Of a stretch of 44,140 nt of DNA, positions 1 to 44,140 are shown one piece after another. Every line of letters starts with the position of its first letter. Position 1 is the stretch's first letter. The position numbers and the translations under genes are program-made. The notes beneath the pieces were generated by a model. It worked only from the letters and a program-made list of their open reading frames with translations, had not been told where the DNA came from and did no database searches. Location of the stretch: NCBI GenBank assembly GCA_002457735.1, contig NTKO01000006.1, positions 1-44,140 of the forward strand. Direction: 5' to 3'. Source of the stretch: Bacteroidetes bacterium MED-G13. Lineage in GTDB: Bacteria; Bacteroidota; Bacteroidia; Flavobacteriales; Flavobacteriaceae.

Positions 1-105
1 TTCTCTTTCAGTGATAGCGCCTGTGTATTCTAGAAGCCTGTCAGCTAAGGTGCTTTTACCGTGGTCAATATGAGCAATAATACAGAAGTTTCGAATTTTT
101 TCCAT
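1..105 (-). CDS. lepA: Elongation factor 4 (LepA), N-terminal fragment cut by window edge
   Basis: Read on the minus strand, the first 35 codons give [20 protein letters not shown] followed by ADRLLEYTG. This is the start of the LepA/EF4 GTPase, including the P-loop (AHIDHGKST) that binds GTP. LepA is a ribosome-associated translational GTPase of the cytoplasm. The start codon ATG is at 105; the rest of the gene lies to the left of the window. It is divergent from dusB with about 90 bases between the two starts. The identification is firm because EF-G and TypA differ in this stretch, but only about 6 percent of the protein is visible. Confidence 0.93.
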
Positions 106-169
106 CAGAAAATTAGATTCGGTAAAAGTAAGTAAAAATAATGGTTCTTTAGTGTTTGAAAGACTTGCC

Positions 170-177
170 TATCTTTG
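170..177 (+). promoter_or_regulatory. Bacteroidota -7 promoter element upstream of dusB
   Basis: TATCTTTG is an exact match to the TAnnTTTG -7 element known for Bacteroidota sigma factors. Transcription would begin a few bases later, around 182-185. That is downstream of a possible TTG start at 175, so the element supports the in-frame TTG at 196 as the real dusB start. No convincing -33 TTTG is seen at the right distance. Confidence 0.5.
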
Positions 178-195
178 CAAAGTAAAAACAGAGTT

Positions 196-1173
196 TTGGT
201 AAAAATAGGTAACATAGAGCTAGGGGCTTTTCCTTTGTTGCTTGCCCCAATGGAAGACGTGAGCGACCCGCCCTTTAGAGCGCTTTGCAAGGAAAATGGA
301 GCGGACGTTGTTTATACAGAATTTATCTCCTGCGAAGGGCTTATAAGAGATGCCGCAAAAAGCGTTATAAAGCTGGACATATACGAAAAAGAACGACCGG
401 TTGGAATACAGATTTTTGGAGCAAATTTAGATTCAATGTTGCAAGCGGTCGACATTGTAGAAAAATCCAATCCAGACATTATAGATATAAATTTTGGGTG
501 CCCTGTAAAAAAAGTTGTTTCAAAAGGAGCAGGAGCAGGGATTTTAAAAGACATAGACAAAATGGAAAGATTGACAAAGGAGATTGTCAAAAGAACAAAG
601 CTTCCAGTTACTGTTAAAACCAGGCTTGGTTGGGATCACGACTCCATTAAAATTATTGAAGCTGCGGAAAGACTTCAGGATGTAGGGTGTCAAGCAATTG
701 CAATACATGGAAGAACGAGGTCGCAAATGTATAAAGGCGATGCGGATTGGAGCTATATTAAACAGGTAAAAAACAACCAAAGAATGCATATTCCTGTTTT
801 TGCAAATGGGGATATAAACACACCGGAAAAAGCGATGTATGTTAGAGACTCCCTTGGTTTAGATGGAGCGATGATAGGAAGAGCTTCTATTGGAAACCCT
901 TGGTTTTTTAAAGAAGTAAAACATTTTTTCAGTACAGGCAAACATTTAGAGCCAAGCTCTATACAGGAGAGAGCAAGGATTGCAAAGAGACATTTAGAAA
1001 TGTCTGTTTCTTGGAAAGGAGAAAGACTGGGTGTTTATGAAACAAGAAGGCATTACTCTAATTATTTTAAGGGAATAGAAAACTTCAAACCATTTAGAAC
1101 TAAGTTGGTTACCACGGAAACTTCAGGGGAGGTTTTTGAAGTCCTCGACTCTATTGTTGCAAGCTTTTCGTAA
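196..1173 (+). CDS. dusB: tRNA-dihydrouridine synthase, DusB type
   Basis: The product is a flavin enzyme that reduces specific uridines in the tRNA D-loop to dihydrouridine in the cytoplasm. The protein shows the Dus TIM-barrel signatures: LAPMEDVSDPPFR near the N-terminus, INFGCPVKKV with the catalytic cysteine at residue 102, HGRTRSQMYKG, and the FMN phosphate-binding end VFANGDI...GAMIGRASIGNPW. The reading frame is open from a TTG at 175, but the TTG at 196 gives the usual flavobacterial N-terminus (VKIGNIEL) and lies downstream of the predicted promoter; the product is then 325 residues. Its 3' end overlaps the convergent permease gene by 23 bases. Confidence 0.92.
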   Translation: MVKIGNIELGAFPLLLAPMEDVSDPPFRALCKENGADVVYTEFISCEGLIRDAAKSVIKLDIYEKERPVGIQIFGANLDSMLQAVDIVEKSNPDIIDINFGCPVKKVVSKGAGAGILKDIDKMERLTKEIVKRTKLPVTVKTRLGWDHDSIKIIEAAERLQDVGCQAIAIHGRTRSQMYKGDADWSYIKQVKNNQRMHIPVFANGDINTPEKAMYVRDSLGLDGAMIGRASIGNPWFFKEVKHFFSTGKHLEPSSIQERARIAKRHLEMSVSWKGERLGVYETRRHYSNYFKGIENFKPFRTKLVTTETSGEVFEVLDSIVASFS

Positions 1174-2341
1174 AGTTTTTTCTAATCAGTATGGAAACTG
1201 AATAAGAGACGATAGCGCCAACAATTATTACAATAATAAAAGTCAAAAGAAAATTTTTAAGCTCAAAAGAAACTGGATATGGAAGATTTGGTGCAAGGTT
1301 TAATATTGAAAAATAATTTTGCAAAGACAATAATATGGATCCTAAAGCTAGGCCGCCAAAGCACCCAAAAACAGTGATGTATAGCCCTTGAAAGGTGAAC
1401 AAAGCCCCTATTTTTTCTTTTGTTAACCCCAAAAAAGACAGAGTCTTTAAGTTGCTTTTCTTTTCTAAAAAAATCATTATCAATGCGCCAAACATATTGA
1501 AAAGCGCTACGACAACGATCAGGCTAAAAATTAGAAAAACAGCAAGCTCTTCTGTTTTTAACATTTTATATAAAACCTCATTTTGCTCAAGTTTAGTTTT
1601 TACATAAAAATCATTTCCTAACAAACCTTTCAAATCCTCAGTAGTTTTTTCAGAGACGCTCCCATACACCTCAATGCTGTTAATTTCATTTTCTTTCATT
1701 TCAAAAAGTTTTTGAGCAAACAAAAAATCTGCGTATACAAGATTGTTGTTTAGCTCTTCATTCAAATTGAATATTCCTGAAGACACAGCTGTGCGGCTGC
1801 TGTAAAGATCCTTTGCTTGAAGGGCTTGTCCTTTGCCAGGAACAGGAACAAAAAAATTGATTGGGTTTTCGTAATTATTTAAGCTTACGCCAAGGTCATA
1901 GGCAAGACCCCACCCAACAACAACCTCTTCTCCTTTTTTAGGCCACGACCCAGCATATAAAATGGAGTCAATATTCCGTTTAGGAAAGTTTTCATCTAAC
2001 GACTTAATGGATACAATCTTTTTCCCGCCATTTATAGACATAACCGCTCTTTCAGAAATGCATTTTACATAGTCAACATTAGATTCGGATAAAACACTTT
2101 TCATGTTTTCGTTGAAAACAAACCTTTTCCCTTTTTTAGAGCTGATTTCAAGCTCTGGAGACGCGTATGATAAAAATTCTAAGCTATAGTTTTTGAGCCC
2201 GCTAAAACCAGACAATACAATTATCATTGCGGCAGCGCTAAACACTATACCCAGCAAAGCTAAAACAGACATGTAATTAACAGCCCTGTTTTTATTTTTT
2301 GAAAGAAAATATCTTTTGGCTATGTATAATGTGAAATTCAA
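1151..2341 (-). CDS. FtsX-type ABC transporter permease (LolC/LolE-like)
   Basis: This 396-residue inner-membrane protein has an N-terminal transmembrane helix (about residues 26-46), a periplasmic MacB-type region, and three C-terminal helices (about 265-295, 315-345 and 365-387). That is the layout of FtsX/LolE permeases, which work with an ATPase to extract lipoproteins or drive other envelope processes. No ATPase gene is next to it. The start is a TTG at 2341 whose bases overlap the TGA stop of rbfA (TTGA), suggesting translational coupling. Pairing with rbfA is common in flavobacteria. Which lipoprotein or substrate it handles is not visible. Confidence 0.82.
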   Translation of the reverse strand: MNFTLYIAKRYFLSKNKNRAVNYMSVLALLGIVFSAAAMIIVLSGFSGLKNYSLEFLSYASPELEISSKKGKRFVFNENMKSVLSESNVDYVKCISERAVMSINGGKKIVSIKSLDENFPKRNIDSILYAGSWPKKGEEVVVGWGLAYDLGVSLNNYENPINFFVPVPGKGQALQAKDLYSSRTAVSSGIFNLNEELNNNLVYADFLFAQKLFEMKENEINSIEVYGSVSEKTTEDLKGLLGNDFYVKTKLEQNEVLYKMLKTEELAVFLIFSLIVVVALFNMFGALIMIFLEKKSNLKTLSFLGLTKEKIGALFTFQGLYITVFGCFGGLALGSILLSLQNYFSILNLAPNLPYPVSFELKNFLLTFIIVIIVGAIVSYSVSILIRKNFTKSLQQ

Positions 2342-2706
2342 CTTTTCGGTTTTAAGGGGTTGTCTAAACCCTTTAGCGAGCGTTCAATGTTTTCAATATA
2401 GTCTAGGGAATCATCAAGTTTAAAGAAAAACTCAGGGACTCTTCTTAATTGTTTTTTTGATCTTATTGCAATTTCATGCCTGATCTTAGGTCCTGTGGCA
2501 ACAATTTCTTTATGGACTTGTTTACTCATTTCAGCTGGAAAAATACTTAAGAATATTTTCGCCACAGAAAGATCCACACTTACTTTCACCTTTGTTATCG
2601 AGACCAAAATATTTAAATGACCTCTTGTTTTTAGCCTGTCCTGAATCACTTCTGCAATATCTTTTTGCAATAGCTTAGACACTTTTTTTTGCCTTGTTGA
2701 TTCCAC
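2338..2706 (-). CDS. rbfA: 30S ribosome-binding factor A
   Basis: RbfA is a small KH-fold protein that binds 30S subunits and helps late 16S rRNA maturation. The sequence has the expected N-terminus (ESTRQKKVSKLLQKDIAEV) and the central core with GHLNILVSITKVKVS and LSVAKIFLSIFP. The frame stays open upstream to an ATG at 2856, but those 50 extra residues overlap the divergent epimerase gene and do not look like RbfA. A GTG at 2706 gives the normal family start and a 122-residue product. The stop overlaps the start of the downstream permease by 4 bases. Confidence 0.9.
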   Translation of the reverse strand: MESTRQKKVSKLLQKDIAEVIQDRLKTRGHLNILVSITKVKVSVDLSVAKIFLSIFPAEMSKQVHKEIVATGPKIRHEIAIRSKKQLRRVPEFFFKLDDSLDYIENIERSLKGLDNPLKPKS

Positions 2707-2723
2707 AGAGTAAAAATAGTTTA

Positions 2724-2757
2724 TTTGACTAAATAATATAAATAAAAAGTAACTTTG
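2724..2757 (+). promoter_or_regulatory. Promoter of the epimerase gene (TTTG-N22-TAACTTTG)
   Basis: TTTG at 2724-2727 and TAACTTTG at 2750-2757 match the Bacteroidota -33 and -7 elements with a 22-base spacer. The -7 box ends only 4 bases before the GTG start at 2762, so the message would be leaderless or nearly so. Confidence 0.6.
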
Positions 2758-2761
2758 TGTT

Positions 2762-3163
2762 GTGATAAAGAAAATTGAGCATATTGGAATTGCGGTTAAA
2801 GACATTAATTCTTCAATATCTCTTTTTGAAAAACTTTTGGGCAATAAACCATACAAGACAGAAAAGGTTGATACGGAAGGGGTTAATACAACATTTTTTA
2901 GGCTAAGTGATCAAAAAATAGAGCTACTCTCATCAATAACTAAGGACTCTGCAATCGAAAAGTTTTTAGAATCAAAAAAAGAAGGCATTCACCACATAGC
3001 CTTTCTTGTTGACAGTCTTGAGTTTGAAATTAATAGGCTAGAAAGCTTAGGCTTTCAGTTTGTTTCCAAAACCCCTAAGGAAGGAGCGGACAATAAAAGG
3101 ATAATCTTTTTACACCCAAAATCCACCAATGGTGTTTTGGTTGAGCTTTGTGAGGAAATATAA
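2762..3163 (+). CDS. mce: Methylmalonyl-CoA epimerase
   Basis: The enzyme interconverts the (R) and (S) forms of methylmalonyl-CoA, between propionyl-CoA carboxylase and methylmalonyl-CoA mutase. At 133 residues it has the usual length and two VOC-fold repeats. Metal ligands expected for the family are visible: His7 (IEHIGIAV), Glu54 (KIELL), His78 (IHHIAFLV) and Glu128 (VLVEL). The start is GTG at 2762, very close to the promoter. It is divergent from rbfA and followed by a tRNA gene. Confidence 0.92.
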   Translation: MIKKIEHIGIAVKDINSSISLFEKLLGNKPYKTEKVDTEGVNTTFFRLSDQKIELLSSITKDSAIEKFLESKKEGIHHIAFLVDSLEFEINRLESLGFQFVSKTPKEGADNKRIIFLHPKSTNGVLVELCEEI

Positions 3164-3167
3164 TATT

Positions 3168-3198
3168 TTTGACATTATAAAAACATTCGTTAATATTG
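3168..3198 (+). promoter_or_regulatory. Likely promoter of the tRNA gene
   Basis: TTTG at 3168-3171 is followed after 19 bases by TAATATTG (3191-3198), one mismatch from TAnnTTTG. Transcription would begin just before the tRNA 5' end at 3209. Confidence 0.45.
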
Positions 3199-3208
3199 CA
3201 AACTATTT

Positions 3209-3282
3209 GGTCCTATAGCTCAGTTGGTTAGAGTAGATGACTCATAATCATTTGGTCCCTGGTTCGAGCCCAGGTGGGACCA
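3209..3282 (+). tRNA. tRNA with CAU anticodon (elongator Met, or Ile2)
   Basis: The 74-base sequence folds as a complete cloverleaf. The acceptor arm pairs GGTCCTA with TGGGACC; the D stem is GCTC/GAGT; the anticodon arm GATGA-CTCATAA-TCATT shows CAU; the T arm is CCTGG-TTCGAGC-CCAGG. The discriminator base is A and no CCA is encoded. A CAU anticodon could read Met, or Ile (AUA) after lysidine modification. The variable region TGGTC resembles Ile2 tRNAs but does not settle the identity. It has its own likely promoter and a terminator. Confidence 0.9.
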
Positions 3283-3287
3283 CCCTT

Positions 3288-3315
3288 AAAACCCCTCTTC
3301 TCGAGGGGTTTTTTT
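3288..3315 (+). terminator. Rho-independent terminator after the tRNA
   Basis: CCCCTC (3292-3297) pairs with GAGGGG (3303-3308) across a 5-base loop, extended by A-T pairs, and is followed by a run of T. It ends the tRNA transcript before the peptidase gene. Confidence 0.85.
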
Positions 3316-3358
3316 GATTGAAAATACTTATCTTAGCAAGCCAACTAAAAGTAAAAAA

Positions 3359-5509
3359 ATGAAAAAAATATTATTAATTTGTGCGCTATTTTTAATAGCT
3401 TCCTGCCAGCAAAAATCAACAATGGATCCAAACATTAACCCATTTTTTCAAGAATGGTCAACCTCTTTCGAGGTACCACCATTTCTAGACATTAAAGACG
3501 AGCACTATATGCCCGCCTTTGAAAAAGGGATGACAGAAAACCTAGCGGAGATTGATTCAATTGTGAATAATACCGAAGAGCCAACTTTTGAAAACACCAT
3601 TGAAGCGCTTGAAAGAACAGGGACACTCTTAACAAAAGTGCAACGCGTTTTTTCCAATTTGGCCAGCTCAAACACCAATCCACAACTTCAGGAATTACAA
3701 AGAGAGTTAAGCCCATTGCTTTCAGCACATTACGACAAAATTACTTTGAACCAAGATCTTTTCGATCGGATTGACCAAGTATGGAAATCAAAAGACGACG
3801 CAGGGCTTACAAAAGAGCAAGAAAAACTTTTAAAGGACACTCGTAAGCTTTTTGTTAGAAGCGGTGCTTTAATGAATGAAGCGCAAAAACAAAAAATATC
3901 AGAATTAAATTCTAAAATTTCAGAATTGTCAACAGCATTTGGACAAAACTTGCTTGCTGAAACAAATGGATTTGAGATGATTTTAGACAAAGAAGATTTA
4001 GAAGGCCTTTCTGAAGGGGTTGTTTCAGCAGCATCTGAAGCTGCATCAAAAAAAATGGAAGAGACGGATTCTGATGAAGCAAAAAGCAAATACGAAAATA
4101 AATACGTGTTCACACCACACAGAAGCAGTATGTATCCTTTTTTAACGGAGTCAACGCGCAGAGATCTAAGGGAAATACTTTATAAATCCTATGTGATGCG
4201 AGGCGATAACAACAATGAGTTTGACAATAAAAAGGTTGCTGCTCAAATTGCAAAATTAAGAGCCGAGCGAGCCAAAATAATGGGCTATAAAACGCATGCG
4301 CACTTTATACTTGAAGAAAATATGCTTAAGGCACCAGAAGAGGTGTATGACTTGTTGCTTCAACTATGGAGGCCAGCCTTGAAAAGAGCTAAAGTAGAAG
4401 TTGCCGATATGCAGGCCGTTGCTAATGCTGAAGGACAGGACTTCAAAGTGGCTGCATGGGACTGGTGGCATTATTCTGAAAAAGTTAGAAAAGAAAAATA
4501 TGATTTAGATGAAGCAGCAATAAAGCCGTATTTATCTCTAGACAATGTTATCCAAGGGGTATTTAACACTACAAATAAGTTGTGGGGGTTGAATTTTAGA
4601 GAGATTTTTGACATCGACTTATACCATCCCGACGCACGTGTTTGGGAGGTAACAGACAAAGACGGAAGTCATTTGGCAATTTTTATTGGAGACTACTTTA
4701 CTAGATCTAATAAAAGAGGGGGTGCTTGGATGAGTAGCTTTAAGGGTCAGTCTAATTTAGACGGAAGAGAACGACCAATTGTTGTCAATGTTTGCAACTT
4801 CCCTGCGCCTGTGGGCGATAACCCGTCTCTACTCAGCTTTGATAATGTCGTAACACTGTTTCATGAGTTTGGGCATGCTATGCACGGGACCCTAACAGAC
4901 GTTACCTATGCAAGTATGGCAGGAACTTCAGGACCTAGAGACTTTATTGAATTGCCTTCACAGCTATTAGAGCACTGGGCCAGTGAACCTGAGGTATTAA
5001 AGTCTTTTGCTACACATTACGAAACAGGAGAGACAATTCCAGATGAGCTTATTGAAAAGCTATTAAAAGCCTCTAAGTTCAACCAAGGCTTTATAAATAC
5101 AGAGTATTTGGCTGCTGCGCTTTTAGACATGGACTGGCATACTATTTCTGCAAAAGAATCAATGAAAGACGCAAATAGCTTTGAGCAAAAATCTCTTAGC
5201 GAAATTGGATTAATTGAAGAAATTGCAGCGAGATACAGAACCACATATTTTGCGCATATATTTTCTGGAGGATACTCTTCAGGTTACTATAGCTATGTTC
5301 ACGCTGCTGTTTTAGATTCTGATGGTTTCGAAGCATTTAAGGAGGCTGGAGACGTTTTTGATCCTGAGCTTTCATCAAAATTGAGAAAACATATTTATGA
5401 AAAAGGCTCTACAGAAGAGGCTATGGATCTTTATGTTAATTTCCGTGGCCGTAAACCCATTATAGCTCCACTTTTAAAGGTAAGAGGGCTTGATGGTTCC
5501 TCTGATTAA
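3359..5509 (+). CDS. M3 family metallopeptidase (oligopeptidase / dipeptidyl carboxypeptidase), lipoprotein
   Basis: The protein has the M3 zinc site: His502-Glu503-Phe-Gly-His506 (FHEFGHAMHG) with the third ligand Glu531 in ELPSQLLEHW. M3 enzymes trim small peptides. The chosen ATG at 3359 gives a lipoprotein signal, MKKILLICALFLIASC, with Cys16 as the lipidation site, and a 716-residue product. The open frame reaches 3314, but that would place the start within the terminator's T run. Family length and the C-terminal GGYSSGYYSY motif fit Dcp-like enzymes. Membrane attachment suggests use of peptides in the periplasm or at the surface; the exact specificity cannot be told. Confidence 0.9.
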   Translation: MKKILLICALFLIASCQQKSTMDPNINPFFQEWSTSFEVPPFLDIKDEHYMPAFEKGMTENLAEIDSIVNNTEEPTFENTIEALERTGTLLTKVQRVFSNLASSNTNPQLQELQRELSPLLSAHYDKITLNQDLFDRIDQVWKSKDDAGLTKEQEKLLKDTRKLFVRSGALMNEAQKQKISELNSKISELSTAFGQNLLAETNGFEMILDKEDLEGLSEGVVSAASEAASKKMEETDSDEAKSKYENKYVFTPHRSSMYPFLTESTRRDLREILYKSYVMRGDNNNEFDNKKVAAQIAKLRAERAKIMGYKTHAHFILEENMLKAPEEVYDLLLQLWRPALKRAKVEVADMQAVANAEGQDFKVAAWDWWHYSEKVRKEKYDLDEAAIKPYLSLDNVIQGVFNTTNKLWGLNFREIFDIDLYHPDARVWEVTDKDGSHLAIFIGDYFTRSNKRGGAWMSSFKGQSNLDGRERPIVVNVCNFPAPVGDNPSLLSFDNVVTLFHEFGHAMHGTLTDVTYASMAGTSGPRDFIELPSQLLEHWASEPEVLKSFATHYETGETIPDELIEKLLKASKFNQGFINTEYLAAALLDMDWHTISAKESMKDANSFEQKSLSEIGLIEEIAARYRTTYFAHIFSGGYSSGYYSYVHAAVLDSDGFEAFKEAGDVFDPELSSKLRKHIYEKGSTEEAMDLYVNFRGRKPIIAPLLKVRGLDGSSD

Positions 5510-5520
5510 AAGCTGTATTT

Positions 5521-6267
5521 ATGAGAATTTTTAAAACAATACTTTACTTTGTGTTGTTTTTCTCTTGTTTACATTCAAGCGCTCACAATCCAGAAGATTT
5601 TGTAATTTCCGAAATTGAGCGAGGACATTTAACTTTTGAAAATGAGACTATTGCCGCCGAATATGGCGCTGCACTTAAAAGACAAAGAATAAGGAGGCTC
5701 GCAGCTATGCCTTGGCTAAAAAAAATATACATTTTTATTAAGGCAGGATTTGAACACATCATCCCCCAAGGCTTAGACCACATACTTTTCGTGCTTGGTT
5801 TATTTTTCTCAAGCATAAAATTTCGACCCTTGATAATACAGGTTACAGCATTTACCTTGGCCCATAGCATTACCTTAGCATTGGCCGCAGCAGGCCTAGT
5901 TCAGGTTCAATCATATATAGTTGAGCCGATAATAGCTTTGTCAATTGTTTGGGTTGCTGTAGAAAACATAGTTTTTAAAAAGACAACAAAATGGAGGCCC
6001 TTGATAGTTTTTAGTTTTGGCTTGCTTCATGGTCTTGGATTTGCTGCTTTACTTACACAGTACGGACTGCCAAAAGATAACTTCATTTCTTTGTTAATGG
6101 CTTTCAACGTAGGGGTTGAGCTTGGACAACTTACAGTTTTGTTAATTGCGTTTTTGACGATAAGGACAATTTTAAAAGGCACAAATAACAAAAACTTTCT
6201 TAAGGTTCCAGCATCTATTTTGATAGGAGCGGCTGGGATTTTTTGGTTTTTTGAAGCAATAGCCTAA
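5521..6267 (+). CDS. HupE/UreJ family membrane protein
   Basis: The 248-residue protein has a signal-like N-terminus and about six membrane segments. It carries the conserved family stretches GLDHILFVLGLF, FTLAHSITLALAA, EPIIALSIVWVAVEN, FGLLHGLGFAALL and FNVGVELGQL. HupE and UreJ are linked to nickel supply for hydrogenase or urease, but neither enzyme is nearby. In many marine flavobacteria this family occurs alone and its role is unknown. It begins 11 bases after the peptidase stop, so the two may share a transcript. The histidines in the membrane motifs could bind metal; that is inference. Confidence 0.82.
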   Translation: MRIFKTILYFVLFFSCLHSSAHNPEDFVISEIERGHLTFENETIAAEYGAALKRQRIRRLAAMPWLKKIYIFIKAGFEHIIPQGLDHILFVLGLFFSSIKFRPLIIQVTAFTLAHSITLALAAAGLVQVQSYIVEPIIALSIVWVAVENIVFKKTTKWRPLIVFSFGLLHGLGFAALLTQYGLPKDNFISLLMAFNVGVELGQLTVLLIAFLTIRTILKGTNNKNFLKVPASILIGAAGIFWFFEAIA

Positions 6268-6272
6268 ACTAA

Positions 6273-6833
6273 TTACCTCAAGAGTAAAGAAACCTCTAAG
6301 TCAATATTGTCTAAAATTAATCGGTCCCCTAGGTTTTCAAAAAAGCTTCCCGAACCATACCTTACATTAAATTTTGACCTATCAAATGTAAGTTTCGCAC
6401 CTGCAGAGTTGTTTTCTCCTAAATTGAGAGAGAAGCTAACTTCTTGTGATATTCCTTTTATGGTTAGTGTTCCTAACATATCAAAGCTACTAGGGCCATT
6501 CTTTTTACCAGAGTTAATAGTTAGGCTTGATGTAGGAAAAGATTCGACTGAAAAAAAATCATCAGAATTTAGATGGCCTTCTAATGATTTTTTTCCGCGG
6601 CCTTCAAGGTCATCTACACTAAGGCTTGTCATATCAACAACAAAAACACCAGACTCAATTACATTGTTTTTTATCGTAATATTTCCTGTTTTGAACTTAA
6701 GACTGCCAAAGTGGCTTTTTCCGGAGATTTGTGATCCTGTCCATTTTATACTGCTCGCATTAACGTCTACTTTTTGCTGCCCAAAAATAAAGGAGCAACT
6801 AAAAAGGAATAAAAATAAGCTAAGTTTTTTCAT
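6273..6833 (-). CDS. YceI family protein, secreted
   Basis: An N-terminal signal peptide (about 18 residues, ending FIFGQ) is followed by the YceI lipocalin-like barrel. Typical elements are SSIKWTGSQISGKSHFGSL, VDMTSLSVDDLEG, HLNSDDFFSVESFP, GTLTIKGISQEVSF and the terminal LGDRLILDNIDLEVSL. YceI proteins bind isoprenoid-type lipids in the periplasm; their cell role is still vague. The length of 186 residues is normal. It converges with the HupE gene with only 5 bases between stops and is divergent from the DoxX gene. Confidence 0.88.
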   Translation of the reverse strand: MKKLSLFLFLFSCSFIFGQQKVDVNASSIKWTGSQISGKSHFGSLKFKTGNITIKNNVIESGVFVVDMTSLSVDDLEGRGKKSLEGHLNSDDFFSVESFPTSSLTINSGKKNGPSSFDMLGTLTIKGISQEVSFSLNLGENNSAGAKLTFDRSKFNVRYGSGSFFENLGDRLILDNIDLEVSLLLR

Positions 6834-6900
6834 GATTTTTATTTTATTTTAGATACAAAATCGTGCCAAATAAAACTTAGTCTTCCAGCCTAATGTCATA

Positions 6901-7365
6901 ATGAAAAATTTTTCCAAGTACATACAATACTACAAATCTATTGCAGCAATTACTTTAGGGCTTATGTATATAGCAGTGGGAATAAAGCATTTTACAGATC
7001 CAGAGATCTTTATTGCGATAACCCCTCCTTTTGTTTATTTTAAAGAAGCGGCCGTTTATTTTACTGGGATCATCGAAATTATAGGCGGCGCTCTTTTGCT
7101 GACAAAAAAATATAGAAGAAATGGAGGAGTGTTGATTATAATTTTGCTTCTGCTTGTTTTTCCTGCAAATATTTATTTAGTTTTTTCACAAGAGGCTCAA
7201 GCGGCATTTCAAGGAACAAGATCTGATGCACTAATCAGGCTTCCCTTTCAAATACCTTTAATTTTTATCGCCTATTGGCATTCTAAAAAAAAAACAAGTA
7301 GATGGCTAGAGTTATTTTGTATTCTTTCTTTTCCTCCAACTATAATATACTTTTTAAATTTATAG
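6901..7365 (+). CDS. DoxX-like small membrane protein
   Basis: A 154-residue protein with four predicted membrane helices. The motifs GLMYIAVGIKHFTDPEIF and FTGIIEIIGGALLLTKKYR and the segment FPANIYLVF are typical of DoxX-like proteins. Family members have been tied to quinone redox or stress responses, but most have no assigned role. The stop at 7365 is one base from the stop of the convergent M1 peptidase, so there is no room for a terminator between them. Confidence 0.78.
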   Translation: MKNFSKYIQYYKSIAAITLGLMYIAVGIKHFTDPEIFIAITPPFVYFKEAAVYFTGIIEIIGGALLLTKKYRRNGGVLIIILLLLVFPANIYLVFSQEAQAAFQGTRSDALIRLPFQIPLIFIAYWHSKKKTSRWLELFCILSFPPTIIYFLNL

Positions 7366-7366
7366 C

Positions 7367-9337
7367 TTAGTCTTTTGCCTCCCAAATATTATTTTCCCCA
7401 TTAATATCCGGGTATTCAAAATCAGGATCTAAAACAACTTTTTTAATTTTCTCATTATAATTGACTGCAAAGGACCACTCAGGCCCTTTCTTCCATATTT
7501 CTACAGGAAGTTTTTTCCTATTTACAAGCCCACTTTCAGTAGTAATTTCAATAACTACAGGCATAGGAACTTCTTTCATGTTTGCAATAGTAATGACAGC
7601 GCCATTTTCAGCAGAGCCACTGGGATAAGACACATCAGTTATAGATTGGTCTAAAGACCAGCTATTGTAGACCCACGACCTCCAAAACCAAGAAAGATCT
7701 TCTCCAGAAACATCTTCTATTGTTCTAAAAAAGTCATAAGGCGTGGGGTGTTTATAGGCCCATCTTTCAATATATTGTTTGAACGCATCATCAAACATTT
7801 CTTCTCCAAGAATACTGTTTCTTAACAAACCTAAAACCATCGCCGTTTTATAGTATTGAACACCCATATTACGTTCTACAAGATTGTCAGGATAAGTTAT
7901 TAATGGCTCTATATCGCTAGAGGCTAAGTATTTGCCAAACATTCGCATGCGCGGTTTTCTTGACCGATATTCACCATCGTTAAACTTTTCGGTACTGAGG
8001 TAATTTACTAAAGTGTTAAATCCTTCATCCATCCAGCCATAAAGCCTTTCGTTTGTCCCTACAATCATAGGAAACCAATTATGACCTATTTCGTGATCTG
8101 TTACTCCCCAAAGCCTACTCCCTTTTGATTGATAGCTGCAAAAAGAAATTCCTGGGTATTCAATTCCAAGTACGTTGCTAGCTACATTTATTGCATAAGG
8201 ATAGGGGTATTCAAACCAATCTTCTGAGTAATATTCAACAGAAGCTTTGGTATATTCTGTGGATCGCTCCCAGCCATTGTCTCCAATACTCTCAACGGGA
8301 TATGCAGAAACAGCTGTAGATTTTTTACCACTTGGCAAGTTTATTTTAGCAGCATCTATAACAAATGCAGAAGAAGAGGCCCAAGAGACATCTCGGGTGT
8401 TCTCCATTTTAAATCGCCAAGTCAACATTTCTTTATTTTGTGGTCTAGACAGTGGGTCATTTACTTCTTCAGCAGACCTAATTATAACAGTGTCATCGCT
8501 GCTTTCCGCTAAAACCCATCGATCGAGCTGTTCCAGCGTATATGTTTCTAGGGGGTTTAATAGTTCTCCAGAGCAAACGACAATTTGATTAGATGGAACA
8601 GTGATATTAACATTGAAATCCCCGTACTCAAGATAAAACTCTCCTTGTCCTAAATAGGGAAGATTGTCCCAACCTTTTACATCATCATAAACACACATTC
8701 TAGGATACCATTGCGCCACAGAGTATATCTTCCCGTTCTTGGTTTCAAGGATACCCGTTCTGTCAGACCCATAGTTTGGGGAAATAAATGAGAAGTCAAT
8801 TTTTAATGAGACAGCCCCTCCTTTTGCTTCTAAACTCTCAGGAAGATCTACCCTCATTCTTGTGTCGTTAATTATATATTTAGCATCAGAAATTTTTTTA
8901 TTCCTTCCTTTTCCTGTAATAAGTTGAACAGCAGAAATTTTAAATCCAGCATCAAAAAACTGCCCCTTTGTTCCATTTCTACTACCCTCAAGAGGAATTA
9001 ACGCATTACCTCTTGATTCCGTTATAAATAGGTTTTGATCAAGGTGAAGCCAAAGAAAATCAAGCTTGTCTGGGCTATTGTTAGTGTATTTGATGATCTC
9101 TTTTCCCATCACGATATTTGACAAGGTGTCAAGTTCCACATCAATTATATAGTCCGCCTTATTTTGCCAGTAGGCATATCCAGGCTTTCCTGAAACAGAC
9201 CGGGTTTCAGAGCCGGAATATAAATAGAAGTCTCCATCAAAAGCCTTCAACCTGTCATATGTTGAAATAGTGTCCTGTTGACCAAAAATAGTGAGACAGA
9301 AAAAAAACGTTAGCAATATATTCTGCATTAATTTCAT
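7367..9337 (-). CDS. M1 family aminopeptidase, secreted
   Basis: The 656-residue protein has a signal peptide ending near FGQQ and the gluzincin zinc site His415-Glu416-Ile-Gly-His419 with Glu438 as the third ligand (HEIGHNW then WMDEGF), which is the HEXXH-X18-E spacing of M1 enzymes. The segment NVLGIEYPGISF sits where GxMEN-type substrate motifs lie, but is altered. Bacteroidota have many such periplasmic or surface aminopeptidases. An alternative start three codons in (MQN) would still leave a good signal peptide. The gene follows the large BNR-repeat gene on the same strand, but a strong terminator lies between them, so it is probably transcribed separately. Confidence 0.88.
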   Translation of the reverse strand: MKLMQNILLTFFFCLTIFGQQDTISTYDRLKAFDGDFYLYSGSETRSVSGKPGYAYWQNKADYIIDVELDTLSNIVMGKEIIKYTNNSPDKLDFLWLHLDQNLFITESRGNALIPLEGSRNGTKGQFFDAGFKISAVQLITGKGRNKKISDAKYIINDTRMRVDLPESLEAKGGAVSLKIDFSFISPNYGSDRTGILETKNGKIYSVAQWYPRMCVYDDVKGWDNLPYLGQGEFYLEYGDFNVNITVPSNQIVVCSGELLNPLETYTLEQLDRWVLAESSDDTVIIRSAEEVNDPLSRPQNKEMLTWRFKMENTRDVSWASSSAFVIDAAKINLPSGKKSTAVSAYPVESIGDNGWERSTEYTKASVEYYSEDWFEYPYPYAINVASNVLGIEYPGISFCSYQSKGSRLWGVTDHEIGHNWFPMIVGTNERLYGWMDEGFNTLVNYLSTEKFNDGEYRSRKPRMRMFGKYLASSDIEPLITYPDNLVERNMGVQYYKTAMVLGLLRNSILGEEMFDDAFKQYIERWAYKHPTPYDFFRTIEDVSGEDLSWFWRSWVYNSWSLDQSITDVSYPSGSAENGAVITIANMKEVPMPVVIEITTESGLVNRKKLPVEIWKKGPEWSFAVNYNEKIKKVVLDPDFEYPDINGENNIWEAKD

Positions 9338-9411
9338 AATTATTTTTCAAAAATTAAACAATATCTGTGCCTTAAATATAAGTGCAAATATTTCAAGCTT
9401 GTAAATATTTT

Positions 9412-9445
9412 CAAATAAAAACCCCCCCAAATCTGGGGGGGTTCT
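9412..9445 (-). terminator. Strong terminator after the BNR-repeat gene
   Basis: On the minus strand seven C pair with seven G (9435-9441 with 9422-9428) around a 6-base loop, followed by TTTTTATTTG. This is a textbook rho-independent terminator for the minus-strand gene ending at 9467 and separates it from the M1 peptidase gene. Confidence 0.9.
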
Positions 9446-9466
9446 TTCTATTAACTAAAACTTGAT

Positions 9467-12400
9467 TTAGTCCAGCACAATTGGAGCACCGGCCTCCTCC
9501 AAGATTTTCCCCACTTTGTCCACTTTTGACAAGTAGTTGCTTATTTCAGGCTCTAGCCTGTCAAGCATTTTTTTCGCAATATCATAGCTTCGCATGTGAA
9601 GAGCAGTTGGCCCATAAGAATTCGAATACCAACCCCCTCTTGCACTCCAAAGCCTATCATAAATTGTAAGGTTGTCCTTTTCCCCAACCTCTTTTTTTGA
9701 TTCACTACCACCAATTTTTCTTTCCAGTTTGTTCTTTGTTTCAACAAGATCAAAAACAAGTTTACTGGATTCATTAATATCATTTTTTAGACCCATTAAT
9801 ACGGATTGATACGTATCAACCCTGTCTGATGCTTTTTCTATCTTATGCTTAAGTAGTTCAACCTTTGTGAATGTCTCAGCGAGTTTTTTATAATAATCAC
9901 TATGCTGATCACCCAAAGGGTTTTGTAGCGTTCCTTTTCTGATTTTTTCCACTTCTAGCTCCACAGGGCCAGCAACCTTAGAGACAACTCCATTAATTCT
10001 TGTATACAAAAATAAATCATATTTTCCTTCTTTAGCCTGCGTGTAAACTCCGCTAGAGTAACGAGACTTAGACCCGCTTTTCACAGTAGTAGGAATAGAG
10101 CTTGATAAGGACCAATTAACATTATTGATTCCTTTTTTTAACGAATTTGAAATTTTAGAAACAACCTCTCCATTTTTGTTTTTAATAATTAGAATTGACT
10201 GGTTTTTTTGCTCACTCATTTCATTATCAAGAGCTTCCCAGCCAATAAAATCAGTATTTTCTTTTTCAGTTTTATTTCTTTTTTGCTTTAAGCTTTTAGG
10301 AGCATCTTTGATGTAAAACTTAATATTAGCACCATATGCAGGATTTTTAGCGTAATATGTTTGCCCACCATCACTACTTGTGCCTCCGTAGATTTGGTTG
10401 TATTGTAGCGCTTTTCTTGGCTTGAAAATATGCCCATCTTTTTCCATAAGCTCATTATCAAGATCTCGTAAAGCACTATAATCATCTAGCACATAAAAAC
10501 TTCTTCCAAAAGTTGCAAGCACAAGGTCGTTTTCCCTTTTTTGAATAGCAAGGTCACGGACTGAAATTGTAGGCAGACCAGTTGAAAACTTATCCCAGCT
10601 TTTGCCTTTGTTTAGACTTATATATACGCCATACTCCGTTCCTAAGAACAGTAAATTGGGATTTACATGATCCTGAACGATTCTCCAAAGCAATGTTCCC
10701 TCAGGAAGTCCTTTGGTAATCGACTTCCAGCTTTTACCGCCGTCTTCTGTCATAAAAAGGTAGGGCTTGTAATCTCCAAACTTGTGATTATCTAAAACAA
10801 CGTAAGCAGTGTTTTTATCATGAAGATCTGCCTTGATATCATTAACAAAAGCGCTTTCAGGTGTATCGGGCAATTTGTCTACAGTTAGTTTCGTCCAATT
10901 TTTACCACCATCTTTAGTATGCTGAATGATTCCATCATCAGTGCCAACATACAAGACATTTTCGTCTAGTGCTGACTCAGAAAGGGAGGTGATGGTATTA
11001 TAAGTTGACATTGCATATACATCCCAAGCATTGTCAAAGCTATGCATTCCACCCATAATTGGAAGAGAAAATCTTTCTTCATTTTTGGTTAAATCACCTG
11101 AGACGGCACTCCAGCTGTCTCCTCTATTTTCAGAGACCCAAACTCTTTGAGATCCAAAATATATTTTTTGAGGATTATGGTGGCTTACTAAAATTGGCGC
11201 ATCCCAATTGAATCTTTCATAAGGCTCGTCTAAATCCTCTTGAGGCCTAATATTAACAACTTCACGATTTGTCATATCAATTCTATGAATAAAACCCTCT
11301 TGTGATTGAGCATAAATGATATCAGGATTTCCTGGCTCAGTAGCAGGCTGATGACCGTCACCTCCCAACACTACATACCAATCCCCGTTTGAAATACCAT
11401 TATTTTTAAAAGTTCTAGAGGGGCCGCCCTGAGTATTATTGTCTTGGGTGCCGCCATAAATATTGTAGAAAGGCTCAGCATCATCGACAGCAAGTTTGTA
11501 AAACTGAGTAAGAGGAAGGTTTGCAACAAATTTCCAAGATTTTGAGTTGTCAAACGATTCATAGACACCACCATCTGTTCCAATCAGCATGTAGTTTGGA
11601 TCATCTGCTTTGAAAGTAAGGGAGTGGTTGTCAGAGTGTTTTTTTCTTTCCCTCATGGTGTAAAACTCTTTTCCACCATTTTCAGAAACAAGCACACGTA
11701 CATTCATTAAATAAATCTTGTCAAAGACATGAGGTGACGCAACAAGTTCTTGATAATAATGGGGGCCCGTTCCGCCAGAAACAGTTTCAGACATTTTTTT
11801 CCAGCTTCCACCACTGTCAACAGACTTGTAAACCGCTCCTTCTCTTCTGTCTAGCTCAATGGCTGCATACAAAACATTTGGTTTCATAGGAGAAATTGCT
11901 AAACCAATTTTTCCCATATTTGAACCAGGAAGACCATTGTTTAATTTTTTCCAACTTTCACCTCCGTCAACAGTTTTATAAAGTGCAGTTCCAGGGCCGC
12001 CACCGATTAATGCAGCTACATTTCTGTGTCTTTGCCAGCTAGCCAAATATAAAACGTTTGGGTTTTCAGGATTAATAACTAGATCGGTAACCCCAGTCCA
12101 TTCATTTATCTCTAGCTTATTCTCCCATGTTTTTCCTCCGTCAACAGATTTGAAGAGGCCACGATCGCCTCCAGAGCTCCATAAAGGACCCTGTGCAGCA
12201 ACCCAAATTACGTCGGAATTATTTGGGTGAACAATTATTTTTGAAATATGCTCAGAATTTTTAAGCCCCATGTTTTTCCAGCTTTTTCCAGCATCTGAAC
12301 TGTGGTAAACCCCATGTCCGATTCCAACATGTCTACCGCCAACATTTTCACCAGTACCTAACCAAATTGAGCTATTATTACTAGGATCAATCGCAATACA

Positions 12401-12703
12401 TCCTGTAGAGTAAAAAGGCATGTTGTCTGCAATTGGGTTCCAGGTTGTTCCAGCATTTTCAGTTTTCCAAACTCCACCAGAACCAACGGCAACATACCAT
12501 ACGTTTTCATTTGTTTCGTCAATTGCAATATCAGCAATCCTTCCAGACATAAATGCGGGACCAACACTTCTAAACTTGAAGCTTTTCAATGCAGAAGCAA
12601 TTGGATTTTTATCTTTCTTCTTTGCTTTTTTCTTCTGCGAATTACCATCAACAGTAGAGAAGAGTATCGCACAAGAAACTAATAATAGTTTCAAATATTT
12701 CAT
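9467..12703 (-). CDS. Large secreted BNR / sortilin-type (VPS10-like) beta-propeller protein
   Basis: After a signal peptide (MKYLKLLLVSCAILFSTVDG) and a lysine-rich stretch, the 1078-residue protein carries about ten Asp-box/BNR repeats such as TENAGTTW, SSDAGKSW, SVDGGKTW, TVDGGESW, SENRGDSW, TKDGGKNW and TEDGGKSW. These form beta-propellers like those of sortilin (VPS10) and some glycosyl hydrolases. The last 300 residues, roughly, are repeat-free and partly helical. Databases often call such proteins glycosyl hydrolases, but no catalytic residues can be assigned here, and a binding or scaffolding role is equally possible. The ATG at 12703 was chosen over an in-frame upstream ATG at 12733 because it gives a clean signal peptide. 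Confidence 0.85.
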   Translation of the reverse strand: MKYLKLLLVSCAILFSTVDGNSQKKKAKKKDKNPIASALKSFKFRSVGPAFMSGRIADIAIDETNENVWYVAVGSGGVWKTENAGTTWNPIADNMPFYSTGCIAIDPSNNSSIWLGTGENVGGRHVGIGHGVYHSSDAGKSWKNMGLKNSEHISKIIVHPNNSDVIWVAAQGPLWSSGGDRGLFKSVDGGKTWENKLEINEWTGVTDLVINPENPNVLYLASWQRHRNVAALIGGGPGTALYKTVDGGESWKKLNNGLPGSNMGKIGLAISPMKPNVLYAAIELDRREGAVYKSVDSGGSWKKMSETVSGGTGPHYYQELVASPHVFDKIYLMNVRVLVSENGGKEFYTMRERKKHSDNHSLTFKADDPNYMLIGTDGGVYESFDNSKSWKFVANLPLTQFYKLAVDDAEPFYNIYGGTQDNNTQGGPSRTFKNNGISNGDWYVVLGGDGHQPATEPGNPDIIYAQSQEGFIHRIDMTNREVVNIRPQEDLDEPYERFNWDAPILVSHHNPQKIYFGSQRVWVSENRGDSWSAVSGDLTKNEERFSLPIMGGMHSFDNAWDVYAMSTYNTITSLSESALDENVLYVGTDDGIIQHTKDGGKNWTKLTVDKLPDTPESAFVNDIKADLHDKNTAYVVLDNHKFGDYKPYLFMTEDGGKSWKSITKGLPEGTLLWRIVQDHVNPNLLFLGTEYGVYISLNKGKSWDKFSTGLPTISVRDLAIQKRENDLVLATFGRSFYVLDDYSALRDLDNELMEKDGHIFKPRKALQYNQIYGGTSSDGGQTYYAKNPAYGANIKFYIKDAPKSLKQKRNKTEKENTDFIGWEALDNEMSEQKNQSILIIKNKNGEVVSKISNSLKKGINNVNWSLSSSIPTTVKSGSKSRYSSGVYTQAKEGKYDLFLYTRINGVVSKVAGPVELEVEKIRKGTLQNPLGDQHSDYYKKLAETFTKVELLKHKIEKASDRVDTYQSVLMGLKNDINESSKLVFDLVETKNKLERKIGGSESKKEVGEKDNLTIYDRLWSARGGWYSNSYGPTALHMRSYDIAKKMLDRLEPEISNYLSKVDKVGKILEEAGAPIVLD

Positions 12704-12736
12704 AACAATTTTCGTATAGTTAGGTCCACGCAAACA

Positions 12737-12752
12737 AAGCGTATTGACGCTT
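12737..12752 (-). other. Small hairpin in the 5' leader of the BNR-repeat gene
   Basis: AAGCGT and ACGCTT can pair around a 4-base loop. The hairpin lies between the predicted transcription start (near 12767) and the start codon at 12703, so it would be in the untranslated leader. Its function is unknown; it could protect the mRNA end or be chance. Confidence 0.35.
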
Positions 12753-12772
12753 ATGCGGTCTGCAAAGATAAT

Positions 12773-12780
12773 AAATTTTT
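12773..12780 (-). promoter_or_regulatory. -7 promoter element of the BNR-repeat gene
   Basis: On the minus strand the bases read TATCTTTG, an exact TAnnTTTG match. It would give an untranslated leader of about 60 bases, which is long for this window. No clear -33 TTTG is seen. Confidence 0.5.
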
Positions 12781-12790
12781 TAAAATGTCC

Positions 12791-13807
12791 CTATCTGATG
12801 CTAAAGGAGAGCCCAGTGTTTATCGTGTTGAAGTCTTGAATGCTGTAGTCAACAAAGAATTTTAATAATGGAAAATTTAAGGACAAACCTATGTTTTTTC
12901 TTAAGTAATTCATTTTACTACTCATGTCAATTGGGTCAACAACATCGAGTTCGATCGGGATGTTTCCCGGATTTATAAAATAGTTAATGTTGTAAGTTCC
13001 GTTTACTTTGAAAGAGCTCTTGCTTAAAACTTGGGAGACAGAAGCATAGAGGCTTACAACTTTTAAGTCAGCAGAACCGATTAACCCAAAAGTAGAGCTG
13101 GAAAGGTCTAAATCAATAGACTGGTTATCTCCTGAAATTTGTGAGCTTTCAGCCAAGGGGTAATCTCCTACCATTTTTGCGGTGGACAATAGAACAGAAA
13201 GATTAAATGGTGTTACTTTGGAAAGCCTAAAGTATTGGCTAATGCTATGTTTCAGCCCAACTCCAAAGGACGTAAATTCAGCCCCCTTGAATGAAACCTT
13301 TGGCATATATCTAACAATAATTTCAGACTTGAATGGTAGTCCAAGCGCAGCCTGAACGTTAGGCAAAACAAGCCTTTCAGAACTTAGTATTGAGCTGTAT
13401 CCATCAGGAGATTGAAATGAGGTACTGAGGCTAGCACCTTGTTCCTCGGAAAAGAAATTCACAATATATTCCGAGTTGGATTCATCTCCAAATATTGTAG
13501 GGCTTGTAGGACTGTTGGCAACAATACCTTCAAAACCAGAGGTCGAGAATACTTTATGGCCTTCTGGAATTAGTATACCAGAAGCAAAAAAGGTAATATC
13601 AAATCCAAGTTTTTTATGAGTTTTTGCTGATCTAGCCCAGCCCTCATTCATGGATATTTGCATGGACCTAAATAGCGGATTAAAATAATTATTTGCAAGC
13701 AGATCTTTGTCATTTTCAGAAGCTAGTATAAAGTTCTCAACTCCAGAAAGGCCTTGGGAAATCGCCAAGTTTGTGCTTAGAAAAAGCAGTAGGATTGTTT
13801 TTTTCAT
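12791..13807 (-). CDS. DUF6588 family protein, probable outer-membrane barrel
   Basis: The 338-residue protein has a signal peptide (MKKTILLLFLSTNLAISQ) and the pattern NNYFNPLFRSMQISMNEGWA then KTHKKLGFDITFFASG, which I recognise from the DUF6588 family of Bacteroidota. Alternating hydrophobic strands and an aromatic-Ser-Ile-Arg end (GLSFSIR) suggest an outer-membrane beta-barrel. No biochemical function is known for the family. Its ATG overlaps the stop of the amidohydrolase gene (ATGA), so the two are probably translated together. It is the last gene of the ribE operon. Confidence 0.75.
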   Translation of the reverse strand: MKKTILLLFLSTNLAISQGLSGVENFILASENDKDLLANNYFNPLFRSMQISMNEGWARSAKTHKKLGFDITFFASGILIPEGHKVFSTSGFEGIVANSPTSPTIFGDESNSEYIVNFFSEEQGASLSTSFQSPDGYSSILSSERLVLPNVQAALGLPFKSEIIVRYMPKVSFKGAEFTSFGVGLKHSISQYFRLSKVTPFNLSVLLSTAKMVGDYPLAESSQISGDNQSIDLDLSSSTFGLIGSADLKVVSLYASVSQVLSKSSFKVNGTYNINYFINPGNIPIELDVVDPIDMSSKMNYLRKNIGLSLNFPLLKFFVDYSIQDFNTINTGLSFSIR

Positions 13808-14949
13808 TTTAAGATTAGTTTTCTTGAAATTGAAGGAAAAAGATTCAGAGCATTTTCGTAATATATTTTTTTAAGTACTTCGTCTGGCAATCCCAAACCA
13901 TACATTTTCCAAAAAGCATGTCTTTTTCTAAAATAATTAAAATACTCATCATTAGTTTCTAGAACTCGAAAGTATAGGTAATACTCCTCTTTTTTATAAG
14001 TATCCTTTCCAAACATAATTCTATCTTGGTACTTGATCATAAACTTTCTTGCTGCAATAGGTTGCCTGCCTAGCTCAGCAATCACAGCACCAAATTCTGT
14101 CACAACATTTGGGTGTTCATCAAGATGTCTGCCAAGCCTATCTAAATCGTGCGCAAGCCAGCCTAGGTGCGCATTAATAAATGTCGTATTAGGATGCCTT
14201 TTAAACATTCTGTGTTGCTCTCCAATGATGTCTTCAAAAGGGGGTATAAAATCCGACTCCCCATAAAATCTATTTGGCTTTTCCTTGAGCTCATACCACC
14301 TTTCATTTTTTTCATCTTTAGGTTGCCAAAACGGAAATGGGTCAGCTGAATGAATTAATACCGGTATACCTAATTCTCCGCAAACATCCCATATAGGTCC
14401 TAGTCTAGGATCATCAACTGCAACGCGGTTTCCCTTAGAATCTTTATTTGTTAACCCAAGAGACTTGTATACTTTTAAACCTATAGCTCCTTTTGCTACC
14501 GCATCACGAATAATATTTACTTGCGTCTCTACATCTTTTTCATTGTCAACAGAGTTAAAATCAACATTAACAAACAAACCTATTCTGCCTGGTTGATTTT
14601 CAGCAATATTTTTTAAAGATTCATTTAGGTATAAGTCTTTGGCTGCTTGTGGTCCAAATCCAGAGCCACTAAGATTAACAATATATGCCATGTTTAGCTC
14701 ATCCATTTCCCCAACAAGCTTGTCTAAATCTCTGACTGGCGTGTCCCACAAATGACTATGCACATCGACAAAAGGAAACTTTGCTTTTTTGGTTATATTT
14801 TGTTCAACAACAAGAGAGGAAGCAGGCTCATACTCTTCAAAGCTCATGATATTTTGTCTGTGCTGAATGATGCCAATAGAATAGTACACGGCGCCAGCAA
14901 AGACAGCGAGAATAAAAAGACTCTTGAAAAGGTTTTTAAAACTTATCAT
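13804..14949 (-). CDS. Membrane-anchored amidohydrolase (Amidohydrolase_2 type)
   Basis: An N-terminal membrane helix (about residues 9-27) anchors a TIM-barrel metal hydrolase. Visible metal-site elements are His64-x-His66 (FVDVHSHLWD), LKVYKSLG, VLIHSADP, FINAHLGW and FGKDTY. Family members hydrolyse or decarboxylate small cyclic or aromatic compounds, but this substrate is unknown. The membrane anchor is unusual for the family and would put the enzyme in the periplasm. It starts directly after the DUF2911 stop and overlaps the DUF6588 start by 4 bases, so the three envelope genes look co-translated. Confidence 0.8.
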   Translation of the reverse strand: MISFKNLFKSLFILAVFAGAVYYSIGIIQHRQNIMSFEEYEPASSLVVEQNITKKAKFPFVDVHSHLWDTPVRDLDKLVGEMDELNMAYIVNLSGSGFGPQAAKDLYLNESLKNIAENQPGRIGLFVNVDFNSVDNEKDVETQVNIIRDAVAKGAIGLKVYKSLGLTNKDSKGNRVAVDDPRLGPIWDVCGELGIPVLIHSADPFPFWQPKDEKNERWYELKEKPNRFYGESDFIPPFEDIIGEQHRMFKRHPNTTFINAHLGWLAHDLDRLGRHLDEHPNVVTEFGAVIAELGRQPIAARKFMIKYQDRIMFGKDTYKKEEYYLYFRVLETNDEYFNYFRKRHAFWKMYGLGLPDEVLKKIYYENALNLFPSISRKLILK

Positions 14950-15489
14950 CTACTCTATTGGAATCGATACAATCGTTTTGTCCCACTTTAAGTTTAAGCT
15001 AATACCAGAGGAATCTTGACTAAAATCAATGGTAAATTGTTCAAGTTCAGGCCTTAACAATTTAGGCTTCACTGATGTTTTTAGCACGGTTGTTTTTTTG
15101 TCTGGCTGAGAAACGGCAAAAAACACATCATTTTTTGAGCTTAGCGCAACACCCCAAATATCTTCGTAAGGAAATGTGTACATGCCGTATTTTCCTGCAA
15201 CGAGTTCTTGATCGCCGAATTGTATGTTTTTGTTTGTTTCAAAAGTCGTGTTTGCATTAGCCCCAGTTCTCCAGTATTTCCCGTAAGGAACAAGCGCCCC
15301 GTCTTTTTCCTCCCCAAAAATTAATCTTCCTTTTTTATAAGGCCTGTGATATTCAACTTGTAAGCTTAAGCCATCTGCCTCAAAGTTAGCTTCTCCTTTT
15401 GGGCTCACAGGAAATAGTATCATGTAAGCAATATAAACTACTGCTACAGCAAGTAATCCGCCAATTATTTTTAAAATATTTTTTATCAT
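14950..15489 (-). CDS. DUF2911 domain protein with membrane anchor
   Basis: A membrane helix (about residues 5-27) is followed by the DUF2911 domain: VEYHRPYKKGRLIFGE, LVPYGKYWRTGANANTT, KYGMYTFPYEDIWGV and the terminal LNLKWDKTIVSIPI. The family is common in Bacteroidota as exported proteins of unknown function. Most members have a signal peptide; here the N-terminus looks like an uncleaved anchor. It lies 9 bases after ribE and abuts the amidohydrolase gene, in a four-gene minus-strand run. Confidence 0.82.
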   Translation of the reverse strand: MIKNILKIIGGLLAVAVVYIAYMILFPVSPKGEANFEADGLSLQVEYHRPYKKGRLIFGEEKDGALVPYGKYWRTGANANTTFETNKNIQFGDQELVAGKYGMYTFPYEDIWGVALSSKNDVFFAVSQPDKKTTVLKTSVKPKLLRPELEQFTIDFSQDSSGISLNLKWDKTIVSIPIE

Positions 15490-15498
15490 CGTATTGTT

Positions 15499-16089
15499 TT
15501 AATTATTAAGAGTTTTAAATCTGTTCAGATATTTTCCAATCATATCATATTCAATATTTACGAGATCCCCAATTTTCAAAGCCTGAAAGTTTGTGTTTTC
15601 ATAAGTGTAGGGAATAATAGCAACAGAAAAACGGTTTGCATCAATATTAAAAACCGTTAAGCTGATTCCATTAATGCAAACAGAGCCTTTATCTATGAGT
15701 AGCGCTTCAAATTTTTGGTTAAACTCAAATTCAAAAATCCAACTACCGTTTTCATCTTTAACAGAAACACATTTGGCCGTATCATCAACATGGCCTTGAA
15801 CCATGTGACCATCTAACCTTCCACCCATTTTCATTGCTCTTTCAATATTGATCGCATCACCTTTTTTGAGAGCTCCTAATGAGGACTTCTCTAAGGTTTC
15901 TTTAATGGCAACTACTTTATGACCACGATCATTACAATTTGTTACTGTCAAACAAACACCATTGTGAGATACACTCTGGTCAACTTTTAAGTCCTTGCTA
16001 ATATTACATTCAATTCCAAAAGTTATATTATCATTTTGTTTTTCAACACTAATAACTTTTCCAACATTTTCAATTATTCCTGTAAACAT
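15499..16089 (-). CDS. ribE: Riboflavin synthase alpha chain
   Basis: The enzyme dismutates two 6,7-dimethyl-8-ribityllumazine molecules to riboflavin in the last step of the pathway. The 196-residue protein starts with the diagnostic MFTGIIENVG and has two lumazine-binding repeats, the first with VSHNGVCLTV and the second with GHMVQGHVDDTA and GSVCINGISLTVF. It is divergent from pdxA, an arrangement typical of flavobacteria, and leads a likely operon with three envelope proteins that have no obvious link to flavin synthesis. Confidence 0.94.
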   Translation of the reverse strand: MFTGIIENVGKVISVEKQNDNITFGIECNISKDLKVDQSVSHNGVCLTVTNCNDRGHKVVAIKETLEKSSLGALKKGDAINIERAMKMGGRLDGHMVQGHVDDTAKCVSVKDENGSWIFEFEFNQKFEALLIDKGSVCINGISLTVFNIDANRFSVAIIPYTYENTNFQALKIGDLVNIEYDMIGKYLNRFKTLNN

Positions 16090-16141
16090 TATATGTATAA
16101 TATTTGATAAATTTACAGAAATAATGCCAGATTAATTTTAA

Positions 16142-17152
16142 TTGGAAAAAAGCAATAAAATAATAGTTGGAATAACAGCCGGAGACATGAACGGCATTGG
16201 ACCAGAAATTTTACTATCCATTTTGTCTAAAAATGAATTTCCAGAAAACTGTGTGCCAGTTGTATACGCATCTTATAAGAACCTGGAAAACACGAAAAGA
16301 CATCTTTCCATGAACTGTGAGCTGCGCTTAATTAATTCCTTTTCGGAGCTCGAGGATTCCGCAATTAATGTATTTGACATTGATGCACATGGAGCCACAA
16401 TCAATTATGGCAGAAAAGATAAAGCTATTGGAAAACTTGCGTATCATTGCTTAGCGCAAGCTGTTGAAGATCTAAATCAGGGAAATATTGATGTTTTAGT
16501 TACCGCTCCGATTAATAAGGAAACTATTCAATCCAAAAAATTTTCATTTATGGGCCATACCGACTATTTGAATGAAAACATAGAGGGAAGCTCCGTGATG
16601 ATGATGGTTTCAGAGTCCTTGAGAGTAGCCTTATTAACAGAGCACATGTCACTTTCCAAAGTTGCCGGCTCAATTTCAAAGGAGCTAGTTGAAAGCAGAA
16701 CGAAATCGATTCATAAAACACTGCAATTAGATTTTAATATTCATGATCCAAAAATTGCAATGCTATCTATTGACCCCCATGCAGGAGACAATGGAGTAAT
16801 AGGAACGATTGACAATATGGTTTTGGCTCCATGCATTAATTTTATGAAAAAAGAAGGTATGCTTGTTGACGGGCCATTTCCTGCAGATAGCTTTTTTGGA
16901 TCCAGGAAATACAAAGAATTTGATGTTGTAATAGCACCCTATCATGATCAGGGGCTGATTCCTTTTAAGACCTTGTCTTTCGGAAAAGGAGTAAATTTTA
17001 CTTCTGGGCTAAAACATGTGCGTACATCGCCAGACCATGGTACTGCCTACGAGATTGCTGGAAAAGGAGTAGCTAAAGACACTTCATTTTTAGAGGCGAT
17101 TAAGCTTGCCCTTGCGGTTTATAAAAACAGAAAACTTGCCACTGTAACGTAA
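16142..17152 (+). CDS. pdxA: 4-hydroxythreonine-4-phosphate dehydrogenase
   Basis: PdxA oxidises 4-phosphohydroxy-L-threonine in the vitamin B6 (pyridoxal phosphate) pathway. The 336-residue sequence has the family signatures GITAGDMNGIGPEI, FMGHTDYLNE, SIDPHAGDNG and APYHDQGLIPFK, which include the metal-binding histidines. The start is TTG at 16142; no ATG or GTG lies nearby that would keep the GITAGD motif. TAATTTTA, one mismatch from the -7 consensus, lies just upstream, so the leader would be very short. Confidence 0.93.
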   Translation: MEKSNKIIVGITAGDMNGIGPEILLSILSKNEFPENCVPVVYASYKNLENTKRHLSMNCELRLINSFSELEDSAINVFDIDAHGATINYGRKDKAIGKLAYHCLAQAVEDLNQGNIDVLVTAPINKETIQSKKFSFMGHTDYLNENIEGSSVMMMVSESLRVALLTEHMSLSKVAGSISKELVESRTKSIHKTLQLDFNIHDPKIAMLSIDPHAGDNGVIGTIDNMVLAPCINFMKKEGMLVDGPFPADSFFGSRKYKEFDVVIAPYHDQGLIPFKTLSFGKGVNFTSGLKHVRTSPDHGTAYEIAGKGVAKDTSFLEAIKLALAVYKNRKLATVT

Positions 17153-17187
17153 TTACTGAAATTATTAGCAGACTCAGAATAAATTTT

Positions 17188-17195
17188 TATATTTG
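17188..17195 (+). promoter_or_regulatory. -7 promoter element upstream of the DUF177-rpmF pair
   Basis: TATATTTG matches TAnnTTTG exactly and lies 18 bases before the ATG at 17214. It would drive the DUF177 and rpmF genes separately from pdxA. Confidence 0.5.
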
Positions 17196-17213
17196 CTGGC
17201 CTAAATTAATTTG

Positions 17214-17735
17214 ATGAAATCTATTAGTACACATAAAATAGAGTTCGCTGGACTAAAAGTTGGCAAGCATCAATTTAGTTTTGAGCTTAACAAAGAGTTC
17301 TTTGAAAATTTTAGTTTTTTTGACTTTAACAATATTAACCTCTGTGTTGATGTAGACTTAACCAAAAAGCCTACTTTATTAGAGTTAAATTTTCATGCAA
17401 AAGGATCTGTAAATGTTAATTGTGACATGACCAACGAGCCTTTTGACATGCCATTTAATAAAGAAGATTTTTTAGTTGTTAAGTTCGGACAAGAGTACAA
17501 TGACGAGGACAATGAAATTTTGGTGTTACCTTATCGTGAGCACAAAATTATTCTAGATCAATACTTATATGAATTAGTAATACTATCTTTGCCTAGAAAA
17601 CGAGTACACCCTGGAGTAGAGGATGGAACTCTAGAGTCAGAAATAATTAGAATATTAGACGAACTCAAACCTTCAGGACTCGCATTAGAATCGGATCCAA
17701 GATGGGAGAAATTAAAAAAAATAAAAAATAAATAG
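17214..17735 (+). CDS. DUF177 / YceD family protein (23S rRNA accumulation)
   Basis: The YceD/DUF177 family is needed for normal 23S rRNA accumulation in E. coli and plants, and its gene precedes rpmF in most bacteria, as it does here with 2 bases between them. The 173-residue protein shows the FxLN...FF start, a central [19 protein letters not shown] region (where the family has Cys pairs, here reduced to one) and [17 protein letters not shown] near the end. The ATG at 17214 is preferred to a TTG one codon earlier. Confidence 0.86.
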
Positions 17736-17737
17736 TT

Positions 17738-17941
17738 ATGGCACATCCAAAAAGAAAAACTTCGAAAACAAGAAGAGATAAAAGGAGAACACATTACAAG
17801 GCTGAGATGCCTCAGATTGCCGTTTGTTCAAAAACAGGTGAAAGCCATCTTTACCACAGAGCTTACTGGAGCGAAGGTAAACTATACTACAGAGGTAAAG
17901 TATTGATTGACAACACCGCCGTAGTAGAATCTGAATCTTAA
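17738..17941 (+). CDS. rpmF: Ribosomal protein bL32
   Basis: The 67-residue basic protein starts [20 protein letters not shown], which is diagnostic for bL32 of the large ribosomal subunit. Of the four zinc-binding cysteines seen in some bL32 forms only CSKTGE remains, so this is the zinc-free type common in this phylum. Its TAA stop and the stop of the convergent lipoprotein gene share the palindrome TTAA (17938-17941). In related genomes fabH usually follows here. Confidence 0.95.
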
Positions 17942-18393
17942 TTACTCTTTACTAACTTTTCTGTTGTTCCTTCGTCTATCAGCTTTCCCGGCGTATTAAA
18001 ACTAGACCACTTTCCATTTGTAAAGTTTTTTCCGTCAAAAATGTAGTGTGCAACTCCAAAATCTGTACAATTAGGATAATAATAGTTAACAGCAAAGTGC
18101 CCGTGCTTTTCTATTCCAATTCCAATATACTCTGCTTTATCATCTCTAAAGTAGTGCAGATAATACACATCTTGATACTTAAATACCTCAACAAGGCCTT
18201 TTTCGGAATTACCAGAAAAATATTTGTAAGTTCCGCACAAGGGATCATTTTCACATTGTATCATTAGTTCAGCCTTGTTATTGAAAGGCTCAATATTGTT
18301 AGGAAAATCAGTCATATTTATTGAAGGGGGAATATAACTATCTAAGCTACATGAGAAAACAGTTATTGAAACGATGAAGGCAATTTTTTTCAT
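17938..18393 (-). CDS. Hypothetical lipoprotein
   Basis: The 151-residue product has a lipoprotein signal, [15 protein letters not shown], with Cys15 as the likely lipidated residue. The mature part is acidic and rich in aromatic residues ([30 protein letters not shown]), with beta-strand character. I do not recognise a family. It converges with rpmF and shares its stop palindrome. It interrupts the usual rpmF-fabH-accB order on the opposite strand, so it may have been inserted when fabH was lost or moved. Confidence 0.7.
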
Positions 18394-18446
18394 ATCGTAA
18401 AATATTGTTTTAAAAATTTAATTATTCGTAAATCATAAATATCATT

Positions 18447-18546
18447 AAAAAAGTGTAAAAAATGACAAAAAATGAGCTTTTTTAATCATTTTTAGCAAAA
18501 AACTGTCAAAAAGTACTAAAAAGTACACTTTTTTGATAAAAAAATA
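18447..18546. repeat. Phased A/T tracts, block 1 (ten 10-bp units)
   Basis: Ten consecutive 10-base units each hold one A or T run: AAAAAAGTGT, AAAAAATGAC, AAAAAATGAG, CTTTTTTAAT, CATTTTTAGC, AAAAAACTGT, CAAAAAGTAC, TAAAAAGTAC, ACTTTTTTGA, TAAAAAAATA. The phase is kept with no insertions across the whole block. Units 7 and 8 are near-identical direct repeats containing the palindrome GTAC. Confidence 0.85.
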
Positions 18547-18597
18547 AATCTATAGAAATTAAATATTTGGTATATTTAGCACTAATTTATATAAGTG

Positions 18598-18675
18598 TTT
18601 TTTTGTCAAAAAATATCAGTTTTTGATCATTTTTGATCATTTTTGATCATTTTTTTGTCATTTTTGCTTGTTTTT
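18598..18675. repeat. Phased A/T tracts, block 2, with three exact TTTTTGATCA repeats
   Basis: Runs begin at 18598 (T), 18608 (A), 18620, 18630, 18640, 18650, 18661 and 18671 (T). Positions 18620-18649 are three exact tandem copies of the 10-mer TTTTTGATCA, each holding the palindrome TGATCA; a diverged fourth copy follows (TTTTTTTGTCA). The block ends about 40 bases before accB and could be a binding array for a regulator as well as a bend. Confidence 0.85.
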
Positions 18676-18717
18676 AAGCTAAAATCAACGATTTTTGATT
18701 ATTATTAAATTCATATT

Positions 18718-19209
18718 ATGCGAATTAAAGAAATACAAAGTCTAATTAAGTTTGTTGCCAAGTCTGGCGCTAGCGAAGTTAGCTTGGAAATGAAAGATGT
18801 TAAGATCACTATTAAAACATCCAGTGATAAGACCCCTGTAGTTATTCAAAACCCTGTTACTCAGCCCCCACAACTTGCAGATATTAATGTTGTTTCTCAA
18901 CCAGTTCAGGTTCAACCGGCTCAATCTGTTGATTCTGTACCTTCATCAGTCTCTGATGAAGAATCAAATCTTATAACAGTCAAATCTCCAATAATCGGCA
19001 CCTTTTATAGGAGGCCAGCCCCCGACAAGCCAGTTTTTGTTGAGGTTGGAGATACCGTTTCTGAAGGGTCAGTGTTATGTGTGATTGAGGCCATGAAACT
19101 TTTCAATGAAATTGAATCTGAGGTAATTGGGAAAATCGTGAAAATTCTTGTTGACGATTCTAGCCCAGTTGAATTTGACCAACCGTTATTTTTAGTAGAC
19201 CCATCTTAA
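18718..19209 (+). CDS. accB: Biotin carboxyl carrier protein of acetyl-CoA carboxylase
   Basis: AccB carries the biotin that shuttles CO2 in acetyl-CoA carboxylase, the first committed step of fatty acid synthesis. The 163-residue protein has the N-terminal helix region (IKEIQSLIKFVAKSGASEV), a Pro/Gln/Val-rich linker and the C-terminal biotinyl domain with VKSPIIGTFYRRP and IEAMKLFNEI, where Lys127 is the biotinylated residue. It is followed 9 bases later by accC. The unusual phased A-tract region sits directly upstream and probably governs its expression. Confidence 0.95.
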   Translation: MRIKEIQSLIKFVAKSGASEVSLEMKDVKITIKTSSDKTPVVIQNPVTQPPQLADINVVSQPVQVQPAQSVDSVPSSVSDEESNLITVKSPIIGTFYRRPAPDKPVFVEVGDTVSEGSVLCVIEAMKLFNEIESEVIGKIVKILVDDSSPVEFDQPLFLVDPS

Positions 19210-19218
19210 AATACAACT

Positions 19219-20559
19219 ATGTTTAAAAAGATCCTAATTGCTAATAGAGGTGAAATTGCATTGCGTGTCATTCGGACCTGCAAAGAAATGGGCATCGCAA
19301 CCGTTGCAGTATATTCTACCGCTGATGAAGAAAGCATACATGTTACTTTTGCCGATGAAGCAGTATGTATTGGACCCCCATCTAGCCAGGATTCTTATTT
19401 GAAAATTTCTAATATTATTGCTGCCGCTGAAATCACAAATGCTGATGCCATTCATCCAGGATATGGGTTTTTGTCGGAAAATGCGAAATTCTCAAAAATT
19501 TGTGAAGAGCACGGAATAAAATTCATTGGAGCATCTCCAGAAATGATCAATAAAATGGGAGATAAAGCCACTGCAAAAGCGACAATGATTGAGGCCGGTG
19601 TGCCCTGTGTTCCGGGAAGCGCGGGGATTATTGAATCTTTTGACCATTGTAAAAAATTGGCTAACACTATAAGCTATCCAGTTATGTTAAAAGCTAGTGC
19701 TGGTGGAGGTGGAAAAGGGATGCGCGCTGTTTGGAAAGAAGAAGACTTAGAAGATGCATGGAACTCCGCTAGACAAGAGTCTAAAGCAGCTTTTGCGAAC
19801 GACGACATGTACATGGAAAAATTAATTGAGGAGCCTAGACATATAGAGATTCAAATTGTTGGAGACTCCAAAGGAAGGGCATGTCACCTTTCTGAAAGAG
19901 ATTGCTCAATTCAAAGGAGGCACCAGAAGTTAACTGAGGAAGTACCCTCCCCCTTTATGACTGAAAAATTGAGAGAAAAAATGGGTGAAGCGGCCATTAG
20001 AGCAGCAGAGTATATAAAGTATGAAGGGGTAGGAACGGTGGAGTTTTTAGTAGATAAGAATCGTAAGTTCTACTTTATGGAGATGAACACAAGAATCCAA
20101 GTTGAACACCCAATAACTGAGCAAGTAATTGAGTATGACTTAATTCGGGAGCAAATCAAGGTTGCATATGGGAAAAGGATCACAGGAAAGAATTATTTAC
20201 CACAATTATTTTCTGTGGAGTGTAGAATTAATGCTGAAGATCCTTACAATGAATTTAGACCTTCGCCTGGGAAAATCACTAACCTTCATATTCCAGGTGG
20301 ACATGGCGTGAGAGTAGACACACATGTATATGCAGGGTATACGATTCCTCCAAATTACGACTCCATGATAGCCAAATTAATTACCACTGCACAAAGCAGG
20401 GAAGAAGCAATTAATAAAATGAAGAGAGCATTAGATGAATTTGTAATTGAAGGAATTCATACAACCATTCCATTTCATAGTAAGCTGATGGAACATCCGT
20501 CTTATTTAGAAGGAAAGTACACTACCAAGTTTATGGAAGATTTCTCAATGGAGGATTAA
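19219..20559 (+). CDS. accC: Biotin carboxylase of acetyl-CoA carboxylase
   Basis: AccC carboxylates the biotin on AccB using ATP and bicarbonate. The 446-residue sequence has the full family layout: N-terminal [33 protein letters not shown], the ATP-grasp glycine loop [12 protein letters not shown], and the [14 protein letters not shown] active-site stretch. Length and order are normal. It lies 9 bases after accB, and its TAA is followed at once by the ATG of the lysine-dehydrogenase-like gene, so the three are very likely one operon. Confidence 0.96.
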
Positions 20560-21675
20560 ATGAAAAAAATTGTTGTTTTAGGTTGTGGTTTAGTCGGCAG
20601 GGTAATCGCTGAAGACCTTTCAAAGAAATTTGAAGTAACTTCTGTTGACTATTCACAAAAAAATCTAGATAAAATTTCTTCTCAAAATATCCGCAAAAAG
20701 TGCTTGGATTTACAAGATTCTGTTAAAATTAAAAATGTTGTAAAAGATTTTGATGTAGTTGTTGGCGCACTTCCAGGCGACATGGGATTTGAAACAATGA
20801 AGGAGGTGATTTTATCCAAAAAAGACATTGTTGATATATCTTTTTTCCCTGAAGCCCCATTTGCTTTAGATCAACTTGCCAAAAAAAACAATGTTACAGC
20901 AATTATGGATTGTGGCGTAGCGCCAGGGATGGGAAATATCATTTTTTCTTATCATGATCAAAGCATGGAGATTAATGATTATGAATGTCTCGTTGGAGGG
21001 CTTCCAAAAAATAGAGAATGGCCATTTGAATACAAAGCAGTTTTCTCACCAATTGATGTAATAGAAGAGTATACGCGTCCAGCAAGATATGTACAAAACA
21101 ATCTGTTGGTTATCAAAGAGGCACTTTCTGACACTGAGCTAATTGATTTTGATGGTGTTGGAACTTTAGAAAGTTGGAACTCTGACGGGTTAAGAACACT
21201 TATTAATACGATGAATCATGTTCCAAATATGATTGAGAAAACTCTTCGATATCCAGGATGTGTTGAGTATTTGAAAGTACTTAGGGCTTGCGGCTATTTC
21301 TCTAAAGAAGAAGTTAATGTTAATGGTCAAAAAATTAAGCCCATTGATTTGACAGCTACACTGCTTTTCCCCATGTGGGAAATGAAGAAAGAGGATGAAG
21401 ATTTTACGGTCATGAGAATTAAAATTTCTGGACTGGAAAAGGGCACTAAAGTTACATATACTTATTATTTGTTAGACAGATTTCAAAATAAAACAATGTC
21501 CATGGCAAGAACAACAGGCTATACATGTACCGCTGCAGTTAACTTATTAGCAGAGGGTATATACACTAAAAAAGGAATATCTCCCCCCGAGTATCTAGGG
21601 GCGCACTTTGATTTCATTAATAATTATTTAGCTAAAAGAAATGTAATTTATCATGTTAAAAAAGAACTCGACTAG
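20560..21675 (+). CDS. Saccharopine dehydrogenase family protein, lysine 6-dehydrogenase-like
   Basis: A Rossmann nucleotide-binding start (VVLGCGLVGRVIAEDL) is followed by the central family motif DCGVAPGMGNIIFSY and the later GVGTLESWNSDGLRTLI and TLRYPGCVEYLKVLR. With 371 residues and this motif order it resembles L-lysine 6-dehydrogenases more than full saccharopine dehydrogenases; lysine degradation is therefore the likeliest role, by inference from remembered family sequences. It is fused to the accBC operon with no gap. Its stop and that of the convergent alr gene share the palindrome CTAG. Confidence 0.78.
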   Translation: MKKIVVLGCGLVGRVIAEDLSKKFEVTSVDYSQKNLDKISSQNIRKKCLDLQDSVKIKNVVKDFDVVVGALPGDMGFETMKEVILSKKDIVDISFFPEAPFALDQLAKKNNVTAIMDCGVAPGMGNIIFSYHDQSMEINDYECLVGGLPKNREWPFEYKAVFSPIDVIEEYTRPARYVQNNLLVIKEALSDTELIDFDGVGTLESWNSDGLRTLINTMNHVPNMIEKTLRYPGCVEYLKVLRACGYFSKEEVNVNGQKIKPIDLTATLLFPMWEMKKEDEDFTVMRIKISGLEKGTKVTYTYYLLDRFQNKTMSMARTTGYTCTAAVNLLAEGIYTKKGISPPEYLGAHFDFINNYLAKRNVIYHVKKELD

Positions 21676-22757
21676 CTAATTATTCTCCTTTCAATTCTTG
21701 ATGATAAATTTGTCAAAATTTCATAGGAAATTGTTCCAACACTATCAGCAAAGTCTTCAGCTGTATTTTTATCATCAAAAATTACTACCTGATCACCCTC
21801 TACAGCATCAACCTTGTTTAAATTTACCATGATGACATCCATACATATATTGCCAATAATATTACATTTAATTTCATTAATGATTACATAACCACCCTTA
21901 TTAAATGACCGACTAATGCCGTCAGCGTGACCTAACGGAATGATGCCAACTCTGGTTTTTTCCTTTGTAATATAAGCTCTGTTGTATCCTACTGATTCTC
22001 CTTTTGAAACATCAATTATTTGAGAGACAGTGCTAAGCACCTTATGCACTGGTTTAAGGCTAATAGAAAGGTTGTTTGAAAAGCCGTAAAGACCAATACC
22101 ACATCTTATCATGTTAAACTCAGACTCGGGGTAATTAATTATCCCAGATGTATTAGACATGTGAAGTATAGGCTTGTGGCTTAACTGTGGTAAAATTTTT
22201 TCAATGGATTTTTCAAAGCTTTTAATTTGTTGAAGGGTAAATTCTTTTTCATTTACATCTTCACTTGCAGACAAATGAGAGTATATAGATTTAATAAAAC
22301 AAGTATCAGAATTTGACATTAATTCAAATGCTTTTTCAACCTCATTTTCTTTAAACCCAATTCGATTTAGCCCTGAATTAATTTTAAAATGTATCGGATA
22401 ATTTGAAATGTTTTTTTCGTGTGTGTATTTAATGAATTCATTTAAAAAATGAAAGGAATAGATGCTCGGCTCTAGATCAAAATTAGTGATTTCATCAAAA
22501 GAGCCAGTTTGTGGTATTAATACAAGAATGGGGGTTTTTATCCCAGCATTTCTTAGTTTAACACCCTCACTTGCATATGCTACAGAAAAATAGTCAACCC
22601 CTAATTTCTCTAATTTTTTAGCAACAGCAACCATGTCAGACCCGTATCCATTGGCTTTAACTACTGCCATAGTTTTGGTTGCGGGCTTTACTAAAGACTT
22701 AATTTTATTAAAATTATATTCGAGCGATTGTAAGTTGATTTCAAGAACAGTTTTCAA
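21672..22757 (-). CDS. alr: Alanine racemase
   Basis: This PLP enzyme makes D-alanine for peptidoglycan. The 361-residue protein has the PLP lysine at residue 34 in VVKANGYG, FKINSGLNRIGF in the barrel, MSNTSGI, RCGIGLYGF, and the C-terminal domain with the catalytic Tyr region VGYNRAYIT and NICMDVIMVNL. The gene lies 11 bases after tdk on the same strand, a pairing common in flavobacteria, and converges on the dehydrogenase gene with a 4-base overlap. Confidence 0.95.
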   Translation of the reverse strand: MKTVLEINLQSLEYNFNKIKSLVKPATKTMAVVKANGYGSDMVAVAKKLEKLGVDYFSVAYASEGVKLRNAGIKTPILVLIPQTGSFDEITNFDLEPSIYSFHFLNEFIKYTHEKNISNYPIHFKINSGLNRIGFKENEVEKAFELMSNSDTCFIKSIYSHLSASEDVNEKEFTLQQIKSFEKSIEKILPQLSHKPILHMSNTSGIINYPESEFNMIRCGIGLYGFSNNLSISLKPVHKVLSTVSQIIDVSKGESVGYNRAYITKEKTRVGIIPLGHADGISRSFNKGGYVIINEIKCNIIGNICMDVIMVNLNKVDAVEGDQVVIFDDKNTAEDFADSVGTISYEILTNLSSRIERRIIS

Positions 22758-22768
22758 GCCAGCTAGTT

Positions 22769-23356
22769 TTACTTTTTTCTCTTTTGCTTTCTTTTGAAAT
22801 ATGCAGCTCTGCTCAGCGGCTCATATTCTACTTCATTGCCCAAAACAATTAGATCACTATTTTTTGTTTTTCTGTGGCTATATTGAGCCAAGCCTCCAGT
22901 TTCAGGGCATATCGCATGCACTTTTGTGACATATTCAGCGGTAGCCATTAAGTTTGCCATTGGCCCGAAGGGTCTTCCTTCATAATCCATATCTAAACCA
23001 GCCACTATAACTCTTACGCCATTGTTAGCCAAGTTGTTACATACTTCTGTGATTTCATCATCAAAAAATTGCGCTTCATCAATACCTACTACCTTACAGT
23101 GTTCCGCCCTCTTGTAAATTTCATTTGCTGCCGACACCATTTCACACGGTATGATGGAATTATCATGAGAAACAACTTTATTTTCCCCATCTCGAGTATC
23201 GATCTTAGGTTTAAAAATGATAGGTTTTAGACTGGCAAATTGAGCCCTTTTAATTCTGCGGATCAACTCTTCTGTTTTGCCTGAAAACATAGAGCCACAA
23301 ACTACTTCAATCCAGCCTGTTTGTTTGTCAAAGTTTAAAGTGTTTTCAAGAAACAT
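22769..23356 (-). CDS. tdk: Thymidine kinase (TK1 type)
   Basis: The enzyme phosphorylates thymidine for nucleotide salvage. The 195-residue sequence has the P-loop GSMFSGKT at residues 21-28, VVGIDEAQFF (Walker B), VIVAGLDMDYEGRPFG (lasso start) and SRAAYFKRKQKRK at the end. The usual zinc-ribbon cysteines are largely missing: ICPETGGLAQYSHRK has one Cys where CxxC would be expected; I recall this as typical for Bacteroidota. A TAAATTTG box on the minus strand (23446-23453) could be a promoter with a leader of about 85 bases. Confidence 0.94.
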   Translation of the reverse strand: MFLENTLNFDKQTGWIEVVCGSMFSGKTEELIRRIKRAQFASLKPIIFKPKIDTRDGENKVVSHDNSIIPCEMVSAANEIYKRAEHCKVVGIDEAQFFDDEITEVCNNLANNGVRVIVAGLDMDYEGRPFGPMANLMATAEYVTKVHAICPETGGLAQYSHRKTKNSDLIVLGNEVEYEPLSRAAYFKRKQKRKK

Positions 23357-23468
23357 TTTGTAAATTTAGAAAAGTTGATAGCTTATAACAACCCTAATTT
23401 AAAGCAAATAAATTTAGTAAAAAACAAGCTGATAATAACGCAAGACAAATTTAATTTAAAGATTTTCA

Positions 23469-24137
23469 ATGAGTAAGCTATTTATTGTTCCAACCCCGAT
23501 AGGAAACCTTAAAGACATTACCATTAGGGCCATTGAGACTTTGCAATCTGTTGACACAGTCTATGCAGAGGACACGCGTACTTCCTCCAAGTTTTTAAAC
23601 CATTATGAAATAAAAACCCCAATGCAATCTTTTCATATGCATAATGAGCACGCTAAGCTAGAAAATATTATAAGCAGCTTCAAGCAAGGAAAGACAGGAG
23701 CAATAATTAGTGATGCGGGAACTCCAGGGATTTCCGATCCTGGATTTTCTTTGGTTAGAGCATGTATTAAAAATGATATTGAAGTGGAGTGTTTACCAGG
23801 GCCAACAGCACTTATCCCAGCACTTATCAACTCTGGATTTCCGTGTGAAAAGTTTTCTTTCGAGGGGTTTCTTCCTGCAAAAAAAGGAAGAACTAAAAGA
23901 TTAAAAGAAATTGCAGTACAAGAAAAAACAATGATTTTTTATGAATCTCCCCATAGGCTTGTAAAGACCTTAAAAGATTTTTCTCAGTACTTTGGAGTGG
24001 AAAATCAAGTTAGTGTTTCAAGAGAAATTTCTAAGAAATTTGAACAAACGATTCGCGGTACAATATCTCAGGCAATTCAGCATTTTGAAAAAAACAAACC
24101 CAAAGGAGAATTTGTAATTGTCCTTTCAACAAAATGA
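23469..24137 (+). CDS. rsmI: 16S rRNA (cytidine(1402)-2'-O)-methyltransferase
   Basis: RsmI methylates the ribose of C1402 in the 30S decoding centre using S-adenosylmethionine. The 222-residue protein has the tetrapyrrole-methylase fold signatures LFIVPTPIGNLKDITIRA, VYAEDTRTSSKFL, ISDAGTPGISDPG and CLPGPTALIPALINSG. It is slightly short at the C-terminus, which is usual in this phylum. It is divergent from tdk and leads a plus-strand run with the OsmC-like, nuclease and MFS genes. Confidence 0.95.
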   Translation: MSKLFIVPTPIGNLKDITIRAIETLQSVDTVYAEDTRTSSKFLNHYEIKTPMQSFHMHNEHAKLENIISSFKQGKTGAIISDAGTPGISDPGFSLVRACIKNDIEVECLPGPTALIPALINSGFPCEKFSFEGFLPAKKGRTKRLKEIAVQEKTMIFYESPHRLVKTLKDFSQYFGVENQVSVSREISKKFEQTIRGTISQAIQHFEKNKPKGEFVIVLSTK

Positions 24138-24141
24138 AAAC

Positions 24142-24558
24142 ATGAAAACAAACACAGTAATTACAAATTGGAAAAAAGGTACGACACAGTTTGATTGTGT
24201 TGGTCCAAATGGGGTCTCGACAACTCTTGGAACCTCAGAAGAGGGCAAAGAAAAAATTGCATCCCCAAAGGCCATGATGCTTTCTTCTCTTGCTGTTTGC
24301 TCTGGTTTAGACATAGTAGCCATTTTAAAAAAAATGAAAGTGGAGCTTGATGATTTTAAGATTAATACTATAGCCAGATTAACAGAGGAGCACCCTAAAT
24401 ATTATGACGAGGTTACTGTAGTTTACCATTTTTTTGGAGGTGATTTTGAAAAAGACAAGGTTGAAAAAGCAGTTGATTTGTCAATCAATAAATATTGTGG
24501 GGTAATGGAAATGTTCAGAAATTTTTCAAAAATAACAACTGAAATTAAATATAATTAG
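24142..24558 (+). CDS. OsmC/Ohr family protein
   Basis: OsmC-type proteins reduce organic peroxides through two cysteines. Both expected cysteines are visible: LAVCSGLDIVAILKK and NKYCGVMEMF. The open frame begins at 24118 inside rsmI, but the ATG at 24142, 4 bases after the rsmI stop, gives the normal N-terminus (MKTNTVITNWKKGTTQFDC) and a 138-residue product. It is part of a tight plus-strand gene run. Confidence 0.88.
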   Translation: MKTNTVITNWKKGTTQFDCVGPNGVSTTLGTSEEGKEKIASPKAMMLSSLAVCSGLDIVAILKKMKVELDDFKINTIARLTEEHPKYYDEVTVVYHFFGGDFEKDKVEKAVDLSINKYCGVMEMFRNFSKITTEIKYN

Positions 24559-24559
24559 A

Positions 24560-25339
24560 TTGCTAGAAAATAAGAACAGACACGACAATGATGATAGAAT
24601 AAGCTTTGATGAGAAAGAGCATGAGTATTTTGTAGATGGGGAAAAACTAAGGTTTTCTGTCACAGCAATAATTGATAAATTTTTTGTTGAATTCGATAGT
24701 GATTATTGGGCAAAAAGAAAAGCGGTGGAGAAACTTACGCGCGATGGAATTGACATTGATGAGAAAGTTTTAGCACAAGCAATTAATGAGATATTAAATA
24801 AGTGGGAAGAAAAGAGAAAAGATGCTGCTGAAAAAGGTACACTTTTGCATGAAAAAATTGAAGATTTTTATAATGAAAAATATCATCAAGAATACCCAAT
24901 CGAATTTTCTTTTTTTAAAAAATTCCATGACAAATATCCAGCCCTAGCACCATACAGAACTGAGTGGAGGATATTTGACGGTAGCACATCATTAGCAGGT
25001 ACTGTTGATATGGTTTACAAGAAAAAAAATGGAGAGCTATTTATCTTTGACTGGAAGCGGTCAAAAAAACTTGTGGACCAGCAGGGAAATTTACTATTAA
25101 AAGAATATAGCCACGGATTAGAAGAGTTGTCGCATGTTGCAGACAACAGCTTTAATAGATATGCTTTACAGCAAAATATTTACAAGTATATTCTCGAATC
25201 AAACTATGGTGTAAAAGTTAGTTCCATGAATCTATTGGTTTTACATCCAGATTATAAAGATTATATTCACCTTGTAATTCCAGAAATGCAAAAAGAGGCA
25301 AAATATTTGATTGAACAAGCAATAGAATTAAGCAGGTAA
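24560..25339 (+). CDS. Stand-alone PD-(D/E)XK nuclease domain protein (RecB/Cas4-like)
   Basis: The 259-residue protein has the ordered motifs of the RecB/AddB/Cas4 branch of PD-(D/E)XK nucleases: His97 in GTLLHEKIEDF, Glu135 (TEWRIF), Asp150 in GTVDMVY, Asp164-Trp-Lys166 in FIFDWKRSK, and the trailing Q-x3-Y motif at 204-208 (QQNIY). All catalytic residues are present, so it should be active. There are no helicase domains, no iron-sulfur cysteine set as in Cas4, and no CRISPR array nearby. The start is TTG at 24560, one base after the OsmC gene stop. The substrate and cell role are unknown. Confidence 0.8.
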   Translation: MLENKNRHDNDDRISFDEKEHEYFVDGEKLRFSVTAIIDKFFVEFDSDYWAKRKAVEKLTRDGIDIDEKVLAQAINEILNKWEEKRKDAAEKGTLLHEKIEDFYNEKYHQEYPIEFSFFKKFHDKYPALAPYRTEWRIFDGSTSLAGTVDMVYKKKNGELFIFDWKRSKKLVDQQGNLLLKEYSHGLEELSHVADNSFNRYALQQNIYKYILESNYGVKVSSMNLLVLHPDYKDYIHLVIPEMQKEAKYLIEQAIELSR

Positions 25340-25340
25340 T

Positions 25341-26600
25341 TTGACAGAAAAGCTAGATCCATACGCAGCACTTCGCTTTAGAGAATTTAATATTTTTCTT
25401 GTGATAAGATTTATATTGGTCTTTGGCTGGTCCATGCAGTTTATAATAGTTGAGTGGGAAGTCTACAGTCTTACCAAAGACCCTTTATCGCTTGGACTCA
25501 TTGGATTAATTGAAGTGATTCCCGCAATTTCAATGGCTTTGTTTGCTGGACACATTGTTGATCAAAGAGAAAAAAAACGATTATTTGTCTATTGTGTAAC
25601 TACATTTTTTATTGTTGCTGCAGGCTATTATTGTATTACCAGCCCTTTTGTTTATGACAATTATGAAAACTCGCAAATATTAATTGGTATCTATATTTTA
25701 GTTTTTCTAGGGGGATTTATTAGGGCGTTTATAGGGCCAACTATATTCTCATTAGTTGCTCTAATTGTCCCAAAGAAGGTATATCCCAACGCAGCAACTT
25801 GGAGTAGCTCAACTTGGCAGTTAGCCATTGTGCTGGGCCCAGCATTTGCAGGATTTTGTATTGCATGGATTGGCGTGCACAACGCTATGGGAATTGTCCT
25901 TGCTACTATTATTGTAGGACTTTTACTGATTGGCTTTATCAAAAAGAAACCTATATTAAATCCAAAAATTGGGGAGCCTATTTTTCAAAGCCTAAGGGCA
26001 GGAATAAATTTTGTGTATAAAACAAAATCTATTCTTGTTGCATTGTCTTTAGATATGGTTGCAGTTTTATTCGGAGGGGCCATTGCCTTACTTCCAATAT
26101 ATGCACAAGATATTCTTGACGTTGGTTCCGAGGGTTTTGGAATTTTAAGAGCGGCACCAGCCGTTGGCTCTGTTTTGATGATGATAGCTTCTGCGCATAT
26201 TCCACTTACTAAAAATGCTGGCAAGAAACTTCTTGTTGCAATATTCTGCTTTGGGCTATCAATTATTTTATTTGGAGTTTCAAATATATTTTGGCTTTCA
26301 GTATTTGCCTTATTTATGTATGGCTTAACCGATGGTGTTTCTATGATAATTCGTCAAACGATATTACAGCTAAAAACTCCGGACGAGTTTAGAGGAAGAG
26401 TCGCCTCAGTAAATTCAATTTTTGTTGGATCTTCAAATGAGTTAGGAGCGTTTGAAAGTGGAGTAACAGCAAAATTGATGGGAACAGTACCCGCTGTTGT
26501 ATTTGGAGGAGTGATGACCATATTAACAGTTGGCTTTACATCCATTAAATTTCCTAACTTTAGAAAACTAGACCTAACAAAAGATATGAACGATAACTAA
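25341..26600 (+). CDS. MFS transporter (EntS-like, 12 membrane segments)
   Basis: The 419-residue protein has about twelve membrane helices and the MFS motif A-like loop GHIVDQREKKRLF between helices 2 and 3, with a second-half counterpart. It resembles the MFS_3 (EntS-like) exporters, but the cargo cannot be told. The start is TTG at 25341, one base after the nuclease stop. Helices are rich in Gly, Ile and Val, and the C-terminal tail is short and charged. Confidence 0.87.
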   Translation: MTEKLDPYAALRFREFNIFLVIRFILVFGWSMQFIIVEWEVYSLTKDPLSLGLIGLIEVIPAISMALFAGHIVDQREKKRLFVYCVTTFFIVAAGYYCITSPFVYDNYENSQILIGIYILVFLGGFIRAFIGPTIFSLVALIVPKKVYPNAATWSSSTWQLAIVLGPAFAGFCIAWIGVHNAMGIVLATIIVGLLLIGFIKKKPILNPKIGEPIFQSLRAGINFVYKTKSILVALSLDMVAVLFGGAIALLPIYAQDILDVGSEGFGILRAAPAVGSVLMMIASAHIPLTKNAGKKLLVAIFCFGLSIILFGVSNIFWLSVFALFMYGLTDGVSMIIRQTILQLKTPDEFRGRVASVNSIFVGSSNELGAFESGVTAKLMGTVPAVVFGGVMTILTVGFTSIKFPNFRKLDLTKDMNDN

Positions 26601-26610
26601 TAACTTAACT

Positions 26611-26823
26611 ATGAAAAAACTACTTACATTTTTAGCACTAACTATCTCATTTAATATGAATGCACAAATAAGCACCTAAGACACAGATAATTCAGGATTT
26701 GCTGCTTCAGCAATTGGATTTGCGACTACAGCAATGGGATTGTATTCAATAGCAAGTGGAGATTACTCTGTTGCAATTGGATATGGGGCTTTAGAACAAG
26801 TTATAGCAAAAATAAATGAGTAA
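26611..26823 (+). pseudogene. Remnant of a secreted adhesin-head-like repeat protein, broken by an internal stop
   Basis: From ATG 26611 the frame reads a clean signal peptide (MKKLLTFLALTISFNMNAQ), then a TAA at 26677. Reading on in the same frame gives SGFAASAIGFATTAMG, then SIASGDYSVAIGYGA, up to a TAA at 26821. This is the S-x-A-x-G-rich 14-residue pattern of YadA-type trimeric adhesin heads and related flavobacterial proteins. Only about two and a half repeats are left, with no anchor. The end overlaps the start of the TonB receptor by 8 bases. A 22-residue expressed peptide cannot be excluded, but a decayed gene is the simpler reading. Confidence 0.7.
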
Positions 26824-28801
26824 ATACTTTATAATTTTATTTGCACTTTTATTCCAGGTCAATTTATTAGGGTTTAACTCTGATACCCTTGAACTGGAAA
26901 CGGTTCAGCTTAAGAGCGTTTTGATTAACCAAAGTAATCCTGCCTTAACTGTTTCTAAGATTTCTTATAACGAAAATGAAATTAGACCGATTAATTTTCA
27001 AGATGCAATTGAATTTTCACCATCCGTGTGGATAACAAATAGTGAAAACCAAGCCCAGGATAATCGAATGTCTATAAGGGGTTTCGGTGCTCGATCTGCT
27101 TTTGGGATTCGTGGAATTAAAATTGTTTTAGACGACATCCCCCTTACTACACCCGACGGTCAATCGCAGGTTGATAACATTCCTTTTGATTTAATTCAAA
27201 ATATTGAAATATTAAAAAGTCTTTCTTCAACAAGGCATGGAAATGCCTCTGGCGGGGTAGTATATGTGAATACATTTTCAGAGCTTTCATCGGTTCAAGG
27301 AGTTTTTTCGAAGCTTTCTTTTGGTACTCATGGCTACAAAACAAAGGAAGCTACTTATTCAAAAAAAAGAGACAAATCTTCTACAATTTTACGCATATCC
27401 CAGGCAGAAAGCAGTGGATACAGGGAGCACAGTAGCTATAAAAATAAATCATTCTTTTTTAAGCACACGATAGATCTAGAAAAAGTGAAATTAAAAATTA
27501 ATTCTCTTTATTTTGATAGTCCCTATGCTTTTGATCCTGGGGGTTTGACCATAGAATCTGTTAATGAAAATAGTACCCAAGCAAGAGATAGAAATGTTTT
27601 GTTTGATGCTCAAGAGTCAGTAAAACAGCTACAAGCTGGGCTTGCCTTAGATTGGAAAACTGCAGCAGGAACAGTGAAATCAAGCTTATATTACAGTAAT
27701 AGAAATTTTGTTGGATTGCTACCATTTACAAACGGCGGCTATGTGGAGCTTAATAGAGATTTTGCAGGATTGGAACTGAGTTTAAATAGTCGTTTTAATG
27801 AATTTGAGTGGATGCTTGGTGCGTCTGCGCAGAGCCAGGCAGATGACAGAAAAAGGTTTCAAAATAATGAAGGAGTAAAAGGAGAAATGGCTATGGATCA
27901 ATTAGAATCATTTGATTCATACGGGATGTTTGCATTAGGATCATTGAACAAACCAAAATATAGTCTACAAGCTGGAGTTAGGTTTGATGTACATCAAATT
28001 TCTATGGATGATAATTTTGGTTTGGACCAGCAGTATGTTGATTACTCAAACCGGCTAAGCGCCTACTCGCCAAATATTGGGTTTATATATAATCTTAATA
28101 AAAACGATGAGTTATATGTAAATTACGGCAGCTCTTATGAAACACCTTCTTTAAGCGAGTTGTCTGCAAACCCTGATGGCTCTGGATTTAACAACCAATT
28201 ATCTCCTATGGTTTCCAATGGATTTGATATAGGGTATAGAAAGTCGACTCGAAGACTTTCATATAGTTTTACGGCATTTCATATTGACACAAAAGATGAG
28301 ATAGTTAGATATGAATTAGAAGGTTTTGAAAGCATGAATTTTTACAAAAACTTAGGTCTTTCAAAGAGATATGGAATTGAGGGTGAAGGAAGTTACAATA
28401 TAGGAAATCACCACATAGTTAGGGCCTCCTACACGCAAGCCAAATATGAATTTGAGAATCAAGGAGTCAAAGGAGAACTTGCTGGAATCCCTAAATCCAA
28501 TCTTGAGTTTGAATGGCTGTACAATAAAAACGGGTTCAACTTTAAGTTAGATTTCAAACAAGTTAGCTCCATGTTTGCAGACAACAACAATGAAGTTAAA
28601 GTTCCTTCTTATGCGCTTGCAAATATTGCAGTAAAAAATAATTTTAACATAAAAGGATTTTCATTAAACCTTGGTTTGCAGATAAGAAATTTATTTGATG
28701 AAAAGTATTATGACAATATCAGAACGAATGCTTTTGGAAATAGATTTTACGAGCCCGCATCTCTTAGACAGTTTATTTTTTCTGTTAATACCACCTTCTA
28801 A
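26816..28801 (+). CDS. TonB-dependent outer-membrane receptor
   Basis: The 661-residue protein has a signal peptide, a TonB-box-like start (LETVQLKSVLI), a plug domain with MSIRGFGARSAFGIRGIKIVLDDIPL, IEILKSLSSTRHGNASGGVVYV, and a barrel ending in a Phe (FSVNTTF). The barrel includes YVNYGSSYETPSLSEL and FDEKYYDNIRTNAFG, both typical of receptors for siderophores, vitamins or metal complexes. It has no carboxypeptidase-like N-terminal domain, so it is not a SusC. The substrate is unknown. It starts within the adhesin remnant and is followed after 2 bases by a small secreted protein. Confidence 0.9.
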   Translation: MSKYFIILFALLFQVNLLGFNSDTLELETVQLKSVLINQSNPALTVSKISYNENEIRPINFQDAIEFSPSVWITNSENQAQDNRMSIRGFGARSAFGIRGIKIVLDDIPLTTPDGQSQVDNIPFDLIQNIEILKSLSSTRHGNASGGVVYVNTFSELSSVQGVFSKLSFGTHGYKTKEATYSKKRDKSSTILRISQAESSGYREHSSYKNKSFFFKHTIDLEKVKLKINSLYFDSPYAFDPGGLTIESVNENSTQARDRNVLFDAQESVKQLQAGLALDWKTAAGTVKSSLYYSNRNFVGLLPFTNGGYVELNRDFAGLELSLNSRFNEFEWMLGASAQSQADDRKRFQNNEGVKGEMAMDQLESFDSYGMFALGSLNKPKYSLQAGVRFDVHQISMDDNFGLDQQYVDYSNRLSAYSPNIGFIYNLNKNDELYVNYGSSYETPSLSELSANPDGSGFNNQLSPMVSNGFDIGYRKSTRRLSYSFTAFHIDTKDEIVRYELEGFESMNFYKNLGLSKRYGIEGEGSYNIGNHHIVRASYTQAKYEFENQGVKGELAGIPKSNLEFEWLYNKNGFNFKLDFKQVSSMFADNNNEVKVPSYALANIAVKNNFNIKGFSLNLGLQIRNLFDEKYYDNIRTNAFGNRFYEPASLRQFIFSVNTTF

Positions 28802-28803
28802 CA

Positions 28804-29187
28804 ATGAGGATTACAATTTTATTTATTCTCCTTTTTACATCCTTTGTCAGCGCGCAAGAATTACCGGAAATGAAAGTATATGTAAAAAATAGTAAAATGG
28901 AAAAGGGGTTCAGGATCTTAAAAACCACAGTATCGGATTCATTGCTGTTCAAAGAAAAATATAAAGACAGCAACTACACTTTAGATTATGTGCTAAGATA
29001 CTATTATGCCACGGCGATTGACCTGTCATGTAAAGAAAACGAACTATTTAGCATGAGCGGGAAAAGTTTTCGATTGGAATCAAAAGATCCAAGTACAATG
29101 GTTGAAGAGGCGATGGAGCTAATTGGAAATATGTATTTTGGGCAAAGAGAGCACAAAGAATTTAACAAAAAAATTCAAAAAGATTAA
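28804..29187 (+). CDS. Small secreted protein of unknown function
   Basis: A signal peptide (MRITILFILLFTSFVSAQ) is followed by about 110 residues, rich in charged residues, with YVLRYYYATAIDLSC in the middle and a probably helical C-terminus. I do not recognise the family. It starts 2 bases after the TonB receptor gene, so they are probably co-transcribed and may act together in the periplasm. Its stop shares the palindrome TTAA (29184-29187) with the convergent lpxH gene. Confidence 0.72.
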   Translation: MRITILFILLFTSFVSAQELPEMKVYVKNSKMEKGFRILKTTVSDSLLFKEKYKDSNYTLDYVLRYYYATAIDLSCKENELFSMSGKSFRLESKDPSTMVEEAMELIGNMYFGQREHKEFNKKIQKD

Positions 29188-29948
29188 CTCTGGTATTTTT
29201 TTAGAGATAAGGATTTCCCATTAAGCTCAGCAAATGTAAAGTGTGTAATCCAATCACCAAGATTAATATATCTCGAGGAGTTATTTAATTTAACATCTAA
29301 AGGTAAATGTCTATGGCCAAAAATAAAAAAGTCATAATGTTCAGCCTCGAGTTTTCTTTTACAATATTTTGTCAACCACTCACTTTTCTCATCGATGAAT
29401 ACTGCGTCTTTTTCTGCAGACATAATTTTATTTTCTTTGGATAAAAATTGTCCAAGACTCACCCCAATGTCAGGATGAATCAATTTGAAACACCATATAA
29501 AAAATTTATTTGTGAATATTTTTTTCATCCATTTATATGACCGATCACCAGGCCCGAGCCCATCACCATGGCCAATATAGAATTTAATACCATTAATAGT
29601 AAATTCTCTGGGGGATCGAATAAGTTCCATGCCTATTTCCTTTTGAAAATAGTCTTGAACCCACATATCATGATTCCCAGTAAAATAATAAATTGGTGTA
29701 CCTGAGTCGCAAATTTCTGCAAGTTTTCCTAGAGTTCTAGTAAATCCCTTTGGCACAACTTTTTTATACTCAAACCAAAAGTCAAAAATATCACCAACCA
29801 GAAATATTGCGTGCGCATCCACTCTAATTTCATTAAGCCATTTTACAAACTTTTTTTCTCGATTTAAACTATCGGTGGAATTAGGTGCTCCCAAATGATT
29901 GTCTGAGGCAAAATATACTTTTTTATCTTTAGGAATTTCCATAAGCAT
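29184..29948 (-). CDS. lpxH: UDP-2,3-diacylglucosamine diphosphatase (LpxH-type phosphoesterase)
   Basis: LpxH cleaves UDP-2,3-diacylglucosamine to lipid X in lipid A synthesis at the inner membrane. The calcineurin-like metal site is complete: VYFASDNHLGA, LVGDIFDFWFEY, FTGNHDMW, YIGHGDGLGPGD and FIFGHRHLPL. A second in-frame ATG at 29942 (MEIPKDKKV) fits the family start and the nearby promoter better than the one at 29948, which would have only a few leader bases. It is the last of a four-gene minus-strand run. Confidence 0.88.
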   Translation of the reverse strand: MLMEIPKDKKVYFASDNHLGAPNSTDSLNREKKFVKWLNEIRVDAHAIFLVGDIFDFWFEYKKVVPKGFTRTLGKLAEICDSGTPIYYFTGNHDMWVQDYFQKEIGMELIRSPREFTINGIKFYIGHGDGLGPGDRSYKWMKKIFTNKFFIWCFKLIHPDIGVSLGQFLSKENKIMSAEKDAVFIDEKSEWLTKYCKRKLEAEHYDFFIFGHRHLPLDVKLNNSSRYINLGDWITHFTFAELNGKSLSLKKYQS

Positions 29949-29954
29949 CTAAGA

Positions 29955-29962
29955 CAAAGATA
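29955..29962 (-). promoter_or_regulatory. -7 promoter element of lpxH
   Basis: The minus strand reads TATCTTTG, an exact TAnnTTTG match, 6 bases before the ATG at 29948 and 12 before the ATG at 29942. It allows transcription of lpxH apart from queD and favours the second ATG. Confidence 0.5.
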
Positions 29963-29971
29963 TAGAAAAGA

Positions 29972-30421
29972 TTAATTATCCTCAGCAAACCACTCTGAAT
30001 ACGAGGTTTCCGTTTCCTCTAGTTTTAATGAATGAAGCTTAATATTTTTTGGCAGGTTGTTAGATATTTTTCTAGAAAAATCTATTACCATTTCTTCAAT
30101 TGTAGGCTGATAATTAGTAAAAACAACTTTGTGGCTATTTTCAATCAAGGTTTCTGCCAATTGTTTGTGCGGGGAGTTTTCATTTATAATTAATGAGTGG
30201 TCAAATTTATCGATAATAGTACTGTTTACAATTTGTTTTAAATCACCAAAATCCATTACCATTCCATGCTTCACATTTTTCGGATTGCTAATTGGTTCGC
30301 CAATCACAGTAACAAATAAATTGTAATTGTGACCATGAATATTTTTACACTTACCGTCATAACCAAATAATGCATGCGCTGCTTCAAATCTAAACTTTTT
30401 TGTAATTCTAACTTTTGACAT
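29972..30421 (-). CDS. queD: 6-carboxytetrahydropterin synthase family protein (QueD/PTPS)
   Basis: QueD converts 7,8-dihydroneopterin triphosphate to 6-carboxy-tetrahydropterin in the path to queuosine. The 149-residue protein has the zinc histidines (FEAAHALFGYDGKCKNIHGHNY), the catalytic Cys in the same stretch, MVMDFGDLK, FDHSLIIN, and the terminal LKLEETETSYSEW. No other queuosine genes are seen nearby. The gene has its own -7 element and lies 21 bases after the MATE gene. Confidence 0.91.
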   Translation of the reverse strand: MSKVRITKKFRFEAAHALFGYDGKCKNIHGHNYNLFVTVIGEPISNPKNVKHGMVMDFGDLKQIVNSTIIDKFDHSLIINENSPHKQLAETLIENSHKVVFTNYQPTIEEMVIDFSRKISNNLPKNIKLHSLKLEETETSYSEWFAEDN

Positions 30422-30437
30422 TATAAATTATTGAGCC

Positions 30438-30445
30438 CAAATTTA
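30438..30445 (-). promoter_or_regulatory. -7 promoter element of queD
   Basis: The minus strand reads TAAATTTG, an exact TAnnTTTG match, 16 bases before the queD ATG. TTTA lies 20 bases further upstream as a weak -33 candidate. The box overlaps the last codons of the MATE gene. Confidence 0.5.
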
Positions 30446-31777
30446 CATCTTTTGTGAAAGTATGCTAAATGTTTTTCTGAATTTTATTATCAAGGGAATT
30501 GATCTGGCAATAATCCAAAGAGTAAAGGCGTAAAAAATTCCGTAAAGCTCTAGCTCATAATAATCGAACAGCAATAAAGACGGAATAAATATTATTATTG
30601 TAGAAAATAGCAGCACATTTCTCAAATCCTTCATCCAGCCCAACCCCTTGAACATGCCATCAAAAATAAATGCTATAGAACAAAGTGGGAATATGATTAA
30701 AACAATCCAAAATATTTTATAAAACTCATTAAGAACAGCTATGTCATTATTAAAAATCTTTCCAAGAGGATAATAAAAAACAAAACCAATGAAGCACATA
30801 ACTACCCCAACCAGTACTCCAATTTTAGAAAGGTCAACACTTAATTTCAAAAGAGATTTAAACGAATTTTGACCATATAGTTTTCCCGAAAGAATAGTTC
30901 CCGCACTTGAATAACCATCTATAATGAAAGCGACTAAAAACCAAAGATTAATTGCTATTGTATACGCGGCAATAAACTCATCTCCATATTTTGTTGCATA
31001 GGCATTGCAAAAATATAGTGTGATATTTAACGCTAAAGTTCTGATCACTAAGTTCCCAAACATGCCCATGAACAACTTTATTTGTGGGTTAAGCGGCAGA
31101 GTTAATCGCAAACCAATTTCTGTTTTTGTATATAATAATATGCTTGCAAGAACAGCCATAGAAACTTGCGCAATTAAACTAGCGTAGGCAGCCCCTTTCA
31201 GAAACATTGGGTTAATTAAATCAGTAATTCCATAAACTAATATGATATCTAACACTATATTTATAATAGTTCCACTAATAGCAACAAGCATGGGATAATA
31301 AGTGTTTTGAAGACCCCTAAAAATTCCAAATACCCCAATAGTAAAGAGAGTAAATGGTAGCCCCCATATTCGAATTTGAAAATACTCCACACAGAAATTC
31401 AATAATTTTCCGCTTGCATTGTAAAACTTAAAAAGGCCTTCTGCATTAAAAAATGTCAAAAGAAGTATTAGCATACTACAACTTACTATTATAAAAATTC
31501 CTTGTGCAGGTAGTGATTTTACCTCATCGATTTTATTTTTTCCAAGAGACTGCGAGACAAGCGAGGAAATGACACTACGGGTTTGCCCAAAAACCCATAT
31601 TAACATAGATATAAAGCTCCCCACAATACCAACAGCACCTAAGGAAATCGTTGCGTTTTCTGACATATTACCAACAATAATGGTATCGGTAATAGATAAA
31701 ACAGGTTCTGCAATTCCAGAGATTAGTGCAGGAATTGCTAATTTTTGAATGTCAGAAATACTAATACTATTTTTCAA
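30443..31777 (-). CDS. MATE family efflux transporter
   Basis: The 444-residue protein has about twelve membrane helices in two halves, with the typical start ISDIQKLAIPALISGIAEPVLSITDTIIVG and the segment GVFGIFRGLQNTYYPMLVAISGTIINIVLD. MATE pumps use sodium or proton gradients to expel drugs or metabolites; the cargo here is unknown. Its ATG overlaps the stop of the GNAT gene by 4 bases, suggesting coupled translation. Confidence 0.9.
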   Translation of the reverse strand: MKNSISISDIQKLAIPALISGIAEPVLSITDTIIVGNMSENATISLGAVGIVGSFISMLIWVFGQTRSVISSLVSQSLGKNKIDEVKSLPAQGIFIIVSCSMLILLLTFFNAEGLFKFYNASGKLLNFCVEYFQIRIWGLPFTLFTIGVFGIFRGLQNTYYPMLVAISGTIINIVLDIILVYGITDLINPMFLKGAAYASLIAQVSMAVLASILLYTKTEIGLRLTLPLNPQIKLFMGMFGNLVIRTLALNITLYFCNAYATKYGDEFIAAYTIAINLWFLVAFIIDGYSSAGTILSGKLYGQNSFKSLLKLSVDLSKIGVLVGVVMCFIGFVFYYPLGKIFNNDIAVLNEFYKIFWIVLIIFPLCSIAFIFDGMFKGLGWMKDLRNVLLFSTIIIFIPSLLLFDYYELELYGIFYAFTLWIIARSIPLIIKFRKTFSILSQKM

Positions 31778-32274
31778 AACAATAGTTCATAACAATGAAA
31801 AGGGTGTCCACTTTGCAAGGGAAAGTAAATATCATCTAATTTAACATAACCTCTTTGCTCATAAAAATTTTGATTTACTTTATTTTGAGAAAAAGTATCT
31901 AACCTTATGGACTCGATTCCATCCAATTTTGATTTATTTTCTGCAAAGTCCATCAGCTTGCCACCAATACCTTGTTGTTGATGCTTAGGGTCTACTGCAA
32001 GCCGATGAATATATATAGAATTTTCTCCGCTAGTTTTCCATGTAACTTTGCTGTACACTTTATCCATATAAGAGCAGATAGAAACACACCCAACTACTTT
32101 GCCCTTTATGCAGTAAACATAAAGTTCATTTTTGTTGATATCATTGACAAAGGACTGCTGATCGGGGTAATGCTGGTTCCATTGAAAAACTTTTCTTGAA
32201 TCCATTTCTCTAGCACATAATCGAGTAATTTGTAACACCCTTTTTAAATCTGACCTTTCAGCTAATCGAATCAT
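31774..32274 (-). CDS. GNAT family N-acetyltransferase
   Basis: The 166-residue protein has the acetyl-CoA-binding core: a beta strand with IYIHRLAVDPKHQQQGIGGKLMDFAE (the QxxGxG/A motif is QQGIGG), followed by SIRLDTFSQNKVNQNFYEQRGYV. The substrate is not evident. It is the first gene of the minus-strand run GNAT-MATE-queD-lpxH and overlaps the MATE gene by 4 bases, so acetylation and export could belong to the same detoxification step; that is inference. Confidence 0.88.
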   Translation of the reverse strand: MIRLAERSDLKRVLQITRLCAREMDSRKVFQWNQHYPDQQSFVNDINKNELYVYCIKGKVVGCVSICSYMDKVYSKVTWKTSGENSIYIHRLAVDPKHQQQGIGGKLMDFAENKSKLDGIESIRLDTFSQNKVNQNFYEQRGYVKLDDIYFPLQSGHPFHCYELLF

Positions 32275-32294
32275 TTTTTTGTTGAATAAAAAAA

Positions 32295-32302
32295 CAAATT
32301 TA
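32295..32302 (-). promoter_or_regulatory. -7 promoter element of the GNAT-MATE run
   Basis: The minus strand reads TAAATTTG, an exact TAnnTTTG match, 20 bases before the GNAT start codon. It is arranged back to back with the promoter at 32327. Confidence 0.5.
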
Positions 32303-32326
32303 AATCAATTCCCTCAAGAAATAGTA

Positions 32327-32334
32327 TAATTTTG
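32327..32334 (+). promoter_or_regulatory. -7 promoter element of the UPF0316 gene
   Basis: TAATTTTG is an exact TAnnTTTG match, 22 bases before the ATG at 32357. Together with the box at 32295-32302 it forms a divergent promoter pair within 82 bases. Confidence 0.5.
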
Positions 32335-32356
32335 AAGAAACCAAAAAACTTTTGAT

Positions 32357-32854
32357 ATGACTCTTTTTTTATCTGCACTTTTGATATTTATTCTAAGATT
32401 AATTGACCAATCACTCACCACAGTTAGGGCTTTGATAGTTTCAAAGAAACCTTTTCTTGCCGCTTTCATTGGTTTAATTGAGTCCGCTATTTGGATTCTT
32501 GCCGTATCTCAAGTTATCAAGGATATTGATGACCCAGTACTTATTGCAGCATATGCACTTGGTTTTGCCGCGGGCACATTACTGGGAATTCAAATTGAGA
32601 AATTTATCGGTATTGGAAATGTTGTGATTCGGGTTTTTACTCCTTCAAAATCAGTAAAAATGGCAAAAGAGCTGAGGAGCAAGGGTTATATGGTAACAGA
32701 AATAAATGCCAAAGGCAGAGACGGAGCTGTCACTATTTCGTGGTGTATTATTCCAAGGAGAAAAATGACAAAAGTATTAGCAATAATCAAAGACGTAAAT
32801 CCAGCTTCTTATATTACAACTGACGTTGCAAACCCAATGTCATTAAGGAAATAA
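32357..32854 (+). CDS. UPF0316 membrane protein (DUF5698 + DUF2179)
   Basis: Three membrane helices (about residues 3-25, 33-55 and 60-80) contain the family pattern RLIDQSLTTVRALIVSK and ALGFAAGTLLGIQIEKFIG. The soluble C-terminal domain (DUF2179, about residues 95-160) is a small ferredoxin-like fold of the kind found in ligand-sensing membrane proteins. The function is unknown; a sensor or channel-regulator role is only a guess. It ends 2 bases before the stop of the convergent tiny gene. Confidence 0.85.
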   Translation: MTLFLSALLIFILRLIDQSLTTVRALIVSKKPFLAAFIGLIESAIWILAVSQVIKDIDDPVLIAAYALGFAAGTLLGIQIEKFIGIGNVVIRVFTPSKSVKMAKELRSKGYMVTEINAKGRDGAVTISWCIIPRRKMTKVLAIIKDVNPASYITTDVANPMSLRK

Positions 32855-32856
32855 GC

Positions 32857-33039
32857 TTAAGGCTTAAATTTTGATTTAAAAAATACTAATAAGCCCATTC
32901 CAATTGCTCCAAAAAGTAGTATTGAGCTGCTATTTTCGATAAGGAATTCTAAGAACAGAAAGACAACACCGATTATGATTGACAACAGAAAAATAAAAAA
33001 TAACCGGTTATAATTGCTTGAGTTAAAAAAGCTATTCAT
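32857..33039 (-). CDS. Small two-helix membrane protein, hypothetical
   Basis: The 60-residue frame encodes two clear membrane helices (about residues 13-33 and 37-53) with a short basic tail (FFKSKFKP), so the composition is that of a real small membrane protein rather than a chance frame. It does not lie opposite any other gene. I recognise no family. The 210 bases between its start and the SusC gene are AT-rich with no other coding signal. Confidence 0.55.
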   Translation of the reverse strand: MNSFFNSSNYNRLFFIFLLSIIIGVVFLFLEFLIENSSSILLFGAIGMGLLVFFKSKFKP

Positions 33040-33249
33040 ACATGTAATTTATTAAAAAAAATATTATAAAAATTGTTTGTTGGCCACCCATAATAGTTGT
33101 CAATAAATGAATAAGAAGCCCTTTTTATTCAGTTTTTATCAAAATACAATACAATTTTTAAAAAACTAGAAAAAAAACATGCTCTTCATTTAAAAATTCA
33201 TTATTATTATATTCATAATTAAACTATTACATAACATAAAAAACTAACC

Positions 33250-36200
33250 ATGAAGAAAATTCTTGTTCTTTTTGCTTTAATTCCTTTTTTTGTTTTTTCT
33301 CAGTCTAAAATCGTAACAGGTACTGTTAATGATGAAAATAATTTACCACTTGTTGGGGTAAACATTACTGTTGATAATTCAAATATTGGTGCTTTGACAG
33401 ACTTTGATGGAAACTACACAATTAGTATCCCCTCAAATTTGCCCAAAAAATTAACTTTTTCTTATTTAGGCTATACGACCCAGGAAATCGATGTTTCTGC
33501 AACAGACAATATGAGTATTATGATGATTCCTGATCTTACTCAGCTTGAAGAAGTTGTAGTCGTTGGTTATGGATCAGTACTTAAAAAAGATTTAACAGGC
33601 GCCTTGTCAACTGTTGAGGTCGAAGACGAGGTAGCAAATCAATCAAATTCAATTGATCAACTACTACAGGGAAGAGCTGCTGGGGTTCAAGTTGTTCAGA
33701 ATGCTGCAACACCTGGTGGAGGTATCAGTGTTAAAATTAGAGGAACAAATAGCTTGAGAGGTAATAATGAGCCATTGTATGTTGTAGATGGTATTATTAT
33801 ATCATCTGCAGGTGAGGATGTTTTACCTGCTGGTGTAGGTAATCTTGGCCAGGAAAGCCAAAACGGACTTGCTGGCATAAACCCAAGAGATATTGAAAGT
33901 ATTCAAGTTTTAAAAGACGCATCTGCTACTGCAATTTATGGTTCAAGAGGTGCTAATGGAGTGGTTGTTATCACCACCAAAAAAGGAATGGAAGGAAAGG
34001 TAAAAATTGAAGGATTCTCAAATAGCTCTGTTCGAATGATAACTAAAAAATATAATGTCCTGGATCCTTATGGATTTGCAGAATATGCTAATGAGGTTAA
34101 TGCTAATAACGGCCTAGGTCCTAGATATTTTGTTGATGGCCTTGACATATATGGAGTTGAGTCAACTGGTGTAGTTGCAGGTACACCAGCGCAACTATTT
34201 CACTGGCAAGACGAGGTATATACAGAAGGTATTAGCACAAAGGTTGGTGCATCAGCGTCCGGAGGTACTGACGGAGGTAATTATTATATTTCTGCTGGAT
34301 TTGATAATCAAGAGGGTGTTGTCCCAACCTCTTCTTTTAAAAGTGGAGATATGAGAATAAACTTCAATCAAGACCTAAATGACAAGTTAAGATTGGAAGC
34401 TAGAATGAGCGCTTATTTAAGTTCAACTAATTTTGCTGAAGGTGGAGATTTAATTGGAAGCGCAAATCAAAGTTTTATTAAAAATCTTATTTCTTTTAGA
34501 CCAATAATCACAGAAGAATTTGAAGATTTTGGTGAAGATTTAGATATTTCCAATCCATATTCATGGATCAATGATTTTAAAGATATTTCCAAAGAAAGTA
34601 GATATATTGCGAACTTAGCACTTACTTATAAACTACCTATTCAAGGCTTAAGGTATCAGATTAAAGTCGGCGGAAATATAAGAGAAAAAGAAAGAAGAAG
34701 GTTTTTTGGAACGACTACTTGGCAAGGAAATAATGCCAATGGTTCTTTACAAATCACAGGTTTAAATAATTCATCATTTCAAGTGAACAACTTTTTAAGG
34801 TTCAACAGAACATTTAAAAGAAAGCATAGAATTAATAGTGTTTTAGGGGTAACATATGATGTCAGAAATGTATTAAATAATATATATGCTGTTGAAGACT
34901 TTGTTACTACACAATTCACAACAGAAAATCCTGCCTTTGGACAAGTTACTACACAGCCTTTAACTTTTATAAAAGGAGATCAACAGATATTCTCTATTTT
35001 AGGAAGATTTAATTACGCATGGGACAATCAGTTAATTATGACTGCAACATTTAGAAGAGATGGAGTGTCAAAATTTGCGCAAAATAATAAGTATGGTTTT
35101 TTCCCATCTGTTGCTTTAGCTTGGCAAGTGGATCAGTCTGGCCTTTTGGATAACATACCATTAGATGAGTTGAAAATTAGAATGGGATGGGGGCAGATTG
35201 GAAACCATGGAATTGGATCTTATGGAACCTTGTCTAATTATGGTGTTTCCAGTAATCTTTACGGAAATGCATCAGGGGGAACAAATGTACCAATTGCTTT
35301 ACAAAATGTTGCAAATCCAGATTTGACTTGGGAAACTACAGAGCAGCTAAACTCTGGTTTTGATTTTGTCAGTACTAATGATTTTGTTTCAGGTTCATTG
35401 GATATTTACACAAAAACGACTAAAGATTTATTACAAAGGTCCAACATTCCTACTTCCTCTGGATTCCAGAGTATTTTGGTAAACAAAGGGGAAATTAAAA
35501 ATACTGGTGTGGAGCTTGCACTTGATTTCAACATAATCTCTGATGAAGATTTTAGTTTTAGTGTAGGAGGGAATATTGCATGGAATAAAACAGAGATAAC
35601 AAATCTTGAATCACAGGCTCTTGAAGATTTTTATGTTGATGGAATTGCAGAACCAAGAAGGTTTTATTTTGGAGACAATATAAGTAGGGGTAACATATTT
35701 AAATATCCGGCAAATGTGTTTGTTGAGGGTGAAGAAACAAGTATGTTCTATGGACTTGAAACGGACGGCATATATCAATCAGATGATGTTTTACCTGATG
35801 TGTTTGGATCTGCAGCTGTTCCAGGAGATGTTAAAATTGTTGATCAAAATGGAGATGGGATTATTGATTTAAAAGACAGAACTTTTATCGGAAACCCAAA
35901 TCCAGACTATGTTTATGGTTTTAATTTAAACTTTAATTATAAGAGGTTTAATGCTCGAGTCTTATTCAATGGTGTATATGGAAATGATATTGCAAATGGT
36001 AATTTGCTACAGCTTGACAATGCAGAGGGTCTTATCTATTTAAATATTTCACCTGATGCATATTATAATGCCTGGAGACCCGATGCAGAAACGAATGTTT
36101 ATCCAAGAATTGGATACACTACAAATGGTCAGCCTGCTATGACTGATAGAATCATTGAAGACGGAAGTTATTTAAGACTAAGCAATTTAACTGTTAGCTA

Positions 36201-36402
36201 TGATTTTGACGTAGATAAAATAAGATCTATTAGCAATTTAAAAATGTTTGTAGCTGGGCAAAACTTATTTACTTTAACTGATTACAGCGGATATGACCCA
36301 GAGATTTCAAGCTTTTTATACAACGGTCTAATCAATGGTGTAGATTGGAATGGAAGAGCTAACGCCAGAACTTTTGTACTTGGTCTTAACATTGGCTTTT
36401 AA
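33250..36402 (+). CDS. SusC/RagA-type TonB-linked glycan importer
   Basis: The 1050-residue protein has a signal peptide (MKKILVLFALIPFFVFSQ), a carboxypeptidase-regulatory-like domain (about 20-105, with GVNITVDNSNIGALTDFDG), the TonB-box/plug start EEVVVVGYGSVLKKDLTGAL, the plug motif IRGTNSLRGNNEPLYVVDGI, and a 22-strand-type barrel ending in GLNIGF. SusC proteins form the outer-membrane channel under a SusD lid and import oligosaccharides using TonB energy. No STN signalling domain is present, so it does not look like an anti-sigma-linked transducer. The upstream 210 bases hold no regulator gene and no exact -7 box. Confidence 0.94.
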   Translation: MKKILVLFALIPFFVFSQSKIVTGTVNDENNLPLVGVNITVDNSNIGALTDFDGNYTISIPSNLPKKLTFSYLGYTTQEIDVSATDNMSIMMIPDLTQLEEVVVVGYGSVLKKDLTGALSTVEVEDEVANQSNSIDQLLQGRAAGVQVVQNAATPGGGISVKIRGTNSLRGNNEPLYVVDGIIISSAGEDVLPAGVGNLGQESQNGLAGINPRDIESIQVLKDASATAIYGSRGANGVVVITTKKGMEGKVKIEGFSNSSVRMITKKYNVLDPYGFAEYANEVNANNGLGPRYFVDGLDIYGVESTGVVAGTPAQLFHWQDEVYTEGISTKVGASASGGTDGGNYYISAGFDNQEGVVPTSSFKSGDMRINFNQDLNDKLRLEARMSAYLSSTNFAEGGDLIGSANQSFIKNLISFRPIITEEFEDFGEDLDISNPYSWINDFKDISKESRYIANLALTYKLPIQGLRYQIKVGGNIREKERRRFFGTTTWQGNNANGSLQITGLNNSSFQVNNFLRFNRTFKRKHRINSVLGVTYDVRNVLNNIYAVEDFVTTQFTTENPAFGQVTTQPLTFIKGDQQIFSILGRFNYAWDNQLIMTATFRRDGVSKFAQNNKYGFFPSVALAWQVDQSGLLDNIPLDELKIRMGWGQIGNHGIGSYGTLSNYGVSSNLYGNASGGTNVPIALQNVANPDLTWETTEQLNSGFDFVSTNDFVSGSLDIYTKTTKDLLQRSNIPTSSGFQSILVNKGEIKNTGVELALDFNIISDEDFSFSVGGNIAWNKTEITNLESQALEDFYVDGIAEPRRFYFGDNISRGNIFKYPANVFVEGEETSMFYGLETDGIYQSDDVLPDVFGSAAVPGDVKIVDQNGDGIIDLKDRTFIGNPNPDYVYGFNLNFNYKRFNARVLFNGVYGNDIANGNLLQLDNAEGLIYLNISPDAYYNAWRPDAETNVYPRIGYTTNGQPAMTDRIIEDGSYLRLSNLTVSYDFDVDKIRSISNLKMFVAGQNLFTLTDYSGYDPEISSFLYNGLINGVDWNGRANARTFVLGLNIGF

Positions 36403-36429
36403 CTTTTTAATAAATTAAATTCTAAAAAA

Positions 36430-37953
36430 ATGAAAAATTTTAAAATAATAATATTATCAATTTTATGTTTTGCTTTTACAGCATGTGATTTAGATGAGGA
36501 TCCAATATTTTTGGACGGAAATGCAGTCTATTCAGATATTAATATTGCTAAAGGCGCCCTGGATGGAATTTATCAAGCGCTTACAAGCTATGGAGCTCAA
36601 GAGCAAAGGATTTTTGTTGTTAATGGTTTTTCTGGTTTGTTTACTACAGGGAAAAATGGAGGAAATAATGTAAATAACGTGAATAATGCAAATCTTTACT
36701 CGTTAAAGCCCACTTATGACATTGACTCTCAAAATACTTGGAGTGGCTTGTATGCAGCCATAGCTAGATGTAATGGTGCAATTGACAATGTTATTACTGT
36801 TGCGGAACCCACATCATCCGATGAGCTCGGATTTAATGACATAGCAGGACAGGCATACTTTGTTAGAGCATGGTCATATTTTTCCCTCACTAGACTTTGG
36901 GGAGATATACCTTTATGGACCACATTGCCAAATAACGAAAACCTTCATTTAGCAAAATCAACTTCAAAACAGGTTTATACTCAAGTTGTTGAAGATGCTC
37001 TTATGGCAATTAATTTAATGAATGGGACTACGGGTGAAGGATATCCTAAACAATATGCTGCAAATATGCTATTAGCAAAGGTTTATATGACACTTGCAAC
37101 CAATCCAGATTTGAGAGAGGACGGAATGTCAGAAATGGACTATTGGCAATTAGCTTACGACCAGGCATCTCAAGTATATGGCCAATATTCATTAGTCCCT
37201 GAGTTTAGCTCTTTATTTACAGATACAAATGAAAATTCTGTAGAGTCTATTTGGGAGCTTCAAATCAGTCAACAGGCAGCTAATTCACAAATGGGAAGAA
37301 ACTTTACCCCTTGGAAATATAAATTAGGGCAGCATTTCGGGTGGTTTAGAGTACATGCTGATGTTTATGAGCATCATGCGTATAATTATCCTGAAGACCC
37401 AAGACTTGAAGGAACATACTTACACTCTTATAATCGTGCCGATAATGGAAATCCAGTAACAGTTTATCCAAGTGATCCAAATAGAAATTCATTTAATAAA
37501 GCACATCCTTATTTGTTTAAATTCACTGAGAAAGATACACAACACAGTAATCAATATGGAGATCAAAATGTTGTCATATATAGATATGGTGAACTACTAA
37601 TAATGTTAGCGGAAATATCAAATGAGCTTAATAATGGGGAACAGCTAGGATATATTAATGAGCTTTTAAGCAGAGTGGGTATGACCCCTCAAATGGGATA
37701 TTATGGAAGTCAAGATGAGTTTAGAAATGCGGTTATGTATGAGTATAGATTTGAGGTATTAGGGGAAGGTGAAGATGCTCACAATAACCGAAGAAGAGGA
37801 TTTGACTATTTTTTGAATAATACTATTTTGTTCCATAATTATAATCCACTTCACAATCCAGCGGTTGATTTAACATTAAGTGAAGATGAATCGCAGGTTA
37901 TGAATCTTTTAATTCCTTTGGTTGAAATCAATTCAAATAATTTGATTGACTAA
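36430..37953 (+). CDS. SusD/RagB-type surface glycan-binding lipoprotein
   Basis: The 507-residue protein has a lipoprotein signal with Cys19 (LCFAFTAC) followed by DLDEDP, an acidic stretch like the surface-export signal of Bacteroidota lipoproteins. The SusD fold is shown by AKGALDGIYQAL, WSGLYAAIARCNGAIDNV, AGQAYFVRAWSYFSLTRLWGDIPLW, YTQVVEDALMAI, and the late VVIYRYGELLIMLAEI and YEYRFEVLGEG. SusD forms the lid of the SusC channel and helps bind the glycan. It follows SusC by 27 bases and precedes a hairpin and the enzyme genes. Confidence 0.94.
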   Translation: MKNFKIIILSILCFAFTACDLDEDPIFLDGNAVYSDINIAKGALDGIYQALTSYGAQEQRIFVVNGFSGLFTTGKNGGNNVNNVNNANLYSLKPTYDIDSQNTWSGLYAAIARCNGAIDNVITVAEPTSSDELGFNDIAGQAYFVRAWSYFSLTRLWGDIPLWTTLPNNENLHLAKSTSKQVYTQVVEDALMAINLMNGTTGEGYPKQYAANMLLAKVYMTLATNPDLREDGMSEMDYWQLAYDQASQVYGQYSLVPEFSSLFTDTNENSVESIWELQISQQAANSQMGRNFTPWKYKLGQHFGWFRVHADVYEHHAYNYPEDPRLEGTYLHSYNRADNGNPVTVYPSDPNRNSFNKAHPYLFKFTEKDTQHSNQYGDQNVVIYRYGELLIMLAEISNELNNGEQLGYINELLSRVGMTPQMGYYGSQDEFRNAVMYEYRFEVLGEGEDAHNNRRRGFDYFLNNTILFHNYNPLHNPAVDLTLSEDESQVMNLLIPLVEINSNNLID

Positions 37954-37957
37954 TCTT

Positions 37958-37998
37958 AAAAACCTACCTTTAAAATCAAAATTTAGGGTAGGTTTTTT
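37958..37998 (+). terminator. Hairpin after SusD, possible partial terminator inside the locus
   Basis: AAACCTACC (about 37960-37968) pairs with GGTAGGTTT (37988-37996), with further A-T pairs inside the loop, and is followed by TTTTAATTT. It looks like a terminator but the next gene begins only about 18 bases later on the same strand, leaving almost no room for a promoter. It may let only part of the transcripts continue into the enzyme genes. Confidence 0.7.
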
Positions 37999-38015
37999 AA
38001 TTTAAATTAACAGGT

Positions 38016-40166
38016 ATTAAAAAATTAATATTTTTTTGTTTTTTTCTAGTACTTAATTCCTTTTCACAAAATCAGTTACCACTAGAAAATGGTTTTCTTG
38101 AAAATATTGAAGAGGATTTATTTCAAAATTGGACATATATTTCTAATAACGGGGCGGACGTTGCGTTTTCAGTAATCTCGGATGATTTAGTTTTAGGAAG
38201 TACAAAGGCGCTCAGTGCACAGGTCAATACACTGGGCCCAAATGGCTGGCATGCTAGCACAAAGAGTGGGAACTTTCATGTCACTGGGGGGCTTGAATAT
38301 ACGGTTACTTTTTATGCAAAAGTTGAAGGCGCTGACTCAAGGCAAGTAAAAGTTGTTTTTCAGTCTGAAGTAAGTGGTAGTTATCAGGGTCAAAATATTT
38401 GGATTTCCAATGAATGGGAAAGGTATAGCCATACTTTTGCGGTTGAAAACTCAAGTGATCAAAACTCTGTAAGATTTTGGTTTATGCAAGACGGAGTAAC
38501 TTATTTTCTGGACGAAGTAAGTGTATCTCCAGGAAAAAGAATTCAATTCGATCAGGAAGAAAAGTATCAAACAGTGGATGGATTTGGCGCAGGTATTAAG
38601 CGAAGAACAGAACAATTATATTCGTTAAATGATTCTTTTAGACAACAAATTGAAGAGTATTGTTTTCAAGATTTAGAGGTGAATATGATACGATTTTTTG
38701 TGTATCATGACCTGGAGCCTGAAAATGATAATGATGATCCCTACACATTAGATGAATCCCAGCTAGATTGGACTAGATATGATAGTGAGCCAGGAAATTG
38801 GCGGACAAGATATGTTGGAGAGGCCTTGCAAAATGCATTTGATCTAAGTTTGAACGGATTTGATCATATAATAGGTAATTGCAATAGTGCACCACCATGG
38901 CTAAAAACAAATGGTCAGCATAACGGAGGTGGAACTCTAATTTCTGGAGGTGAAGCAGAGTTTAGTGAGTTTTTGACGGCATTTATAAACGGAATGCAGA
39001 CACGTTATGGCATTAATGTAACAGCTATATCTCCTACCAATGAGCCTGATTATGAAGTACCCTACGAATCCATGAATACCACTCCATCTGAGCTTTCTAG
39101 CATATTGACTAACCTCGACGCAAGGCTTTCAAATATGGGATTAAATGAAATAAAAATTGTTTCCCCGGAGTGTTTTAGAGTTGAGTCTCAAAACCAAAAC
39201 ACTTCAGCAACAAATTATATAAATGCCATGTTTCAAAATGAAGCAGTTGAAAATGCCGTTGATATAGTAGGGACCCATACTTATGCAGACGCAAATCACA
39301 ATGCTAATTGGAGTCTATTGAAATCAGCAGCAAATAGTAAGCCTGTTTGGGTAACTGAATCAGCTTCATTGCACAGTACAGACCAGTCAATGACTGATGC
39401 GGCAAATTATATTAAGTGGATATTGAGAGGCTTTAACGAGGGAGGTATGACTGCTTACATGATGCACTTATTTTATGAACAAGCAGACGATGACGGATAC
39501 TCAGGTCTAGTTGCTTGGACGCCAATAGGCGAAATAATTTTACCAAAAAGATATTATGCTTTCAAGCATTTTTCTAACCTTGTGAAAAAAGATTACAGTG
39601 TCATTAAAAATAACTCTCAAGCACTACAAAATAATATTTACGTTGGGGCGTTTATTGCTCCGGATGAGTCAAAGCTTGTGCTTCAGGTTTTTAACCAGGG
39701 GTATAATACAGAACTTTCTATTGACATTCCAAAAAGAGCTACATCGATGACCCGCATCTTAACTGACAATGGAATACAAAACGAGTTCAACATTGCGGAA
39801 GAGACATCGTTGAATTATTATGACAGATATTTTACAGCTTACCTTCCTGAAATGTCATTAACCTCTTTTGTTTTTGATTTGGACGGAACACTTTCAAATG
39901 ATGAAATAATAATGAGTGAAAATCATATTTCTTTGTTTGAGTTATTTCCGAACCCTTCTGATTTTAATATAAATTTAAAGTTTGAGGAAACAGGCAATTA
40001 CAATATTATTGTTATGGATTTAAATGCTAAAAAAATAATTGAGATAAGTTTAGATCAAGTTTTTGAACATAGTTTAGATGTCTCTAGCCTAAACATAGGA
40101 GTTTATTTTGTGAAGGTGTCAAACCAAAATAATATGGTTTCAATAAAAAAATTAATTAAAAAATGA
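38016..40166 (+). CDS. GH30-type glycoside hydrolase with N-terminal CBM-like domain and type IX secretion tail (ATT start)
   Basis: The first in-frame ATG is at 38484, but the frame is open from 38001. An ATT at 38016 gives a perfect signal peptide, (M)KKLIFFCFFLVLNSFSQ, and a 716-residue protein; no ATG, GTG or TTG lies in frame between. Residues about 25-165 form a jelly-roll CBM-like domain (GWHASTKSGNFHVTGG, FWFMQDGVTYFLDEVSVSPG). The catalytic part has VDGFGAGIKRRTE, the acid/base Glu343 in SPTNEPDY and the nucleophile Glu448 in VWVTESAS, matching GH30 of clan GH-A. A beta-sandwich follows, then from about residue 640 a type A secretion signal (ELFPNPS to SIKKLIKK). GH30 enzymes cut beta-linked galactans, xylans or glucans; the exact linkage is unknown. 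Its stop overlaps the first sulfatase by 4 bases. Confidence 0.85.
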   Translation: MKKLIFFCFFLVLNSFSQNQLPLENGFLENIEEDLFQNWTYISNNGADVAFSVISDDLVLGSTKALSAQVNTLGPNGWHASTKSGNFHVTGGLEYTVTFYAKVEGADSRQVKVVFQSEVSGSYQGQNIWISNEWERYSHTFAVENSSDQNSVRFWFMQDGVTYFLDEVSVSPGKRIQFDQEEKYQTVDGFGAGIKRRTEQLYSLNDSFRQQIEEYCFQDLEVNMIRFFVYHDLEPENDNDDPYTLDESQLDWTRYDSEPGNWRTRYVGEALQNAFDLSLNGFDHIIGNCNSAPPWLKTNGQHNGGGTLISGGEAEFSEFLTAFINGMQTRYGINVTAISPTNEPDYEVPYESMNTTPSELSSILTNLDARLSNMGLNEIKIVSPECFRVESQNQNTSATNYINAMFQNEAVENAVDIVGTHTYADANHNANWSLLKSAANSKPVWVTESASLHSTDQSMTDAANYIKWILRGFNEGGMTAYMMHLFYEQADDDGYSGLVAWTPIGEIILPKRYYAFKHFSNLVKKDYSVIKNNSQALQNNIYVGAFIAPDESKLVLQVFNQGYNTELSIDIPKRATSMTRILTDNGIQNEFNIAEETSLNYYDRYFTAYLPEMSLTSFVFDLDGTLSNDEIIMSENHISLFELFPNPSDFNINLKFEETGNYNIIVMDLNAKKIIEISLDQVFEHSLDVSSLNIGVYFVKVSNQNNMVSIKKLIKK

Positions 40167-41581
40167 AATTTCAAAACAGGTTTTATTTAACTGGGGTATT
40201 GTTTATTTTCTTTTTGAGTATTACAAGTGTTACCCTATTCACGCAAGCTGATGTTAATGGAGATCAACCAAATATTATTATCTATTTGGCAGACGATCAA
40301 GACCAGCTAGATTACGGAGCCTATGGTAACCCCAATGTAGTTACAACGAACGCTGATAAACTAGCTGGTGAGGGTATGAAATTTCTTAACTTTTATTCTT
40401 CACAAGCTATTTGTGCACCCAGTAGATCACAGATTTTTACAGGGATGTATCCGGTAAAAAATGGATGTATGGCTAATCATATTGGCGTGAAACCCGGTAT
40501 TCAAAGCATAGCGACTTTATTAAAAGAATCGGATTATGAGGTAGTACTGGCTGGGAAAAGTCATGTTAAACCAAATAGTGTATTTGATTGGACCTATTAT
40601 TTCCCAAAAGTGAATAACAGATATTTGCCCCTGGAAAAAGTCGATGATTATTTGCAAAATGCGAAGAAACCATTTTGCTTGATTTTAGCTTCTGATTTCC
40701 CTCATGGGCCCTATCCAAAAAATACGAAATACTCAAAGTCGGATATTTATAAACTTCCTTATGACCCTAACTATATTGGTAATCATAAGCCTGGGTATTA
40801 TCAAAACATTGAAGATGATAATGACCAGCTAGGTGTGGTTTTGAAAATGGTTGATAAGCATAATTTAAATGAAAACTCTTTGTTTATTTATGCATCTGAC
40901 CACGGGCTTTCTGGAAAATGGAGCCTACAAGAGCAGGGACTAAAAGTGCCTTTTATTGCGAGATGGCCGTCAAAAATTAAAGCGAATTCAACTTCAGAAA
41001 CCATGCTTAGTTTGGTAGATGTTTTGCCAACTATTTTAGAAATAACAGATACTAAAATTCCAGATGACATTGATGGAAGAAGTTTTTACAAAACTTTACA
41101 AGGAAGTAAAGAAAAAGTAAATGATTATTTGTTTGGAGTTTCTACAAGACAAAATATTAGAGGCTGTAAAATTTTTCCCTCTAGGTCTGTGAGAGATTCA
41201 CGATATAAATTGATTGTTAATTATAATTCCATTGAAGTTTTCAAATCTAATTTGGGTAATAATGAAGTGGTAAATGCCTTTATTGAAAGCTCAGCAAAAT
41301 CTTTTCCTGATATCCCATATTATGAATTATATGATTTAATGAAAGATCCCTATCAGCAAGAAAATTTGGCGAACAAAAAAAATTACAGTAAGCAAAAAAA
41401 GCATTTGTTGAAAGTTTTATCAAAATGGATGGATGATCAAAATGATTTTATAATAAATAACCCAGCTACTTTGATAAAGCCTACCTTACACCCCCTGGAT
41501 AAAAACTCAAAGTGGAATACTGTTCCGGAAAAATTAGTTGGTAAATTAAAAGAGGAAGATTATGCTACACTACATTACTAA
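40163..41581 (+). CDS. Type I sulfatase (CAPSR formylglycine motif), secreted
   Basis: An N-terminal hydrophobic signal is followed by the alkaline-phosphatase-like sulfatase fold. Cys84 in AICAPSRSQIFTG is the residue converted to formylglycine by a maturase that is not in this window. Metal and sulfate ligands are visible in IIYLADDQ, GKSHVKP, DFPHGPY and YASDHG, then LQEQGLKVPFIARWP. The 472-residue length is typical of S1-family carbohydrate sulfatases. It overlaps the GH30 stop by 4 bases and the next sulfatase by 20, so it is translated as part of one operon. It should remove a sulfate ester from the glycan or oligosaccharide. Confidence 0.92.
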   Translation: MKFQNRFYLTGVLFIFFLSITSVTLFTQADVNGDQPNIIIYLADDQDQLDYGAYGNPNVVTTNADKLAGEGMKFLNFYSSQAICAPSRSQIFTGMYPVKNGCMANHIGVKPGIQSIATLLKESDYEVVLAGKSHVKPNSVFDWTYYFPKVNNRYLPLEKVDDYLQNAKKPFCLILASDFPHGPYPKNTKYSKSDIYKLPYDPNYIGNHKPGYYQNIEDDNDQLGVVLKMVDKHNLNENSLFIYASDHGLSGKWSLQEQGLKVPFIARWPSKIKANSTSETMLSLVDVLPTILEITDTKIPDDIDGRSFYKTLQGSKEKVNDYLFGVSTRQNIRGCKIFPSRSVRDSRYKLIVNYNSIEVFKSNLGNNEVVNAFIESSAKSFPDIPYYELYDLMKDPYQQENLANKKNYSKQKKHLLKVLSKWMDDQNDFIINNPATLIKPTLHPLDKNSKWNTVPEKLVGKLKEEDYATLHY

Positions 41582-43238
41582 TAGAAAAGTTTTATTATCA
41601 GCATTTGTTTGCTTACTAACACTTTCCTGTGTTACTGAAAAAAAAATAGAAAAGCCGTTGAATGTTGTTTGGATTAGTTGTGAGGACATGGGCCCAATAT
41701 TAGGTGCATACGGAAATACAATAATCAAGACTCCCAATTTGGATAGACTAGCAAGCGAGGGGGTCCTTTATAAAAATGCGTATTCAACTGTTGGTGTTTG
41801 CGCGCCAAGCAGGTTCTCTATAATTACAGGAATGTATTCTGCTAGGCTTGGTGCTCACAACATGAGAACAGGAGATTATCATAACTTTAAAACACCCGAA
41901 GAGGTTTCTTATAAACAAGATATTGGAGTGATTGACAAAGCTGGCGTGAATATACCACAGTATGAAGTGGTTCCTCCCAAACATGTGAAGCCGTTTACAG
42001 AAATTTTAAGAGGTAATGACTATTACTGCGCAAATAATTTTAAGTGTGATTATCAATTTAATTGCCCATTTACTGCCTGGGACGAGGTTTCTTCGACTGT
42101 TAGCTTTAGGGATGTCCCCAAAGACAGACCTTTCTTTTATGTGTGGAATTCACTGTTAACACATGAGTCTAGAATTTGGCAAAGAAGTGATGAGGCATTA
42201 ACAGTGGCACCTCAAGATGTCATTATTCCAGATTATTTTGCTGATATCCCTGAGGTTCGTATAGATATAGCTAGAAAGTATTCTAATATTGAAGCAATGG
42301 ATAAAAAAGTTGGAGATCTGTTAAAACAATTAGAAGAGGATGGCTTATTAGAAACTACAATAATTATGTTTTGGAGTGATCACGGAGGTAACCTGCTTCG
42401 TCAAAAGAGGGCGGTTGGAAATAGCGGGTTAAATGTTCCTTTGATTGTAAGATATCCCGATAAGAAAATGGCTGGTAAAGTTGAAAATAGAATTGTTTCA
42501 TTAATGGATTTAGCACCTACTGTATTATCTCTTTTAAATATCGAACCTCCTGCACATTATGATGGAAAGGCATTTGCCGGCCCGTTTGAAGATCAGCCTA
42601 GAAAATATGCTTTTGGCACTGCGGATAGGTTTGATGAGAGCACAGATATGCAAAGATCTGTGCTAGATGGTAGATTTGTATATATTAAGAACTTTATGCC
42701 TGAGCTCCCCTTAATTTATAGAAATAAATATCGTGAAAGAATACCAATGAATTCAAAATTAATTCAAATGGATAGTCAAGGAGAATTACAGGGGGATGCG
42801 TCCTACATCTTCATGAAAACCAAAGAAGTGGAAGAATTATATGATTTACAAGTAGACCCTTACGAAGTTAAAAATGTAGTGACGAACCCAGAATATGCGG
42901 ACAAGTTGGTTGAGTTAAGAAATGCTCTTTCTGCATGGCAAGATGAAATTAATGATAAGGGATTTTTACCTGAAAATGAAATTGTAAAGTCCTTTTGGCC
43001 TGAAATGAAACAACCGGTCACAGAGGATGTCGTATTTTCATTGAACAGCGACGGGTTGATAAGTTTAAGCACAACCACTCCAGGCGCATCCATTGGATAT
43101 CAATTGGATGGAAATATTGGAAGTAACAGCTGGGAGTTTTACCACAAGCCGTTAAGGATTAATGAAGATCAACAAATTGCTGCGAGAGCGATAAGAATAG
43201 GCTTCAAAGCTTCTAACATAACTCTAAATCAAAATTGA
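41562..43238 (+). CDS. Type I sulfatase (CAPSR motif), lipoprotein with C-terminal add-on domain
   Basis: The 558-residue protein has a lipoprotein signal with Cys23 (LLTLSC), the start VVWISCEDMGPILGAYGN, the formylglycine site Cys80 in GVCAPSRFSIITG, and later FWSDHGG and NVPLIVRYP. After the sulfatase fold, about 65 residues (STTTPGASIGYQLDG to KASNITLNQN) look like the small chitobiase C-terminal/Fn3-type domain seen at the end of some sulfatases. It starts within the previous sulfatase (20-base overlap) and its stop overlaps the next start by one base. Being a lipoprotein, it sits on a membrane, in contrast to the first sulfatase. Confidence 0.92.
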   Translation: MLHYITNRKVLLSAFVCLLTLSCVTEKKIEKPLNVVWISCEDMGPILGAYGNTIIKTPNLDRLASEGVLYKNAYSTVGVCAPSRFSIITGMYSARLGAHNMRTGDYHNFKTPEEVSYKQDIGVIDKAGVNIPQYEVVPPKHVKPFTEILRGNDYYCANNFKCDYQFNCPFTAWDEVSSTVSFRDVPKDRPFFYVWNSLLTHESRIWQRSDEALTVAPQDVIIPDYFADIPEVRIDIARKYSNIEAMDKKVGDLLKQLEEDGLLETTIIMFWSDHGGNLLRQKRAVGNSGLNVPLIVRYPDKKMAGKVENRIVSLMDLAPTVLSLLNIEPPAHYDGKAFAGPFEDQPRKYAFGTADRFDESTDMQRSVLDGRFVYIKNFMPELPLIYRNKYRERIPMNSKLIQMDSQGELQGDASYIFMKTKEVEELYDLQVDPYEVKNVVTNPEYADKLVELRNALSAWQDEINDKGFLPENEIVKSFWPEMKQPVTEDVVFSLNSDGLISLSTTTPGASIGYQLDGNIGSNSWEFYHKPLRINEDQQIAARAIRIGFKASNITLNQN

Positions 43239-44140
43239 TGAAAACACAACAATTGATTCTAATATTATTTTTTGGGTTAGCCCTTTTTACCGGCTGTCAA
43301 AATGAAGAAACAAAACATAATATATTATTTATTTCTATTGATGACTTAAAGCCTAGTATTAATTCTTACGGGGATGCAAAAATGATTACACCAAATATTG
43401 ATAAACTTGCTTCTGAGGGCGTACAATTTAATAATGCTTTTACCAACATTGCAGTTTGTGGAGCGAGTCGTGCTAGTTTAATGACAGGAATTCGCCCTAG
43501 CGAAAAAAGGTTTAATGATTTTTCCACTCGCGCTGCTAAAGATGTTCCGGATGCAATTTCATTGAATGAACTTTTTAAAAACAATGGATATGAAACAATT
43601 TCCTATGGAAAGATTTATCATCACAATGATGATTTTGCTGAGCATTGGACAGAGATTGGTGAAAGAGCGGAGCAAGCTGATTTTCAAGATCCAAAGGCTA
43701 TAGAGATGAGGGATAATGCGGAGCGGGGTGAGTATGGTAAAAAAAATCCTATCATAGAGTACCCAGAGGTCAGCGACTATGCTTATCACGATGGTAAAAT
43801 CACTGTAAAGGCTATTAAAAAATTAAAGGACTTGAAAGAAAATAATAAACCTTTCTTTCTTGCAATTGGATATGTTTCCCCACATCTACCGTTTATACAA
43901 CCAAAGAAATATTGGGATATGTATGAGCATGAAAAAATTGAGTTAGCCGACAACCCCTTTCAGCCAAAAAATTCACCTGATATTGCAATTGAGGCGCAAC
44001 ACAATTCGGCTGAGCTTAGAAAAAATTATTTAAATATTCCTGCCGATGGTCTACTTGGAGATGATTTATCAAGAGATCTAATTCATGGTTATTTTGCAAG
44101 TGTTTCTTACATGGATGTATTAATAGGAGAATTAGTAGAT
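43238..44140 (+). CDS. Type I sulfatase (CGASR motif), lipoprotein, 3' end beyond window
   Basis: The frame runs 301 codons from ATG 43238 to the window edge without a stop. It has a lipoprotein signal with Cys20 (FGLALFTGC) followed by QNEE, then NILFISIDDLKPSINSYGD, TPNIDKLASEG and the formylglycine site Cys74 in AVCGASRASLMTG. The C-x-A-S-R form instead of C-x-P-S-R, with SYGKIYHH and GYVSPHLPFIQPKKYW, is typical of iduronate-2-sulfatase-like members, so it should act on another sulfate position than its two neighbours. It overlaps the preceding stop by one base. Confidence 0.9.
   Translation, partial: MKTQQLILILFFGLALFTGCQNEETKHNILFISIDDLKPSINSYGDAKMITPNIDKLASEGVQFNNAFTNIAVCGASRASLMTGIRPSEKRFNDFSTRAAKDVPDAISLNELFKNNGYETISYGKIYHHNDDFAEHWTEIGERAEQADFQDPKAIEMRDNAERGEYGKKNPIIEYPEVSDYAYHDGKITVKAIKKLKDLKENNKPFFLAIGYVSPHLPFIQPKKYWDMYEHEKIELADNPFQPKNSPDIAIEAQHNSAELRKNYLNIPADGLLGDDLSRDLIHGYFASVSYMDVLIGELVD

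Follow-up and report, generated by a model that had tools for sequence, protein, structure and literature searches.

Interest in phased A-tracts at bacterial promoters goes back decades and has mainly concerned short natural bends, artificial constructs, or weak genome averages. The UP elements of Escherichia coli are short, extending from approximately -40 to -60, and wrapped RNA polymerase in this organism reaches approximately 80–100 bp upstream. Contacts of the alpha-CTD with UP elements and upstream A-tracts in E. coli are attributed to Ross 1993, Estrem 1998 and Aiyar 1998, here as cited in PMC4081817. In Helicobacter pylori, the sabA gene carries phased UP-like A-boxes together with a T-tract, and the alignment of these elements with the core promoter sets the output (PMC4081817). 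In cyanobacteria, curved DNA with phased A-tracts occurs upstream of genes, and the A-tracts of Synechocystis are aligned with transcription start sites (PMC9825172 and references therein). The promoters of Flavobacterium johnsoniae possess a -7 element with the consensus TAHHTTTG, located 4–5 bases before the start site, as well as AT-rich motifs at -18 and -28, i.e., on consecutive helical turns, and a -33 motif that is poor (PMC6847099).

The region upstream of accB analyzed here represents a known principle in an unusually long, regular, and well-conserved form. The window, i.e., the whole stretch of 44,140 bp that was analyzed, is one entire contig (C29) of a 1.06-Mb flavobacterial genome that is 82% complete. 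Between positions 18447 and 18696 it contains 20 A/T runs of at least 4 bases, arranged in two blocks of ten with a spacing of approximately 10.2 bp across both (Table 1). The locus is similar to the E. coli UP elements in that the alpha-CTD contact residues are present in this genome, but it differs from them in having about 20 tracts over 250 bp combined with a predicted Bacteroidetes -7 promoter, and in that conservation of phase is shown by comparison within a genus. As in cyanobacteria, where sensitivity to supercoiling has been proposed (PMC9825172), the tracts are helically phased and in register with the predicted promoter; however, the cyanobacterial pattern is a genome-wide average over many promoters whereas accB has one extreme array at one operon. 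Unlike sabA, accB has no single tract of variable length, and the phase is fixed in all relatives. What accB shares with flavobacterial sigma-A promoters (PMC6847099) is tracts close to -18 and -28 as counted from the predicted -7 element, but the accB series runs many turns farther upstream.

Table 1. Features of the accB upstream region and its neighborhood (window coordinates).
Feature	Position	Strand	Remarks
rpmF-like gene	17738..17941	+	named by eye; precedes the replaced fabH position
divergent small lipoprotein-like gene	17938..18393	-	occupies the old fabH position
ATTATTCGTAA, ATTCRTAAT-like copy	18421..18431	+	beyond the distal block
distal block (block 1)	18447..18544	.	ten runs of A or T, each 5-7 bases long; spacing 10.17 bp on average
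AT-rich gap	18545..18597	.	no A/T runs; about five helical turns (~50 bp); phase carried over
proximal block (block 2)	18598..18696	.	ten A/T runs; spacing 10.3 bp
candidate -33 element TTG	18668..18670	+	19 bp before the -7 element; from sequence and alignment of 16 relatives
predicted -7 element GATTTTTG	18690..18697	+	consensus TAnnTTTG, without T at -12
accB, biotin carboxyl carrier protein of acetyl-CoA carboxylase	18718..19209	+	TIGR00531 above cut-off
accC, biotin carboxylase	19219..20559	+	directly 3' of accB; TIGR00514 above cut-off

A preliminary description of this DNA had recorded ten phased units in the distal block, and ten runs of 5–7 bases are indeed present, with centers from 18449.5 for the first to 18541 for the last (the block covers -271 to -174 relative to the accB start), although their period is about 10.2 rather than the 10.0 bp claimed. 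It had also recorded a second block with three exact copies of TTTTTGATCA, which are found at 18620-18649; the end assigned to this block, 18675, was a little short because the T7, A6 and six T5-7 runs within 18598-18675 are followed by A4 at 18681 and T5 at 18692. The runs of the proximal block are T on the coding strand except for the A runs at 18608 and 18681, and the last of them falls within the predicted -7 element.

Phase coherence amounts to 9.45 of 10 tracts for the distal block and 9.63 of 10 for the proximal one; taken jointly, the two blocks reach 18.70 of 20. The original claim that such phasing exceeds what mere AT-richness would produce is borne out: none of 2000 dinucleotide shuffles equalled the observed coherence for either block or for both combined. 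When the real tracts and spacers were permuted instead, the observed values were equalled in 21/2000 permutations for the distal block, 1/2000 for the proximal block, and 0/2000 for the joint array. Because 21 permutations match it, the phasing of the distal block alone is partly due to uniform unit length, but uniform unit length does not account for the proximal block or for the joint phase. Among all scanning windows of the genome (1,060,779 bases scored), the proximal block ranks first and the distal block second, with scores of 9.58 and 9.35 separated by a clear step from the third (7.58). Other promoters in the genome exhibit a weak phased signal (R=0.15).

Strong intrinsic curvature, which had been proposed at the outset, is predicted by a tract-bend model, where the accB array gives the top windows. 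Assuming 18 degrees per tract, each block would bend by approximately 140–170 degrees; at a helical repeat of 10.34 the prediction is approximately 160–170 degrees per block and approximately 206 degrees for both blocks jointly. At a repeat of 10.5 the net planar bend of both blocks falls to 25 degrees and the path leaves the plane, so that the overall shape depends on the in-vivo twist and on supercoiling. In a dinucleotide wedge model the proximal block exceeds the 99.9th percentile of windows without being unique; several unrelated windows equal the static curvature score of the array, and static curvature from a single wedge model discriminates poorly.

The comparison with relatives covers 20 searched genomes of the same genus, from 15 of which accB upstream DNA was obtained, giving 16 sequences with the present genome; all genomes of the genus are incomplete drafts. 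Phased tracts are present in all 16 regions, and they share one 10.25-bp grid anchored on the accB start, with tracts at -24, -34, -44 and at each further turn to about -116, an irregular segment to about -177, and a resumed series to about -285. The fit to the grid is looser in four of the relatives (L006, L011, L012 and L017). In four relatives, on contigs of 65–97 kb, the accB upstream region contains the highest or near-highest phased windows. The in-phase sum over 14 genomes exceeds per-sequence shuffles with z=14.9 in the proximal block and 10.3 in the distal block, compared to 0.5 in the gap. Sequences within a clade are not independent, which is corrected in part by taking one genome per clade, and the corresponding values are then z=10.0, 6.7 and 1.6; this version of the test also reveals an extra phased signal at -300 to -400.

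The letters between the tracts have changed much more than the tracts themselves. In the aligned register, column identity is 0.87–0.97 in tracts compared to 0.45–0.50 in the 5-bp spacers, and in one relative (L005) an insertion of 11 bp, equivalent to one helical turn, leaves the phase intact. From -96 to -44 each in-phase tract is T on the coding strand in the 16 genomes, and the tract at -34 is A in all of them. In the distal block (-178 to -270) polarity is mixed, and a given turn can carry either an A or a T run. It thus appears from these alignments that the helical face is kept throughout the array and polarity solely near the gene. Because the spacers have diverged and distal polarity swaps, helical-face geometry is the probable target of selection, as opposed to arrayed TGATCA or TGTCAAAAA sites. 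Consequently, the suggestion of control by DNA shape is well supported in the sense of a selected property, with phase conserved while spacers and distal polarity change, and the suggested regulator of TGATCA or TGTCAAAAA arrays is not, since those letters are not conserved among relatives. Of the outcomes named at the outset as refuting the pattern, neither a like periodicity in shuffles nor absence from close relatives was observed.

Two further sequence patterns were noted in these regions. An ATTCRTAAT-like element (ATTATTCGTAA or ATTATTGAATTCATAAT) recurs at approximately -295, -150 and -440 from accB; copies lie at -441 and -288 in L010, at -277 in L011, at -275 in L012, at about -151 in L004, L007 and L009, and at -285 and -141 in L006. 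These elements flank the phased blocks at steps of approximately 140–150 bp and may constitute a separate binding site. The TTTTTGATCA decamer, which is located in the proximal block here, is found in the distal block in L003, suggesting repeated birth by slippage or conversion.

The predicted -7 element of accB is conserved, matches TAnnTTTG over a 7-of-8 length, and occupies the modal position; transcription from it would start at approximately 18702-18703. The form [CG]A[AT]TTTTG is found at -28 to -26 from the accB start in 13 of the 16 genomes, the remaining three depart further from the -7 form, and the accB upstream regions of the 16 genomes contain no other conserved -7-like word. None of the 16 has the near-invariant T at -12 in the aligned element, and the core promoter is therefore probably weak. 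Genome-wide, with genes called by a simple open-reading-frame rule, occurrences of TAHHTTTG ahead of genes are sharply concentrated at -30 to -21 relative to the start codon (46 vs. at most 22 in any other bin), and no comparable peak was found for control words; the form [CG]AnnTTTG is not enriched genome-wide. Genome-wide support for the -33 motif was sought and not found, and motif discovery in promoters by expectation maximization (EM) returned solely low-complexity or meaningless motifs.

At accB, the tracts at -34 and -44 lie close to where F. johnsoniae has its -18 and -28 motifs, and the predicted -7 element has its own T run on the 10.25-bp grid; the array therefore resembles an upstream extension of the promoter. 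The alpha-CTD encoded by rpoA of this genome contains VRALNCLKAA and FGKKSLTE, which we take to match the residues R265, N268, C269, G296, K298 and S299 that contact the minor groove of A-tracts in E. coli. The zone of fixed polarity would end approximately 80–100 bp upstream of the predicted start, which is about the reach of the wrapped polymerase in E. coli.

The array appears to be restricted to one genus and tied to the loss of fabH, and is therefore not a general flavobacterial element. Outside the genus, the comparison drew on 80 named loci together with about 20 additional genomes, some of which were read. In all of the 80 named accB loci of other flavobacteria a reading frame ends at most 152 bp upstream of accB and the phased array is absent; this frame is fabH wherever it was read. 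Within the genus, fabH is absent from its usual place beside accB, i.e., from the accB neighborhood itself, and a search of 21 genus genomes, which are incomplete drafts, yielded no canonical FabH. All that most of the genus genomes retain is a distant KAS III (about 352 aa, 33–36% identity), which in the genome G000 adjoins methyltransferase- and glycosyltransferase-like frames. An rpmF-like gene precedes the array in at least six relatives (L002, L010, L014, L015, L017 and L018). The old fabH position between rpmF and the array holds a different gene in many of the relatives L003-L018, usually on the minus strand; its occupants include a lipoprotein-like gene, a 204-aa protein, a repeat-rich frame resembling a surface protein, a frame resembling an ABC-transporter ATPase, and small frames, and the position looks like a gene-replacement hotspot. 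The occupant in the present genome has no match in Pfam or NCBIfam. Most simply, the genus would have lost fabH, variable genes would have taken its place, and accBC would have gained a promoter region of their own with the array.

We consider it most probable (roughly 0.6) that the array is a curved upstream region of exceptional length, similar to an UP element, and that it drives the new accBC promoter through contacts with RNA polymerase and wrapping. The weak -7 element would then be the core of an active accBC promoter. About ten T/A runs, one per turn and on one face of the helix, would create narrow minor grooves and a strong bend beside it; RNA polymerase would bind the proximal T-runs via its alpha-CTDs and wrap the upstream DNA, which would increase promoter occupancy and raise transcription. 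Wrapping could in this way compensate for the weak -7 element, as an extended UP-element effect combined with a curved-DNA effect. The second phased block, on the same helical face, would prolong the curved path, and there shape alone would count; the distal part might be held by HU or by negative supercoiling. The array presumably arose as canonical fabH disappeared from the operon of this genus and a strong promoter of their own became necessary for accBC.

At 250 bp the array exceeds what alpha-CTD contact alone would need. A rival reading sees in it mainly a platform for a nucleoid protein, either HU-like or an unknown architectural protein of flavobacteria, which would wrap or bridge the array and regulate accBC with growth state or supercoiling, making polymerase contacts secondary. 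Two blocks in one phase over approximately 250 bp are beyond the needs of RNA polymerase, the free polarity of the distal block fits recognition of shape, the period of about 10.25 (below 10.5) yields an out-of-plane and probably left-handed path in a simple model, and an HU-family protein is encoded in the genome. However, fixed proximal polarity and the entry of the array into the -7 element in phase point to the polymerase, and the array is the sole one of its kind in the whole genome, which would be odd for a general nucleoid protein; we therefore regard the nucleoid platform as unlikely, while taking it seriously. A regulator that recognizes specific decamers such as TTTTTGATCA or TGTCAAAAA is improbable. 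The three exact TTTTTGATCA copies in the window and a similar run in L003 would suit such a protein, but the run in L003 belongs to the opposite block, relatives aligned in register agree in only about half of their spacer letters, and distal A and T runs swap strands.

If the array were instead a chromosomal element, e.g., a replication origin, lying next to accB by chance, this would agree with a local minimum of cumulative GC skew that four of five contigs show at a distance of at most about 3 kb from accB; these are contigs of 44–97 kb that cannot be ordered. The minimum lies at approximately 16000-19000 in the window, and the relatives compared include G016:C4, G008:C4 and G015:C9; in G017 a cluster of DnaA boxes is located about 26 kb downstream of accB. 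An origin is nevertheless very improbable: in five genomes the 700 bp preceding accB contain no TTWTNCACA DnaA box, a different contig carries dnaA, the grid keeps a fixed register with the accB start and enters the -7 element, and the far-side gene changes while accB stays. That same turnover argues against an array serving the upstream gene in place of accB. Where a far-side gene was found it is usually divergent and starts 310–570 bp from accB, which would suit such a function, but the gene differs among relatives while the array and accB stay, and polarity and phase are tightest beside accB, which leaves this possibility just as remote as an origin. Least credible of all is a functionless mutational by-product, i.e., slippage of 10-bp units in AT-rich DNA. 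Short exact tandem copies do exist, but the 10.25 period follows a grid common to clades, spacers have diverged while tracts were kept, A and T swap in phase, and the array occupies a single locus in the genome; the comparative data thus largely refute slippage. An RNA family or riboswitch and a phage origin were also considered and rejected, the window having no Rfam match apart from one tRNA elsewhere in it and no match in phage records.

A bolder reading is offered tentatively. The array could be a genus-specific regulatory element defined solely by the geometry of the helical face, used as a shape-coded enhancer or supercoiling sensor, in which some 20–25 tracts along a probably left-handed curved path of at least 250 bp would set the level of acetyl-CoA carboxylase in cells without canonical FabH; polarity would be read only near the polymerase, and shape alone farther out. 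The comparison of 16 genomes at one locus indicates selection on helical phase itself across 250 bp or more, with the bases between tracts left nearly free, and it separates two constraints, in that polarity is fixed near the polymerase and free farther away. The relative importance of DNA shape and of tract contacts thereby becomes directly testable at accB. The accBC genes serve the initial step of fatty-acid synthesis, and the question of shape is linked to a rewired fatty-acid operon in a genus of small genomes without canonical FabH.
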